From positions 62,001 to 126,000 of the forward strand of contig NZ_SMCV01000006.1 of the NCBI RefSeq assembly GCF_004342285.1: a stretch of DNA of 64,000 nt, read 5' to 3'. Below are positions 1-64,000 of this stretch, piece after piece (the first letter of the stretch is position 1; every line of letters begins with the position of its first letter). A program made the translations under genes and the position numbers. The notes under the pieces are model-generated. The model searched no databases. It worked only from the letters and a program-made list of their open reading frames with translations, and had not been told where the DNA came from. The DNA is from Klebsiella sp. BIGb0138 (GTDB lineage Bacteria > Pseudomonadota > Gammaproteobacteria > Enterobacterales > Enterobacteriaceae).

Positions 1-156
1 AAGACGCTGAAGAAAGTCGAAGACGAAGATTTCGGCTTCTGCGAATCCTGTGGCGTTGAGATTGGCATTCGCCGTCTGGAAGCGCGTCCGACCGCTGACC
101 TGTGCATCGACTGCAAAACGCTGGCGGAAATTCGCGAAAAACAGATGGCAGGCTAA
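1..156 (+). CDS. dksA: RNA polymerase-binding transcription factor DksA (3' end only)
   Basis: The window opens inside this gene; 51 residues and the TAA stop are visible. The visible part holds the C-terminal zinc finger, with cysteine pairs in FCESCG and LCIDC, followed by the basic end EIREKQMAG. DksA enters the RNA polymerase secondary channel and works with ppGpp to repress rRNA and activate amino acid promoters (family knowledge). Its position directly before gluQ is the normal enterobacterial arrangement. The 5' part, with the coiled coil and its acidic tip, lies outside the window. Confidence 0.95.
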
Positions 157-178
157 TCCGCTTCGCTATCGTATCTCC

Positions 179-206
179 GGCGGGAGTTTCTCCCGCCTCC
201 ATGTTT
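179..206 (+). terminator. dksA-gluQ intergenic terminator/attenuator hairpin
   Basis: GGCGGGAG (179-186), loop TTT and CTCCCGCC (190-197) form a perfect 8-bp stem, followed after a few bases by a TTTT run at 203-206. The only purine-rich stretch that could serve gluQ as a ribosome binding site lies in the left arm. In Shigella flexneri a terminator at this place is known to limit gluQ expression from dksA transcripts; the same layout is seen here. Confidence 0.75.
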
Positions 207-218
207 TATTCGTCACTC

Positions 219-1100
219 ATGAATGACTCACACTATATCGGCCGCTTTGCCCCCTCACCTTCCGGCGAACTCCACTTCGGCTCTCTGATTGCCGCGCTCG
301 GCAGCTACCTGCAGGCCCGTGCGCGCAACGGTATCTGGCGCGTACGTATTGAAGATATCGATCCGCCGCGTGAGGTCCCCGGCGCCGCCAGCACCATTCT
401 GCGCCAGTTAGAACACTACGGTCTGCACTGGGACGGCGAAGTACTGTGGCAGTCGCAGCGTCATGAAGCCTACCGCGAGCGGCTTGCCTGGCTCCATCAG
501 CAGGGGCTTTGCTATTACTGCACCTGCACCCGGGCGCGTATTCATGCCGTCGGCGGAGTTTATGATGGCCACTGCCGCGATTTGCAGCTGCCTGCGGACA
601 ACGCGGCCCTGCGCTTACGCCAGACGCGGCCGGTACTCGCATTTTATGACCAGCTGCGCGGCACGCTCGTCGCCGATGAACCGCTGGCGCGTGAAGATTT
701 CATCATCCATCGTCGCGACGGCCTGTTCGCCTATAATCTTGCGGTGGTGGTGGACGATTACTTTCAAGGGGTGACTGAAATCGTGCGCGGTGCCGATCTT
801 ATCGAGCCCACGGTGCGGCAGATTTCGCTGTATCACCATTTCGGCTGGCAGGCCCCGGACTACGTCCATCTGCCGTTGGCGCTCAATGCCCAGGGGAATA
901 AACTCTCCAAACAAAACCACGCCCCGGCGCTGCCGGAAGGCGATCCGCGGCCCGAAATTATGCGGGCGTTAATGTTTCTGAATCAGGATATTGAGCAGGA
1001 ATGGCGCGCGCTGAGTATTGCAGATTTACTCAGCAATGCGGTAGCGAACTGGAAACCGGAAAAAATCCAGCATTCTCAAATGACTCTCGCTGAGCTATGA
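219..1100 (+). CDS. gluQ: Glutamyl-Q tRNA(Asp) synthetase
   Basis: This truncated paralogue of glutamyl-tRNA synthetase attaches glutamate to queuosine at the wobble position of tRNA(Asp), not to the acceptor end. Visible motifs are the HIGH-like [11 protein letters not shown] near the N-terminus, a zinc-type cysteine group in [11 protein letters not shown] followed by DGHC, and the KMSKS-like KLSKQN. The anticodon-binding domain of full GluRS is absent, as expected, and the length is 293 residues. Two in-frame ATGs are possible: 219 (MNDSHYIG) matches family N-termini, while 201 lies directly after the terminator hairpin. Neither has a clear free ribosome binding site, so the start is uncertain. 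Confidence 0.92.
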
Positions 1101-1150
1101 TTAGCCGCTATTTTTTGTCCTGAAGTCCGTCTGACACTACGAGGTGCAAC

Positions 1151-2545
1151 ATTTTTACCCGAGTCGCTAATTTTTGCCGTAAGGTGCTAAGCCGTGAGGA
1201 GCGCGAGGCAGAAGCCGCCGTTGAACAAACGCATATGACGGTTATCCCGCGTGAACAGCATGCAATTTCCCGCAAAGATATCAGTGATAATGCCCTCAAG
1301 GTGCTCTATCGACTGAACAAGGCGGGCTATGAAGCCTATCTCGTCGGCGGTGGCGTACGTGACCTGCTGCTTGGCAAAAAGCCCAAAGATTTTGACGTCA
1401 CCACCAGCGCGACGCCGGACCAGGTACGAAAACTGTTCCGCAACTGCCGGCTGGTGGGCCGTCGTTTCCGCCTGGCGCACGTGATGTTCGGGCCGGAAAT
1501 TATCGAAGTCGCCACCTTTCGCGGTCACCACGAGGGGCACACCACCGATCGTGTAACCTCGCAGCGCGGCCAGAACGGTATGCTGCTGCGCGACAACATC
1601 TTCGGTTCGATCGAAGAAGATGCCCAGCGCCGTGACTTCACCATCAACAGCCTGTATTACAGCGTGGCCGACTTTACCGTACGCGACTACGTCGGCGGCA
1701 TGAAAGATCTGCAGGACGGCGTTATCCGTCTGATTGGCGATCCGGAAACCCGCTATCGCGAAGATCCGGTACGCATGCTGCGCGCGGTGCGCTTCGCCGC
1801 CAAGCTCAATATGAACATCAGTACGGAATCCGCCGAGCCGATTCCACGTCTCGCGGCGCTGCTCCACGACGTGCCGCCGGCGCGCCTGTTCGAAGAAGTG
1901 CTGAAGCTGCTGCAGGCGGGCAACGGGTATGACACCTACATGCTGCTGCGTGAATATAACCTGTTCCAGCCGCTGTTCCCGACCATCACCCGCTACTTTA
2001 CCGAGCGCGGCGATAGCCCGATGGAGCACATCATTAGCCAGGTGCTGAAGAATACCGATAACCGCATCCATAACGACATGCGCGTTAACCCGGCGTTCCT
2101 GTTCGCGGTGATGTTCTGGTACCCACTGCTGGAAATGGCGCAGAAAATCACTCAGGAGAGCGGCCTGGCGTACAACGACGCCTTCGCGCTGGCGATGAAT
2201 GACGTCCTGGATGAAGCCTGCCGTACGCTGGCGATTCCGAAACGCATCACCACCCTGGTGCGCGATATCTGGCAGCTGCAGCTGCGCATGTCCCGTCGCC
2301 AGGGCAAACGTGCCTGGAAGCTGATGGAGCACCCGAAATTCCGCGCCGCCTACGATCTGCTTGAACTGCGCGCCGGCGCCGAAAAAAATGGCGAGCTGCA
2401 GCGTCTGACCAAATGGTGGGGCGAGTTCCAGGTTGCCGCGCCGCCAGATCAAAAAGAGATGCTTAACGGGCTGGATGAAGAACCGGCGCCGCGCCGTCGC
2501 CATCGTCGTCCGCGTAAGCGCGCACCGCGCCAGGGCAGCGCATGA
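1151..2545 (+). CDS. pcnB: Poly(A) polymerase I, predicted AUU start
   Basis: PcnB adds 3' poly(A) tails that hasten RNA decay and lower the level of plasmid antisense RNAs. Motifs are the nucleotidyltransferase signature [18 protein letters not shown], the [11 protein letters not shown] and [14 protein letters not shown] blocks, and an arginine-rich C-terminus. No ATG lies at the expected N-terminus. Reading back from the in-frame GTG at 1184 gives [11 protein letters not shown] preceded by ATT at 1151, with GAGGT at 1141-1145 as ribosome binding site. This matches the E. coli protein, whose gene is known to start at AUU, and gives 464 residues against 465 there. The stop overlaps the folK start. 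Confidence 0.93.
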
Positions 2546-3021
2546 CCCGCGTCTATATCGCTATCGGCAGCAATCTGGCCTCGCCTCTCGATCAGGTGAA
2601 TGCTGCCGTTGCGGCGCTGGCGGAGATCCCGGAGAGCCGGATCGTCGCCGTCTCCTCGTTTTATCGCACCCCGCCGCTGGGGCCGCAGGATCAACCTGAT
2701 TACCTCAACGCCGCCGTCGCGCTGGACACCCATCTGCAGGCGGAAGCCCTGCTGGATCATACCCAGCGCATCGAGCTGCAGCAGGGCCGCGAACGCAAAG
2801 CCGAACGCTGGGGCCCCCGTACGCTGGACCTCGATATCATGTTATTTGGCGACGCCGTCATTCACACCGCACGCCTGACGGTCCCCCATTATGATATGAA
2901 AAACCGCGGTTTTATGCTGTGGCCGCTGTTTGAGATCGCCCCTGAGCTGCACTTCCCTGACGGCATCGCATTACGCACGGTGCTGACAAATCTCGCCGCC
3001 GACCGGCCGGCTATCTGGTAG
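2542..3021 (+). CDS. folK: 6-hydroxymethyl-7,8-dihydropterin pyrophosphokinase
   Basis: HPPK transfers pyrophosphate from ATP to 6-hydroxymethyl-7,8-dihydropterin in folate synthesis. The 159-residue product has the usual length, with the N-terminal VYIAIGSNL motif and the magnesium-binding signature [12 protein letters not shown]. It overlaps pcnB by four bases (ATGA), so the two are probably translationally coupled. In E. coli a fimbrial cluster separates folK from panB; here panB follows after about 120 bases. Confidence 0.96.
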
Positions 3022-3079
3022 TCTCCCCTCACCTTTTTTACCCTTTACGGCGATCGCGCTAATCGGTTGCCTAAAACCA

Positions 3080-3107
3080 TTGCCCCTCTGAATGCTGCTG
3101 TTAGAAT
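3080..3107 (+). promoter_or_regulatory. Candidate panB promoter
   Basis: TTGCCC at 3080-3085 and TAGAAT at 3102-3107 are separated by 16 bases and lie about 35 bases before the panB start. This is a plausible sigma-70 promoter for the pan genes; it rests only on consensus match. Confidence 0.4.
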
Positions 3108-3142
3108 GCCGGTTAATATGACTTTCATCATCAGGAAACGTT

Positions 3143-3934
3143 ATGAAACCGACTACTATCGCTGTGCTGCAGAAATGCAAACAGGAGAAGAAGCGCTTCG
3201 CCACGATCACCGCCTATGACTTCAGCTTTGCGAAGCTGTTTGCCGATGAAGGCATCAACGTGATGCTGGTAGGCGACTCGCTGGGGATGACGGTACAGGG
3301 GCACGACTCGACCCTCCCGGTGACCGTAGACGATATCGCCTATCACACCCAGGCGGTACGTCGCGGGGCGCCTAACTGTCTGCTGCTCGCCGACCTGCCG
3401 TTTATGGCTTACGCCACGCCGGAGCAGACCTTTGCCAATGCCGCCGTAGTGATGCGCGCCGGCGCCAACATGGTCAAAATCGAAGGCGGCGCCTGGCTTG
3501 CGGATACGGTGAAAATGCTGGCAGAGCGTGCGGTACCGGTTTGTGGTCACCTCGGCTTAACGCCGCAGTCGGTGAATATTTTCGGTGGTTACAAAGTTCA
3601 GGGGCGCGGCGACGCGGCGCAGGCGCTGTTTGAAGACGCGCTGGCGTTAGAAGCGGCGGGCGCACAGCTGCTGGTACTGGAGTGCGTTCCGGTGGCGCTG
3701 GCTCAACGTATCACCGAGGCGTTAACCATTCCGGTAATCGGCATCGGCGCGGGCAACGTCACGGATGGTCAGATCCTCGTGATGCATGACGCGTTCGGGA
3801 TCACCGGCGGCCATATCCCTAAATTTGCCAAAAATTTCCTTGCTGAAGCGGGCGACATGCGCGCCGCAGTGCGGCAGTATATTGCCGACGTCGAGTCCGG
3901 CGTTTATCCGGGCGAAGAACACAGTTTCCATTAA
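3143..3934 (+). CDS. panB: 3-methyl-2-oxobutanoate hydroxymethyltransferase
   Basis: PanB makes ketopantoate from 2-oxoisovalerate and 5,10-methylene-tetrahydrofolate, the committed step of pantothenate synthesis. The 263-residue length is normal. The N-terminal part holds [19 protein letters not shown] with the metal-binding aspartate, and the C-terminal part holds [18 protein letters not shown]. An AGGAAACG ribosome binding site precedes the ATG. It is followed by panC after 11 bases, indicating an operon. Confidence 0.97.
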
Positions 3935-3945
3935 GGAGTCTTGTT

Positions 3946-4800
3946 GTGCTGATTATTGAATCCCTGCCGCTGCTGCGCCAGCATATCCGTCGCTTACGTC
4001 AGGAAGGCAAGCGTATCGCGCTGGTGCCCACCATGGGCAACCTGCACGACGGTCATATGAAGCTGGTGGACGAAGCCAAAGCCAGCGCAGATGTCGTGGT
4101 GGTCACTATTTTCGTCAACCCGATGCAGTTTGACCGCCCCGACGATCTGTCACGCTATCCGCGTACGCTGCAGGATGATTGCGAAAAGCTGAACAAACGT
4201 AAGGTGGACTTTGTTTTCGCCCCGGCGTCGGCTGAAATCTATCCGCACGGTACCGAAGGCCAGACCTATGTCGAGGTGCCGGGCCTGTCGACCATGCTGG
4301 AAGGCGCCAGCCGCCCGGGCCACTTCCGCGGCGTGTCGACCATCGTCAGCAAGCTGTTTAACCTGGTCCAGCCGGACGTCGCCTGCTTTGGCGAGAAGGA
4401 TTTCCAGCAGCTGGCGCTGATCCGCAAGATGGTCGCCGACATGGGCTATGACATCGAGATCGTCGGCGTGCCGATTATCCGCGCCAAAGACGGTTTAGCC
4501 CTCAGCTCACGCAACGGCTACCTCACCGCGGACCAGCGTAAAATCGCGCCAGGCCTGCACAAGGTACTGAGCGCCGCGGCCGCGAAGCTGAGCGCAGGTG
4601 AACGTAACCTGGAGGAGATCATTACCCTCGCCGGGCAGGAGCTGAATGAGAAAGGCTTCCGCGCGGATGATATCCAGATCCGTGATGCCGATACGCTGCT
4701 GGAACTCACGGAAAGCAGTCAACGGGCGGTAATTCTGATGGCGGCATGGCTGGGCCAGGCGCGTTTGATCGATAACCAAATCGTCGAGCTGAGCCGGTAG
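3946..4800 (+). CDS. panC: Pantothenate synthetase
   Basis: PanC condenses pantoate with beta-alanine using ATP. It has the HIGH-like motif [14 protein letters not shown] near the N-terminus, the pantoate-binding FVNPMQF segment, and the KMSKS-like LSSRNGYL. The start is GTG at 3946, preceded by AAGGAG, and gives 284 residues. The panB, panC, panD direction matches one pathway, although the panC-panD gap is 223 bases and highly structured. Confidence 0.97.
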
Positions 4801-4815
4801 ACAAAGGTTAAAAAT

Positions 4816-4974
4816 CTGGCACTATTGCCAGGCATTTACGCAAAGCGGATACCACGTCCGCTTCGTATCGTTAAGGTATATACCCGGGCCAGACCGGGTT
4901 GCCGGAAGACGGTAAGCTGGAGAATCACCACCGTCCCTCAGGGCGAGGCGCAGGGATGAGCCGGTTCTCTCAGC
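4816..4974 (+). ncRNA. Structured panC-panD spacer, probable panD 5' leader
   Basis: Between panC and panD the + strand can fold into a series of hairpins: CTGGCA/TGCCAG (4816-4831), AAGCGGA/TCCGCTT (4843-4863), ACCCGG/CCGGGT (4882-4899), and a larger arm in which GCTGGAGAA (4916-4924) pairs with TTCTCTCAGC (4965-4974, one bulge) around an inner TCCCT/AGGGA stem (4934-4956). I do not recognise a named RNA family. Whether it is a leader, a processed RNA or only spacer cannot be told from one sequence. Confidence 0.4.
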
Positions 4975-5023
4975 CGTCAACAGACGTGCAGCCTGGAGTA
5001 CGGCGGGAATAAAGGTAGACATC

Positions 5024-5404
5024 ATGATTCGTAATATGCTGCAGGGCAAACTCCACCGCGTTAAAGTCACGCAGGCCGACCTGCACTATGAAGGCTCCTG
5101 CGCCATTGACCAGGATTTCCTCGATGCGTCCGGCATTCTGGAAAATGAGGCCATTCACATCTGGAACGTGACCAACGGTAACCGCTTCTCCACCTATGCC
5201 ATTGCCGCAGAGCGCGGTTCCCGCATCATTTCGGTGAACGGCGCGGCCGCGCACTGCGCGAGCGTCGGCGACATTCTGATTATCGCCAGCTTCGTCACCA
5301 TGCCTGATGAAGAAGCGCGCCGCTGGCAGCCAAAAGTTGCCTATTTTGAAGGCGATAACGAAATGAAGCGCCAGGCAAAAGCCATTCCGGTCCAGGTCGC
5401 CTGA
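5024..5404 (+). CDS. panD: Aspartate 1-decarboxylase proenzyme
   Basis: PanD decarboxylates aspartate to beta-alanine, the second substrate of PanC. It is made as a proenzyme that cleaves itself between Gly24 and Ser25; YEGSCAID shows this site, and Ser25 becomes the pyruvoyl group. The 126-residue length equals that of E. coli. An AAAGGT ribosome binding site precedes the ATG. In E. coli self-cleavage needs PanM/PanZ, which is encoded elsewhere. Confidence 0.97.
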
Positions 5405-5438
5405 TAGCTGACGGTGCGCCGCTCAGTCGGGGCACCGT

Positions 5439-6686
5439 TTATCCCTGTGGCTGGTTGCTGATCAGCCGCGACATTGTCTCCAGCGAATCCGTCCGCAGAA
5501 TATAGAGCCTTTTCAGTAAAAACGGATTATCCCCCGGTTTCACCTTGCCTCTCACCGTGGTCACCGCCATATGAAAACCAGCGTCGTTCGCCGCTTTAAC
5601 CGCCGTCGCGTTGTAACCGCCAAAAGGATAGGAGAGATAGAGCACGTGCGGATTGAACTGCGACAGCGCGCGGCGCGAATGCTCAAAATCAAACAGGATA
5701 TTATGGTAACTGCGGCTCAACAGAATCGGATGACGCATGCCGTCGACCCGATGCAGAAAGTGCGTATGGGACTGGACGTCAAAGACCTCCTGAATCTGCT
5801 TTAACTCGGAAATGCTCATAAACTGCAGCGATTTCGGGTCCCACTTCTGCGGATGGCGCTTGATACGCGACGAGATAATAAACGCCGTGGCGTGAAAGCC
5901 ATACTGCTTGAGTAGCGGCCAGGCGTAGCGGTTGACCGACTTCAGGCCATCGTCGAAGGTAATCACCACCGAGCGGGCCGGCAGGTTGATTTTATTGCGC
6001 AGGTAACCTTCCAGCTGGTACATATTCAGCGTGGTGTAACCCCGATCGCGCAGCCAGGTCATTTGGTTGCTGAAGGCGCGTACCGAAGTCGTGGTGGAGG
6101 TATGGCGAAAGCGGGTGTTCTCTTCGTCACGCAGAATATGGTGGTAGGTCAGCACCGGGATACCGTGGTCTTCCTGGGCGTCAAGGCTGCTGATCCACGC
6201 CAGACGGTTACCGATGCGAATTTGAAACCAGGTCTGGTTGAGACGGTCTTTCAGCTTGCTGATAATCGGATAACGTAAATTATTCGCCAGCGTGCCAAAT
6301 GGCGCACTCCCGGCGGATGGCGCATCATAGACCGGCGTATCTTTCCAGGTGAGCAAATTCTGGTTACTCAGCGGCTTATGCAAATCGCCAAGGTTGTCCT
6401 CAACCCGCTGCTTGCCCTGGACCGGTTCAAGATGCCCCTTGTCGATAAAGCCGGTGCCGAAACCGAAGCTGAATTCATAATAATCCGCGGGCGTCGGCAC
6501 CACGGCGATAATTTGCCCGGCCCGCACGTTACCGACGCTCATCACCTCATTTCCCACCTGCGCCCAAATCACCGCATCTTCGGTAGTCTGCATATAGCGG
6601 GCGGGAAGACCCTGCTGGCTTAACAGGCTGGCGGAGACGCCGACTGACGTCAGCAGCAGGAACAGAGCAACAATTCGGGCAAACAT
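5439..6686 (-). CDS. yadE: Polysaccharide deacetylase family protein YadE
   Basis: This secreted or periplasmic protein has a signal peptide ([19 protein letters not shown]), an N-terminal domain of about 170 residues, and a NodB-type deacetylase domain. The catalytic TFDDG lies at residues 243-247, the metal-binding pattern near SHTH, and a YPFGG motif follows. Its substrate is not established; E. coli YadE is also uncharacterised. I chose ATG at 6686 because it begins the signal peptide; an upstream in-frame ATG at 6719 would bury it. The length is 415 residues. It converges with panD. Confidence 0.88.
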
Positions 6687-6748
6687 GCACGTCGGACCGG
6701 TAGGGAAAACAGCCGCCATTGTAACAAAAGCGGCATCAATACCAATGC

Positions 6749-7189
6749 TTAATTGCCAAACGCGTCATGCCGCAGGCGGAAAGGCGGATTTTTTTGCTGC
6801 TGGTGCCAGAGGCTGCTGACCACCGGGCCGCCGGCGCTGACGATCGTTTCGCGGAACGCGGCGCTGCTCAGGGTGTGGCGCAGCAGATACATCTGCTCCA
6901 GCAAGCCATAGCTGATCCCGGAGATCACTTCGCAGTGGGTATGCTTATGGCTCATCAGCGCCGCCACGCGATACGGCGCCGCGCCGGTTTTATCCGTCAG
7001 AAAAATGACGCCGTCGCCGCTGTCCGCGGCGTGCAGGGCGTCGCACATCATCCGGCTCAGCATGTTACTGCTCATATTGCGCCAGTAATTAACCGCCCGG
7101 CATTGTTCCAGCGGACCAAACTTTTTTTCCAGACTATCCAGCAGCTCCTGCGCCGTTTCGTCATGACAGGTAATCACCCAACCTAACAT
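6749..7189 (-). CDS. yadI: PTS EIIA component, mannose family, YadI
   Basis: This is a stand-alone EIIA domain of the mannose PTS family, with the expected phosphorylated His at residue 9 (VITCHDE) and the conserved GVIFLTD and [11 protein letters not shown] segments. No EIIB, EIIC or EIID gene lies nearby, so its partner is unknown. GGAGG seven bases before the ATG at 7189 fixes the start at 146 residues, the E. coli length; a longer upstream reading lacks such a site. Confidence 0.9.
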
Positions 7190-7267
7190 CGCCAGCCTCC
7201 TTAGCAGGAGGATACTGTAACAAAGGGGATATCGCAGAGGGGTGATGGCAGTCAAGATTAGCGGATA

Positions 7268-7296
7268 GCGCTTCGCGTCAACCGCCCGCGAAGCGC
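7268..7296 (-). terminator. Hairpin downstream of yadH
   Basis: GCGCTTCGCG and CGCGAAGCGC form a perfect 10-bp stem with a nine-base loop, just after the yadH stop on the minus strand. It lacks a strong T run, so it may be a 3' stabilising hairpin and not an efficient terminator. Confidence 0.5.
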
Positions 7297-7306
7297 CATC
7301 GCCTGC

Positions 7307-8077
7307 TTAGCTGCGCAGACCGCGGCCACGCTGGATCAGGTACCAGCACAAAATGTAGAAGGCGACGATAAACACCACCAGCACGCCGAAAGTCGTGATC
7401 AGCGGAACATCATTGATACCGAGGAAACCGTAGCGGAAGCCGCTGATCATGTAGACGATCGGGTTCAGGTGCGACAGCGCCTGCCAGAACGGCGGCAGCA
7501 GAGTCAGGGAGTAAAATACCCCGCCGAGGTAGGTCAGCGGCGTCAGCACGAAGGTCGGGATCAGGCTGATATCGTCAAAGGTTTTGGCAAATACCGCGTT
7601 CAGCAGGCCCGCCAGCGAAAAGAGCACGGCGGTCAGCACCAGCGTCAGCCCGACGAACAGCCAGGAGTGTACCTGGAACGGGACGAAGAACAGCGAGATC
7701 GCGGTGACCAGAATCCCCACGCACAGCCCACGCGCCACCCCGCCGCCGACATAGCCGGCGATGACGACATGGGTCGGCACCGGGGCGACCAGCAGCTCTT
7801 CAATGTTGCGCTGGAATTTCGCGCTGAAGAAAGAGGAGGCCACGTTGGCATAGGCGTTGGTAATCACCGCCATCATAATCAAACCCGGCACGATAAACTG
7901 CATATAGGTAAAGCCATGCATTTCCCCGATCCGCGAGCCGATCAAATTGCCAAAAATGACAAAGTAGAGGGTCATGGTGATCACCGGCGGTACCAGCGTC
8001 TGGATCCAGATGCGCATAAAGCGATGAATTTCTTTGGTCCAGATGCTTTTCAGCGCGACCCAGTAAAGCTGCATCAT
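7307..8077 (-). CDS. yadH: ABC-2 type transporter permease YadH
   Basis: This 256-residue inner-membrane protein of the ABC-2 (NodJ/DrrB-like) exporter family shows about six hydrophobic segments, including TMTLYFVIFGNLIG and VLVVFIVAFYILCWYL near the end. It overlaps yadG by four bases, so ATPase and permease are made together. Two adjacent start codons (8077, 8074) are possible. The exported substrate is not known. Confidence 0.93.
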   Translation of the reverse strand: MMQLYWVALKSIWTKEIHRFMRIWIQTLVPPVITMTLYFVIFGNLIGSRIGEMHGFTYMQFIVPGLIMMAVITNAYANVASSFFSAKFQRNIEELLVAPVPTHVVIAGYVGGGVARGLCVGILVTAISLFFVPFQVHSWLFVGLTLVLTAVLFSLAGLLNAVFAKTFDDISLIPTFVLTPLTYLGGVFYSLTLLPPFWQALSHLNPIVYMISGFRYGFLGINDVPLITTFGVLVVFIVAFYILCWYLIQRGRGLRS

Positions 8078-9000
8078 GCTGATTCTCCTTTCTTGTCATG
8101 CACCAGCGTGACAAACAGCTCTTCCAGACGGTTGGCTTTGTTACGCATACTTAAAACCTGAACGCCCTGGGCGCTCAGCTGCGCGAAGACGCTGTTAATC
8201 CCCTGCTCGCGCAGCACTTCCACTTCCAGCGTGGAGGTATCCACCAGACGATACTGGTAGCCCTCCAGCGTCGGCAGCGGGCTTTTCGGCGCCAGATCGA
8301 GGATAAAGGTTTCTGATTTCAGCTTGGAGAGCAGCGCTTTCATCGAGGTGTTTTCCACCAGCTCCCCGCGCTGAATAATCCCGATGTTGCGGCACAGCAT
8401 TTCCGCCTCTTCCAGATAGTGGGTGGTCAGAATGATGGTGGTGCCTTTATCGTTCAGATCCTTGAGAAACCCCCACATTGAGCGGCGAAGCTCGATATCA
8501 ACGCCCGCGGTCGGCTCATCGAGAATCAGCAGTTTTGGTTCATGCATCAGCGCCCGGGCAATCATCAGACGGCGCTTCATCCCGCCGGAGAGCATCCGCG
8601 CGCGCTCGTTGCGCTTTTCCCACAGGTCGAGCTGTTTTAAGTACTTTTCGCTGCGCAGGAGCGCTTCTTTATGCTCCACGCCGTAGTAGCCGGCCTGGTG
8701 AACGACGATCTGCTGAACGGTTTCAAACGGGTTAAAGTTGAACTCCTGCGGCACCAGACCGAGCTGGCGCTTGGCGTTCACCACGTCCTTTTGCAGGTCA
8801 TAGCCAAAGACGTTGACCTCGCCGGAGGTTTTATTCACCAGCGAGCTGATAATACCGATGGTGGTAGATTTCCCCGCGCCATTCGGGCCAAGCAACGCAT
8901 AAAAGTCCCCCGCCTGCACCTGCAGATCGATCCCCCGCAGCGCCTGAACCCCGCCGGGGTAGGTCTTGGTGAGCTTTTTTAGTTCAAGAGCAATGGTCAT
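8074..9000 (-). CDS. yadG: ABC transporter ATP-binding protein YadG
   Basis: This 308-residue ATPase has Walker A GPNGAGKST, signature LSGGMKRRL, Walker B LLILDEPTAGVD and the H-loop TTHYLEEAE. The C-terminal 70 residues beyond the ATPase core are typical of the drug/lipid exporter class. It forms an exporter with YadH. It is divergent from can, with about 105 bases between the start codons. Confidence 0.94.
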   Translation of the reverse strand: MTIALELKKLTKTYPGGVQALRGIDLQVQAGDFYALLGPNGAGKSTTIGIISSLVNKTSGEVNVFGYDLQKDVVNAKRQLGLVPQEFNFNPFETVQQIVVHQAGYYGVEHKEALLRSEKYLKQLDLWEKRNERARMLSGGMKRRLMIARALMHEPKLLILDEPTAGVDIELRRSMWGFLKDLNDKGTTIILTTHYLEEAEMLCRNIGIIQRGELVENTSMKALLSKLKSETFILDLAPKSPLPTLEGYQYRLVDTSTLEVEVLREQGINSVFAQLSAQGVQVLSMRNKANRLEELFVTLVHDKKGESA

Positions 9001-9105
9001 TAAATATCTCTTCTCGTGTCTGACACGCGATGGGTTGTTTTAAAAAAAGTGAGGTTACCCTATATTAGCCCAACGCACTTACCTGGTTATAGGCCGTGAA
9101 CTTCC

Positions 9106-9768
9106 ATGAATGATATAGATACACTCATCAGCAACAATGCACTATGGTCAAAAATGCTGGTGGAAGAAGACCCCGGCTTTTTCGCAACATTGTCACAAGC
9201 GCAGAAACCCCGCTTTCTCTGGATTGGATGTTCTGACAGCCGTGTTCCCGCTGAACGGTTAACCGGCCTTGAGCCCGGCGAACTGTTTGTCCATCGCAAC
9301 GTCGCAAACCTGGTGATCCATACCGACCTCAACTGCCTGTCCGTGGTGCAGTATGCCGTTGATGTGCTGGAAGTTGAGCATATCATCATCTGCGGCCACT
9401 ATGGCTGCGGCGGCGTGCAGGCCGCGGTGGAGAACACCGAGCTGGGGCTTATCGACAACTGGCTGCTGCATATTCGCGACATCTGGTTCAAACACAGCTC
9501 GCTGCTGGGCGAAATGCCCGAAGAGCGTCGGCTTGATACCTTATGTGAGCTGAATGTGATGGAGCAGGTCTATAACCTGGGGCACTCGACTATTATGCAG
9601 TCGGCGTGGAAGCGTGGTCAGAAAGTGACGATCCACGGTTGGGCCTATGGTATTCACGACGGTCTGTTACGCGATCTCGATGTGACCGCCGTCAGCCGCG
9701 AAACCCTGGAGCAGCGCTACCGCCAGGGAATTTCCAACCTCAAGAGCAAGCACGTCAACCATAAGTAA
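9106..9768 (+). CDS. can: Beta-class carbonic anhydrase
   Basis: Can interconverts CO2 and bicarbonate and supplies bicarbonate to carboxylases in the cytoplasm. The zinc ligands are visible: Cys42 and Asp44 in GCSDSR, then the His and Cys of HYGCGG near residues 98 and 101. The 220-residue length is that of the E. coli enzyme, which is essential in ordinary air. Confidence 0.97.
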
Positions 9769-9827
9769 CCCACCTGCATTCTGTGCCCCGCAGCAGAGAT
9801 GACGCCTGCTCCGGGGCCAGGTCAACC

Positions 9828-10364
9828 TTACTCGTCCAGCAGAACCACTTTGCCGACGTATGGCAAATGGCGATAGCGCTGAGCGTAGTCAATACCGTAG
9901 CCCACCACGAACTCATCCGGGATCGCAAAGCCGACAAATTCCACCGGCACGTTCACTTCACGGCGGCTCGGCTTATCCAGCAGCGTACAGATAGCCAGTG
10001 ATTTGGGTTCACGCAGGCTGAGGATCTCGCGCACTTTCGACAGCGTGTTGCCGGAATCGATAATGTCTTCCACAATCAATACATCTTTACCGCGGATGTC
10101 TTCGTCCAGGTCTTTGAGGATTTTAACATCGCGGGTGGTCGACATGCCGCTGCCGTAGCTGGAGGCGGTCATAAAATCGACTTCATGCGGCACCTGGACT
10201 TCACGGCACAGATCGGCCATAAACATAAATGAGCCGCGCAGCAGCCCGACCAGCACCATCTCGCTGCCGCTGTCTTTGTAGCATTCGTTGATTTGACGAC
10301 CCAGTTCGGCGATACGCGCTTTGATCTCGGCTTCCGGGATCATCACTTCTACAGTATGTTTCAT
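9828..10364 (-). CDS. hpt: Hypoxanthine phosphoribosyltransferase
   Basis: Hpt salvages hypoxanthine (and guanine weakly) with PRPP to form IMP. The PRPP-binding loop [14 protein letters not shown] is clear. The ATG at 10364 (MKHTVEVM) gives 178 residues, the family length; an upstream in-frame reading to 10433 adds an implausible N-terminus. It is divergent from gcd and shares its control region. Confidence 0.96.
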
Positions 10365-10440
10365 TAAACTAACCACTTGATTCTTAATATAAATCATCAA
10401 CGTCTCTGCCATCGCACCGACGTTGACCAGCAAGCTAACC

Positions 10441-10446
10441 AGTATA
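10441..10446 (-). promoter_or_regulatory. Candidate hpt promoter (extended -10)
   Basis: On the minus strand, TATACT preceded by TGG forms an extended -10 element with no good -35. Transcription would begin near 10434, placing the CRP site centre about 65 bases upstream, on the side expected for activation. Confidence 0.45.
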
Positions 10447-10491
10447 CCAGTAAAAAGAAATATACGATGCAGGGAATAATAAAGCCCATTT

Positions 10492-10507
10492 TGTGATTCC
10501 GATCACA
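10492..10507. promoter_or_regulatory. CRP-cAMP binding site between hpt and gcd
   Basis: TGTGATTCCGATCACA matches the CRP consensus TGTGA-N6-TCACA exactly. A gcd -10 hexamer TATAAT lies at 10520-10525, so the site overlaps the gcd -35 region. In E. coli cAMP is reported to affect hpt and gcd oppositely through overlapping elements; this geometry fits repression of gcd. Confidence 0.8.
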
Positions 10508-10519
10508 CTTGTTAAATCC

Positions 10520-10525
10520 TATAAT
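10520..10525 (+). promoter_or_regulatory. Candidate gcd -10 element
   Basis: A perfect TATAAT lies about 40 bases before the gcd ATG. The -35 position is occupied by the CRP site and has no good consensus, consistent with a regulated promoter. Confidence 0.5.
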
Positions 10526-10567
10526 TAATTGCATTTCAAAAATTAACAAACAACCGAGTGTCTTTCT

Positions 10568-12958
10568 ATGGCAGAAACAAAATCTCAACAATCACGGCTT
10601 CTCGTGACGCTGACAGCTCTCTTTGCGGCGTTCTGCGGCCTGTATCTTCTCATTGGCGGGGTATGGCTGGTCGCGATTGGCGGCTCCTGGTACTACCCTA
10701 TCGCAGGCCTGGTGATGCTGGGCGTCACCGTGATGTTGTGGCGCGGCAAACGTTCAGCGCTGTGGCTCTACGCCGCACTGCTGCTCGCCACCATGATCTG
10801 GGGCGTCTGGGAAGTCGGCTTTGACTTCTGGGCGCTGACCCCGCGTAGCGATATCCTGGTGTTCTTCGGCATCTGGCTGATCCTGCCCTTTGTCTGGCGA
10901 CGCCTGCCGATCCCATCGGGCGGCGCGGTAGCCGGGCTGGTTGTGGCGCTGCTGATCAGCGGCGGTATCCTGACCTGGGCTGGCTTTAACGATCCGCAGG
11001 AAGTCAACGGCACCCTGAGCGCCGATGCGACGCCGGCGGCACCGATTTCTGCCGTAGCCGATGGCGACTGGCCGGCATACGGCCGTAACCAGGAAGGACA
11101 ACGTTACTCGCCGCTAAAGCAAATCAACGCCGATAACGTGAAAAACCTGAAGGAAGCGTGGGTATTCCGTACCGGCGACCTGAAGCAGCCGAACGATCCG
11201 GGTGAAATCACCAACGAAGTGACGCCGATTAAAGTCGGCAACATGCTGTACCTGTGTACCGCTCACCAGCGTCTGTTCGCGCTTGATGCGGCCACCGGGA
11301 AAGAGAAATGGCACTTTGATCCGCAGCTGAATGCGGATCCGTCCTTCCAGCACGTGACCTGCCGTGGCGTCTCTTATCACGAAGCGAAAGCGGATAACGC
11401 GCCGGCTGACGTTGTCGCCAACTGCCCGCGCCGGATTATTCTGCCGGTCAACGATGGTCGCCTGTTCGCCATTAACGCCGACAACGGTCAGCTGTGCGAA
11501 TCCTTTGCCAACAAAGGTATTCTCAATCTGCAGACCAACATGCCGGTTACCACGCCGGGGATGTATGAACCGACATCGCCGCCGATTATTACCGACACCA
11601 CCATTATCATCGCCGGTGCGGTCACCGATAACTTCTCTACCCGCGAGCCGTCAGGCGTCATTCGTGGCTTCGATGTCAACACCGGTAAACTGCTGTGGGT
11701 GTTCGATCCGGGCGCGAAAGATCCTAACGCCATTCCGGGCGATGAACATCACTTCACGCTGAACTCGCCTAACTCCTGGGCGCCGGCGGCCTATGATGCG
11801 AAGCTGGACCTGGTGTACCTGCCGATGGGCGTGACCACTCCGGATATCTGGGGCGGCAACCGCACGCCGGAACAGGAACGCTACGCCAGCTCGATCGTGG
11901 CGCTGAACGCCACCACCGGTAAACTGGCATGGAGCTATCAGACCGTTCACCACGATCTGTGGGACATGGATATGCCGTCTCAGCCGACGCTGGCGGATAT
12001 CGAGGTCAACGGTAAAACCGTGCCGGTCATCTACGCGCCGGCGAAAACCGGGAATATCTTCGTCCTCGATCGTCGTAACGGCGAGCTGGTGGTTCCGGCG
12101 CCGGAAAAACCGGTTCCGCAGGGCGCAGCGAAAGGCGATTACGTCGCCAAAACTCAGCCGTTCTCCGACCTGAGCTTCCGTCCGAAGAAAGATCTGACCG
12201 GCGCCGATATGTGGGGCGCCACGATGTTCGATCAGCTGGTGTGCCGCGTGATCTTCCATCAGCTGCGTTATGAAGGCATCTTCACTCCGCCGTCAGAACA
12301 GGGCACCCTGGTCTTCCCGGGTAACCTGGGGATGTTTGAGTGGGGCGGTATTTCCGTCGACCCGAACCGTCAGGTGGCGATTGCCAACCCGATGGCGCTG
12401 CCGTTTGTCTCCAAACTGATCCCGCGCGGCCCGGGCAACCCGATGGAACCGCCGAAAGATGCGAAAGGTTCCGGTACCGAATCCGGCATCCAGCCGCAGT
12501 ATGGCGTACCGTTCGGCGTGACCCTCAACGCCTTCCTGTCGCCGTTTGGTCTGCCGTGCAAACAGCCTGCCTGGGGTTACATCTCCGCGCTGGATCTGAA
12601 AACCAACGAAGTCGTGTGGAAAAAACGTATCGGTACGCCGCAGGATAGCCTGCCGTTCCCGATGCCTGTCCAGCTGCCGTTTAACCTTGGTATGCCGATG
12701 CTGGGTGGCCCGATCTCCACCGCGGGTAACGTGCTGTTCATTGGCGCCACCGCCGATAACTACCTGCGCGCTTACAATATGAGCAACGGTGAAAAACTGT
12801 GGCAGGCCCGCCTGCCAGCGGGCGGCCAGGCAACGCCGATGACCTATGAAGTGAATGGCAAACAGTATGTTGTCATCGCCGCCGGCGGTCACGGTTCGTT
12901 TGGCACCAAAATGGGCGACTATATTGTCGCTTACGCCCTGCCTGACGAAGCCAAATAA
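10568..12958 (+). CDS. gcd: Quinoprotein glucose dehydrogenase, membrane-bound, PQQ-dependent
   Basis: Gcd oxidises glucose to gluconolactone on the periplasmic side and passes electrons to ubiquinone. The first ~150 residues hold five hydrophobic segments; the rest is the PQQ beta-propeller domain, with the WPAYGRNQEGQRYSPL entry and repeated tryptophan-docking motifs such as GKLAWSYQTVHHDLWDMD. The 796-residue length equals E. coli Gcd. Unlike E. coli, many Klebsiella make PQQ themselves; no pqq genes are in this window. The start has little ribosome-binding sequence. Confidence 0.96.
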   Translation: MAETKSQQSRLLVTLTALFAAFCGLYLLIGGVWLVAIGGSWYYPIAGLVMLGVTVMLWRGKRSALWLYAALLLATMIWGVWEVGFDFWALTPRSDILVFFGIWLILPFVWRRLPIPSGGAVAGLVVALLISGGILTWAGFNDPQEVNGTLSADATPAAPISAVADGDWPAYGRNQEGQRYSPLKQINADNVKNLKEAWVFRTGDLKQPNDPGEITNEVTPIKVGNMLYLCTAHQRLFALDAATGKEKWHFDPQLNADPSFQHVTCRGVSYHEAKADNAPADVVANCPRRIILPVNDGRLFAINADNGQLCESFANKGILNLQTNMPVTTPGMYEPTSPPIITDTTIIIAGAVTDNFSTREPSGVIRGFDVNTGKLLWVFDPGAKDPNAIPGDEHHFTLNSPNSWAPAAYDAKLDLVYLPMGVTTPDIWGGNRTPEQERYASSIVALNATTGKLAWSYQTVHHDLWDMDMPSQPTLADIEVNGKTVPVIYAPAKTGNIFVLDRRNGELVVPAPEKPVPQGAAKGDYVAKTQPFSDLSFRPKKDLTGADMWGATMFDQLVCRVIFHQLRYEGIFTPPSEQGTLVFPGNLGMFEWGGISVDPNRQVAIANPMALPFVSKLIPRGPGNPMEPPKDAKGSGTESGIQPQYGVPFGVTLNAFLSPFGLPCKQPAWGYISALDLKTNEVVWKKRIGTPQDSLPFPMPVQLPFNLGMPMLGGPISTAGNVLFIGATADNYLRAYNMSNGEKLWQARLPAGGQATPMTYEVNGKQYVVIAAGGHGSFGTKMGDYIVAYALPDEAK

Positions 12959-12985
12959 GCGGTGCAGTAAAACGACAGTCACAAC

Positions 12986-13013
12986 AAAAGGCCCGGTGAG
13001 AACCGGGCCTTTT
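12986..13013 (+). terminator. Bidirectional terminator between gcd and cueO
   Basis: AAAAGGCCCGGT, loop GAGA and ACCGGGCCTTTT form a perfect 12-bp stem with A and T tracts on both sides. It can end gcd on the plus strand and cueO on the minus strand. Confidence 0.85.
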
Positions 13014-13071
13014 CTTTTGCGGAAGGCGAAATAAAATAAGCGCCGTAGTCTCCTTCCTGCGCCGCATCAGA

Positions 13072-14673
13072 TTAAACCGTAAAGCCGAGCATCATCCCGG
13101 TGTCCTCATGTTCCAGCAGGTGGCAGTGCGCCATGTAGGCATACTCTTTCGCTGCCTCATGCTCGAACTTCACCAGTACTTCACTGACCCCGCCATCGAC
13201 CCGCACGGTATCCTTCCATCCGCTACGATGCGCGGCAGGCGCTGCGCCATTTTCCGACAGAATGCGGAACTGGGTGCCGTGAATATGGAACGGGTGTAGC
13301 ATCATGTCGCCTTTGCCGGAGATGACCCAACGCTCGTATTGCCCTCTTGCCGCAGCGAACATCGGCAGATTCATATCAAAGGCTTTGCCATTGATCCGGT
13401 TGGCGTTATGGAAATCGAAACCCGCGGCGCCGTGGTTCATCTGCCCCATCGCGCCGTGATCCATATGACTCATCTCGCCATGATTCATCTGCCCCATATC
13501 GCCCATCTTGCCATCGCTCATCATCCTGCCATGGTCCATGCCGGACATCGCCTGGTCACCGTATTTCTGCATCAGAGCCTGCATTCCCATCATATCGAGC
13601 ATCGGGTCCATAGAGAGCTGAAGCGTGCGCTGGGTCAGCCCGTCCAGAGACGGCAGCGCCGGTATCTCGACCAGGGTATCCAGCAGCTTGCCGGAGGCCT
13701 GAATGGTCAACGGCTGAATGCGTAATACCGGCTGGGGTTGGTCAAACGGCGCAATCGCCATCCCCATCTGGCTCACCGGCAGGGTGATCAGGTCGAAAGC
13801 TTTGCCGTCGCTGGTATCGATCAGCACTTCAAAGCGTTCGCCCATTAACATCGGCAGTTCACTCACCTTCACCGGTTCGGCAAGCAGGCCGCCGTCGCTG
13901 GCCACCACGTACATCGGTCGGTTGTCACTGGTGGAAAAATTCAGCGAACGGGCGTTGCAGCCGTTAAGTAAACGCAAACGCAGCCAGCCGCGCGGGGCGG
14001 CATGTTCCGGATAGAGCGCGCCGTTCGCCAGCAGCGTATCGCCAAACCAGCCGACGGCGGCGCTCATGATGTCGAGCTGGTAGTCGATCTCTCCGCCGGC
14101 GGTGAAACGCTTATCCTGCACAATCACCGGTATATCATCGATTCCCCACTGTTTCGGCAGCAGCAGCTGTTCGCTCCGCTCGTCAGAAATCAGCACCAGG
14201 CCCGCCAGCCCCATGGCCACCTGACGACCGGTTTTGCCGTGTTGATGCGGGTGAAACCAGCAGGTGGCGGCCCGCTGGCTGGGGGTAAAGTTCACGCTGC
14301 GGGAAGCGCCTGGCGCAATGATCCCCTGCGGCCCGCCGTCGACCTCACCCGGCACCTCCAACCCATGCCAGTGTACGGTGGTCTCTTCGCTCAGACGGTT
14401 ATGGATATCCACGGTCACCGCCTCCCCTTTTTTGAGCTTCAGGGCGGGGCCCAGCAGACTTCCGTTATAACCCCAGGTGGTGGCCTGGTGGGGACCAAAC
14501 TGGGTCTTCCCGGCCTGGATGGTTAAGGTGATGCGATTACGCGCGTCGGCGGTGAGAAGATCGGGCACCGGCAGTGCCGGACGACTGGCGGCAAAAGCCG
14601 AACGGCTCCACAACGGCAGAGCGCTAAATACGCTGGCCGCAGCGGTTAACTTGATGAATTCACGACGTTGCAT
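13072..14673 (-). CDS. cueO: Multicopper oxidase CueO
   Basis: CueO is a periplasmic cuprous oxidase for copper tolerance. The N-terminus is a Tat signal (RREFIK, then a hydrophobic stretch ending AFA). Copper ligands appear as TVHWHG (99-104), WFHPHQHG (139-146), HPFHIHG (460-466) and [13 protein letters not shown] (516-528). A methionine-rich insert at about 355-413 carries 17 methionines and two copies of [12 protein letters not shown] before ATG 14673 sets the start, giving 533 residues; E. coli CueO has 516. The in-frame reading upstream of this ATG would hide the Tat signal. Confidence 0.96.
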
Positions 14674-14714
14674 TTTCACATCCTTTTCGTCTGCGGGTGA
14701 ACATTTGAGCTTAA

Positions 14715-14735
14715 ACCTTCCCCCTGGCGGAAGGT
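14715..14735 (-). promoter_or_regulatory. CueR-type operator/promoter of cueO
   Basis: A 21-bp dyad, ACCTTCC-N7-GGAAGGT, lies 42 bases before the cueO start. On the minus strand it sits between -35 TTGACC and -10 TAAGCT with a 19-bp spacer. The long spacer and dyad are hallmarks of MerR-family control, and the half-sites match E. coli CueR targets such as the copA promoter. Confidence 0.85.
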
Positions 14736-14818
14736 CAAGCAGAAGAGTAAGAATAAAGCTCTGCGTAGTGTAAAGAAGTATGCTAACGTTGAGCGTCCGT
14801 GATTCAATGGTAAAAAAA

Positions 14819-15166
14819 ATGAAGACGCTTTTCAGAACAATAGTGCTCGGCAGCCTGCTTGCTCTATCCGCCAATAGCTATGCGTTAAGCGAGTCCGAAG
14901 CGGAAGATATGGCTGATTTAACGGCGGTATTTGTCTTTCTGAAAAACGACTGCGGTTACCAGAACCTACCCAATACCCAAATTCGCCGCGCGCTGGTGTT
15001 CTTTGCGCAACAGAACCAGTGGGACCTGAGCAACTACGACAGCTTCAATATGAAAGCGCTCGGTGAAGACAGCTACCGCGATCTCAGCGGCATCAAAATC
15101 CCGACCACTAAAAAGTGTAAGGCCCTGGCCCGCGATTCACTCAGTCTGCTCGCCTACGTTAAATAG
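14819..15166 (+). CDS. yacC: YacC, PulS/OutS-like pilotin-family protein
   Basis: This small exported protein of 115 residues has a signal peptide ([22 protein letters not shown]) and two cysteines (KNDCGY and KKCKAL) able to form a disulfide. It resembles the PulS/OutS pilotins that guide type II secretin assembly, but it has no lipobox, so it is probably soluble and periplasmic. Its function in E. coli is not defined. I chose the ATG at 14819 by match to the E. coli N-terminus; an upstream in-frame ATG at 14780 lacks support. It is divergent from cueO. Confidence 0.88.
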
Positions 15167-15187
15167 CGCGTCTTTCAATCCGTTGCC

Positions 15188-15224
15188 ATGACATCCCCGC
15201 CGCCCGTCGCCGGCGGTTGGTCAT
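15188..15224 (+). terminator. Hairpin downstream of yacC
   Basis: CCGCCG (15197-15202) pairs with CGGCGG (15211-15216) and an outer ATGAC (15188-15192) with GTCAT (15220-15224), separated by small internal loops. It lies just after yacC but lacks a T run. Confidence 0.4.
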
Positions 15225-15377
15225 ACTTCAGCCCCCGGCGTGGCTCGATTCCCGGTATCCGGCTCTCCCTGCACGAACGACTGAAATATCCGCCGTGCAT
15301 CATCATCTATAGTTGGCTATGATGTTGCGCTCGTTTTTTACGCGTGTAACGGATGTTAACAAAGGAGGAATCCGCCT

Positions 15378-16247
15378 GTGGCCGATAGCAATCTGTGGCA
15401 TGAAACCCTGCACGACCATTTTGGTCAGTATCTGGCAGTGGATAATGTGCTGTATCACGAGAAGACCGATCACCAGGATTTGATCATTTTTGAGAACGCC
15501 GCCTTTGGCCGTGTCATGGCGCTGGACGGAGTGGTACAAACCACCGAGCGCGATGAATTTATCTATCATGAAATGATGACCCACGTTCCGCTGATGGCCC
15601 ACGGTGAGGCGAAACATGTGCTGATCATCGGCGGTGGTGACGGCGCCATGCTGCGTGAAGTCTCCCGTCACAGCAGCGTCGAAACTATCACGATGGTCGA
15701 AATCGACGCCGGCGTGGTCTCGTTCTGCCGTCAGTATCTGCCCAACCATAATGCGGGCGCCTATGACGATCCGCGTTTTACCCTGGTCATTGACGATGGC
15801 GTCAATTTTGTTAACCAGACGACGCAAACGTTTGACGTGATCATCTCCGACTGTACCGATCCCATCGGCCCCGGAGAGAGTCTGTTCACGTCTGCCTTTT
15901 ATGCCGGCTGTAAACGCTGCCTGAACCCAGGCGGAATCTTCGTTGCTCAGAACGGCGTCTGCTTCCTGCAGCAGAATGAGGCCATCGATAGCCACCGTAA
16001 GCTCAGCCACTATTTCAGCGACGTCAGCTTCTACCAGGCGGCGATCCCCACCTATTATGGCGGGATTATGACCTTCGCATGGGCCAGCGATAACGACGCG
16101 TTGCGCCATTTGTCCAATGAGATTATCCAGGCGCGTTTTCACAAAGCGAACCTGAAGTGCCGTTATTACAATCCGGCCATTCACACGGCGGCCTTCGCCC
16201 TACCGCAGTATCTGCAGGACGCGCTGTCCGCCAGTGACCTTAAGTAA
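15378..16247 (+). CDS. speE: Spermidine synthase
   Basis: SpeE transfers aminopropyl from decarboxylated S-adenosylmethionine to putrescine. The nucleotide-binding [14 protein letters not shown] and the catalytic-loop [13 protein letters not shown] are present. The start is GTG at 15378, preceded by a strong AAAGGAGG. The length is 289 residues. It is followed by speD after 14 bases, so substrate and product enzymes form one operon. Confidence 0.97.
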
Positions 16248-16261
16248 GGGGGTGACCTAAA

Positions 16262-17056
16262 TTGAAAAAATTGAAGCTGCATGGCTTTAACAACCTGACC
16301 AAAAGCCTGAGTTTTTGTATTTACGATATCTGCTATGCCAAAACCGCAGAGGAGCGCGATGGTTACATCGCCTATATCGACGAACTCTATAACGCCAACC
16401 GTCTGACCGAGATTTTGTCGGAAACCTGCTCAATTATCGGCGCCAACATTCTGAACATCGCCCGCCAGGATTATGAGCCGCAGGGCGCCAGCGTCACCAT
16501 TCTGGTCAGCGAAGAACCCATTGACCCGCAGCTTATCGACCAGACCGAACACCCTGGGCCGCTGCCGGAAGCCGTGGTCGCCCATCTCGATAAAAGCCAT
16601 ATCTGCGTCCATACCTACCCGGAAAGCCACCCCGAGGGCGGGCTGTGTACCTTCCGCGCCGATATTGAAGTCTCCACCTGTGGAGTGATTTCACCGCTGA
16701 AGGCGCTGAACTACCTCATCCACCAGCTGGAATCCGATATTGTGACCATTGACTATCGCGTCCGTGGTTTCACCCGCGATATCAACGGGATGAAGCATTT
16801 TATCGACCATGAAATTAATTCAATACAGAACTTCATGTCCGATGACATCAAGGCGCTGTATGACATGGTGGATGTGAACGTCTATCAGGAAAATATCTTC
16901 CATACCAAGATGTTGCTTAAAGAGTTCGACCTTAAGCACTACATGTTCCACACCCGACCGGAAGAGTTAACCGAAGAAGAGCGGAAGGTCATTACCGACC
17001 TGCTCTGGAAAGAGATGCGCGAGATTTACTACGCCCGCAACATCCCCCATATCTAA
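16262..17056 (+). CDS. speD: S-adenosylmethionine decarboxylase proenzyme
   Basis: SpeD provides the decarboxylated S-adenosylmethionine used by SpeE. It is a pyruvoyl enzyme that cleaves itself between Lys111 and Ser112 ([20 protein letters not shown]). The start is TTG at 16262 (MKKLKLHGF), with GGGGTGA before it. The 264-residue length matches E. coli SpeD. Confidence 0.97.
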
Positions 17057-17064
17057 GAAACACA

Positions 17065-17090
17065 ATCAGAGCCGCGACAGCGGCTCTGAT
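17065..17090 (+). terminator. Terminator hairpin after speD
   Basis: ATCAGAGCCG, loop CGACAG and CGGCTCTGAT form a perfect 10-bp stem between convergent speD and the DeoR-type regulator gene. There is no strong T tract on either side. Confidence 0.6.
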
Positions 17091-17101
17091 ACAGCTGAAC
17101 G

Positions 17102-17860
17102 TTATGCCTGGTGCAGCTGGCAAGGCAGTTTGCCGAGCTGCTCCTGCACCTGGGGCGCGAGACCCCGATCGGTGATGATATCGGTCAAACTGGCAAGCGG
17201 AGTAACACAAAACAGCGACCAGGCGCCATACTTGCTGCTGTCCGCTAACAGCACCCGGCGGCATGCATTCATCGCCAGATCCAGCTTTAACCCAGCCTTC
17301 TCTTCGGTTGGCGTGGTAATTCCCTTTTCCAGGCTCCACGAATTGCAGCTAATAAACGCGATATCCGGGTAAATACCGCGCAGCAGCTTACGACCGTGAT
17401 CGCCAATGCACGACTGGCTGCTGTCATCGATACGCCCCCCGATGATGGTTACTTCTATCTGTTTAAATTCAGAGAGAAACAGGGCGATGCGTAAATCGGA
17501 TGTAATCACTCGCAGCGGCAGCGAAGTCAGGTTACGCGCCAGCTCCAGCATCGTCGTCCCGGCATCCAGCACCACAGAATCACCGGCTTTAATCATTGAC
17601 AGAGCGAGTCGGGCAATAGCGCGCTTTTCCTGGAGATGCAGTAGTTGCTTTTCATTCGTCGTCGGCTGAGCCGGGATAAAGCGGTTAAGCGCCACACCGC
17701 CGTGGCTGCGATTAATGACGCCCTGCTCATCCAGCTTAATCAGGTCGCGCCGTATGGTCGCCGGCGAGGCATCAATAGCGCTAACAAGTTGTTCAACGGT
17801 GACCAGATTATGGCCTTTCAGATAGTCCAGAATCTGGTCTAATCGATTTTGTGACTTCAT
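17102..17860 (-). CDS. DeoR-family transcriptional regulator of the D-threonate-type cluster
   Basis: The N-terminal winged helix (residues ~15-55, [21 protein letters not shown] and NRSHGGV) and the DeoR sugar-phosphate sensor fold ([29 protein letters not shown]) are clear. ATG 17860 has AAAGG upstream; a GTG at 17878 is also in frame. It is the last gene of a minus-strand group with a PdxA2 dehydrogenase, a DUF1537 kinase and a permease, so it probably regulates them, with a phosphorylated sugar acid as ligand. The ligand is inference. Confidence 0.85.
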
Positions 17861-17991
17861 ATACCTTTCATCTTTCACGTTGCAAGCCTGAATAACCCAC
17901 GCCAGCGCTTAACCAGCGCGGGTAACCGCCTCAGGCACCGCCGGATTGCCGCCTTGTGCAACCTGAATGAATCCGGATAACGCCCTGTAAA

Positions 17992-18975
17992 TTAAGCAAG
18001 CTGGCTGGCTAACTGGATAGAGATTGCCATGCTCTCAGACTTGGCTTTACCTGTCCAGGCAATATCAAACGCGGTGCCGTGATCGGCTGAGGTACGGATA
18101 AACGGCAGCCCGGCGGTAATATTGACGCCATCATAAAAGCCAAGAAGCTTCAATGGAATATGCCCCTGATCATGATACATCGCCACCACCATGTCGTACT
18201 GCCCCTCCCACGCCTGCAGAAAGACGGTATCCGGCGGGCAAGGACCATACACGGCGATTCCCTGCTGTTGCATCTGCGCAATCGCCGGGCCGACGATATT
18301 AATCTCTTCATCGCCAAAAAGACCGTTTTCACCGGCGTGGGGATTGACTCCAGCGACCGCAATACGTGGGGCGCTAAAACCGACGCGCCGCAGGAAAGTA
18401 TCGGCTAGCGAGATCACCGTTTTGATACGATCGCCGTTCAACGTATCGAGAAATTTACGCAGCGCAATATGCGTCGAAACATGTATCACCTTTAGCTTGT
18501 CGGTATACAGTACCATCGCGTAATCGCGGCTATCCGTCAGCCTGGCCAGTAGCTCCGTATGGCCCGGATACATATGCCCCGCCAGATGAAGAGCCTCTTT
18601 ATTCAGCGGCGCGGTAGCGATGGCCGACACCTCTCCCGCCAGCGCCATTTCAGTGGCACGTTTAACGCAGCGGTAAGCCAAATCCCCCGCCTGAGCCTGC
18701 ACCTTCCCCGGAATGAGCATGGCAGGCTCTTTCAGGGGCTCGTCAATGACGTTCACGATCCCTGGCGCGAAGTGCGCCTGAGAAACCTGCTTAATGGGTC
18801 GTAATTCTACGAGCGGCGTGATTCCGGATGCCTGTAGCCGCTGTAGCGTCTGTAAACATCCCACTACAACTGCCGGTGTGCCTGAAAGTTCACCTTCAGC
18901 CAGAGATTTGATAATGATTTCTGGCCCAATACCTGCCGGGTCGCCCATCGTGACGGCAATTACGTTATTTGTCAC
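17992..18975 (-). CDS. pdxA2: PdxA2-type 4-phospho-D-threonate/erythronate dehydrogenase
   Basis: This belongs to the PdxA family: MGDPAGIGPEI near the N-terminus, metal-ligand histidines in PGHTELLA, VSTHIALR and MYHDQGHIPLK. Its partnership with a DUF1537 kinase indicates the PdxA2 subfamily, which oxidises 4-phospho-D-threonate or erythronate to a keto acid that loses CO2 to give dihydroxyacetone phosphate, and not vitamin B6 synthesis. GTG at 18975 with GAGGAT before it gives 327 residues and an 11-base overlap with the kinase gene. A longer in-frame reading to 19029 is less likely. Confidence 0.88.
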   Translation of the reverse strand: MTNNVIAVTMGDPAGIGPEIIIKSLAEGELSGTPAVVVGCLQTLQRLQASGITPLVELRPIKQVSQAHFAPGIVNVIDEPLKEPAMLIPGKVQAQAGDLAYRCVKRATEMALAGEVSAIATAPLNKEALHLAGHMYPGHTELLARLTDSRDYAMVLYTDKLKVIHVSTHIALRKFLDTLNGDRIKTVISLADTFLRRVGFSAPRIAVAGVNPHAGENGLFGDEEINIVGPAIAQMQQQGIAVYGPCPPDTVFLQAWEGQYDMVVAMYHDQGHIPLKLLGFYDGVNITAGLPFIRTSADHGTAFDIAWTGKAKSESMAISIQLASQLA

Positions 18976-20239
18976 TGTACATATCCTCAATGAAATAAAG
19001 TGCATCCCGAAGCGTGGCTTCGCCACCAAATCCCCCGGCTTTCGTGATCACCGGCAGATCGTCAATTTCGCTGTTTACCAGGGTTCCACAGGGTACGCAG
19101 GGCGCAACCTCGCTATTGATGCGGTAACCTTCCGCGCCCAGCGCTCTCGCCACGGCAATAGCAATATCTCCGCCAGTAAGAAACAGCCCGCCGATTTGTG
19201 CCCGGTTGATGATAGCGAGCGTGATGTCACCAAGCGCAGTGCTAATTTTGTCGCCTAGCTGTTGACGTGAAAGCTGGTAGCGCTCGCACAGCGTCTCGAT
19301 CATCCCTCGGGCATCTGCGTCGCGACTGGTCCTCAGCACGCAATGCTGGCGGTCATGCAAAATGACCGTGGACTGCTGGACTATTTTTTGCTGAGTTTTA
19401 TCGCTGTCCGTCTGCAACAGCGCCTCTACATCAATATCCACAATCCCCAGCGCCCTCTCTTTCGCTGCAAAAACAATTTGCTGCCGGGTCGCTTCACTCA
19501 TCGAGCCGGCGACCACCAGAACCGGCAGCCGCTGCCGAACGCTGAGGTAGCAGCTTACCGGCAGCGCGTTGGCAAAACCGGCGGCGCCAACAAGTAAGTA
19601 GCGGACATTGAGCCTGACCACCGCCTGCGCCAGCAGAGCTAAATCACCATCATTTTCTGCATCGACAACCACAATGCCGCCGCCACGCTCGCTTAAACGC
19701 TGGAGTTCGGCGCCGGACTCGCCGCCACGAACCGCCGCCAGATTCAGCTCATAAACGGGACAGACCGTCTGCAACTCAAGAAGAGTTTTTATATGAGAAG
19801 AGACAATCGGCGTTTTTGGATCGCTGGCAAATTCTGTTTCGACGAGCGGTACGCCGTGCACAAGGCACTGTCCGTTTATCGTCACCCGGCCCGCCGCAGG
19901 AATCGCTGCCGCGACGATGGCCAGCTTTGCCCCACAAGCCTTCATTGCTGCTTCTACTTCCGCGCCGACGTTACCGCGGAAAGTGGAATCTATCTTTTTG
20001 TACGCCAGCGGCGGATTATCCTGTCCATGAAACCAGGGCGCGACAACCGCTCTCACTTTGTCGGCCGCCTGAGTCGGCGTCAGCGCCCTGCTTTCGGTAT
20101 TGATCACCAGCACATCGGCCTTACGCGACGCCTTTTGCTGCTCATCAAGCATGACCTCGGTACGCGCGCCCTTCTTGGCCAGCTGGACCCCGGTATCATT
20201 TGCTCCAGTAAAATCATCTGCGATGACAATCATCTTCAT
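18965..20239 (-). CDS. dtnK: Four-carbon acid sugar kinase (DUF1537 family), D-threonate kinase-like
   Basis: This kinase phosphorylates the 4-hydroxyl of a C4 sugar acid before PdxA2 acts. The N-terminal DUF1537 substrate domain begins MKMIVIADDFTGANDTGVQLAKKG, and the C-terminal nucleotide domain carries GGLFLTGGDIAIAVARALG. The 424-residue length is typical. It overlaps the permease stop by one base (TAATG) and the dehydrogenase start by 11 bases. D-threonate and D-erythronate kinases are not distinguishable by eye, so the symbol is provisional. Confidence 0.85.
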   Translation of the reverse strand: MKMIVIADDFTGANDTGVQLAKKGARTEVMLDEQQKASRKADVLVINTESRALTPTQAADKVRAVVAPWFHGQDNPPLAYKKIDSTFRGNVGAEVEAAMKACGAKLAIVAAAIPAAGRVTINGQCLVHGVPLVETEFASDPKTPIVSSHIKTLLELQTVCPVYELNLAAVRGGESGAELQRLSERGGGIVVVDAENDGDLALLAQAVVRLNVRYLLVGAAGFANALPVSCYLSVRQRLPVLVVAGSMSEATRQQIVFAAKERALGIVDIDVEALLQTDSDKTQQKIVQQSTVILHDRQHCVLRTSRDADARGMIETLCERYQLSRQQLGDKISTALGDITLAIINRAQIGGLFLTGGDIAIAVARALGAEGYRINSEVAPCVPCGTLVNSEIDDLPVITKAGGFGGEATLRDALYFIEDMYSDK

Positions 20240-21198
20240 TATGGTTTCTCCCCGAGGGCGATCTTCGCCTGCTGCTGATTGCGTTTAGCCACCCATGAAG
20301 TCAGCGCTGGCGTTAAGAGGGCCGTCACAATTACCGAGGTGGCGACCAGCGGCGTTGCCACCGCGACGATCGCGCCAAGTCCGGGATCCGCCTGTGCAAT
20401 GGCCATCGGCGTTGCGACAGCGTTGCCTGCGGTGCTGGAAGCCGCTGCGCCGGCAATGCCGGTACCACCGAGTAAGCGATCGACTTTGATATTGAAAAAA
20501 CCGCCCACCAGCGTGGTCAGCACCCCCAGCAGAATCCCGGCAAGCCCGCCTTTCAATAGCATGGATAAATCGATCCCGGCTCCCAACGCAAAAGCAAAGA
20601 ATGGGATCAACAACGGGCCGCCTTTAGTGAGGAATTCACGCATCTGCATATCCAGATTGCCAAGCAGCATGCCGATAAGCATGGGAATCAGCACCACAAC
20701 TATCGACATCAGCGGAATATTGGCCATACCAGCGGCCCCCAGAGCGATCATCGTCAGTATGGGGCCGTCGCTCAGCGACATCAGCGGCGTGGCCCCTACT
20801 TCGTTTTCACTGCCGAACTCGCCGGCCAGCGCGGCATACAGGCCGCCGTTGGTGTTACTCATCGCGGCAATAATGGCGACAGAGGAGAGCCCCCATAGGC
20901 CATCGACGCCAAAAAGTTTCTCGACCGTAAATCCAAGTGCTACCGCCACAACAAATTTAGTGAGGGTAATACCGCCGCCAATCAACAGGGATTTAGGCGC
21001 CGCTTTGATATGGATGCCAGCCCCCATACACAGTAAAAACGCCCCGATAAGTGGCGCCGCACCGTTCTTAAATAATGCCGTGGTAAAACCGCCAACCTGC
21101 AACGCCTCTGGGGCGAACGTATTGAGCACGGCCCCTAGCACGAGTGGGACGACCATCATCCCTCCCGGGATTTTTTCGATTGTCGCTTTAATTTTCAT
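20239..21198 (-). CDS. KdgT-family 2-keto-3-deoxygluconate permease-like transporter
   Basis: This hydrophobic 319-residue protein follows the KdgT pattern: IEKIPGGMMVVPLVLGA at the N-terminus, MSNTNGGLYAALAGEFG in the middle, and AASSTAGNAVATPMAIA in the C-terminal third, with about ten membrane segments. As first gene of the kinase-dehydrogenase operon it probably imports the C4 sugar acid, not 2-keto-3-deoxygluconate itself. GAGGGC lies before ATG 21198. Confidence 0.88.
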   Translation of the reverse strand: MKIKATIEKIPGGMMVVPLVLGAVLNTFAPEALQVGGFTTALFKNGAAPLIGAFLLCMGAGIHIKAAPKSLLIGGGITLTKFVVAVALGFTVEKLFGVDGLWGLSSVAIIAAMSNTNGGLYAALAGEFGSENEVGATPLMSLSDGPILTMIALGAAGMANIPLMSIVVVLIPMLIGMLLGNLDMQMREFLTKGGPLLIPFFAFALGAGIDLSMLLKGGLAGILLGVLTTLVGGFFNIKVDRLLGGTGIAGAAASSTAGNAVATPMAIAQADPGLGAIVAVATPLVATSVIVTALLTPALTSWVAKRNQQQAKIALGEKP

Positions 21199-21211
21199 AT
21201 CGCCCTCTACA

Positions 21212-21229
21212 TTGATTTAATTTAATCAT
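21212..21229. promoter_or_regulatory. Operator copy A of the sugar-acid cluster
   Basis: TTGATTTAATTTAATCAT is an imperfect 18-bp palindrome of pattern TTGATT-N6-AATCAA, directly upstream of the permease ribosome binding site. Confidence 0.6.
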
Positions 21230-21231
21230 AG

Positions 21232-21249
21232 TTGATTATATTAAATCAA
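21232..21249. promoter_or_regulatory. Operator copy B, overlapping a candidate -10 element
   Basis: TTGATTATATTAAATCAA follows the TTGATT-N6-AATCAA pattern exactly. Its centre is 20 bp from copy A. On the minus strand it contains TATAAT, so a bound repressor would cover the likely -10 of the permease operon. Confidence 0.65.
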
Positions 21250-21316
21250 ATAAAGAAAAAATAAGCGTCAGATCGCAGTTCCTGGTCTCAACAAATCGGA
21301 TAAGTTAAGGCGTGAA

Positions 21317-21334
21317 TTGATTAGATGTAATCAA
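21317..21334. promoter_or_regulatory. Operator copy C, distal
   Basis: TTGATTAGATGTAATCAA has the same pattern and extends to a 22-bp dyad with AATT on both sides. Its centre is 85 bp from copy B, close to eight helical turns, which would suit DNA looping by a multimeric regulator. Confidence 0.6.
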
Positions 21335-21345
21335 TTAAGGTGATA

Positions 21346-21370
21346 CGGCAGCGCAAAAAGAGCGCTGCCG
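21346..21370 (-). terminator. Hairpin downstream of yacL
   Basis: CGGCAGCGC and GCGCTGCCG form a perfect 9-bp stem around an A-rich loop, seven bases after the yacL stop. It probably ends yacL transcription, although no T run follows on the minus strand. Confidence 0.5.
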
Positions 21371-21377
21371 AGGGGGA

Positions 21378-21740
21378 TTAGTTGTTTTGTATGAAACGGC
21401 GGTAGGCGGCCACGACCTGTAAAAAATCCTCGACGCCGCACAGAGAGAGGCTTTCTTCGTCGTAGTAGCTCATACCCTCTTCGATCTCATCGCCGGAAAA
21501 ATCCAGCTGATTGGCGCGGATCATCACCTCTTCACCATCCAGCCATAATGTGTATTCATGCCCGGCACGCTGCCAGGAACGCTCGCTGCCTTTCACGGTA
21601 CGCGCAGCCTGTTCCACTTCATCCAGCAGGGTCAGGTTCTCTTTCACTTCTTCATTAAACCAGTGCCCCACCACCTCGTGGCCCATTGACATCCGCACCT
21701 TTACCACTCCGGTAATATCGCGCAGAAATTCGTAATCCAT
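21378..21740 (-). CDS. yacL: UPF0231 family protein YacL
   Basis: This acidic 120-residue cytoplasmic protein matches E. coli YacL nearly throughout ([20 protein letters not shown] at the start, [19 protein letters not shown] near the end). It has no recognised catalytic motif, and its function is unknown. It lies downstream of acnB on the same strand, with a terminator between them. In E. coli its other neighbour is speD; here the sugar-acid cluster intervenes. Confidence 0.92.
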
Positions 21741-21851
21741 AGTCTCTTCCTCTGCAAGGGCAATGCGTCACCGCTACATTGTACCCATAGGGTAATTATC
21801 GCAGTACCAGGGCAGAAAAAAAGCGCAGTGGGTGAAGGAACGGAAATAAAA

Positions 21852-21881
21852 ATGCCCGGTGATGCAATGTTCACCGGGCAT
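21852..21881 (-). terminator. acnB terminator
   Basis: ATGCCCGGTGA and TCACCGGGCAT form an 11-bp stem with an eight-base loop; on the minus strand the stem is followed by TTTTATTT. It lies 45 bases after the acnB stop. Confidence 0.85.
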
Positions 21882-21926
21882 GGAGGAAGTTTACCGGCAA
21901 TCCGTCAGCCGCGCCGACGTTTTACC

Positions 21927-24524
21927 TTACACCGCCGTCTGGAAGATAACCCCGTCAGCTTTCTCAGTGTACTGATCCAGCTGGTTGAAGTTCAGGTAAC
22001 GATAGGTGTCCGCCGCGGTCTTGTCGACCTGGGCTACGAAGGTCTGATACTCCTCCGGCGTCGGCAGTTTGCCGATCAGCGAAGCGACCGCCGCCAGCTC
22101 AGCCGAAGCCAGATAGACGTTCGCGCCAGTACCTAAACGGTTCGGGAAGTTACGGGTTGAAGTGGATACCACCGTCGCACCGTCGGCCACGCGCGCCTGG
22201 TTACCCATACACAGGGAACAGCCAGGGATTTCGATACGCGCGCCGCTCTTACCAAACACGCTGTAGTAACCTTCTTCGGTCAGCTGCGCCGCGTCCATAC
22301 GGGTTGGCGGAGCCACCCACAGACGGGTCGGCAGCTGGCCTTTGTGGCTATCCAGCAGTTTACCCGCCGCGCGGAAGTGACCGATGTTGGTCATGCAAGA
22401 ACCGATAAAGACTTCATCGATTTTCTCGCCCTGCACGTCGGACAGCAGACGCGCGTCGTCCGGATCGTTCGGCGCGCAGAGGATCGGCTCTTTGATCTCC
22501 GCCAGATCGATGTCGATCACTGCGGCATATTCGGCATCAGCATCGGCTTCCAGCAGCTGCGGATCCGCCAGCCATTTCTCCATCCCCTGAATACGACGCT
22601 CCAGGGTACGACGATCGCCGTAGCCTTCTGCGATCATCCACTTCAGCAGGACGATGTTGGAGTTCAGATACTCGACGATCGGCTCCTGATTCAGCTTGAT
22701 GGTACAGCCGGCGGCGGAACGCTCTGCGGAAGCATCGGTCAACTCAAACGCCTGCTCAACTTTCAGATCCGGCAGGCCTTCAATTTCGAGAATACGCCCG
22801 GAGAAGATGTTTTTCTTACCTTTCTTCTCGACGGTCAGCAGGCCCTGCTTAATCGCATACAGCGGGATCGCATGGACCAGATCGCGCAGGGTGATCCCCG
22901 GCTGCATCTGACCTTTAAAGCGAACCAGTACCGATTCCGGCATATCCAGCGGCATCACGCCGGTCGCGGCGGCAAACGCCACCAGACCTGAGCCCGCCGG
23001 GAAGGAGATACCAATCGGGAAACGGGTGTGGGAGTCGCCGCCGGTGCCCACGGTGTCCGGTAGCAGCATACGGTTCAGCCACGAGTGGATAACGCCATCG
23101 CCCGGACGCAGCGAAACGCCGCCGCGGTTCATAATGAAGTCAGGCAGCGTGTGGTGGGTGGTGACGTCAACCGGCTTCGGATAGGCCGCCGTGTGGCAGA
23201 AAGACTGCATCACCAGATCGGCGGAGAAGCCGAGGCACGCCAGGTCTTTCAGTTCATCACGGGTCATCGGACCGGTGGTGTCCTGGGAACCAACGGAGGT
23301 CATTTTCGGCTCGCAGTAAGCGCCCGGACGGACGCCGGCGACGCCGCAGGCGCGACCCACCATTTTCTGTGCCAGCGAGTAGCCGCGGCCGCTTTCGACC
23401 ACATCTTTCGCGTGGCGGAAAACGTCGCTGTGCGGCAGGCCCAGCGCATCACGCGCACGGGTAGTCAGGCCACGGCCGATAATCAGCGGAATACGGCCAC
23501 CGGCGCGCACTTCGTCGATCAGCACGTCGGTTTTCAGCTCGAAGGTCGCCAGCAGTTCATTGGTTTCGTGGTTACGCACTTCGCCTTTGAACGGGTAAAC
23601 ATCGATAACGTCGCCCATGTTCAGGTTGCTGACGTCAACTTCGATCGGCAGCGCGCCCGCATCTTCCATGGTGTTAAAGAAGATCGGCGCGATTTTGCCG
23701 CCCAGCACCAGACCGCCGCCGCGCTTATTCGGCACGTTCGGGATATCGTCGCCCATAAACCACAGCACCGAGTTGGTCGCGGATTTACGCGAAGAACCGG
23801 TACCGACCACGTCACCGACGTAGGCCAGCGGGAAACCTTTTGCCTGCAGCGCTTCGATTTGCTTGATCGGGCCAACTGAACCCGGCTGATCCGGCTCAAT
23901 ACCTTCACGGGCGTTTTTCAGCATCGCCAGGGCGTGCAGCGGAATATCCGGGCGGGACCAGGCATCGGGTGCCGGAGAGAGATCATCGGTGTTGGTTTCA
24001 CCGGTGACTTTGAAAACGGTGACGGTAATTTTTTCCGCCAGCTGCGGACGGCTCAGGAACCACTCGGCTTCCGCCCAGGATTGCATCACCTGCTTCGCGT
24101 ATTCATTCCCCGCTTTCGCCTTCTCTTCGACGTCGTAGAAGTTATCGAACATCAGCAGCGTATGGGAGAGCGCCTTCGCCGCAATCGGTGCCAGTCTGGC
24201 ATCGTCCAGCGCATCAATCAGCGGGTGAATGTTGTAACCGCCCTGCATGGTGCCCAGCAGTTCAACGGCTTTTTCAGGGGTTACCAGTGGGGAGGTCGCT
24301 TCACCTTTGGCGATAGCGGCAAGGAATCCGGCTTTAACATAGGCGGCTTCGTCGACGCCCGGCGGTACACGGTTAATTAACAGGTCTAACAGGAATTCTT
24401 CTTCACCCGCAGGCGGGTTTTTCAGCAGTTCTACCAGCGCGGCCATTTGGGTTGCATCTAAGGGTTTGGCAACAATCCCAACGGCTGCACGCTCAGCTAC
24501 GTGCTTACGGTATTCTTCTAGCAC
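21927..24524 (-). CDS. acnB: Bifunctional aconitate hydratase 2 / 2-methylisocitrate dehydratase
   Basis: AcnB interconverts citrate and isocitrate and is the main growth-phase aconitase. It has the N-terminal HEAT-like domain characteristic of AcnB, and the [4Fe-4S] cysteines in [12 protein letters not shown] and [12 protein letters not shown]. The start is GTG at 24524 ([11 protein letters not shown] follows), with GGAGA six bases upstream, giving 865 residues as in E. coli. A longer reading to 24629 has no ribosome binding site. In E. coli the apo-protein binds mRNA as an iron-responsive regulator. Confidence 0.97.
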
Positions 24525-24878
24525 GACGGTTCTCCTCGCTCTCATTGTAAAATGCGGCAGGCGATTCTCTTCACGCTCCTGTGAGACAGCAGTTTGTAGG
24601 GTAAATGCCCGATACCGCGTCGGCAGCATAGCAGGATTTTGGCGAGGTGTTAATCTGTTTACAAAAAAGCAACATTAAAATTTAGCTGAATCGTTAAGGG
24701 CAGGATTTTACAGCCTTTCCGCACATTTCCCGCTATATAAATTTCACTCTGCCGGCGGCAACTGTCCAAAATGCCGGCAAAACAGGGCGGTTTATGCTAC
24801 CGCAGAGAGGTGATTGCCTGTGATATCCAGCCTCCACGATGCGATGGCTGCTCCCCTCAGGGAAGTGAGGCATAAAAA
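24525..24878. other. acnB upstream region without recognised genes
   Basis: This stretch separates acnB from the small secreted-protein gene. It must hold the acnB promoter on the minus strand. It contains a GTTAAT followed by GTTTAC around 24648-24661 that resembles an ArcA-type site, but no promoter could be placed with confidence. No coding sequence is supported. Confidence 0.45.
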
Positions 24879-24908
24879 ATGCCCGGCGCAGCATCCTGCG
24901 CCGGGCAT
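24879..24908 (-). terminator. Terminator of the small secreted-protein gene
   Basis: ATGCCCGGCGCA and TGCGCCGGGCAT form a perfect 12-bp stem with loop GCATCC, followed by TTTTTT on the minus strand. The stem resembles the acnB terminator. Confidence 0.85.
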
Positions 24909-24928
24909 CCCGAGATTCTGACGATATT

Positions 24929-25213
24929 TTAGCCCTGATGCGGCATCAATTGCGGATAGCCGCTGAAGGCGGGCTTACTGCTGCTCAATGCGGCTTCATC
25001 GTCATGGATGCTGCCTGAGTTCGCCGCCCATACGCCTTCCGTGGTTTTGCTGATTTGCTGATGCTGCGTATTCAGGTTCTGACCCATGGCGGCAATATGC
25101 GTATTCTCCGTTCCACCGCTGTTAGCGGCCCACGGAATGGAAGGATCCGCAGCGTAGGCCATACCGGATACCAGCGTTGCGGCTAACAGAGTCGTTGTTA
25201 AAAAGCGTTTCAT
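24929..25213 (-). CDS. Small secreted protein of unknown function with two WAANSG motifs
   Basis: I do not recognise this 94-residue protein. It begins with a clear signal peptide, MKRFLTTTLLAATLVSGMAYA, cleaved before ADPS. The mature part of about 73 residues is polar and contains WAANSG twice, at residues 28-33 and 62-67, separated by a stretch rich in Asn, Gln and His. It has no cysteines or membrane segments after the signal. The gene has its own promoter and a strong terminator. It occupies the place of yacH in E. coli, but the protein is much shorter and does not look like YacH. The ribosome binding region is unusually G-rich (GGTGGGGGTGGG). Confidence 0.8.
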   Translation of the reverse strand: MKRFLTTTLLAATLVSGMAYAADPSIPWAANSGGTENTHIAAMGQNLNTQHQQISKTTEGVWAANSGSIHDDEAALSSSKPAFSGYPQLMPHQG

Positions 25214-25240
25214 AACCCACCCCCACCTAATAATTAACCA

Positions 25241-25270
25241 GCTATAAGTTTACAAGGCAATTATTGTCAA
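25241..25270 (-). promoter_or_regulatory. Promoter of the small secreted-protein gene
   Basis: On the minus strand a perfect -35 TTGACA (25270-25265) and -10 TATAGC (25246-25241) are spaced by 18 bases, about 28 bases before the start codon. This indicates a constitutively readable sigma-70 promoter. Confidence 0.6.
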
Positions 25271-25332
25271 AGTATCTATAACATGTAGCAGGTTATTAAC
25301 GCAGACACAGTTCTAAACATCAGGCATAAAAA

Positions 25333-25353
25333 AAGCGGCTCTCAGAGCCGCTT
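25333..25353 (-). terminator. lpd terminator
   Basis: AAGCGGCTCT and AGAGCCGCTT form a stem around a very short loop (effectively eight pairs with loop CTCAG), followed by T residues on the minus strand, 25 bases after the lpd stop. Confidence 0.85.
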
Positions 25354-25377
25354 GTCCCTATTGCCGGAAAGAAAAAC

Positions 25378-26802
25378 TTACTTTTTCTTCGCTTTCGGGT
25401 TTGGCAGGTCGGTGATGCTACCTTCGAAGACTTCTGCCGCCAGGCCAACGGACTCATGCAGAGTCGGGTGCGCGTGGATGGTCAGGGCGATGTCTTCTGC
25501 GTCGCAGCCCATTTCGATAGCCAGACCGATTTCACCCAGCAGCTCGCCGCCGTTGGTGCCGACAATCGCGCCGCCGATAACACGGTGGGTCTCTTTGTCG
25601 AAGATCAGTTTGGTCATACCGTCTGCGCAATCGGAAGCGATAGCACGGCCAGATGCTGCCCACGGGAAGGTGGCAGTTTCGTAGCTGATGCCTTTCTCTT
25701 TCGCTTCTTTCTCGGTCAGGCCAACCCAGGCAACTTCTGGCTCAGTGTAGGCGATTGACGGGATCACTTTCGGGTCGAAGTAGTGTTTCAGACCGGAGAT
25801 AACTTCTGCGGCAACGTGACCTTCATGCACACCTTTGTGCGCCAGCATCGGCTGACCAACGATATCGCCGATAGCGAAGATGTGCGGAACGTTGGTACGC
25901 AGCTGCTTGTCAACGCGGATAAAGCCACGCTCGTCGACTTCAACGCCAGCTTTGCCCGCATCGAGGTTTTTACCGTTCGGTACGCGACCGATAGCCACCA
26001 GCACCGCGTCATAACGCTGCGCTTCAGCCGGCGCTTTTTTGCCTTCCATGGAAACATAGATACCGTCTTCTTTCGCTTCAACGGCAGTCACTTTGGTTTC
26101 CAGCATCAGGTTGAATTTCTTGCTGATGCGTTTGGTGAAGACTTTAACCACGTCTTTATCGGCTGCCGGGATAACCTGGTCGAACATTTCAACCACGTCA
26201 ATCTCTGAACCCAGCGCATGGTATACGGTACCCATTTCCAGACCGATAATACCGCCACCCATCACCAGCATACGCTTCGGTACGGATTTCAGTTCCAGCG
26301 CATCGGTGGAGTCCCATACGCGCGGATCTTCGTGCGGGATGAACGGCAGTTGAATCGGACGGGAGCCCGCCGCGATGATCGCATTGTCGAAGTTGATCAC
26401 GGTTTTACCGTTTTCGCCTTCCACTTCCAGGGTGTTAGCGCCGGTGAATTTACCCAGACCGTTAACCACCTTCACTTTACGACCTTTGGCCATGCCAGCC
26501 AGACCACCGGTCAGCTGAGTGATGACTTTTTCTTTCCAGGTGCGGATCTTGTCAATGTCAGTTTTCGGCTCACCGAAAACGATGCCGTGCTCGGCCAGCG
26601 CTTTCGCTTCTTCGATAACTTTAGCAACGTGCAGCAGTGCTTTAGAAGGGATACAACCGACGTTCAGGCAAACACCGCCGAGGGTGTTGTAACGTTCTAC
26701 GATGACGGTTTCCAGACCTAAATCAGCGCAACGGAAGGCAGCAGAATAACCTGCAGGACCTGCCCCAAGTACCACGACCTGAGTTTTAATTTCAGTACTC
26801 AT
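25378..26802 (-). CDS. lpd: Dihydrolipoyl dehydrogenase (E3)
   Basis: Lpd reoxidises dihydrolipoamide with NAD+ for pyruvate and 2-oxoglutarate dehydrogenases and glycine cleavage. It has the FAD-binding VVLGAGPAGYSAAFRCADLG, the redox disulfide GGVCLNVGCIPSKALLH, the NAD-binding VMGGGIIGLEMG and the catalytic HAHPTLHE near the C-terminus. The start is MSTEIK at 26802, spaced properly from AGAGGT; an adjacent ATG at 26805 is too close to it. The length is 474 residues. It has its own promoter region as well as read-through from aceEF. Confidence 0.97.
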   Translation of the reverse strand: MSTEIKTQVVVLGAGPAGYSAAFRCADLGLETVIVERYNTLGGVCLNVGCIPSKALLHVAKVIEEAKALAEHGIVFGEPKTDIDKIRTWKEKVITQLTGGLAGMAKGRKVKVVNGLGKFTGANTLEVEGENGKTVINFDNAIIAAGSRPIQLPFIPHEDPRVWDSTDALELKSVPKRMLVMGGGIIGLEMGTVYHALGSEIDVVEMFDQVIPAADKDVVKVFTKRISKKFNLMLETKVTAVEAKEDGIYVSMEGKKAPAEAQRYDAVLVAIGRVPNGKNLDAGKAGVEVDERGFIRVDKQLRTNVPHIFAIGDIVGQPMLAHKGVHEGHVAAEVISGLKHYFDPKVIPSIAYTEPEVAWVGLTEKEAKEKGISYETATFPWAASGRAIASDCADGMTKLIFDKETHRVIGGAIVGTNGGELLGEIGLAIEMGCDAEDIALTIHAHPTLHESVGLAAEVFEGSITDLPNPKAKKK

Positions 26803-26845
26803 CATGACCTCTGTAGTTTGTATCCGGCGGGTCTGACGCTATTGT

Positions 26846-26972
26846 TATACACTTCATCCTTCAAGCCGCCTCTGCGTTGGCTGCGCTCGCTCACCCCGGG
26901 TTACGTACTGCTTGTACGCTCCAGGGATTCACTCCCTTGCCGCCTTGACGCAACTCGAATTATTTTGTGTAA
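26846..26972. repeat. ERIC repeat between aceF and lpd
   Basis: The core reads GCTCACCCCGGG then, after a short palindromic centre, ACGCTCCAGGGATTCAC. These match the two inverted parts of the ERIC consensus used for ERIC typing primers. Flanking CTTCATCCTTCAAGCCGCC and CGCAACTCGAATTATTTT match its outer parts. The element is near full length (~127 bp) and imperfectly palindromic. Confidence 0.85.
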
Positions 26973-27016
26973 ATTACGCCCATGTCCACCGGGACGTTCT
27001 ATCCGCCTGCATTTTA

Positions 27017-27034
27017 CAAAATTGTTAACAATTT
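27017..27034. promoter_or_regulatory. Perfect 18-bp AT-rich palindrome upstream of lpd
   Basis: AAAATTGTTAACAATTTT is self-complementary and contains GTTAAC, as in ArcA-type sites. It lies about 215 bases before lpd. The protein that binds it is not determined by the sequence. Confidence 0.4.
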
Positions 27035-27106
27035 TGAAACAACAAACGGCAAACGATTTTGTCCTTTGTTGCTGGTAACCCCGAAACGAAGACGGGATTA
27101 GCAGAA

Positions 27107-27132
27107 AAAAGCCGGCCGTCAGGCCGGCTTTT
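27107..27132 (-). terminator. Terminator hairpin after aceF
   Basis: AAAAGCCGGCC, loop GTCA and GGCCGGCTTTT form a strong stem flanked by A and T tracts, directly after the aceF stop. It would partly separate aceEF from lpd transcription. Confidence 0.85.
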
Positions 27133-27135
27133 CGC

Positions 27136-29028
27136 TTACATCACCAGGCGGCGAATGTCGCTCAGCATGTTGTTGATGATGGTGATAAAGCGCGCACCAT
27201 CAGCACCATCGATCACACGGTGGTCGAAGGACAGAGAGATTGGCATCATCAGACGCGGCACAAACTCTTTACCATTCCACACCGGCTCCATCGCGGATTT
27301 GGACACACCGAGGATAGCCACTTCCGGCGCGTTAACAATCGGCGCGAAGTGGGTTGTCCCCAGGCCGCCGATGCTGGAGATGGTGAAGCAACCGCCCTGC
27401 ATTTCGCCCGCAGTCAGCTTACCGTCACGCGCTTTCTTCGAGATCACCGTCAGTTCACGAGACAGCTCGGTAATGCTCTTCTTGTTCACGTCTTTAAATA
27501 CCGGAACAACCAGACCATTCGGCGTGTCAACCGCGACACCGATGTTGATGTATTTCTTCAGCGTCAGACGCTGCGCATCTTCAGACAGCGAGCTGTTGAA
27601 GCGCGGCATCTGCTCAAGCGCAGCGGCCACGGCTTTCATGATGAAGACAACCGGCGTGAATTTCACGTCCAGTTTACGCTTCTCAGCTTCAGCGTTCTGC
27701 TGCTTGCGGAAGGCTTCCAGATCGGTGATGTCGGTTTTGTCGAAGTGCGTAACGTGCGGGATCATCACCCAGTTACGGCTCAGGTTAGCACCAGAGATTT
27801 TCTGGATGCGACCCAGCTCGACTTCTTCCACTTCGCCAAACTTGCTGAAGTCCACTTTCGGCCATGGCAGCATGCCCGGCAGACCGCCGCCGGTCGCGGC
27901 GGCAGGTGCAGACTCAGCACGTTTAACCGCGTCTTTCACATACGCCTGAACGTCTTCGCGCAGGATACGACCTTTACGGCCAGAACCTTTCACTTTCGCC
28001 AGGTTAACGCCGAACTCGCGCGCCAGACGGCGAATCAGCGGAGTCGCGTGAACATAAGCGTCGTTTTCAGCGAACTCAGATTTGCCTTCGGCTTTCGCCG
28101 CCGGTGCTGCCGTTTTTGTCGCCGGAGCCGGTGCGCTAGCAGCAGGTGCCGGAGCAGCAGCAGCCGGAGCCGCGGCAGGCGCAGCGCCTTCCACTTCGAA
28201 GACCATAATCAGCGAGCCGGTGGACACTTTGTCGCCGGTGCTGATTTTGATTTCTTTCACGGTGCCCGCGAACGGCGCCGGAACTTCCATAGAGGCTTTG
28301 TCGCCTTCTACGGTGATCAGCGACTGCTCAGCGGCAACTTTATCGCCGACTTTGACCATCACTTCAGTGACTTCAACTTCGTCGCCGCCGATGTCCGGTA
28401 CATTAACGTCTTTCACGCCGGTTGCAGCAGGTGCCGCGGCAGCCGGTGCAGCAGCCTGCGCAGGTGCTGCCGGAGCAGCGGCGCCAGCCACTTCGAAGAC
28501 CATGATCAGCGAGCCGGTGGACACTTTGTCGCCGGTGTTGATTTTGATTTCTTTCACGGTGCCCGCGAACGGCGCCGGGACTTCCATAGAAGCTTTGTCG
28601 CCTTCTACGGTGATCAGCGACTGTTCAGCCGCAACGGTGTCGCCCACTTTGACCATGATCTCAGTGACTTCAACTTCGTCACCGCCGATATCCGGTACAT
28701 GAACCTCTTTTGCCGCTGCCGCAGCAGGTGCTGCTGCCGGTGCCGGTGCCGCTTCTTGCTTCTCTTCCTTCGCAGGTGCAGCGTCTGCTGCACCGTCGGC
28801 GGAATCGAAAATCATGATCAGTTTACCGGTCTCGGTTTTGTCGCCGACAGAGACTTTGATCTCTTTGACCACGCCTGCCTGCGGAGACGGGACTTCCATA
28901 GAGGCTTTGTCGCCTTCTACGGTGATCAGCGACTGTTCAGCTTCAACTTTGTCGCCAACTTTGACCAGGATTTCGGTGATTTCAACTTCATCTGCCCCGA
29001 TATCCGGTACGTTGATTTCGATAGCCAT
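27136..29028 (-). CDS. aceF: Pyruvate dehydrogenase E2, dihydrolipoyllysine acetyltransferase
   Basis: AceF forms the core of the pyruvate dehydrogenase complex. It has three lipoyl domains, each with GDKAS around the lipoylated Lys (residues ~41, 145 and 244), joined by Ala-Pro linkers. They are followed by the peripheral subunit-binding domain ([28 protein letters not shown]) and the acetyltransferase domain ending with the catalytic [12 protein letters not shown]. The length is 630 residues, the same as E. coli. Lipoyl domains 2 and 3 are nearly identical in DNA as well as protein. It lies 14 bases after aceE. Confidence 0.97.
28191..28698. repeat. Near-identical DNA repeats encoding lipoyl domains 2 and 3
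   Basis: About 210 bp beginning at 28191 is repeated at an offset of 297 bp (from 28488), exactly 99 codons. Most substitutions are single bases. The first lipoyl domain (about 28796-29010) is clearly more diverged. The similarity at synonymous positions suggests recent gene conversion or duplication. Confidence 0.75.
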
Positions 29029-29042
29029 TATTCTTTTACCTC

Positions 29043-31706
29043 TTACGCCAGACGCGGGTTAACTTTTTCTGCATCGATGTTGAATTTGATGATTGCATCG
29101 GCAACCACTTTCTTATCGATTTCACCACGTTTAGCCAGTTCGCCCAGCGCCGCTACAACCACATAGGAAGCATCAACTTCGAAGTGGTGACGCAGGTTCT
29201 CACGGCTGTCGGAACGACCGAAACCGTCAGTACCCAGTACGCGGTAGTCATCAGCCGGTACATAGGTACGGACCTGCTCGGCGAACAGTTTCATATAGTC
29301 GGTAGATGCAACGGCCGGCGCGTCGTTCATCACCTGAGCGATGTACGGTACACGCGGGGTTTCCAGCGGGTGCAGCATGTTCCAACGCTCGCAGTCCTGG
29401 CCATCACGCGCCAGTTCAGTGAACGAGGTCACGCTGTAGACGTCAGAACCTACGCCGTAGTCTTTCGCCAGGATCCCGGCTGCTTCACGGACGTGACGCA
29501 GGATCGAACCGGAGCCCAGCAGCTGAACTTTACCTTTGCTACCTTCGATGGTTTCGAGTTTGTAGATACCTTTACGGATACCTTCCTCGGCGCCTGCTGG
29601 CATCGCCGGCATGTGGTAGTTTTCATTCAGCGTGGTGATGTAGTAGTAAACGTTCTCTTGTTTCTCACCGTACATACGCTCCAGACCATCATGCATGATG
29701 ACCGCAACTTCGTACGCATAAGACGGATCGTAAGAGATACAGTTCGGGATAGTCAGAGACTGAATATGGCTGTGGCCATCTTCGTGCTGCAGACCTTCGC
29801 CGTTCAGCGTCGTACGACCGGAAGTGCCCCCTACCAGGAAGCCGCGAGCCTGCTGATCGCCAGCCTGCCAGCACAGGTCGCCGATACGCTGGAAACCGAA
29901 CATCGAGTAGTAGATGTAGAACGGGATCATCGGCAGGTTGTTGGTGCTGTAAGACGTTGCCGCCGCCAGCCAGGATGCGCCTGCGCCCAGTTCGTTGATA
30001 CCTTCCTGCAGGATCTGACCTTTCTCGTCTTCTTTATAGTAAGCAACCTGCTCACGGTCCTGCGGGGTGTACTGCTGACCGTTCGGGCTGTAGATACCGA
30101 TTTGACGGAACAGACCTTCCATACCGAAAGTACGCGCTTCATCGGCGATGATCGGCACCAGACGGTCTTTAATCGATTTGTTCTTCAGCATCACGTTCAG
30201 AGCACGAACGAAGGCAATGGTGGTAGAGATTTCTTTGTTCTGCTCTTCCAGCAGCGGGCCGAAATCTTCGAGGGTCGGCAGCTCCAGCTTCTCGGTGAAG
30301 TTAGGCTGACGGGTCGGCAGATAGCCGTGCAGTTTCTGACGCTGAGCGTGCAGATAGGTGTGCTCTTCGGAACCTTCCGGGAAGGTCACGTACGGCAGTT
30401 TTTCGATATCGGCATCGGCTACCGGGACGCTGAAACGATCGCGGACGTAGCGTACGCCGTCCATGTTCATTTTCTTCACCTGGTGAGCGATGTTTTTACC
30501 TTCAGCGGTGTCGCCCATGCCATACCCTTTAATGGTATGCGCCAGGATGACGGTCGCTTTGCCTTTGGTTTCCTGCGCTTTTTTCAGTGCAGCATAGACT
30601 TTCTTCGGATCGTGGCCGCCGCGGTTCAGGGCCCAGATCTGCTCGTCAGTCCAGTCAGCAACCAGCGCGGCGGTTTCCGGATATTTACCGAAGAAGTGCT
30701 CGCGAACGTAGGCGCCGTCTTTTGATTTAAAGGTCTGGTAGTCGCCGTCAACGGTTTCGTTCATCAGCTGAATCAGCTTGCCGCTGGTGTCTTTACGCAG
30801 CAGCTCATCCCAACGACCGCCCCAGATAACCTTGATAACGTTCCAGCCGGCACCGGCGAAGATGCCTTCCAGTTCGTTAATGATTTTGCCGTTACCGGTG
30901 ACCGGGCCGTCCAGACGCTGCAGGTTGCAGTTGATGACGAAGACCAGGTTATCCAGTTTTTCACGGGTAGCGATGGTGATCGCGCCTTTAGATTCCGGCT
31001 CGTCCATCTCGCCGTCGCCCAGGAAGGCGTAAACGGTTTGTTTCGAGGTGTCTTTCAGACCGCGGTGTTCCAGATACTTGAGGAATTTAGCCTGATAGAT
31101 AGCACCGATCGGGCCCAGACCCATGGATACGGTCGGGAACTGCCAGAATTCCGGCATCAGTTTCGGGTGCGGATAAGAAGACAGCCCCTTACCGTGAACT
31201 TCCTGACGGAAGTTGTTCATCTGCTCTTCAGTCAGACGGCCTTCGAGGAACGCACGCGCGTATACGCCCGGGGAGATGTGGCCCTGGAAGTAAACCAGAT
31301 CGCCGCCATCCTGCTCGTTGCGGGCGCGGAAGAAGTGGTTGAAGCAGACTTCGTAGAAGGTCGCGGAGGACTGGAAGGAAGCCATGTGGCCGCCCAGTTC
31401 GAGATCTTTTTTCGATGCGCGCAGAACGGTCATGATGGCGTTCCAACGAATCGCAGAACGAATTCGGCGTTCCAGATCCAGATTACCCGGGTATTCCGGT
31501 TCATCTTCAACGGCAATAGTGTTGACGTAACTGCCCGTAGATGTGCCAGCAGCAACCTGTACCCCGCCTTTGCGGGCTTCAGAAAGGAGTTGGTCAATCA
31601 GATACTGAGCACGCTCAACACCTTCTTCACGGATGACCGATTCGATCGCCTGTAGCCAGTCGCGAGTTTCGATCGGATCCACGTCATTTGGTAAACGTTC
31701 TGACAT
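29043..31706 (-). CDS. aceE: Pyruvate dehydrogenase E1 component (homodimeric)
   Basis: AceE uses thiamine diphosphate to decarboxylate pyruvate and acetylate the lipoyl groups of AceF. The ThDP-binding segment [10 protein letters not shown]...[14 protein letters not shown] is visible in the N-terminal third. The 887-residue length equals E. coli AceE. It is transcribed with aceF and lpd, downstream of pdhR. Confidence 0.97.
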
Positions 31707-31771
31707 GGGGGTTATTCCTTATCTATCTAATCGTTGATTAATCTGGAACCTGTCCCATTGCACTCTTTGCC

Positions 31772-31890
31772 CGTCATACTTCGGATTGTCTCATTGTTGG
31801 CTTCTCGTCCTCCCCCCAGTCACAGAGTTAACTATGCTCCCGGGGATTCCGACGCTTGCCGCCGCGATACAAGCCGAATTATTTAGGGCT
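31772..31890. repeat. Degenerate ERIC repeat between pdhR and aceE
   Basis: The core CCCCCCAGTCAC then TATGCTCCCGGGGATTC, followed by GCTTGCCGCC and CGAATTATTTAGGG, aligns with the ERIC consensus and with the copy before lpd. The left side is more diverged (TTGTTGGCTTCTCG in place of the usual CGTTGGCTGCGCTCG). It lies inside the pdh operon and would be transcribed. Confidence 0.75.
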
Positions 31891-31954
31891 GCTGAAACTA
31901 AAAGCGCAATAAGACAGGTTCTGCGTTTAGTTGCCGCGCTCTAAAAAATGGCGC

Positions 31955-32734
31955 TTAAGAACCGGAGTTCTCATCTTTCCGTTGCTGTAAACGGCGCAGT
32001 GAGCGTTCTCGACGACTTTCCTCACGGCTACGATCCAGCAAAATTTCTTCAATGAACGCCAGGTGGCGATGCGACGCTTCACGCGCCTGCTCCGGCTCCC
32101 CGGCGATTATCGCCTCGAAAATACGAGTACGATGATTGCTGACCTGTGGGAGCATTTCCCGACGGGCGTACAACAATTCAAAGTTCTGACGAACGTTTTG
32201 CGCGAGCATCGGCTCCATGCAGCGTAGCAGATGGAGCAGCACGACATTATGCGCCGCTTCGGTGACGGCAATTTGATACTGGACGACGGCATCGGATTCG
32301 GCGTCAAGATCGCCGGACTGCTGAGCCCGTTCGATAGCCTGATGCAGCTCGCGAATACGTTCGCGGTCGGCATCATTGCTGCGTAGCGCCGCGTAATAAG
32401 CCGCGATGCCTTCCAGCGCGTGACGGGTTTCCAGCAGGTCAAATTGGGATTCAGGGTGATCGGACAGTAGCTCTACCAGCGGGTCGCTGAAGCTCTGCCA
32501 CAGGCTGCTTTGTACAAAAGTTCCACCGCCCTGGCGACGAAGCAACAGGCCCTTGGCTTCGAGGCGTTGAATCGCCTCACGCAGCGAGGGACGGGAAACG
32601 TCGAACTGTTTGGCCAGTTCGCGTTCAGGCGGGAGTTTTTCACCGGGGCGTAAGGTCCCCTCAAGGATTAAAAACTCAAGCTGCTGCTCTATCACATCGG
32701 ATAGTTTTGGTTGGCGGATTTTGCTGTAGGCCAT
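31955..32734 (-). CDS. pdhR: Pyruvate-responsive GntR-family repressor PdhR
   Basis: PdhR represses the pdh operon and respiratory genes until pyruvate binds. The GntR winged helix ([35 protein letters not shown]) occupies the N-terminal third and an FCD-type sensor domain the rest. ATG 32734 ([11 protein letters not shown]) fits the E. coli N-terminus, giving 259 residues, slightly longer at the C-terminus than E. coli (254). A perfect PdhR box lies about 30 bases upstream, consistent with autoregulation. Confidence 0.95.
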
Positions 32735-32764
32735 ATTCCCTGTCTCTGCCATTAGCCCGTAGTC

Positions 32765-32781
32765 AATTGGTCTTACCAATT
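32765..32781. promoter_or_regulatory. PdhR operator
   Basis: AATTGGTCTTACCAATT is a perfect dyad matching the known PdhR box AATTGGT-N3-ACCAATT, placed just upstream of the pdhR coding sequence. Confidence 0.9.
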
Positions 32782-33380
32782 CGCAGTTCGTATCGGTAAA
32801 GTAACAAAGTATTCACCTTCTGTCCATACAGGTTTTGATTGAAATCAGTAAACCACGCACATTTTAACAACCTTACAGAAATAACATTTCAGAATTGTAA
32901 CTTCACACAAATGATGCATTTACCCAATAAGAGGTAGCGTTAACCTTTATGAAACGAAAAGTTACGCTATCTGAACCGATTCAACTCAGAAAAACATGGT
33001 TTTTTATTCTATCCAAGTGAATAAAAAACCAATTCAACCATTCCCTCCTGAGCCGCGGGCCATTTACAAATGGTTTCTTTTTGTTCGCTTCGTCATCACC
33101 CCTTCATAAAGCAGGTGCATTCGCTGGCGCTTATCACTATTCTCCATGAGACGAAAGGCCTTTTGATGATTTTATATTTCGCCTTGCGTAAAGTAATTAA
33201 TACGGAAACGGAATTTCGTAATTACACCCACACAACAATATGTAAGCTGAATACCTCAGGACTGCGCGGACCAAAGCTCCCTTGAATATTGATAGCTATG
33301 CTATCTCTGGCAGGGACAGACCACGAAGCAGCAGCCTGAAGGATGACGCGTATAAACATAATAACCACACACGAGGTTTC
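32782..33380. other. pdhR-aroP divergent intergenic region
   Basis: About 600 bases hold the pdhR and aroP promoters. The stretch is AT-rich compared with its neighbours. CCATTTACAAATGG at 33060-33073 is a perfect palindrome. I looked for the TyrR pattern TGTAAA-N6-TTTACA, which controls aroP in E. coli, and found no convincing copy. Short reading frames here lack ribosome binding sites and family resemblance, so I call no gene. Confidence 0.5.
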
Positions 33381-34754
33381 ATGATGGAAGGTCAACAGCA
33401 TGGCGATCGGCTCAAGCGCGGCCTGAAAAACCGCCATATTCAGCTTATTGCCCTGGGCGGTGCGATCGGCACCGGCCTGTTTCTGGGCAGCGCATCCGTT
33501 ATTCAATCCGCGGGTCCGGGCATCATTCTGGGCTATGCAATCGCCGGTTTTATCGCCTTCCTGATCATGCGTCAGCTGGGTGAGATGGTCGTAGAAGAAC
33601 CTGTGGCAGGGTCATTCAGTCATTTCGCCTATAAATACTGGGGGGGTTTTGCCGGCTTTGCCTCCGGCTGGAACTACTGGGTGCTGTACGTTCTGGTGGC
33701 CATGGCCGAGCTGACCGCCGTCGGGAAATATATCCAGTTCTGGTGGCCAGAGATCCCGACCTGGGTTTCCGCCGCCGTGTTCTTTATCGCCATCAACGCC
33801 ATCAACCTGACCAACGTCAAAGTGTTTGGTGAAATGGAGTTCTGGTTCGCCATTATTAAAGTGGTCGCCGTCGTGGCGATGATTCTTTTCGGCGGCTGGC
33901 TGCTGTTCAGCGGCAACGGCGGCCCGCAGGCCACCGTTCGTAACCTGTGGGATCAGGGCGGCTTTCTCCCGCATGGCTTCACCGGGCTGGTGATGATGAT
34001 GGCCATCATCATGTTCTCGTTTGGCGGTCTTGAGCTGGTGGGGATTACTGCCGCAGAGGCGGATAACCCGGAGCAGAGCATTCCCAAAGCCACCAATCAG
34101 GTTATCTACCGCATTCTGATTTTCTATGTCGGCTCGCTGGCGGTTCTGCTTTCACTGCTGCCGTGGACGCGCGTAACCGCGGATACCAGCCCCTTCGTTC
34201 TGATCTTCCACGAGCTGGGTGATACCTTCGTGGCTAACGCGCTCAACGTGGTGGTGCTGACCGCGGCGCTTTCCGTGTACAACAGCTGCGTATATTGCAA
34301 CAGCCGTATGCTGTTTGGCCTGGCTCAACAGGGCAACGCGCCGAAAGCGCTGATGAGCGTCGACAAACGCGGCGTACCGGTCAACACGATTCTGGTCTCT
34401 GCGGTGGTCACCGCCCTGTGCGTACTGATTAACTACCTGGCGCCGGAGTCGGCGTTTGGCCTGTTGATGGCGCTGGTGGTCTCGGCGCTGGTGATTAACT
34501 GGGCGATGATTAGCCTGGCGCATATCAAGTTCCGTCGCGCAAAACAGCAGCAGGGCGTGATCTCTCGCTTCCCGGCGCTGTTTTACCCGGTCGGTAACTG
34601 GGTCTGCCTGCTGTTCATGGTGGCGGTGCTGGTGATTATGCTGATGACCCCAGGCATGGCGATTTCCGTTTACCTGATCCCGGTATGGATTGCGGTTTTG
34701 GGTATCGGCTATCTGTTTAAACAGAAAAACGCCGGCACGGTAAAAGTCCATTAG
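33381..34754 (+). CDS. aroP: General aromatic amino acid permease
   Basis: AroP imports phenylalanine, tyrosine and tryptophan with protons. The 457-residue amino acid permease has twelve predicted membrane segments, with the family signature in the first helix (LIALGGAIGTGLFLGSASVI) and the conserved MFSFGGLELVGITAAEA segment. The second methionine codon of MMEGQQ could also start it; GAGG lies just upstream of 33381. The reading frame extends further upstream without support. Confidence 0.96.
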   Translation: MMEGQQHGDRLKRGLKNRHIQLIALGGAIGTGLFLGSASVIQSAGPGIILGYAIAGFIAFLIMRQLGEMVVEEPVAGSFSHFAYKYWGGFAGFASGWNYWVLYVLVAMAELTAVGKYIQFWWPEIPTWVSAAVFFIAINAINLTNVKVFGEMEFWFAIIKVVAVVAMILFGGWLLFSGNGGPQATVRNLWDQGGFLPHGFTGLVMMMAIIMFSFGGLELVGITAAEADNPEQSIPKATNQVIYRILIFYVGSLAVLLSLLPWTRVTADTSPFVLIFHELGDTFVANALNVVVLTAALSVYNSCVYCNSRMLFGLAQQGNAPKALMSVDKRGVPVNTILVSAVVTALCVLINYLAPESAFGLLMALVVSALVINWAMISLAHIKFRRAKQQQGVISRFPALFYPVGNWVCLLFMVAVLVIMLMTPGMAISVYLIPVWIAVLGIGYLFKQKNAGTVKVH

Positions 34755-34764
34755 TCCTTCTCCA

Positions 34765-34792
34765 CGCTCTGTACCTCATTGGGTACAGAGCG
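34765..34792 (+). terminator. aroP terminator
   Basis: CGCTCTGTACC and GGTACAGAGCG form a perfect 11-bp stem, ten bases after the aroP stop. Only a short T run follows. Confidence 0.7.
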
Positions 34793-34858
34793 TTCACCCT
34801 CCGCCAAAAGTGATGTACCATCCTGTCGTTACCGTAGACAAAAGGACCAGGGTGGCCA

Positions 34859-35899
34859 ATGAAAAAAAACCTCACTATCAAGGATATTGCCGAGCTGGCT
34901 AACGTCTCTATCGCCACCGTTTCGCGGGTTCTCAACAAAAATAGCTGGGTGTCTGACAAAACGCGCGCCAAAGTACAAAAGGTGATCGACGAACACCAGT
35001 TCAGCCCTAACCTGATGGCACGCAGCATGATTTCTCGCAAGAGTATGACGCTGGCGATTGTGGTATCCGATATTACCAACCCCTACTTTGCCACTCTGGT
35101 TGAGCAGATTGAAAAGTCCTGTCTGCAGGCCGGATACAAAATTGTCCTGTTTGATACCCAATCAGCAAACAAGCGCAGTGGCCCGGAGCCAATCGTCGCT
35201 GAAGACCAGATCTTCAGCAGTATTATCGATAGCCAGCTCGACGGCGTCATTATTCTCGGCGGTAATATCGACTACCTGACCATTCCAGACGGCTATCTTG
35301 AAGGTTTACAAAAGCTTATTGCAGTACTGCCGGTGCTCGTCGTTGGTCGTAAACTCGCACGCTACCACTACACCTGCCTGCAGCGAGATCAGGTCAATTG
35401 TGTCATCATGATCGCCCGCTATCTGCTGGAAAAAGGCTATCGCGACCTCGCATTTATCGGCGGATCCTCCGGCGTATATATGACCGGCCAGCGTATCGGC
35501 GCCTTTCTGCAGACTCTGGAGGAAGCGGGAATCCCGGCAAAGTCAGTGCCGATCGTCGAGACCAACTTCTACCCACAGCACGGGTATCAGGCCGTAGAGC
35601 AGCTGCTGAAATCCGGCCGCCCCCTACCCCAGGCGCTGCTGGCGATCAACGATCGCGTGGCGATGGGGGCCATCCGCGCCTTGAAAGATCATAAACTGTC
35701 GGTTCCTGATGATATTGCCGTCGCCAGCTGTGAATATTTCCCCGGTAGCGAATATTTCATCCCGCGTATCACCACCGTCGATCATAAAAATAACGAACTT
35801 GGTCAACAGGTTATTAATCAAATGATGATGCTGTTGCAGGATAGGTTGCCTGAATCCACTCCGATTACTCCTCTGCTTCTACCCGCGGAATCCGCCTAA
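34859..35899 (+). CDS. LacI-family transcriptional regulator of the PTS/SIS cluster
   Basis: The N-terminal LacI helix-turn-helix is plain (LTIKDIAELANVSIATVSRVLNK, residues 5-27), followed by the hinge helix and a periplasmic-binding-like sensor domain (LAIVVSDITNPYFATLVEQIE, LDGVIILGG, LAFIGG). The length is 346 residues. It precedes a SIS-domain protein and a PTS permease on the same strand, and a perfect LacI-type operator lies before those genes. It is very likely their repressor. The inducing sugar phosphate is not known. Confidence 0.9.
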   Translation: MKKNLTIKDIAELANVSIATVSRVLNKNSWVSDKTRAKVQKVIDEHQFSPNLMARSMISRKSMTLAIVVSDITNPYFATLVEQIEKSCLQAGYKIVLFDTQSANKRSGPEPIVAEDQIFSSIIDSQLDGVIILGGNIDYLTIPDGYLEGLQKLIAVLPVLVVGRKLARYHYTCLQRDQVNCVIMIARYLLEKGYRDLAFIGGSSGVYMTGQRIGAFLQTLEEAGIPAKSVPIVETNFYPQHGYQAVEQLLKSGRPLPQALLAINDRVAMGAIRALKDHKLSVPDDIAVASCEYFPGSEYFIPRITTVDHKNNELGQQVINQMMMLLQDRLPESTPITPLLLPAESA

Positions 35900-35967
35900 T
35901 TGTCGACCGGCTGCAACCCGGCCGGATAAAAAATCAAGATCATCATCACAGATAACAATCAACAAAA

Positions 35968-35996
35968 TTGACGGTTAATTTTATTTCATAATATTT
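35968..35996 (+). promoter_or_regulatory. Promoter of the SIS/PTS genes
   Basis: -35 TTGACG (35968-35973) and -10 ATATTT (35991-35996) with a 17-base spacer lie directly before the operator at 35998. The region is strongly AT-rich. Confidence 0.55.
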
Positions 35997-35997
35997 T

Positions 35998-36015
35998 ACT
36001 GAAAACGTTTTCAGT
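35998..36015. promoter_or_regulatory. LacI-type operator of the SIS/PTS genes
   Basis: ACTGAAAACGTTTTCAGT is a perfect 18-bp palindrome with the central CG typical of LacI-family sites. It would overlap the transcription start, a classic repressor position. Confidence 0.8.
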
Positions 36016-36051
36016 TTTTTTTCCCCCATATCCCCATAGCGGAGCGACCCA

Positions 36052-37122
36052 ATGAAACCCACGATGATGACCTATATCCACGAAGAGCAGGCCACGCTTG
36101 CGCATATTCTGGATAACTATCCGCAGAATATTCCGGCCATCGCCGACGACAGCGAGTGGCTGATTCTGGCGACCGGCTCCAGCGTAAACGCCGCCGTCAG
36201 CGCTAAGTATTACATCGAAAGTCTCTCCGCCGTGCGCGTCAGCATCGCCGAACCATTCCACTATCAGCATTTTGAAAAACACAACCCGGCAGTCCGCACC
36301 GTCGTCGCCGTTTCCCAGAGCGGAGAAAGCACCTCAACCCTGCACGCCCTGGCGGCGCTAAAGCAGCAGTTCCCGGTCAATACCCTAGGTGTAACCAGCA
36401 AACCGCAAAGCGAACTCGCCAGAACTGCCGATCGCCTTGTGCTACTGGATATCGGTGAAGAACGTGTCGGCTACGTCACCAAGGGTTATGTTGCGACGAT
36501 CCTGACGCTGATGCTAATGGGCCTGCGCCATGCCCGGAGCATTGATGCCATTGATGAAGCCTGTGAACAGCGGGAACTGAAGATGCTGCGTGAGGCGGTA
36601 GGTGCAATCCCGACCATTATCGAGGCGACCGAAATTTTCTTCCGCCGCTGGCACGACGATCTGGTCTCGTCCCCACGTTTCACCAGTATCGGCTATGGTC
36701 CGGCGGTCGGGGTATGCATGGAGATGGCAACCAAATTCACCGAGACCGTGCGCGTACCGTCACAGGGAATTGAGATGGAAGTGTTTATGCATGGACCATA
36801 TTTTGAAATTAATTCGCAGCATCGTCTGTTTTTCCTCGATGTACCGGGCATCGCTCGCGAACGTCTGCTGCTACTGCGCCAATACGAACAGCGGCATACC
36901 GCCTCAGTCTATACCGTCACTCCGGGCGAAAGCGACGATCCACATACCCTGGCGCTGGGTATCAACGTTCCGGAAACCGTGGCGCCACTGCTGCTGATCG
37001 TCCCGTTCCAAATCCTCGCACACCATATTGCCGAAGCAAAAGGCAATAACTTGCCACAGCGTATCTTTACCGACTTCGGCGTGGCCGTAAAAAGCAAAAC
37101 CAAACCAGGCGATTACGCCTGA
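36052..37122 (+). CDS. SIS-domain protein, GlmS/FrlB-like sugar-phosphate isomerase or deglycase
   Basis: This 356-residue protein has two SIS domains. The first shows LILATGSSVNAAVSAKYYIE and VVAVSQSGESTSTL, binding sites for a phosphosugar. The second carries EMEVFMHGPYFEI, like the E-x-x-HGP of the GlmS isomerase and FrlB deglycase families, whose Glu and His are catalytic. The cofactor-free amino-sugar or Amadori-type reaction is inferred from this resemblance. It lies between a LacI-type regulator and a PTS permease, so it probably acts on the sugar phosphate the permease delivers. The exact substrate is unknown. Confidence 0.82.
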   Translation: MKPTMMTYIHEEQATLAHILDNYPQNIPAIADDSEWLILATGSSVNAAVSAKYYIESLSAVRVSIAEPFHYQHFEKHNPAVRTVVAVSQSGESTSTLHALAALKQQFPVNTLGVTSKPQSELARTADRLVLLDIGEERVGYVTKGYVATILTLMLMGLRHARSIDAIDEACEQRELKMLREAVGAIPTIIEATEIFFRRWHDDLVSSPRFTSIGYGPAVGVCMEMATKFTETVRVPSQGIEMEVFMHGPYFEINSQHRLFFLDVPGIARERLLLLRQYEQRHTASVYTVTPGESDDPHTLALGINVPETVAPLLLIVPFQILAHHIAEAKGNNLPQRIFTDFGVAVKSKTKPGDYA

Positions 37123-37164
37123 TCTACAGCCTGTACCCTACCTATTTCTATAAGGTGCCTCGTT

Positions 37165-38532
37165 ATGGCGACTCAATTTAATACCATTGCAGAACAGATC
37201 CTCTCCGCCGTGGGTGGCCGGGAAAACATTGAACATGCGACTCACTGCGCAACCCGTCTACGCCTGAACCTCAAGGATGAGGCCCTGATCGATGAGGAAC
37301 AGCTGTACAAGCTCCCCGAGGTGGTCAAACTGGTCAACAACGGCAGCCAGTTCCAGATAGTCATTGGCCCGAAGGTTGAAAAAATTTACGCCGCTATGAA
37401 CACCCTGATGCCCGTTCATAGCGATACCACAACCCCAGAGGTCGTCAAAACTTCTTTGTTTAACCGTCTGCTGGCGACACTGTCGGCAATCTTTACTCCC
37501 TACATTGGCGTCCTGGCCGGAGTCGGGGTGGTGAAAGGGCTGGTGGTTCTACTACAAACGATGGATCTTATCTCGACAAAATCCTGGCTGTTTGTGGTCT
37601 TCAATGCGCTCTCCAGCGGCGTATTCGTCATGTTACCGATATTTATTGCCGTGACCGCCGCGGATAAATTCAAGACCAGTCGTTTCACCGCACTGGCGCT
37701 GACTGCCGCGATGATCTTCCCGCTTACCGACGCCGCAACCCCCAACAGCGTGGAGCTCTTTCACCTCACCTTTCCGCTGAAGATTTACGGAGGTGCGGTA
37801 ATCCCGGCGATCTTTGCGGTCTGGTTTCTGAGCTACGTCGAACGCTGGTGCAAAAAAGTGGTGCCAGAAGTCGCGGCGCTGGTATTTGTCCCCTGCCTGT
37901 CGCTAATTATCTGCGGTTTTGTCGTGTTTACGGTGATTGGCCCCATTGCCGATTATGTCGGGATCGGCATCGCCAACAGCTACACATGGCTCTACAATCT
38001 CAGTCCAATGCTCTCTGGCGCGCTGCTGGCGGGGATTGGCCAGCTGTTCGTCGTGTTTGGCGTACACTGGGGCATTATCCCGATTGCGCTGATCAACATG
38101 CAGGTGAACGGTTACGACACGGTAATGGCAATGTTTATGTCAGCGGTCATGGGGCAGTTCGGGGCAGCATTCGGCGCTATTTTTATCGCCCGCAGCCTTA
38201 AGGACAAACAGCTCGCGATCTCAGCATCGATCTCAGCCTTCTTCGGCATAACCGAACCGGCTCTGTACGGCGTGAACCTGAAATACCGGATGTTGTTTAT
38301 CTTCGGCTGCATCGGCGCCGCAATGGGGGGAGCGATCACCGGGCTGTTGCGGGTAAAAACCTACAGCTTCCTGCCGGTGCTGAATGTATTCGAATTGGGT
38401 CTGTTCAGCGGCCCGGAATCAAAAGCTATCTACGAGGTGATAGCCATCGTCGTCGCCTTCAGCGTCCCGGCGATCCTGACGATTATTTACGGTAAAACAC
38501 GCACCTTAGTCTCTGCCGCCGGGCAGCGCTGA
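37165..38532 (+). CDS. PTS EIIBC component, glucose/beta-glucoside family
   Basis: The first ~85 residues are an EIIB domain with phospho-cysteine 28 (ATHCATRLRLNL). The rest is an EIIC membrane domain with the family signature FFGITEPALYGV and about ten hydrophobic segments. The length is 455 residues and there is no EIIA domain, so it must borrow an EIIA such as glucose EIIA (Crr), as MurP and TreB do. It follows the SIS gene by 42 bases. The substrate cannot be read from the sequence; the sucrose/beta-glucoside branch of IIC is closest by eye. Confidence 0.88.
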   Translation: MATQFNTIAEQILSAVGGRENIEHATHCATRLRLNLKDEALIDEEQLYKLPEVVKLVNNGSQFQIVIGPKVEKIYAAMNTLMPVHSDTTTPEVVKTSLFNRLLATLSAIFTPYIGVLAGVGVVKGLVVLLQTMDLISTKSWLFVVFNALSSGVFVMLPIFIAVTAADKFKTSRFTALALTAAMIFPLTDAATPNSVELFHLTFPLKIYGGAVIPAIFAVWFLSYVERWCKKVVPEVAALVFVPCLSLIICGFVVFTVIGPIADYVGIGIANSYTWLYNLSPMLSGALLAGIGQLFVVFGVHWGIIPIALINMQVNGYDTVMAMFMSAVMGQFGAAFGAIFIARSLKDKQLAISASISAFFGITEPALYGVNLKYRMLFIFGCIGAAMGGAITGLLRVKTYSFLPVLNVFELGLFSGPESKAIYEVIAIVVAFSVPAILTIIYGKTRTLVSAAGQR

Positions 38533-38566
38533 TTTTCAGGCCGTCACGGGTTCGCTGGCAGGAAAA

Positions 38567-38591
38567 CGGGATGCCCGACTTCGGCATCCCG
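38567..38591. terminator. Hairpin between the PTS gene and ampE
   Basis: CGGGATGCC and GGCATCCCG form a 9-bp stem with a seven-base loop between the two convergent stop codons. TTTTCC follows on the minus strand, so it suits ampE better, although it can also slow plus-strand transcripts. Confidence 0.6.
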
Positions 38592-38607
38592 CCTGCTGAT
38601 ACGCCAT

Positions 38608-38627
38608 AAAACCCCGCCCACGGCGGG
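38608..38627 (-). terminator. ampE terminator
   Basis: On the minus strand CCCGCC, loop GTG and GGCGGG are followed by GTTTTAT, directly after the ampE stop. Confidence 0.75.
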
Positions 38628-38633
38628 TAGGGC

Positions 38634-39488
38634 TTAAATCAAGGTCCCGTAAATCGTCAGCAGCGCCATGATCACCACCACCACCAGCGAGGTTTTCTTG
38701 GCCATCGAAACCGCCGCTTTCGGCGTTGCGACTTTATCCACGTGCGGCTCGCGCGCCAGCGAATACTGCGCCAGTCGGGTCAGAACCTGGTACTGCGAAG
38801 AGTGGCGATCGCCCAGCGAGGCGAACCAGGCGGGAAGAGCCCTTTCGCCGTGACCAATTAACGCATACACCACGCCAACCAGTCGTACCGGCAGCCAGTC
38901 CACCACGTGCAGAATGGCATCAATGCCCGACTGTAAGCGATGGCGTGGGGTCTGGTAACGCGCCAGCCACGTCTGCCAGGCGCGCAGAACGCAGTAGCCA
39001 ATCAACGTGATCGGCCCCCACTGCCCACCGACCACAAACCAGAACAGCGGCGCCAGGTAGTAGCGGTAGTTAATCCACAGAAGCGCGTTTTGCAACTCGC
39101 TGAGGAATTCGCGGGTGTCACAGCCCGGCGGCACGCCGTGGATGAGCGTCAGTTCGCTGGCCATTGCATCGCAGGCATGGCGATCGTTACGTGATGCGGC
39201 TTGCAGATAAGCATGATAGTGCAGGCGCACCCTGCCCGCGCCGATGCACAGCAGGCCCAGTAAAATCCAGAAAACCAGCAGGGGGACATTAAACAACACT
39301 CCGTGCAGCGCGCGCTGAATGATAAACACCACCGCCATGGCCGCGGCGGTCATCAGCAGGGTACCAGGCAGCGAAAAATGCTTCACCCGACGAAACAGCA
39401 CTTCCAGCCGGTGATCGAGCTGCCAGTGTTCACCGAGCTTAAACAGACGCTCAGCGATGAGTACCAGCAGCGTAGTAAACAACGTCAT
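38634..39488 (-). CDS. ampE: Inner-membrane protein AmpE, beta-lactamase induction regulator
   Basis: This 284-residue membrane protein has predicted helices near residues 45-65 and 68-90, in the middle and at the C-terminus ([19 protein letters not shown]), consistent with the AmpE topology. It overlaps the ampD stop by four bases (ATGA), so the two are coupled. It is a member of the CobD/CbiB-like superfamily. Its part in beta-lactamase signalling is minor compared with AmpD. Confidence 0.94.
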
Positions 39489-40048
39489 GGCATCTCCTTA
39501 TCTGACGAAGCGGCCAACAGACCGCGAAATTTTGCCCAGTCAAAAGCCGGACCGGGATCCGTTTTCCGCACCGGCGCAATATCGCTATGGCCCGTGATAT
39601 TGTCAGCGATGGCCGGATACAGCGCGATCAGCTGCTGTGCGACTGCCGCCAGCTGTTGGTACTGCGCATCGGTATAAGCCAGAGTGTCGGTCCCTTCCAG
39701 CTCAATACCAATCGAAAAGTCATTACAGCGTTCGCGCCCATGATAGCTGGAGACGCCCGCGTGCCATGCGCGCTTATCGAAAGGAACATACTGCACGATT
39801 TCGCCATCACGACGAATCAGACAATGCGCCGAAACGCGCAGATGAGCGATTTCGGCAAAGAAAGGATGAGCATTGGCATCGAGCGTGCCGCTGAACAAGG
39901 CATCAATCCACGGGCCGCCAAATTCACCCGGCGGCAGACTAATATTATGCACCACCAATAAGGAAGGGGCTTCATCATCCGGGCGGCAATCATGGTGCGG
40001 CGAAGGAACCCGACGCGCATCCACCAGCCATCCCCCATTCAACTGCAT
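39485..40048 (-). CDS. ampD: 1,6-anhydro-N-acetylmuramyl-L-alanine amidase
   Basis: AmpD removes the peptide from anhydromuropeptides in cell-wall recycling in the cytoplasm; loss of AmpD derepresses AmpC where AmpR is present. It is an Amidase_2 zinc enzyme; ligands lie in [10 protein letters not shown] and [18 protein letters not shown]. The 187-residue length is close to E. coli (183). The product has no signal peptide, as expected for AmpD and unlike AmiD. Confidence 0.96.
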
Positions 40049-40256
40049 GTGGAGTCTCCTTTCGCTAACTCATGCTCCCGGGCCGCCCATGGCCCAAAGG
40101 ATGCTGATTATCATACACAAATCGTTCCGATCGCGGCAGGACAACTCGCGAATCACGCCCCGGAAGCGGAAGAACAGCCGGTGCGGAGATGCCCTGAACA
40201 ACGAAGTGTATATGGTGTAGAAACGCTGTTCAGGTTAGCATGTTTCCCACTGCTGA

Positions 40257-41174
<918 letters not shown>

Positions 41175-41353
41175 TAACCTTCCCCGGTTTCCGTCACCGA
41201 CCGGGGTTGCCTTTTGCGAGGCCGCTTATATCTCTCGCCGCTCCGCCTGCAATCATCGCAAAAAGCCTGGAACCCCGTTCCCCGCCTTCTCATTTCTCCG
41301 TCGCCATCGCAGCGAAAGCCCGTCACAGTGCCCAAAAATAACCAGGAGCACTT

Positions 41354-41785
41354 ATGGACAGACAACGCGGTTTTACTCTGATCGAACTGATGGTGGTCAT
41401 TGGGATCATTGCCATCCTGAGCGCCATTGGCATTCCGGCCTACCAGAACTACCTGCGCAAAGCGGCCCTCACCGACATGCTGCAAACCTTTGTGCCGTAC
41501 CGCACGGCCATTGAATTATGCGCTCTCGAACACGGCGGTCTCACCAGCTGTGATGGCGGCAGCAACGGCATCCCCTCCCCGACCACCACGCGTTACGTCG
41601 CCGCGATGAGCGTGGCGCAGGGTATTGTCACCCTGGATGGTCAGGAGAGCCTCAATGGCCTGAGCGTTACCATGACCCCAGTCTGGGATAACGCAGGCGG
41701 CATTACCGGCTGGCAGCGCGTCTGCGGGATCGCCAGCAACGGCGAGCTCAAACAGGCCTGCGAAGACGTCTTTCGCGTAAACTGA
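41354..41785 (+). CDS. ppdD: Type IV prepilin, major pilin-like PpdD
   Basis: The class III signal MDRQRG is followed by the mature FTLIELMVVIGIIAILSAIGIPAY, with the cleavage at Gly6-Phe7 and Glu5 of the mature chain needed for assembly. Four cysteines (LCALEHG, TSCDGG, RVCGIA, QACEDV) can form two disulfides. The length is 143 residues. PpdD is the T4P major pilin in enterobacteria; hofB and hofC follow as one operon. An AGGAG site lies before the start. Confidence 0.94.
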   Translation: MDRQRGFTLIELMVVIGIIAILSAIGIPAYQNYLRKAALTDMLQTFVPYRTAIELCALEHGGLTSCDGGSNGIPSPTTTRYVAAMSVAQGIVTLDGQESLNGLSVTMTPVWDNAGGITGWQRVCGIASNGELKQACEDVFRVN

Positions 41786-41795
41786 GACCGCCGCA

Positions 41796-43181
41796 ATGAA
41801 AGCTGAACAATTAATCCCTCTCTGCCTGCGCTACCACGCCCTGCTGCTGAACAGCGATGAACAAACCATCGCGATCGCGGTGGTCGATGCGCCGGCGCCG
41901 GAACTGCTGGAGGCGCTGCGCTTCGCCACGCAGAAACGAATCGATATCGAGTGCTGGAGCCAGGACCAGATGAATAAGCGGCAACATGTTTCCACTCCCC
42001 CCTCACTCCCTGTCGGCGGCGATACCACGCCCGGTATTATCGAACGGGTTAATCAGGTCCTTGAGCAGGCGCTACGTCAACGGGCATCCGATATTCATAT
42101 CGAACCCGAGGAGAATAACCTGCGGATCCGCCTGCGGGTCGATGGCGTACTCCACCTGCTCCCGCTTCTGCCATCAGAACTCGCAGCCCCAATCGCCGCG
42201 CGCCTTAAGGTGCTCGGCAATCTGGACATCGCCGAGCATCGTCTGCCGCAGGACGGTCAGTTTACCCTGACCCTGTGCGGCCGCCCGGTCTCTTTTCGTA
42301 TTGCCACGCTTCCCTGCCGTCACGGGGAAAAAATCGTTCTGCGTTTACTGCATCAGGTAGAACAGGCGCTGGAGCTGGAAGCGTTGGGGCTGTCATCCCC
42401 TCAGCTCGCCGCCTTTCGCGCGGCGCTCAGCCAGCCGCAGGGCCTGCTCCTGGTCACCGGCCCCACCGGCAGCGGTAAAACCGTCACCCTCTATAGCGCG
42501 CTGCAGGCCAGAAATCAGGAGCAGGTCAACATCTGTAGCGTCGAGGACCCGCTGGAAATCCCTATCGCCGGGATGAACCAGACGCAGATTAACACCCGCT
42601 CCGGGCTCACGTTTCACAGCGTCCTGCGCGCGCTGTTACGTCAGGATCCTGACATCGTTATGGTCGGTGAAATTCGCGATGCGGAAACCGCAGAAATTGC
42701 CATTAAAGCGGCGCAAACCGGGCACCTGGTGCTCTCGACGCTGCATACCAACTCCACCAGCGAGACCCTTGTCCGCCTGCAGCAAATGGGCGTGGCCAGC
42801 TGGATGATCTCTTCCGCGCTGTCGCTGGTCATCGCTCAGCGCCTGGTGCGTAAACTGTGCGTACACTGCCGCCGTGAGACCGGGGATACCGTCGAGGTAC
42901 CGCACAACCTGTGGCCACATCCGCTCCCTCGTTGGCAGGCGGTGGGCTGCCCGCAGTGCTATCACGGCTACTATGGCCGCCAGGCGCTCTTTGAACTGCT
43001 GCCGGTGAATAGCGCGCTGCGCCTGGCCATTGCCCACGGCCTTAGCGCCGCGGAAGTCGAATCTCTGGCGCGCGAGTCCGGGATGATGACCTTGTTTGAA
43101 AGCGGCTGTCAGGCGGTCGGGCAAGGGCTGACCAACTTCGAGGAAGTGATACGCGTACTGGGGATCCCTCATGGCAACTGA
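41796..43181 (+). CDS. hofB: Type IV pilus assembly ATPase, GspE/PilB family
   Basis: This cytoplasmic ATPase powers pilus extension. The C-terminal ATPase domain has Walker A GPTGSGKTVTL, the Asp box DPDIVMVGEIRDAETAEIAIKAA, and the His box TGHLVLSTLHTNS. A zinc-type tetracysteine is present (CVHC and CPQC). The 461-residue length equals E. coli HofB; the N-terminal domain is short relative to PilB. The stop overlaps hofC by 11 bases. Confidence 0.93.
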   Translation: MKAEQLIPLCLRYHALLLNSDEQTIAIAVVDAPAPELLEALRFATQKRIDIECWSQDQMNKRQHVSTPPSLPVGGDTTPGIIERVNQVLEQALRQRASDIHIEPEENNLRIRLRVDGVLHLLPLLPSELAAPIAARLKVLGNLDIAEHRLPQDGQFTLTLCGRPVSFRIATLPCRHGEKIVLRLLHQVEQALELEALGLSSPQLAAFRAALSQPQGLLLVTGPTGSGKTVTLYSALQARNQEQVNICSVEDPLEIPIAGMNQTQINTRSGLTFHSVLRALLRQDPDIVMVGEIRDAETAEIAIKAAQTGHLVLSTLHTNSTSETLVRLQQMGVASWMISSALSLVIAQRLVRKLCVHCRRETGDTVEVPHNLWPHPLPRWQAVGCPQCYHGYYGRQALFELLPVNSALRLAIAHGLSAAEVESLARESGMMTLFESGCQAVGQGLTNFEEVIRVLGIPHGN

Positions 43182-44376
43182 CCGTCTCTGGCGCTGGCAA
43201 GGGGTCGATACCCGGGGCGCCCCCTGTCAGGGGACGTTATGGGAAAGTAGCCGACTGGCGGCCTTGCAGACGCTTCAGCATGAACGCATTATTCCGCTGA
43301 CGCTTCGCCGTTGCGCGGTCAAAAATGCGCTCTGGCACCCGCGCTACAGTGGCCAGATTGTGCGCCAGCTGGCCGCGCTCCTGCAGGCCGGGCTTCCTCT
43401 GGCTGAAGGGCTCGAACTGCTGGCGCAGCAGCAGTCTACCCCGCAGTGGCAGGCCCTGCTGCGCTCTTTGGCTCAGGAGCTGGCACAGGGCATTTCGCTC
43501 TCTGACGCTCTGGAGAAATGGCCGCAGGCCTTTCCTCCACTCTATCTGGCGATGATCCGCACCGGTGAGCTCACCGGTAAACTGGATCTGTGCTGCCTGC
43601 AGCTCGCTCACCAGCAGCGGGAACAGCAGCAGCTGGCGGAGAAAGTCAAAAAAGCGCTGCGCTATCCCCTCATCATTTTGAGCATGGCGCTGCTGGTCAT
43701 TACCGCGATGTTGTGGTTTGTTCTTCCTGAATTTTCCGCTATCTATCAAACATTTAATACGCCACTACCGCTACTGACGCGGCTTGTTATTGGCGCCAGC
43801 GAAAGTCTCAGCCAGCGCTGGCCAGCGCTGATTCTGCTGCTGGTGTTACCTGCTCTCCTGAACCGTCTTGCCCGTCGTCGCCCGCACTGGCTGCTGCAGC
43901 GACAAAAAATGCTTCACGCCCTGCCGGTGGCCGGTAAGCTGATGCGCGGGCAGTCGCTCAGCCAGATCTTCACCGTTCTCACCCTCACCCAGAGCGCCGG
44001 CATCAGCTTTTTGCAAGGTCTGGAAAGCGTAGAGCAAACGCTGAGCTGCCCGCTGTGGCGCCAGCGGATCCATCACGCGTATACGCAGATTACCCACGGG
44101 ATGCCCATCTGGCAGGCCCTCGCCCGCAGCGGAGGTTTTACGCCGCTATGCCTGCAGCTAATCCGTACCGGTGAAGCATCGGGGTCGCTGGATACCATGC
44201 TGGAAAATCTCGCCCGTCACCATAGCGAACAGACGCATTATCAGGCCGAAAACCTGGCGACGCTGCTGGAACCCGCGCTGTTGCTCATTACCGGGACGAT
44301 TGTCGGTGTGCTGGTGGTGGCGATGTATTTACCCATTTTTCATCTGGGTGACGCCATTAGCGGCATGGGGGGATAA
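43171..44376 (+). CDS. hofC: Type IV pilus inner-membrane platform protein, GspF/PilC family
   Basis: This polytopic protein has two GspF repeats: QIVRQLAALLQAGLPLAEGLELLA in the first half and SQIFTVLTLTQSAGISFLQGLE in the second. Three membrane segments are apparent, including YPLIILSMALLVITAMLWFVLP and the last at PALLLITGTIVGVLVVAMYLP. The length is 401 residues. It couples the HofB ATPase to pilin extraction. It is the last gene of the ppdD operon and converges with guaC. Confidence 0.93.
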   Translation: MATDRLWRWQGVDTRGAPCQGTLWESSRLAALQTLQHERIIPLTLRRCAVKNALWHPRYSGQIVRQLAALLQAGLPLAEGLELLAQQQSTPQWQALLRSLAQELAQGISLSDALEKWPQAFPPLYLAMIRTGELTGKLDLCCLQLAHQQREQQQLAEKVKKALRYPLIILSMALLVITAMLWFVLPEFSAIYQTFNTPLPLLTRLVIGASESLSQRWPALILLLVLPALLNRLARRRPHWLLQRQKMLHALPVAGKLMRGQSLSQIFTVLTLTQSAGISFLQGLESVEQTLSCPLWRQRIHHAYTQITHGMPIWQALARSGGFTPLCLQLIRTGEASGSLDTMLENLARHHSEQTHYQAENLATLLEPALLLITGTIVGVLVVAMYLPIFHLGDAISGMGG

Positions 44377-44378
44377 AT

Positions 44379-44401
44379 GCCGGCGCGATACAGGCGCCGG
44401 C
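44379..44401. terminator. Hairpin between convergent hofC and guaC
   Basis: GCCGGCGC, loop GATACAG and GCGCCGGC form a perfect 8-bp GC stem directly after the hofC stop, nine bases from the guaC stop. It probably serves both genes. Confidence 0.6.
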
Positions 44402-44409
44402 AGCGGGCA

Positions 44410-45453
44410 TTACAGGCTATTGAACACGCGGTTCTCTTGTTCCTGTACGCGAATAAAGGTCGTGCGTTTGGTTAGCTCTTTCAGACGAGACGCGCCCACA
44501 TAGGTGCAGGCAGAACGCAGGCCGCCGAGAATATCACGGGCGGTATTTTCCACCGGGCCGCGCAGAGGCAGCTTAACGGTTTTACCTTCCGTCGCGCGGT
44601 ACTGCGCCACGCCGCCAACGTGACGCGTCATCGCTGATTCAGAACTCATGCCGTAGAACAGCATGAATTTCTCGCCGTTTTCTTCAACGACGGTACCACC
44701 GCTCTCTTCATGACCCGCCAGCATTCCGCCCAGCATGACGAAATCAGCGCCGCCGCCGAAGGCTTTCGCCACATCGCCCGGCATGGTACAGCCGCCATCG
44801 CTGACGATCTGCCCGCCCAGGCCGTGCGCCGCATCGGCACATTCGATCACGGCGGAGAGCTGCGGATAGCCGACGCCGGTCTTCACGCGGGTGGTGCACA
44901 CGGACCCCGGGCCGATGCCCACTTTCACAATATCGGCACCGGACAGAATCAGTTCTTCGCACATTTCGCCGGTGACGACGTTACCCGCACAGATGGTTTT
45001 CTGCGGCCAAGCTTCGCGCGCTTTGGCGACAAACTGGACAAAGTGTTCAGAATAACCATTCGCCACGTCGATACAGACGAAGTTGAGCTGCGGGTTCTGA
45101 GTGAGGATCTGTTTGGTTTTTTCGAAATCCACATCAGAAGTCCCGGTGGACACCATAACGTATTTCAGCACATCAGCAGAAACTGACTGGACAAAACCCT
45201 GCCACTCTTCAACGCTATAGTGTTTGTGAACCGCGGTCAGAATACCGAATGAGGCCAGCGCCTTCGCCATGCCAAAGGTACCAACGGTATCCATGTTGGC
45301 AGCGATGATCGGCACGCCAGACCAGGACTGAGCAGAATGTTTAAAAGTGAATTCACGTTCCAGCTGAACATCAGAACGGCTTTTGAGGGTAGAGCGTTTT
45401 GGGCGGATAAGAACGTCTTTAAAACCAAGCTTCAGATCTTCTTCGATACGCAT
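44410..45453 (-). CDS. guaC: GMP reductase
   Basis: GuaC converts GMP to IMP with NADPH and balances A and G nucleotides. It belongs to the IMPDH/GMPR barrel family, with the catalytic cysteine loop [11 protein letters not shown] and [32 protein letters not shown] 45453 ([11 protein letters not shown]) has AGGAA upstream and gives 347 residues. An in-frame reading to 45513 is unsupported. Confidence 0.97.
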
Positions 45454-45508
45454 GTGCGAATTCCTGGGGTTAATTGCATTATTGTGAGAGCACAACTCCG
45501 GTGACGTT

Positions 45509-45536
45509 ATCATACGCGCGAATCAGGGCTGCGCAA
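45509..45536 (-). promoter_or_regulatory. Candidate guaC promoter
   Basis: On the minus strand TTGCGC (45536-45531) and TATGAT (45514-45509) have a 16-base spacer and predict a leader of about 50 bases. This puts the guaC transcript clear of the structured DNA nearer coaE. Confidence 0.45.
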
Positions 45537-45675
45537 GACTGCGATTTTCACTTTTTTTACGCTACAATCGTATAAATTTACCTGGTGAACAGCGAATAGC
45601 GCGCTTGCGATAATCACTGTCCAGCGCATTATTTTTAACTACTTGATTTATATATACAAAACAATCCAGTCTATA

Positions 45676-45754
45676 TTGTGAGGGCCGTTCGTTGGCCCGA
45701 GACAGCCTTGATGAGGCATCGCTCACAAGGCCAGGGCGCGGGTGAATAACGAAC
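45676..45754 (+). ncRNA. Predicted three-way-junction RNA with pseudoknot in the coaE leader
   Basis: The closing stem TTGTGAG (45676-45682) with CTCACAA (45722-45728) encloses GGCC/GGCC (45683-45686 with 45694-45697, loop GTTCGTT) and GCCT/AGGC (45705-45708 with 45714-45717). The loop GTTCGTT is exactly complementary to AACGAAC at 45748-45754, a possible 7-bp pseudoknot. GCCTTG (45705-45710) can instead pair with CAAGGC (45726-45731), which would break the closing stem. I know no RNA family with this shape. The start of coaE is 46 bases further on. Confidence 0.45.
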
Positions 45755-45800
45755 TTCTCTGCAGCGTAATGTGTATATAGTCAGTTCAGGATCGGAAAGC

Positions 45801-46421
45801 ATGAGGTATACGGTAGCGTTAACGGGCGGCATCGGCAGTGGTAAAAGCACCGTGGCTGATGCATTTTCTCACCTTGGGGTTAACGTTATCGACGCAGACA
45901 TTATCGCCCGTCAGGTCGTCGAACCCGGCACTCCCGCCCTGCAGGCCATTGCCGCGCATTTTGGTTCGCTGACGATCAATGATGACGGCACGCTGAACCG
46001 CCGCGCGTTGCGGGAAAAAATCTTTGCGCATCCTGAGGATAAAGCCTGGCTTAATGCGCTGCTGCATCCGCTCATCCAGCAGGAAACGCGCAGACAAATG
46101 CAGGCCTCTCGCTCGCCTTATCTCCTCTGGGTGGTCCCGTTGCTGGTTGAAAACCACCTGGCCGCCAACGCTGACCGCGTGCTGGTCGTCGATGTTCCCA
46201 CAGAAACTCAGATCGCGCGTACGATGCTTCGCGATCGGGTCAGCCGTGAACATGCCGAACATATTCTTGCCGCCCAGGCGACGCGTGAACAGCGCCTCGC
46301 CGTTGCGGATGATGTTATTGAAAACATGGGCCCGCCGGATGCCATCGCAGCGGACGTCGCCCGCCTGCACGAAAAGTATCTTATGCTGGCATCGCAGGCC
46401 GCCTCACAGGAAAAATCGTAA
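45801..46421 (+). CDS. coaE: Dephospho-CoA kinase
   Basis: CoaE phosphorylates dephospho-CoA in the last step of coenzyme A synthesis. The P-loop [17 protein letters not shown] is at the N-terminus, followed by the substrate segment [16 protein letters not shown] and [11 protein letters not shown] 45801 ([10 protein letters not shown]) gives 206 residues as in E. coli; a longer in-frame ATG at 45771 is unlikely. The stop overlaps the zapD start by one base (TAATG). Confidence 0.96.
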
Positions 46422-47164
46422 TGCACACCCCTGTTCTATTTGAACATCCACTCAATGAAAAAATGCGTACCTGGCTGCGTATTGAATTTCTGCTGCAGCA
46501 GCTGACCGTTCACCCGACGATCGACACCTATGCCAATGCGCTCCATTTCTTCCGCAACGCGGGCGATCTTTTAGATGTTCTGGAGCGCGGCGAGGTGCGA
46601 ACGGATCTGCTGAAAGAGCTGGAACGCCAGCAGCGCAAACTGCAATCCTGGGCGGAAGTTCCCGGCGTCGATCGCCAGCGCATTGAGGACTTACGCCAGC
46701 AGCTGAAGCAATGCGGCAGTACGCTGATGTCCGCCCCGCGGATCGGCCAGTTCCTGCGCGAAGACCGCTTGATTGCCCTGGTGCGTCAGCGTCTGAGCAT
46801 TCCCGGCGGCTGCTGCAGCTTCGATTTACCAACGTTACACGTCTGGCTGCATATGCCTCAGGTGTATCGCGATGAACAGGTCGGAAGATGGTTAGCCAGC
46901 CTTGCACCGCTGACGCAATCCCTGGTGCTGATCCTCGACCTGATTCGTAACTCGGCCCCTTTTCGCAAGCAGACCAGCCTCAACGGCTTTTATCAGGACA
47001 ATGGCGAAGATGCCGACCTGCTGCGTTTACGCCTGGATATTGCCAGTCAGCTGTATCCGCAAATTTCCGGCCATAAGAGCCGGTTTGCTATTCGCTTCCT
47101 GCCATTGGACAGCGAGCTTGGGATCGTACCTGAGCGCTTTGATTTTGAACTGGCTTGTTGTTAA
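46421..47164 (+). CDS. zapD: Cell division protein ZapD
   Basis: ZapD crosslinks FtsZ filaments through the FtsZ C-terminus and strengthens the Z ring. The 247-residue protein keeps the family pattern: [23 protein letters not shown] at the start, [34 protein letters not shown] in the middle and FELACC at the end. It is coupled to coaE. FtsZ is encoded about 5 kb further on, on the other strand. Confidence 0.95.
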
Positions 47165-47173
47165 GGAGCAAAA

Positions 47174-47368
47174 ATGTCAGAAGAGACGATCGTCAATTGC
47201 CCAACCTGTGGCAAAACCGTGGTCTGGAACGAGCGTAGCCCGTTTCGGCCATTTTGCTCAAAACGCTGCCAGCTGATCGATCTCGGAGAGTGGGCTGCGG
47301 AAGAAAAACGTATTCCTAGCGCCGGAGATTTGTCCGATACCGATGACTGGAGCGAGGAACAGCAGTAA
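47174..47368 (+). CDS. yacG: DNA gyrase inhibitor YacG, zinc-binding
   Basis: This 64-residue protein has a four-cysteine zinc site: CPTC near residues 8-11 and CSKRC near residues 27-31. YacG of E. coli binds GyrB and blocks DNA binding by gyrase. The acidic C-terminus ([10 protein letters not shown]) is typical. It starts nine bases after zapD, with AAGGAG upstream, and is the last gene of the coaE operon. Confidence 0.95.
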
Positions 47369-47376
47369 TTGCGCCA

Positions 47377-47388
47377 GCCCGGCCGGGC
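47377..47388. terminator. GC-rich palindrome after yacG
   Basis: GCCCGGCCGGGC is perfectly self-complementary and lies just after yacG, in the space before the convergent mutT. There is no T run; the function as a terminator is uncertain. Confidence 0.35.
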
Positions 47389-47452
47389 GCTGCACGGTCG
47401 GGGTAAATCCCGGATGGCGATGACGGATAGCCTCGTCCGGGAAAATTTTTGC

Positions 47453-47848
47453 TCAGAATGCGGTCTGGACTAACTTCGTAATAACCGGCTCATTTGCCGG
47501 CGGAAACGCCTCGGCCACCAACGCCTGCTGGGCAATCCAACGTCCCGGCTGCCCCTCTTTGCCCCACGGTTCGCCAGCCCACGTCTCGACCAGCCAGAAC
47601 CACAGCGTAATATGCCGATCCGGGAACTGATACTCCAGCTTATCAAACAGCCGGGATGACTCTACCGTAATACCCACCTCTTCCTGAAGTTCACGCGTCA
47701 GCGCCTGCTCCGGGGATTCCCCGGCTTCAATTTTCCCCCCGGGAAACTCGAGTTTATTGGCCATATGAGCGTCGGCTGCCCGCTGGGTAATAAAGATTTC
47801 TCCCTGCGGGTTACGGATAATGCCAACAGAAATTTGTAGTTTTTTCAT
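47453..47848 (-). CDS. mutT: 8-oxo-dGTP diphosphatase MutT
   Basis: MutT hydrolyses oxidised dGTP and so prevents A:T to C:G mutations. The Nudix box is complete: GGKIEAGESPEQALTRELQE then EVGI, with the REXXEE glutamates. The length is 131 residues. It lies downstream of secA on the same strand, with a terminator hairpin between the two. Confidence 0.96.
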   Translation of the reverse strand: MKKLQISVGIIRNPQGEIFITQRAADAHMANKLEFPGGKIEAGESPEQALTRELQEEVGITVESSRLFDKLEYQFPDRHITLWFWLVETWAGEPWGKEGQPGRWIAQQALVAEAFPPANEPVITKLVQTAF

Positions 47849-47865
47849 TGTGTTAATTCCATAAA

Positions 47866-47889
47866 AAAGGCGCAGATATCTGCGCCTTT
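47866..47889 (-). terminator. secA terminator
   Basis: A perfectly self-complementary 24-bp sequence, built on AAAGGCGCAGA and its complement TCTGCGCCTTT, lies 17 bases after the secA stop and is followed by a T run on the minus strand. Confidence 0.85.
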
Positions 47890-47906
47890 AGTTTTATTCT
47901 CTGAGC

Positions 47907-50612
47907 TTAACTCAGACGACCATGGCACTGTTTGTATTTTTTACCAGAACCACACGGGCACGGATCGTTCCGGCCGACCTTGCGCTCGCCCGTCTCCTCA
48001 GCCAGTGCGGCGGCGGCGGCGGTCTCGTCATCCTGATGGCTAAGCTGCTGCATCTGCGCCAGACGCTCGGCTTCTTCGCGACGCTGCTGCTCCATCGCCT
48101 CCACTTCTTCCGGCATCCGCACCTGAACCTTGCTCAGGGTGCTGATCACTTCATACTTCAGTGATTCCAGCATCGCGGCAAACATGGAGAACGATTCACG
48201 CTTATATTCCTGCTTCGGATCTTTCTGCGCATAACCGCGCAGATGGATACCCTGGCGCAGATAGTCCATCGCCGCCAGATGCTCTTTCCACAGAGAATCG
48301 AGGGTCTGCAGCATCACGCCCTTCTCGAAATGACGCATCATTTCGGCACCGACCACCTCTTCCTTACGCTGGTAGGTTTCAATCGCGCTCTGCAGAATAC
48401 GTTCGCGCAGCGTCTCTTCATGCAGCTCAGGCTCTTTATCCAGCCACTCTTTCAGCGGCAGATCAAGATCGAAGTCGTTTTTCAGACGTTCCTGCAGGCC
48501 TTCCACATCCCACATTTCTTCCAGCGACTGCGGCGGAATATGCGCGTCGATAGTCGCTTTGAACACGTCTTCACGGATGCTGTTGATGGTTTCGCTCACG
48601 TCAGAAACATCCAGCAGCTCGTTACGCTGGCTATAGATCGCCCGGCGCTGATCGTTGGCAACATCGTCATATTCCAGCAGCTGCTTACGAATATCGAAGT
48701 TGCGGCTTTCCACTTTGCGCTGTGCGTTAGCAATCGCTTTGGTCACCCATGGGTGCTCAATCGCTTCGCCTGGCTTCATACCCAGCTTACGCATCATGCC
48801 GGAGACGCGATCGGAGGCAAAGATACGCATCAGGGCATCTTCCATCGACAGGTAGAAGCGCGAAGAACCGGCATCCCCCTGACGACCGGAACGGCCGCGC
48901 AGCTGGTTATCAATACGACGGGATTCATGACGCTCGGTGCCGATAATGTGCAGACCGCCCGCCGCCAGAACGGCATCATGACGAACCTGCCAGTCGGCTT
49001 TAATCTGTTCGATTTGCTCTGGCGTCGGATCTTCCAGCGCCGCGACCTCTGCCTGCCAGCTACCGCCGAGCATAATATCGGTACCACGACCGGCCATGTT
49101 GGTGGCGATGGTCACCGCCGACGGATAGCCCGCCTGGGCGACAATATCCGCTTCGCTGGCGTGGAACTTAGCGTTCAGAACGTTGTGCTTGATGCCGGCT
49201 TTCGTCAGCTCATGAGAAACCACTTCTGATTTTTCGATCGAAATGGTACCCACCAGAACCGGCTGGCCTGCGGCGGTACGCTCTTTAATATCTTCGATAA
49301 TCGCCTGAATTTTTTCCGCTTCGGTCATATAGACCAGATCCGCCATGTCCTTACGGATCATCGGACGGTTGGTCGGGACAACCACGGTATCCAGCTTGTA
49401 GATGGAGCTAAATTCGAAGGCTTCGGTATCCGCCGTACCCGTCATCCCCGCCAGCTTCTCGTACAGACGGAAGTAGTTCTGGAAGGTGATAGAGGCCAAC
49501 GTCTGGTTCTCGTTCTGGATATCCACGCCTTCCTTCGCTTCCACGGCCTGATGCAGACCATCGGACCAGCGGCGCCCCTGCATGGTACGACCGGTGTGCT
49601 CATCGACGATAATGACTTCGCCGTCTTTGACGATGTAGTCGACGTCGCGGGTGAACAGCACGTGCGCACGCAGCGCTGCGGTCACGTGGTGCATCAGCAT
49701 AATATTGGACGGTGAATACAGAGATTCCCCTTCCTCCATAATACCTTCCTGTACCAGCAGCTCTTCGATCAGCACCAGGCCGCGTTCGGTCAGGTTAACC
49801 TGACGCGCCTTCTCATCGACGGAGAAGTGGCCTTCACCGGTAAAGGTATCGGAGTCTTCTTTATCCTGGCGCACCAGGTGCGGGATAATTTTGTTTACGC
49901 GCTTGTACATCTCCGAGCTGTCTTCTGCCGGACCGGAAATGATCAGCGGGGTACGCGCTTCATCGATCAGGATGGAGTCGACCTCATCCACCAGCGCGTA
50001 GTGCAGTTTGCGCTGAACGCGCTCTTCCGGGCTAAACGCCATGTTGTCGCGCAGGTAGTCGAAACCGTATTCGTTGTTAGTGCCGTAGGTAATGTCCGCA
50101 CCGTAAGCTTCGCGTTTCGCTGGAGCAGGCAGGCCGGACATGTTGATACCCACCGTCATACCGAGGAACTCGAACAGCGGACGGTTGTTTTCCGCATCAC
50201 GCTGCGCCAGGTAGTCGTTGACGGTCACCACGTGAACGCCTTTACCCGACAGCGCGTTCAGATACGCCGGCAGCGTGGCGGTCAGGGTTTTACCTTCACC
50301 GGTACGCATTTCCGCGATGCAACGCTCGTTGAGCACCATACCGCCCAGCAGCTGCACATCGAAGTGGCGCATGCCGAATACGCGTTTACTCGCCTCACGA
50401 ACCACCGCAAAGGCTTCCGGGATCAGGCTTTCTACGCTTTCGCCTTTCTCCAGACGCGCGCGGAACTCGGCGGTTTTGCCTTTCAGCTCCTCATCGGAGA
50501 GCTTTTCCAGCGCCGGTTCCATGGCGTTGATCACGCCAACGGTTTTGCGCATGCGGCGCAGAGTACGATCGTTACGACTACCGAAAACTTTAGTTAATAA
50601 TTTGATTAGCAT
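47907..50612 (-). CDS. secA: Preprotein translocase ATPase SecA
   Basis: SecA drives protein export through SecYEG. The first nucleotide-binding fold has Walker [17 protein letters not shown] and the [15 protein letters not shown] segment; the second holds [13 protein letters not shown]. The C-terminal zinc tail [18 protein letters not shown] binds SecB and phospholipids. The length is 901 residues, as in E. coli. It follows secM by 59 bases; that spacer pairs around the secA ribosome binding site in E. coli. Confidence 0.98.
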
Positions 50613-50671
50613 AATAAAATCTCAAACGCCCCGCTGTGCGGAGTCACAAAAAAGAATAATCCGTTTTTCGT

Positions 50672-51166
50672 TCAGCTGAGACGTTGAGGCCCTGCACGTA
50701 TCCCCGTCACCTGGCTAATCCAGGCCGAGACACAAAACGCAGAATGGGACGGGGTGTATGACGCCTGACGGACGCTTACCGGCGGTTTGCTTTCCTGTGT
50801 CAGCAGCGCGCTGAGCGTATCGAGCAGAGCCAGGTGTTGCGCCTGTAATGGCGAAGACTCTTCCGCAACCGGCAGCGCTTGCGGCGCCATCGCGAATGAC
50901 AGATGGCGTATAACCGTGCGGATAGCATGCTGATGCCAGTAATCAACGGTAAAGTTGGGGCGACGGGCGGCTTCCAGCAGCGCCAGCTGGGAGAAATTAA
51001 CTTTGCTCGGATGGTGGTTGCTTGCCGTAGCTTTCGCCGGCGAAGGGGTTTCATGACTGTTGCTGAGCGCAGGCAGGCCAAGGCTAGCCGCGACCATCCC
51101 CAACAGGAGATGCGGCCAGAAATACCGTCTGCCAAACTGTCGCCAGCGCGTCAGCAATCCACTCAC
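50672..51166 (-). CDS. secM: SecM secretion monitor, translation arrest peptide
   Basis: SecM stalls its own ribosome until export pulls the chain, opening the secA ribosome binding site. The arrest motif is [17 protein letters not shown] (residues 144-160). It keeps the required W-I and GIRAGP, with substitutions relative to the E. coli FSTPVWISQAQGIRAGP. A long signal segment ([18 protein letters not shown]) lies at the N-terminus. The length is 164 residues against 170 in E. coli. Confidence 0.95.
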
Positions 51167-51355
51167 TTACGTTACCTTTAGTTGAAGCAACCCCAGGAAA
51201 TAATTTTGCGCCCAAATACTACCATTAATAGCGCGCTACGGCAGCAGGAATGAAGGCTCCGGCAGGGCAAAAACGTTCAATAAAACAGCGAACGAACGAT
51301 GGACAGCACTGCAGAATCAAGGCGTAACAGGGGGAGGAAGGCAAAAATGAAAAAA

Positions 51356-51395
51356 GACTGGCCCCCTGGTCGGAGAGAGTACCAGGTTACCAGTC
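51356..51395 (-). terminator. lpxC terminator
   Basis: GACTGG/CCAGTC (51356-51361 with 51390-51395) encloses CCTGGT/ACCAGG (51365-51370 with 51381-51386). On the minus strand it is followed by TTTTTTC. It would separate the dcw-lpxC transcript from secM-secA. Confidence 0.75.
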
Positions 51396-51416
51396 GATTT
51401 TACTGAATGGTCAGGC

Positions 51417-52355
<939 letters not shown>

Positions 52356-52434
52356 CTATCCAACCGAAGTGTACAACACATTCGGGAGGGCAGTTTAGCA
52401 CAAAGAGCGCAGATGCCCAACTTCCAGCCGATTC

Positions 52435-53586
52435 TTAATCAGCTTGCTTACGCAGGAAGGCTGGGATATCCAGATAATCCGGCTCTTTCGCGGTTTGCGG
52501 CGTATTGTCGTTCACCACTTTCGCGACCGGTTTCTGCTCTTGAGTCAATGGAGCCATACCGTGTTGCTGGTAGCGATCCATCACCGGCTGCTGAACCTGT
52601 TTGTTGGTCACCAGGGTAATTTCCGGACGTTTGTCCATACCGATACCGGTAGCCACAACGGTTACACGCAGTTCATCATTCATATCCGGGTCAAGGGAGG
52701 TACCGATAACCACGGTGGCGTTATCCGATGCGAAAGCACGAATAGTATTACCCACGGTTTCGAACTCATCCAGACGCAGGTCGAAGCCCGCGGTGATGTT
52801 GACCAGAACGCCGCGCGCGCCGGACAGATCGATATCTTCCAGCAGCGGAGAAGAGATCGCCATTTCAGCCGCTTCTTCCGCACGGTCTTCACCGCTCGCC
52901 ACGCCGGAGCCCATCATCGCATAGCCCATTTCGGACATCACGGTGCGCACATCCGCAAAGTCGACGTTCATCAGACCCGGACGGGTAATCAGTTCGGCGA
53001 TCCCCTGTACCGCGCCTTTCAGCACATCGTTTGCCGCGCCGAAGGCGTCCAGCAGAGAAATGCCACGACCCAGAACTTTCAGCAGCTTGTCGTTCGGAAT
53101 GGTGATCAGCGAATCCACATGCTTGGACAGCTCAGTGATCCCCTGTTCGGCGAACGCCATGCGCTTTTTGCCTTCAAAATTAAACGGTTTGGTGACAACA
53201 GCCACGGTCAGGATACCCAGATCCTTCGCGACTTCCGCCACCACCGGCGCGGCACCGGTACCGGTACCGCCGCCCATACCTGCCGCGATAAACACCATGT
53301 CTGCACCATCAAGAGCAGCACGCAGCGCTTCACGGTCTTCGTCAGCCGCATTGCGACCCACTTCCGGGTTTGCACCGGCCCCCAGACCTTTGGTAATACC
53401 GCTACCGATCTGAATAGTCTGGCCAACAGCCGTTTTACGCAGCGCCTGCGCGTCGGTGTTCACCGCGAAGAATTCAACGCCCTCGATGCGCTCGCGCACC
53501 ATGTGTTCAACGGCATTACCGCCGCCGCCACCGACGCCGATGACTTTAATCACCGCGTCGTTGGTCAGTTCCATAGGTTCAAACAT
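52435..53586 (-). CDS. ftsZ: Cell division protein FtsZ
   Basis: FtsZ is the tubulin-like GTPase of the division ring. It has [12 protein letters not shown] at the N-terminus, the GTP signature [20 protein letters not shown], and the C-terminal [12 protein letters not shown] that binds FtsA, ZipA and ZapD. The length is 383 residues, as in E. coli. It follows ftsA by 62 bases. Confidence 0.98.
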
Positions 53587-53648
53587 AGTTTCTCTCCGTT
53601 TTGTGCCTGTCGCCTGAGAACGCTAATTTTCTGCGTTCTCTTAAAAAA

Positions 53649-54911
53649 TTAAAACTCTTTTCGCAGCCAGCTATTAAGTCGCTTAATCCACGAGCCAACT
53701 GATGCCGTTACACGTTTTTCCACTTCAGCTTCACCACTGAGATGAGATTCCTTCCCGTAGTGCAGCAACCCAACCGCCGTCGAATAATACGGCTCCTGGG
53801 CATAATCCGTTAAGCCGGTAATATTCAGCGGCGCGCCAATACGCACCTGCGTATGGAACACGCGCTGAGCGCAGGCGGCAAGACCTTCGATTTGCGCGGC
53901 GCCGCCCGTTAAAACAATCCCCGCCGCCAGGTGGTGTTTCACCCCTTGCTGGCGAAGCTGCTCCTGCAGTTGCAGGATCTCTTCATTCACCAGGTTGAGC
54001 AGCTCGGTATAACGCGGCTCAATCACCTCTGCCAGCGTCTGGCGCTGCAGGCTGCGCGGCGGACGCCCGCCGACGCTCGGCACTTCGACGTTTTCGTCTT
54101 TGCCGACAATGGAACCCAGCGCGCAACCGTGGCGTACCTTAATCGCTTCGGCATCGCTCGGCGGCGTCCCGAAAGCGTAAGCGATATCGCTGGTCACCAC
54201 GTTGCCCGCGTAGGGGATCACTTTGGTATGACGCAGCGCACCGCCGGTATAAACGGCGATATCCATTGTACCACCGCCGATGTCCACCACGCAGACGCCC
54301 AGTTCACGTTCATCTTCCGTCAACACGGAATAACTGGCGGCTAAACCGGCGAAAATGAGTTGGTCCACTTTCAGACCGCAACGTTCCACCGCTTTAACAA
54401 TATTTTTCGCCATATCGTTATGGCAGGTAATCAGGTGCACTTTTGCCTGCATACGCACGCCGGACAGCCCCACCGGGTTTTTAATCCCTTCCTGGTAGTC
54501 GATGGCGTACTCCTGCGGAATCACGTGCAGGACGCGATGTTCATCGCGTACGCGAACCGACTTCGCGGTATGCACCACGTTCTCGACGTCGTCCAGCGTC
54601 ACTTCTTCTTCTGAAATCGGCACCATACCAATTTCATTTTGACAGCTAATATGTTTACCTGAAAGCGCCAGATACACTGACGAAATCTGGCAATCCGCCA
54701 TCAGTTCGGCCTGGTCAATGGCGCGCTGTACGCATTTCACCACGGATTCCAGATCGTTAACCCCGCCTTTATCCATACCACGCGACGGGCAACTGCCCAC
54801 GCCAATGATATTGACCACGCCGTCGGGCAGAACTTCCCCTACTAAAGCGGCAACCTTCGCGGTGCCAATCTCCAGTCCAACTACCAGTTTTCTGTCCGTC
54901 GCCTTGATCAT
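53649..54911 (-). CDS. ftsA: Cell division protein FtsA
   Basis: FtsA is an actin-like ATPase that ties FtsZ to the membrane and recruits later divisome proteins. Visible blocks are [32 protein letters not shown] and [14 protein letters not shown]. The C-terminal amphipathic helix ([14 protein letters not shown]) anchors it to the membrane. The length is 420 residues. It overlaps ftsQ by four bases. Confidence 0.98.
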
Positions 54912-55741
54912 TGTTGTTCTGCCTGTGCCTGATTCTGTTGTTGATTAGTTTCCTCTGCGGGAGCAGGTACCCAGCCCACTGCCGCCCCCGAGTCATAACG
55001 CAAATCAACGTAGCTTATCCGTTTGCCGTCGGTCTGCGCTTGCTGCTGAAGAACCGGGTAGAGTTCCATAAAGCGCTGAAGCCGTTTCATGGTATCGCCT
55101 CGGCCAAGGTTGAGCTTAATGTCGTTATTAAGCGTCAACTGCCAGGAGCGACGCGCGGTCATTGCCGCCACTTTCAACGTGAATTTATCCTTTGCCAGCA
55201 CCTGCCCCATGTCACGATACCCTTGCAACACTTCGTTCTCACTGCCTTCCGGGCCGTACAGCATCGGTAAATTCTGCTTACTGGTGCGATCTGCCGGCAC
55301 GCTGAAGGAATTTCCCTCAACGTCCACCATATGCTGATCATTCCAACGCGCAATCGGCACATATTCAACCAGATGAATCTTCAATTCGTCCGGCCATTGC
55401 TTTCTGACGCTCGCCTGCTTAATCCACGGCAGACGTTCAATCTGACTTTGGATGATGTTGACATCCTGGGTCATAAAGGTCCCCGGCGAACCCAACGCCA
55501 GAATCGCCTGGCGAATATCATCGTTGCGCGTGTAGTGGCGCTCGCCGGTGACCACCATCCTGGACAGCGGTAAGCGCTGTGCATCTTCCATCCAGCCCAG
55601 AACCATCCACCCGCTGACCAACACGGTACATAGCACCGCCAGCAGGAAGAAAATCCCGGCCAGACGAGTTCCATTACTCCGACGCGAAGAAGACGTCTCC
55701 TCTTCTTCGTGGTTCCGCGTATTCAGCGCAGCTTGCGACAT
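54908..55741 (-). CDS. ftsQ: Cell division protein FtsQ
   Basis: FtsQ is a bitopic membrane protein that links early and late divisome proteins with FtsB and FtsL. After a short cytoplasmic tail with Glu-Glu-Glu and Ser-Ser-Arg runs it has one membrane segment ([23 protein letters not shown], split around residues 24-46), then a POTRA domain ([22 protein letters not shown]) and the beta domain. ATG 55741 ([10 protein letters not shown]) fits the family N-terminus, giving 277 residues. The start follows the ddlB stop directly. Confidence 0.96.
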
Positions 55742-55742
55742 A

Positions 55743-56663
55743 TCACCCCGCCAGGTCCAGAATTCGAACAACAAGCTGCGAGAAGCTCATCCCTGCCTGA
55801 CGGGCCGCCATCGGCACCAGGCTATGGCTGGTCATGCCAGGGGAAGTATTCGCTTCCAGCAGATAAAACTGGCCATCGCTGTCCAGCATCACGTCAATGC
55901 GCCCCCAACCTTTACAGCCGAGAATATTCCAGGCTTTAACGACCAGGGCCTGAATTTCTGACTCGCGGGCAGGATCCTCACAACCTGGGCAGAAATATTG
56001 CGTCTCATCAGAGAGATACTTCGCCTCATAATCATAGAAGGTTCCAGCCACCTGGATACGGATTGACGGTAAAATTTCTTCACCGACGATAGCGACGGTG
56101 AATTCTGGCCCACAGAGCCATTTCTCAATCAGAACTTCATCATCATGCTGAAAAGCCAGCGCCAATGCATTGTGTAATGCACAACTTTCGCTCACTTTCG
56201 ACATACCGACGCTGGAACCTTCGCGACCCGGCTTCACAATCAACGGCAATCCCAGGGCGGCGATCTGCTGTTCAGCCTCGGCAGAGAGGCCGGCGTTGAA
56301 CTGCGCACGGGTCAGCGCGACCCACGGGGCGACGGGTAAACCGGCGCCCTGCCACAGCAGTTTGCTGCGCACTTTGTCCATTGAGATAGCCGAGGCCATC
56401 ACGCCGCTGCCGGTATAAGGCAGTTGAATCAGCTCCAGCAGCCCCTGCAGGGTACCATCTTCCCCACCGCGGCCGTGCAGCGCAATAAACGCTTTCTGAA
56501 AGCCCATCTGTTTCAGCTGGGTAATATCAACGTCGCGGGGATCGACCGGGTGCGCATCCACGCCGCCTTCACGTAAGCCAGCGAGCACAGCGGCCCCCGA
56601 ATTGAGCGAGACTTCGCGCTCCGCAGAGGTGCCGCCAAAGAGAACCGCGATTTTATCAGCCAT
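55743..56663 (-). CDS. ddlB: D-alanine--D-alanine ligase B
   Basis: DdlB makes D-Ala-D-Ala for the peptidoglycan stem. It has the ATP-grasp fold with [32 protein letters not shown], the P-loop-like [12 protein letters not shown] and [17 protein letters not shown]. The length is 306 residues. GGAGG lies upstream of ATG 56663, which overlaps the murC stop by eight bases. Confidence 0.97.
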
Positions 56664-58131
56664 GGCGCTCCTCCTCCGTTTTTTGCGGCACGAGTTTGAT
56701 TTCAGCCAGGTGGCGGGCGATCTTTCCGATGTTGCCCGCGCCCTGCACCAGGATCAGATCATTGCCGGTCAATACCGATGCCAGCATCTCCGCCGCCTGA
56801 GCGGGGTCGGAAAGCAGAATCGGATCAACCTTACCGCGGCCGCGGATAGTACGGCACAGCGAACGGCTATCGGCCCCTGGAATCGGCGCTTCACCGGCGG
56901 AGTAGACATCCAGCATCAGTAGCGCATCGACCTGAGTCAGCACGTTGGCGAAATCGTCATACAGATCGCGCGTACGGGTAAAGCGGTGCGGCTGAAATAA
57001 CATCACCAGATTTTTATCCGGCCAGCCCGCGCGCGCCGCTTTGATGGTGGCATCCACCTCTGTCGGATGATGACCGTAATCATCAATCAGCATCGCGCTG
57101 CCGCTTTTTCCATTGACCTGCTCCAGCGGATATTCGCCAAGAAAATCAAAACGGCGCCCGGTCCCCTGGAAGCTTTCCAGCGCCCGCAGAATGGCTTCAT
57201 CGTCAATGCCTTCTTCCGTCGCCACGGCCACCGCGGCGGCGGCATTAAGGGCGTTATGACGGCCCGGCGCGTTCAGGGTCACCTGAAGCACCTCTTTGTC
57301 CTGGCGAACCAGACGGAAATGGCCCTGGGCGCCGACCTGGCGGTAATCTTCTACCCGCACGTCAGCATCATCATGAAAACCGTAGGTGGTGATCTGGCGG
57401 CCCACGCGCGGCAGCAGTTCACAAATCACCGGGTCATCCACGCACATCACCGCGCGCCCGTAGAACGGCAGGTTGTGCAGAAAGTTAATAAAGGTCTGCT
57501 TTAAGTTTTCAAAGTCGCCATGGTAGGTATCCATATGATCGGCTTCGATATTGGTCACAATAGCGACCATCGGCTGCAGATGCAGGAACGATGCATCGCT
57601 CTCATCCGCTTCCGCAATCAGGTAGCGACTGTGGCCAAGGCGGGCGTGAACGCCTGCCGCTTTCACCAACCCGCCGTTGACGAAGGTCGGATCCAGACCC
57701 GCTTCCGCATAAATACTGGAGACCATCGCGGTGGTGGTGGTTTTACCGTGGGTACCGGCAATAGCAATCCCGTGACGAAAACGCATCAGTTCCGCCAGCA
57801 TCTCCGCACGGCGAATAACCGGGATACGCGCTTCATGCGCCGCGACAATTTCCGGGTTCTCCGCGGAGATCGCGCTGGAAACCACCACCACGCTCGCATC
57901 GCGCACGTTTTCCGGACGATGGTTGAAATAGATCGTGGCGCCAAGTTTCGACAGCTGTTGCGTCACCGGATTCGGCGCCAGGTCGGAGCCGCTAATCTGG
58001 TAGCCTTCGTTAGCCAGAACTTCGGCAATACCGCCCATGCCAGCACCGCCAATGCCAACAAAGTGAATGTGCCGGACGCGACGCATCTCGGGCACTATGG
58101 AACGCAGTTTCGCCAGATCTTGTGTATTCAT
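56656..58131 (-). CDS. murC: UDP-N-acetylmuramate--L-alanine ligase
   Basis: MurC adds L-alanine to UDP-MurNAc. The N-terminal domain has [16 protein letters not shown] for the UDP-substrate, the central P-loop is [14 protein letters not shown], and the C-terminal domain contains [10 protein letters not shown]. The length is 491 residues, as in E. coli. It begins 47 bases after murG. Confidence 0.97.
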
Positions 58132-58178
58132 TCTTTACGCCATCAACTTCTTTATACGGGCGGTGAGATTCACCGCGA

Positions 58179-59249
58179 TTAGCGCGCCAGTGCTGCAGCG
58201 CTCACTTCTTCTGCTACCCGCTCGGTAGCATCCGGAATCGAGGCTCTACGCGCTCGTTCCGCCATATCCAGCAGCGTTTCCCGATCCCAACCGGCCAGCG
58301 TCTGCGCCACGGCATCGACGGTGAACTGAGGTTGTTCGAGAATTTTCGCTGCGCCCGCTTTCTCCAGCGGCAGTGCATTCCAGTACTGCTGACGATCCTT
58401 GTGCTGAAACGGCACGAATAGCGCCGGTAAACCTGCTGCGGCGATTTCACTGACCGTCAGCGCTCCGGAGCGGCAGACAACAACATCGGCCCAGGCATAC
58501 GCCGCCGCCATGTCATCAATAAATTCGGTCACTTTATGCTGCGGCTGCCCGGCATCCGCGTAAGCCTGCTGTACCGTCTGCTGGCCACCTTTACCGCTTT
58601 GGTGCCAGATGGTGACCGCCGCGCCCAGTTTCCCGGCCACCTGCGGCATGGTCTGGTTCAGCACGCGGGCGCCCTGCGAGCCGCCTACCACTAACACGCG
58701 CGTTGGCCCCTGACGCCCAACCAGACGCTGTTCCGGCAACGGCAGCGCCAGGACGTCGGTCCGCACCGGGTTGCCCACCACGTCGGCATGCGGGAACGCA
58801 CCGGGAAACGCCTGCAATACGGTCTTCGCAATCTTCGCCAGCCATTTGTTCGTCAGGCCGGCAATACCATTCTGTTCATGCAGCACCACCGGGATACCCA
58901 GCGACCATGCCGCGAGGCCACCCGGGCCGGAAACGTATCCGCCCATGCCCAGTACGACGTCGGGCTGGAAACGTTTCATGATCTCCCGCGCCTGACGCCA
59001 GGCGTTGAAGATCCGCACCGGTGCTAACAGCAGCGCCTTCAGGCCCTTGCCGCGCAGGCCCGATATGCGGATAAAATCAATTTCAATGCCGTGCTTCGGC
59101 ACTAAATCCGCTTCCATACGATCGGCGGTACCGAGCCAGCGAACCTGCCAGCCCAGGTCCATTAAATGGTGCGCGACCGCCAGCCCCGGGAACACATGTC
59201 CACCGGTACCGCCCGCCATCACCATTAACCGCTTTTCCTGACCGCTCAT
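58179..59249 (-). CDS. murG: UDP-N-acetylglucosamine transferase MurG (lipid II synthesis)
   Basis: MurG adds GlcNAc to lipid I at the inner face of the membrane to give lipid II. G-loops are visible ([18 protein letters not shown] near the start and [13 protein letters not shown] in the middle), with the UDP-GlcNAc pocket in [30 protein letters not shown] (shown in parts). The length is 356 residues. The start overlaps ftsW by four bases. Confidence 0.97.
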
Positions 59250-60496
59250 CGAACACCCCGTGTAAACGCCTGGGCTTTTTCCAGACGCGTTTCATAATCA
59301 ATTCGCAACAGCAACATGATGGCCGTCGACATAATCAGCAAACTGGAACCACCGTAACTGATCAGCGGCAGCGTCAGACCTTTAGTTGGCAGCATGCCTG
59401 CCGCCGCCCCGACGTTCACCAGCGCCTGGAAGCTAAACCAGATCCCGATAGCGCAGGCCAGGAAGCCGGAGAAGCGCTGGTCGATCTCCAACGCTTTGCG
59501 GCCAATCGACATGGCGCGAAAGGCGACGAAGAATACCATTAATAGGGCCAGTACCACACCGATATAACCGAGTTCTTCGCCGATAATGGCGAAGATGAAG
59601 TCGGTATGCGCTTCCGGTAAATATTCCAGTTTCTGAACCGAGTTACCTAAGCCCTGTCCCCACATTTCGCCGCGGCCGAACGCCATCAACGATTGGGTCA
59701 GCTGATAGCCGCTACCGAACGGGTCCTCCCACGGGTTCCAGAAGGAGGTGACGCGGCGAATACGGTACGGTTCGGCCAGGATCAGCAGCACCACCGCCGA
59801 GATCCCCATCCCGATAATGGCGATGAACTGCCACAGCCTGGCGCCGCCAAGAAACAGCATCGCCAGGGTGGTCACAAACAGCACCACCACCGTACCGAGG
59901 TCCGGCTGCGCCAGCAGCAGGATCGCCAGTACGAAAATCACGCCCATCGGCTTCAGGAAGCCGCGCAGGTTGTTACGTACTTCATCGCCTTTGCGCACCA
60001 GGTAGTTGGCGATGTAGCAGAACAGCGACAGCTTGGTAAATTCCGCCGGCTGAATACGCAGAGGACCCAGCGCAATCCAACGCGATGCCCCGTTTACCGA
60101 ACTACCGACGACCAGAACGATCAGCAGCATCACGATAGAGGCAATCAGCATCGCGGTGCTGTGCCGCTGCCAGAACTCCATCGGCAGACGTAACGTCACC
60201 AGTGCCAGCCCCAGCGCCAGCAGGATGTACAGTCCGTCACGCTTGGCGAATAAGAACGGGTCGTTGGCCAGCCGCTGGCCCACCGGCATCGAGGCCGAGG
60301 TCACCATAATGAAACCGACGGCGGCCAGACCAAAGGTCAGCCACAGCAGCATCCGGTCATACATGACCAGACTATCGCTATCTTTCTGCCGGGAACCCAT
60401 CACCCAGCCTTTCAGCGCGGCAAACAGCCAGGCGAAGATAAACATCCCCGGCAGTCGCCACTGAGGCATTTTCAGGCGCGGGAGGGATAAACGCAT
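59246..60496 (-). CDS. ftsW: Peptidoglycan glycosyltransferase FtsW (SEDS family)
   Basis: FtsW polymerises septal peptidoglycan with FtsI. It is a ten-helix SEDS protein with the conserved [45 protein letters not shown] and [14 protein letters not shown] chose ATG 60496, which overlaps the murD stop (TGATG), giving 416 residues; a TTG at 60499 is also in frame. It sits between murD and murG as in E. coli. Confidence 0.96.
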
Positions 60497-61812
60497 CAAC
60501 CTAACTCCTTCGCCAGACGGACAAACACATCGCCCCGTTGTTCAAAACTCTTAAACTGATCGAGGCTGGCGCAGGCGGGCGACAACAGCACCATATCGCC
60601 CGATTTCAGCTGCGGGGCAATCTGCCGCATCGCCTGTTCCATCGTCTCAGTTTGCGTCGCCGCTTCCGGGCGCAGCGCAGCCAGCTGCTCGCCATCGCGA
60701 CCGAAGCAGTACAGACGGATATTGTCTCCCTCCAGGTAACGTTTCAGCGGCGTGAAATCTGCGGATTTCCCATCACCGCCCAACAGCAGGTACAGCGTCC
60801 CGTCCAGATGCAGCCCGTTCAGCGCGGCCTCGGTACTGCCGACGTTGGTGGCTTTCGAATCATTGATCCAGCGAACGCCGTTATGCTCCAGCGCCAGCTG
60901 GAAGCGGTGCGCCAGGCCGGTAAAGGTGGTCAACGCCTTGAGGCTGCTGGCGCGCGGCAGGCCCGCGGCATCGGCCAGCGCCAGCGCCGCCAGCGCATTG
61001 CTGTAGTTATGCTGCCCGGTAATGTGCATCTCTTTGACGTTGAGGACCTTTTCACCTTTCACCCGCAGCCAGGTTTCTCCCTGCTGACGGTTGAGGTGGT
61101 AGTCGCCGACGTCCACGCCGAAGCTAATGCAGCGCTCATCGGCGCCGCGCACCGGCATCGTCAACCCGTCATCGGCGTTCACGATGCAGGTCTTCGCATT
61201 TTCATATACCCGCAGTTTGGCCGCACGATACTGCTGCAGACCCAGCGGGTAACGATCCATATGATCCTCGGTCACGTTGAGGATCGTCGCCGCCACCGCC
61301 CGCAGGCTGGCGGTGGTTTCCAGCTGGAAGCTGGAGAGCTCCAGAACATACAGCTCGCGGGAGGCATCAAGCAGCATCAGGGCAGGCAGGCCGATATTAC
61401 CGCCGACGCCGACGTTCACCCCCGCCGCTTTCGCCATCTCGCCCACCAGGGTTGTCACGGTGCTTTTACCGTTCGACCCGGTGATGGCGATAACCGGCGC
61501 CTGCGCTTCCCGGCAGAACAGCTCAATGTCGCCGACGATTTCCACGCCCGCATCCGCCGCCGCGCTCAGGGCAGGATGGGCCAGCGCGATTCCCGGGCTT
61601 GCCACAATCAGATCCGCCGCCAGCAGCCAGTCTTCATTCAGACCGCCAACGTAACGTTCAACCGCTTCCGGCAGCTTATCCAGTCCCGGAGGCGCGACGC
61701 GGGTATCCATCACGCGCGGCGTCACGCCGCGCGCCATGAAAAAGTCCACGCAAGACAGCCCGGTCATCCCCAGGCCAATAATGACGACTTTTTTACCCTG
61801 ATAATCTGCCAT
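60496..61812 (-). CDS. murD: UDP-N-acetylmuramoyl-L-alanine--D-glutamate ligase
   Basis: MurD adds D-glutamate to UDP-MurNAc-L-Ala. It has the P-loop [19 protein letters not shown], the VNADDGLT substrate loop and the C-terminal [15 protein letters not shown] and [19 protein letters not shown]. The length is 438 residues. It lies two bases after mraY and overlaps ftsW by one. Confidence 0.97.
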
Positions 61813-61814
61813 GA

Positions 61815-62897
61815 TTAACGTACCTTCAGCGTCGCCAGGCCAATCAGCACCAGCATCAGCGAAATAATCCAGAAGCGCACGATAACGCGCGGTTCCGGCC
61901 AGCCTTTCAGTTCATAGTGGTGGTGGATCGGCGCCATACGGAAGATGCGCTGACCGCGCAGCTTAAAGGAACCGACCTGCAGAATGACCGACAGCGTCTC
62001 CACCACAAACACGCCACCCATAATCACCAGCAGGAACTCCTGGCGCAGCAGCACGGCAATGATGCCCAGCGCGCCGCCCAGGGCCAGTGAGCCGACATCG
62101 CCCATAAAGACCTGCGCCGGATAGGTGTTGAACCACAGAAAACCAAGACCCGCGCCGACAATAGCCGTACAGACGATAACCAGTTCGCCGGCGTGGCGCA
62201 GGTAGGGAATGTGCAGGTAGTTGGCAAAGTTCATGTTACCCGTAGCCCAGGCCACCAGCGCAAAGCCCGCCGCCACAAACACGGTCGGCATAATCGCCAG
62301 ACCATCCAGACCATCGGTCAGGTTGACCGCATTGCCGGTGCCGACAACCACGAAGTAGGCCAGCAGAATGTACAGCAGCCCCAGCTGCGGCATGATGTCT
62401 TTAAAGAACGGCACCACCAGCTGAGTGGCTGGCGTATCTTTCCCGGCCAGATACAGCGCGAAGGCAACGCCCAGCGCAATCACCGACATCCAGAAATACT
62501 TCCAGCGGGCAATCAGGCCCTTGGTGTCTTTACGCACGACTTTGCGGTAGTCATCGACAAAACCGATAATGCCGTAACCGATCAGCACCGTCAGGACGCA
62601 CCAGACGTACGGGTTCGACGGGTAAGCCCACAGCAGCACGGATACCACAATCGCGGTCAGGATCATGATCCCGCCCATGGTTGGGGTGCCTTTCTTGCTG
62701 AAATGCGATTCCGGGCCGTCGCTACGTACGACCTGACCGAAGGAGAGTTTTTGCAGACGGGCGATCATGCGCGGGCCCATCCACAACGAGATGAACAGCG
62801 CGGTCAGCAGGCTGACGATGGCGCGAAACGTCAGATAGGAAAAGACGTTAAAGCCGGAATAATATTTGACCAGATGTTCGGCCAGCCATACTAACAT
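61815..62897 (-). CDS. mraY: Phospho-N-acetylmuramoyl-pentapeptide transferase (lipid I synthesis)
   Basis: MraY transfers phospho-MurNAc-pentapeptide to undecaprenyl phosphate. It is a ten-helix membrane protein with catalytic acidic motifs [13 protein letters not shown] and [11 protein letters not shown], and [15 protein letters not shown]. The length is 360 residues. The start overlaps the murF stop by seven bases. Confidence 0.97.
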
Positions 62898-64000
62898 GTT
62901 CCATTCTCCTGTAATGCGCGTACGACCTCTTCCATGGCGGCACTACGTGAACCCTTCACTAAAATGGTGATAATACTGTGTTCTGACAGCAGTTCGCGCA
63001 GACGAGCCACCAGCGATGCTTTATCGCTGAAGTGTTCGCCCACCGTGCTGGCGCGGCTGATTTCCGCGCTCAGCACGCCGGTGCTGAGTACCCGATCAAG
63101 CCCTGCCGCTTTCGCCGCTTCGCCAACCTGACGGTGGCAGACTTCGCTTTCCGTACCCAGTTCAGCCATATCGCCGACCACCAGCACGCGATAACCCGGC
63201 ATCTCTGACAGCACCTGTACCGCGGCGGTCAGCGAACCGACGTTGGCATTATAGGAGTCATCAAGCAGCAGTTGGTTTTCCGCAAGAACGATCGGGAACA
63301 GACGCCCAGGCACCGCTTGCAGCTGCGCCAGACCGGCTTTTACCGCGTTTAACCCTGCGCCAACCGCCATCGCCAGCGAGGCGGCAGCCAGCGCGTTGGC
63401 GATATTATGCCGCCCCGGCAGCGGTAGCAGAACATCCACGCTCCCCAGCGGGGTTTGCAGCGTAAATTCCGTACCGTGGCTGGTGACGTGAATATTGGTG
63501 GCCGTAAAGTCGCTGTTAGCCGCGTTCGGCGAGAAGCGCCATACCTTGCGCGCGCCAATCACGTTTTGCCAGTTCAGCCAGTCGTTATTGTCAGCGTTAA
63601 GAATCGCGATGCCGTTTTCCGCCAGGCCGGTAAAGATTTCACCCTTTGCTTTCGCCACGCCCGCCAGCGACCCAAAACCTTCGAGGTGCGCGGCGGCCAG
63701 ATTATTGACCAATGCCGCTTCCGGGCGCGTCAGGCTGACGGTCCAGGCAATTTCGCCCTGGTGGTTCGCCCCAAGCTCGATAACCGCATACTGGTGCTCT
63801 TTAGTCAGACGCAGCAGCGTCATCGGCACGCCGATATCGTTATTCAGGTTGCCGGCGGTATACAGCGTATTGCCGCACTGACCGAGAATCGCTGCGGTCA
63901 TCTCTTTGACCGAGGTTTTCCCGGAAGAACCGGTTAACGCCACAACGCGGGCCGGAACCTGCTGACGCACCCATGCCGCCAGCTCGCCGAAGGCCAGGCG
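62891..64000 (-). CDS. murF: UDP-MurNAc-tripeptide--D-Ala-D-Ala ligase (5' end outside window)
   Basis: MurF adds D-Ala-D-Ala, completing the UDP-MurNAc-pentapeptide. The visible 369 residues hold the P-loop [31 protein letters not shown] and the C-terminal [10 protein letters not shown] and [12 protein letters not shown]. Compared with E. coli MurF (452 residues) the first ~83 residues, with part of the UMT-binding domain, lie beyond the right edge. The frame is open up to base 64000. Confidence 0.97.

Follow-up and report, generated by a model that had tools for sequence, protein, structure and literature searches.

In the tisB mRNA of Escherichia coli, a case of ribosome standby, a single-stranded segment approximately 100 nucleotides (nt) upstream and structure at the 5′ end are both needed for ribosome loading, and this structure was defined by arm-breaking and matched mutations (PMC7708055). 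As portrayed there, the tisB leader combines a pseudoknot with a sequestered ribosome site (PMC7708055), whereas the coaE leader considered here would use a nested long-range helix to juxtapose segments, and its AGGA is predicted to be open. We regard ribosome-standby leaders as the nearest working analogy, with which the anatomy of the coaE leader is compatible. The riboswitches and protein-controlled leaders of Rfam 15 resemble it in being structured RNA ahead of a biosynthetic gene; unlike them, the coaE leader has neither an Rfam match nor a conserved core, and was found in one genus and at one locus among the genomes searched.

The coaE gene product carries out the last step of coenzyme A (CoA) synthesis and is essential in E. 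coli. The E. coli coaE promoter is reported as TTGTCT-18-CATAAA (PMC3946193), and we located it in the E. coli sequence. In Klebsiella aerogenes, one study describes a rhythmic coaE promoter reporter and coaE mRNA levels without a difference between growth phases (PMC10356819). The short coaE leaders of E. coli and related bacteria are like the one studied here in that the E. coli gene neighbours are the same and a TAAC...TTGAT segment lies 60–61 nt after AATTTACC. They differ from it in that the motif lies 42–46 nt from the ATG (in 23 of 32 motif-bearing leaders), that they have no P1 (the long-range helix described below), and that the covariance model of the element (see below) finds none of them. 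Comparison of sequences within the genus indicates that the coaE leader of Klebsiella and Raoultella appears to carry an RNA stem maintained by evolution, which is larger than the fold noticed in an initial annotation of the locus.

Locus and candidate promoters

In the window (the whole 64,000-nt stretch of Klebsiella sp. BIGb0138 DNA that was analysed), guaC and coaE are divergent; E. coli K-12 has the same gene order, with a shorter stretch ahead of coaE. An orthologue of coaE is present in all 20 genomes of the Klebsiella/Raoultella genus that were examined, and the same leaders are seen by eye on contigs of R. planticola, R. ornithinolytica, K. pneumoniae, K. oxytoca, and others. Of the two candidate promoters (Table 1), the one that corresponds to the E. 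coli promoter is not listed by the consensus promoter scan, and the other is, as judged by eye, not conserved in K. pneumoniae. If either is used, the whole leader element would lie inside the mRNA.

Table 1. Features of the coaE leader and other RNA family matches in the window (positions are those of the window).
Feature	Position	Strand	Basis or remark
Candidate coaE promoter, TTCACT-18-TATAAA	45547–45576	+	Counterpart of E. coli coaE promoter; putative start at ~45583
Second promoter-like site, TGAACA-17-GATAAT	45586–45614	+	Consensus scan 9/12; upstream of P1
U-rich TTTTTAAC and TAACTACTTGAT motif	45632–45648	+	Its TTGAT end belongs to the P1 5′ arm
P1 5′ arm (TTGATTTATATATACA, one U bulged)	45643–45658	+	RNAalifold and comparative tests
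P1 3′ arm (TGTGTATATAGTCAG)	45770–45784	+	RNAalifold and comparative tests
Putatively looped-out, fast-evolving interior	45659–45769	+	Includes closing stem, hairpins, and pseudoknot partner of the compact fold
Inner hairpin, 5′ arm (TTCGTTGG)	45688–45695	+	Occupies bases of the compact fold's pseudoknot
Inner hairpin, 3′ arm (TTGATGAG)	45708–45715	+	Genus comparison
Compact fold of the initial annotation	45676–45754	+	Exists in the sequence; comparison support weak at most
Closing stem, TTGTGAG/CTCACAA	45676–45682/45722–45728		7 bp, exact
First hairpin, GGCC/GGCC	45683–45686/45694–45697		Exact; loop GTTCGTT, 45687–45693
Second hairpin, GCCT/AGGC	45705–45708/45714–45717		Exact
Pseudoknot, GTTCGTT/AACGAAC	45687–45693/45748–45754		7 bp, exact
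Alternative pairing, GCCTTG/CAAGGC	45705–45710/45726–45731		6 bp, exact
Shine–Dalgarno AGGA	45788–45791	+	Read directly; 3 nt after P1; predicted unpaired 0.91–0.98
coaE (dephospho-CoA kinase)	45801–46421	+	ORF; an upstream in-frame GTG at 45771 opens the listed ORF
tp2 Rfam match	31711–31950	+	82.8 bits; between minus-strand aceE-like and pdhR-like ORFs
STnc40 sRNA match	47863–47931	−	Just upstream of mutT-like minus-strand start; overlaps secA end
PssrA Rfam match ('plasmid-encoded Shigella sRNA A')	53578–53669	−	101.4 bits; junction of two minus-strand chromosomal ORFs, ftsA-like and ftsZ-like; 9-nt overlap with ftsZ start

An added segment in the leader

The pattern YAANNNN[TC]TGAT occurs in 32 of the 40 nearest leaders from other genera and in 3 of 40 more distant ones. 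In the 32 motif-bearing leaders, the motif precedes the ATG by 42–46 nt (23 leaders), by 68–71 nt (4 leaders), or by 131–168 nt (5 leaders, each with its own additions). In the window, it stands 164 nt ahead of the ATG, and the difference from the 42–46 nt seen elsewhere points to the addition of approximately 120 nt in this genus; the other Enterobacteriaceae examined are without it. In each of the 32 leaders, the motif lies 60–61 nt past AATTTACC. Across positions 45576–45648 and loci L091–L130, the spacing from AATTTACC to TAACCNNTTGAT is fixed while the sequence between them varies, which suggests a constraint at the DNA level. The TAACCNNTTGAT motif also fits the core consensus of IHF.

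Several other leaders have peculiarities of their own. Six loci from other genera, L116, L122, L123, L125, L126, and L160, also have long additions, each its own, at this position in the coaE leader; those of L116, L122, and L123 are predicted to be closed by stems that start at the TGAT motif, and L160 seems by eye to contain an ERIC-like repeat. The L087 leader (L087:1344–1509), one of the two that have no P1 3′ arm, has a different predicted domain, closed by GATTCAC/GTGAATC. At positions 845–889 of L090, E. coli annotation places a small protein of 14 amino acids, YacM, antisense across the TAACCNNTTGAT motif; inspection by eye gave no obvious conserved YacM frame in Klebsiella. We also considered a family-wide hairpin in which TTGAT would pair with a nearby ATCAA and of which P1 would be a version with a grown loop. 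This proposal was unconvincing: the motif is present in 35 of 80 leaders, the summed helix length is 182 versus 161.8 (sd 14.7) in shuffled sequences, and helices of at least 8 bp number 12 versus 5.3, with related species kept in the comparison.

Anatomy and predicted folding of P1

P1 comprises 15 pairs and one bulged U, encloses the region of the compact fold, and stops 3 nt short of the Shine–Dalgarno sequence. In the window, UUGAUU-u-AUAUAUACA (45643–45658) pairs with UGUGUAUAUAGUCAG (45770–45784). In much of the oxytoca group, the arms are ACAUGYGCA/UGUGCAUGU; the pneumoniae group has UUGCUUG-AUU/AAU-a-CGAGCAA. P1 is AU-rich in Raoultella, is interrupted in L073 and L084, and in L073 exists as a weak version only (−6.3 kcal/mol).

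Thermodynamic prediction of P1 depends on the context folded. For the window, its predicted probability is 0.98 for the leader alone and 0.02, 0.10, and 0.46 in three longer contexts. When 40 nt of coaE are included, P1 is predicted with high probability in five of eight oxytoca-side leaders and with low probability in most others, and with coding sequence the values range from 0 to 1 between species. In the window taken alone, the 11-bp stem is unremarkable, as a like stem occurs in 106 of 1000 shuffles.

Comparative support for P1

The comparison set consisted of the coaE leaders of 20 Klebsiella and Raoultella species. RNAalifold applied to these 20 leaders gives P1 unprompted, an outer helix that the initial annotation does not contain. 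The helix is kept in 18 of the 20 genus members; L082 and L087 are without the 3′ arm and for that reason were omitted from the 18-leader tests, although they were included in the RNAalifold run and in the pair counts with plain shuffles.

Counted over 13 pairs, 92.9 per cent of 241 cells of P1 are paired and 22 cells are changed on both sides. The covariation score is 0.356, compared with 0.244 in shuffles (0/500 as high) and at most 0.151 when the arms are slid. In this plain-shuffle control, two of five measures fail to exceed the shuffles: pairs changed on both sides number 5 versus 3.9 shuffled (141/500), and further pair types 13 versus 14.0 (478/500). An 11-pair register has 91 per cent of its cells paired, with clade-specific compensations. 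In a census of stems of at least 9 bp in the 18 leaders, 27 stems were recovered, and the best 11 are all P1 (90–92 per cent paired).

We compared P1 with 600 tree-based null alignments. In 300 of them, the observed substitutions were placed uniformly; in the other 300, the sites differed in rate as observed. No null alignment contained a stem of at least 9 bp with at least 88 per cent of cells paired and at least 20 double-changed cells, which are the thresholds set by P1. In the rate-aware null, the paired fraction alone has a 95th percentile of 0.89 and a maximum of 0.99 and is therefore insufficient, so that the double changes carry the argument for P1. A tree-aware score conditioned on the window gives z = 2.61 (1/400), and P1 ranks first or second by this score with the window, L083, L079, or L071 as reference. 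When 5′ and 3′ arms were exchanged among species, own arms had a mean of −12.4 kcal/mol versus −9.0 kcal/mol for swapped arms, and none of 20,000 permutations, in which relatedness is ignored, did equally well. In the Raoultella, pneumoniae, and oxytoca groups, the best-fitting arms came from the same clade.

An R-scape-style test of all pairs, which covered 18 leaders with few independent events, yielded no significant base pair; the best, 45673–45723, lies outside P1 (E values of 0.5 and 0.39 in two runs). The leader has one feature expected of a structured cis-acting 5′ leader, a helix supported by compensatory changes in the sense RNA, with no single pair significant. The inner arms of P1 differ by 0.371 pairwise, near the rate of 0.408 at 4-fold-degenerate sites of coaE, yet remain paired, which argues that the pairing, not a binding pocket, has been kept.

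A second helix, the inner hairpin, is supported across the genus by the same kind of comparison, and we keep it as secondary to P1. It has 88 per cent of its cells paired in 17 other leaders and a window-conditioned tree-aware z of 2.90 (1/400), and it is the top-scoring helix with L069, L071, and L083 as references, but not with L079. It is rich in G-U pairs and its predicted probability in the window is 0.0.

Strand asymmetry of the pairing

Selection on the sense RNA would be expected to leave G-U, not A-C, in imperfect cells. The ratio of G-U to A-C cells is 57:2 in P1 as a whole, 21:2 in the nine inner pairs of P1, and 44:3 in the inner hairpin, versus 25:18 in the closing stem of the compact fold, 38:20 in its pseudoknot, and 10:12 in the alternative pairing. 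Because P1 and the inner hairpin had been picked with G-U pairs counted, the census was repeated with Watson–Crick pairs only and on the reverse complement. In the strand-blind, Watson–Crick-only census, P1 ranks first among 46 stems (85 per cent paired, 28 double cells), and it tops both Watson–Crick censuses. With G-U allowed and stems of at least 9 bp, P1 heads the sense census with 92 per cent of cells paired and also the antisense census, where it reaches 75 per cent. Parsimony places in P1 five double Watson–Crick replacements, seven changes to G-U and five back, two changes to A-C, and eight changes to other mismatches, some of which stem, as judged by eye, from a one-nucleotide bulge in the pneumoniae group.

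The interior and the compact fold

The interior enclosed by P1 has a mean pairwise difference of 0.450, compared with 0.408 at coaE 4-fold-degenerate sites, and only six of its positions are invariant in the 18 leaders. By both measures, the highly conserved aptamer core that is expected of a riboswitch was not found. The interior thus evolves neutrally, and an aptamer is unlikely.

Within this interior, the initial annotation had proposed a compact fold, made of a closing stem around two hairpins and a pseudoknot, together with an alternative pairing as the second state of a switch. All of these pairings are present, as located by script (Table 1). Two perfect stems of at least 7 bp arise likewise in 41 of 2000 dinucleotide shuffles of 45660–45770 (111 nt) and, by the same criterion, in 9 of 2000 shuffles of 45676–45754, the stretch that the annotation itself had chosen. 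Across 45583–45800, three such stems are observed, one of them formed by the P1 arms in a shifted register; 164 of 2000 shuffles contain as many. The proposed pairings exceed chance slightly, and other structure in the leader is better conserved. The stability of the region is ordinary (z = −0.92; 33 of 200 shuffles are as stable or more so), and the compact fold is not favoured in the predicted ensemble of 45583–45840 (258 nt), where the closing stem has a probability of 0.0 and the pseudoknot of 0.04–0.05; the alternative pairing is strongly preferred over the closing stem, with a predicted probability of 0.99–1.0.

When 17 other leaders were compared with the window as reference, the closing stem has 66 per cent of its cells paired and 41 of 81 changed cells still pair; the corresponding values are 66 per cent and 52 of 97 for the pseudoknot (in an 8-bp register) and 64 per cent and 31 of 67 for the alternative pairing. 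For all 23 window stems of at least 6 bp, on average 51 per cent of changed cells still pair. Compensatory-looking changes do exist in the stems of the compact fold, hardly more than in arbitrary stems. The tree-aware score conditioned on the window gives z = 1.78 for the closing stem and 1.68 for the pseudoknot (17/400 each) and 1.36 for the alternative pairing (42/400); an unplanned stem, 45687–45693/45741–45747, reaches 1/400 in this test, ahead of the closing stem and the pseudoknot.

Two less stringent controls give higher values. Over 20 leaders and against plain shuffles, which permute the 3′ letters and do not keep the relatedness of the leaders, the closing stem and hairpins (66.7 per cent of cells paired) have a covariation score of 0.319 versus 0.236 (1/500) and at most 0.128 in slid versions, and the pseudoknot (65.4 per cent paired) has 0.349 versus 0.230 (0/500) and at most 0.203 when slid. 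A looser tree-aware test, which favours any stem picked in the window because the window's own chosen pairs are allowed to vary, gives 1/1000 for the pseudoknot, 2/1000 for the inner hairpin, 5/1000 for P1, 13/1000 for the nine inner P1 pairs, 28/1000 for the second hairpin, 50/1000 for the closing stem, 65/1000 for the alternative pairing, and 125/1000 for the first hairpin.

We read the stems of the compact fold as weakly supported and do not call them conserved across the genus; they may be used in single species. Of the annotation's proposal of a structured leader with a two-state switch, the first part has gained evidence for a selected RNA structure, and the particular fold and switch are at best weakly supported.

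Distribution and database searches

A covariance model built from the 18 leaders matched those 18 among 119 genomes, with one copy each, before coaE; with strict filters, the other 86 genera searched gave no match. The L082 and L087 leaders scored 21.9 and 20.6 bits, respectively. BLAST of 45660–45785 against 392 genomes of the family returned the window's own copy only, with none in plasmids. A 391-nt query matches 5374 of 5426 E. coli genomes, none over more than 80 per cent of its length, and the best 10 matches cover the guaC side only.

A search of 45440–45830 with the 4227 models of Rfam 15, at E values up to 5, gave no match; no Rfam family covers the leader, in keeping with the initial annotation, which knew of no described RNA here. 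In eight related loci, Rfam models had no match in the leaders; elsewhere in these loci, STnc40 was found (in eight of eight), and L082 gave a single sub-threshold match to an snRNA, likewise outside the leader. The other RNA matches in the window are listed in Table 1. The position of the PssrA match suggests that this family may really describe an ftsZ leader, and the tp2 match, which spans 240 nt compared with the 114 positions of the model, likely has an insertion inside the element.

Among the matches listed in literature searches, none deals with a coaE leader RNA. The main texts of PMC10907235 and PMC7815308 do not mention coaE, and PMC9426594 mentions it once, as a gene deletion.

Interpretation

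Our preferred reading, to which we assign a rough probability of 0.43, is that a genus-specific addition to the leader is folded away by P1, and that the helix gives constitutive support to the translation of coaE and does not serve ligand sensing. An ancestor of Klebsiella and Raoultella would have gained the ~120 nt just past the U-rich TAACCNNTTGAT segment that is common to related genera, and the mRNA would fold this addition away through the long-range, 15-bp P1. With its 5′ arm beginning at the ancestral TTGAT and its 3′ arm ending 3 nt before the Shine–Dalgarno sequence, P1 would hold the upstream single-stranded U-rich segment beside the ribosome-binding site. The short leaders of other genera have this arrangement, and keeping it would support coaE translation. 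P1 would be a constitutive structural element, and we found no sign of ligand sensing. Sequence comparison supports the addition, P1 itself, compensation on the sense strand, the neutral interior, and restriction to the genus among the genomes searched; we infer the ancestral event, a transcription start upstream of the element, formation of P1 in the cell, and its translational role. It is more doubtful that P1 is a loop-out helix in the full sense of an RNA stem selected to hide an insertion, which would keep the ancestral ribosome-loading geometry while more than 100 nt drift freely.

The next candidate after the loop-out role would be a stem for RNase III or another processing enzyme that trims the coaE mRNA to a short leader. 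RNase III substrates typically have a long helix, and a long helix round a variable interior fits a processing stem; cutting would restore the short leader of the other genera. We consider this role unlikely, given that the helix is rich in AU or interrupted in some members of the genus and that E. coli and most relatives examined manage without P1.

About as likely is a DNA inverted repeat whose complementarity is kept up by template switching, or that serves as a binding site, and that was not selected as RNA. Mutation can homogenize inverted repeats, the outer TTGAT lies within the motif that resembles the IHF core, and the strand bias of P1 rests on few parsimony events, namely the seven changes to G-U and two to A-C. 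Such a repeat does not readily account for a helix that was selected strand-blind and yet pairs better in the sense than in the antisense direction once G-U is allowed, for the excess of G-U over A-C cells in P1 and the inner hairpin relative to the stems of the compact fold, or for arms that covary without conservation of their sequence.

The switch proposed in the initial annotation, a riboswitch or protein-controlled leader through which CoA or a division signal would regulate coaE, is marginally less probable than either of these. The leader is structured and precedes a biosynthetic gene, it allows mutually exclusive pairings to be drawn, and the stems of the compact fold exceed plain shuffles; the rhythmic K. 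aerogenes reporter (PMC10356819) fits additional control but does not require it. A ligand switch is nevertheless unlikely because we found no conserved core (the interior changes like 4-fold-degenerate sites), no clearly conserved alternative (the exclusive pairings are weakly conserved at most), and no terminator-like site in the scan; its confinement, among the genomes searched, to a single genus and a single locus and the lack of an Rfam match also count against it. We give equally little credence to P1 as a phylogenetic coincidence in a leader without selected structure, for which the few independent events, the non-significant all-pairs test, the two losses, and the shuffle measures that were not exceeded would speak, as against the null alignments and arm permutations, none of which equalled P1, the strand asymmetry, and the first or second rank of the helix from four reference species.

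The locus illustrates that a reading of one sequence can pick the wrong pairs, as the better-supported helix encloses those that had been noticed, and both comparison and the strand test were needed to separate P1 from them. If the loop-out role is true, it would give leaders a general way to accommodate insertions, and the interior would be raw material for new regulation. For the Klebsiella genus, a conserved helix that is absent from Rfam would offer a concrete site of post-transcriptional support or control of coaE.
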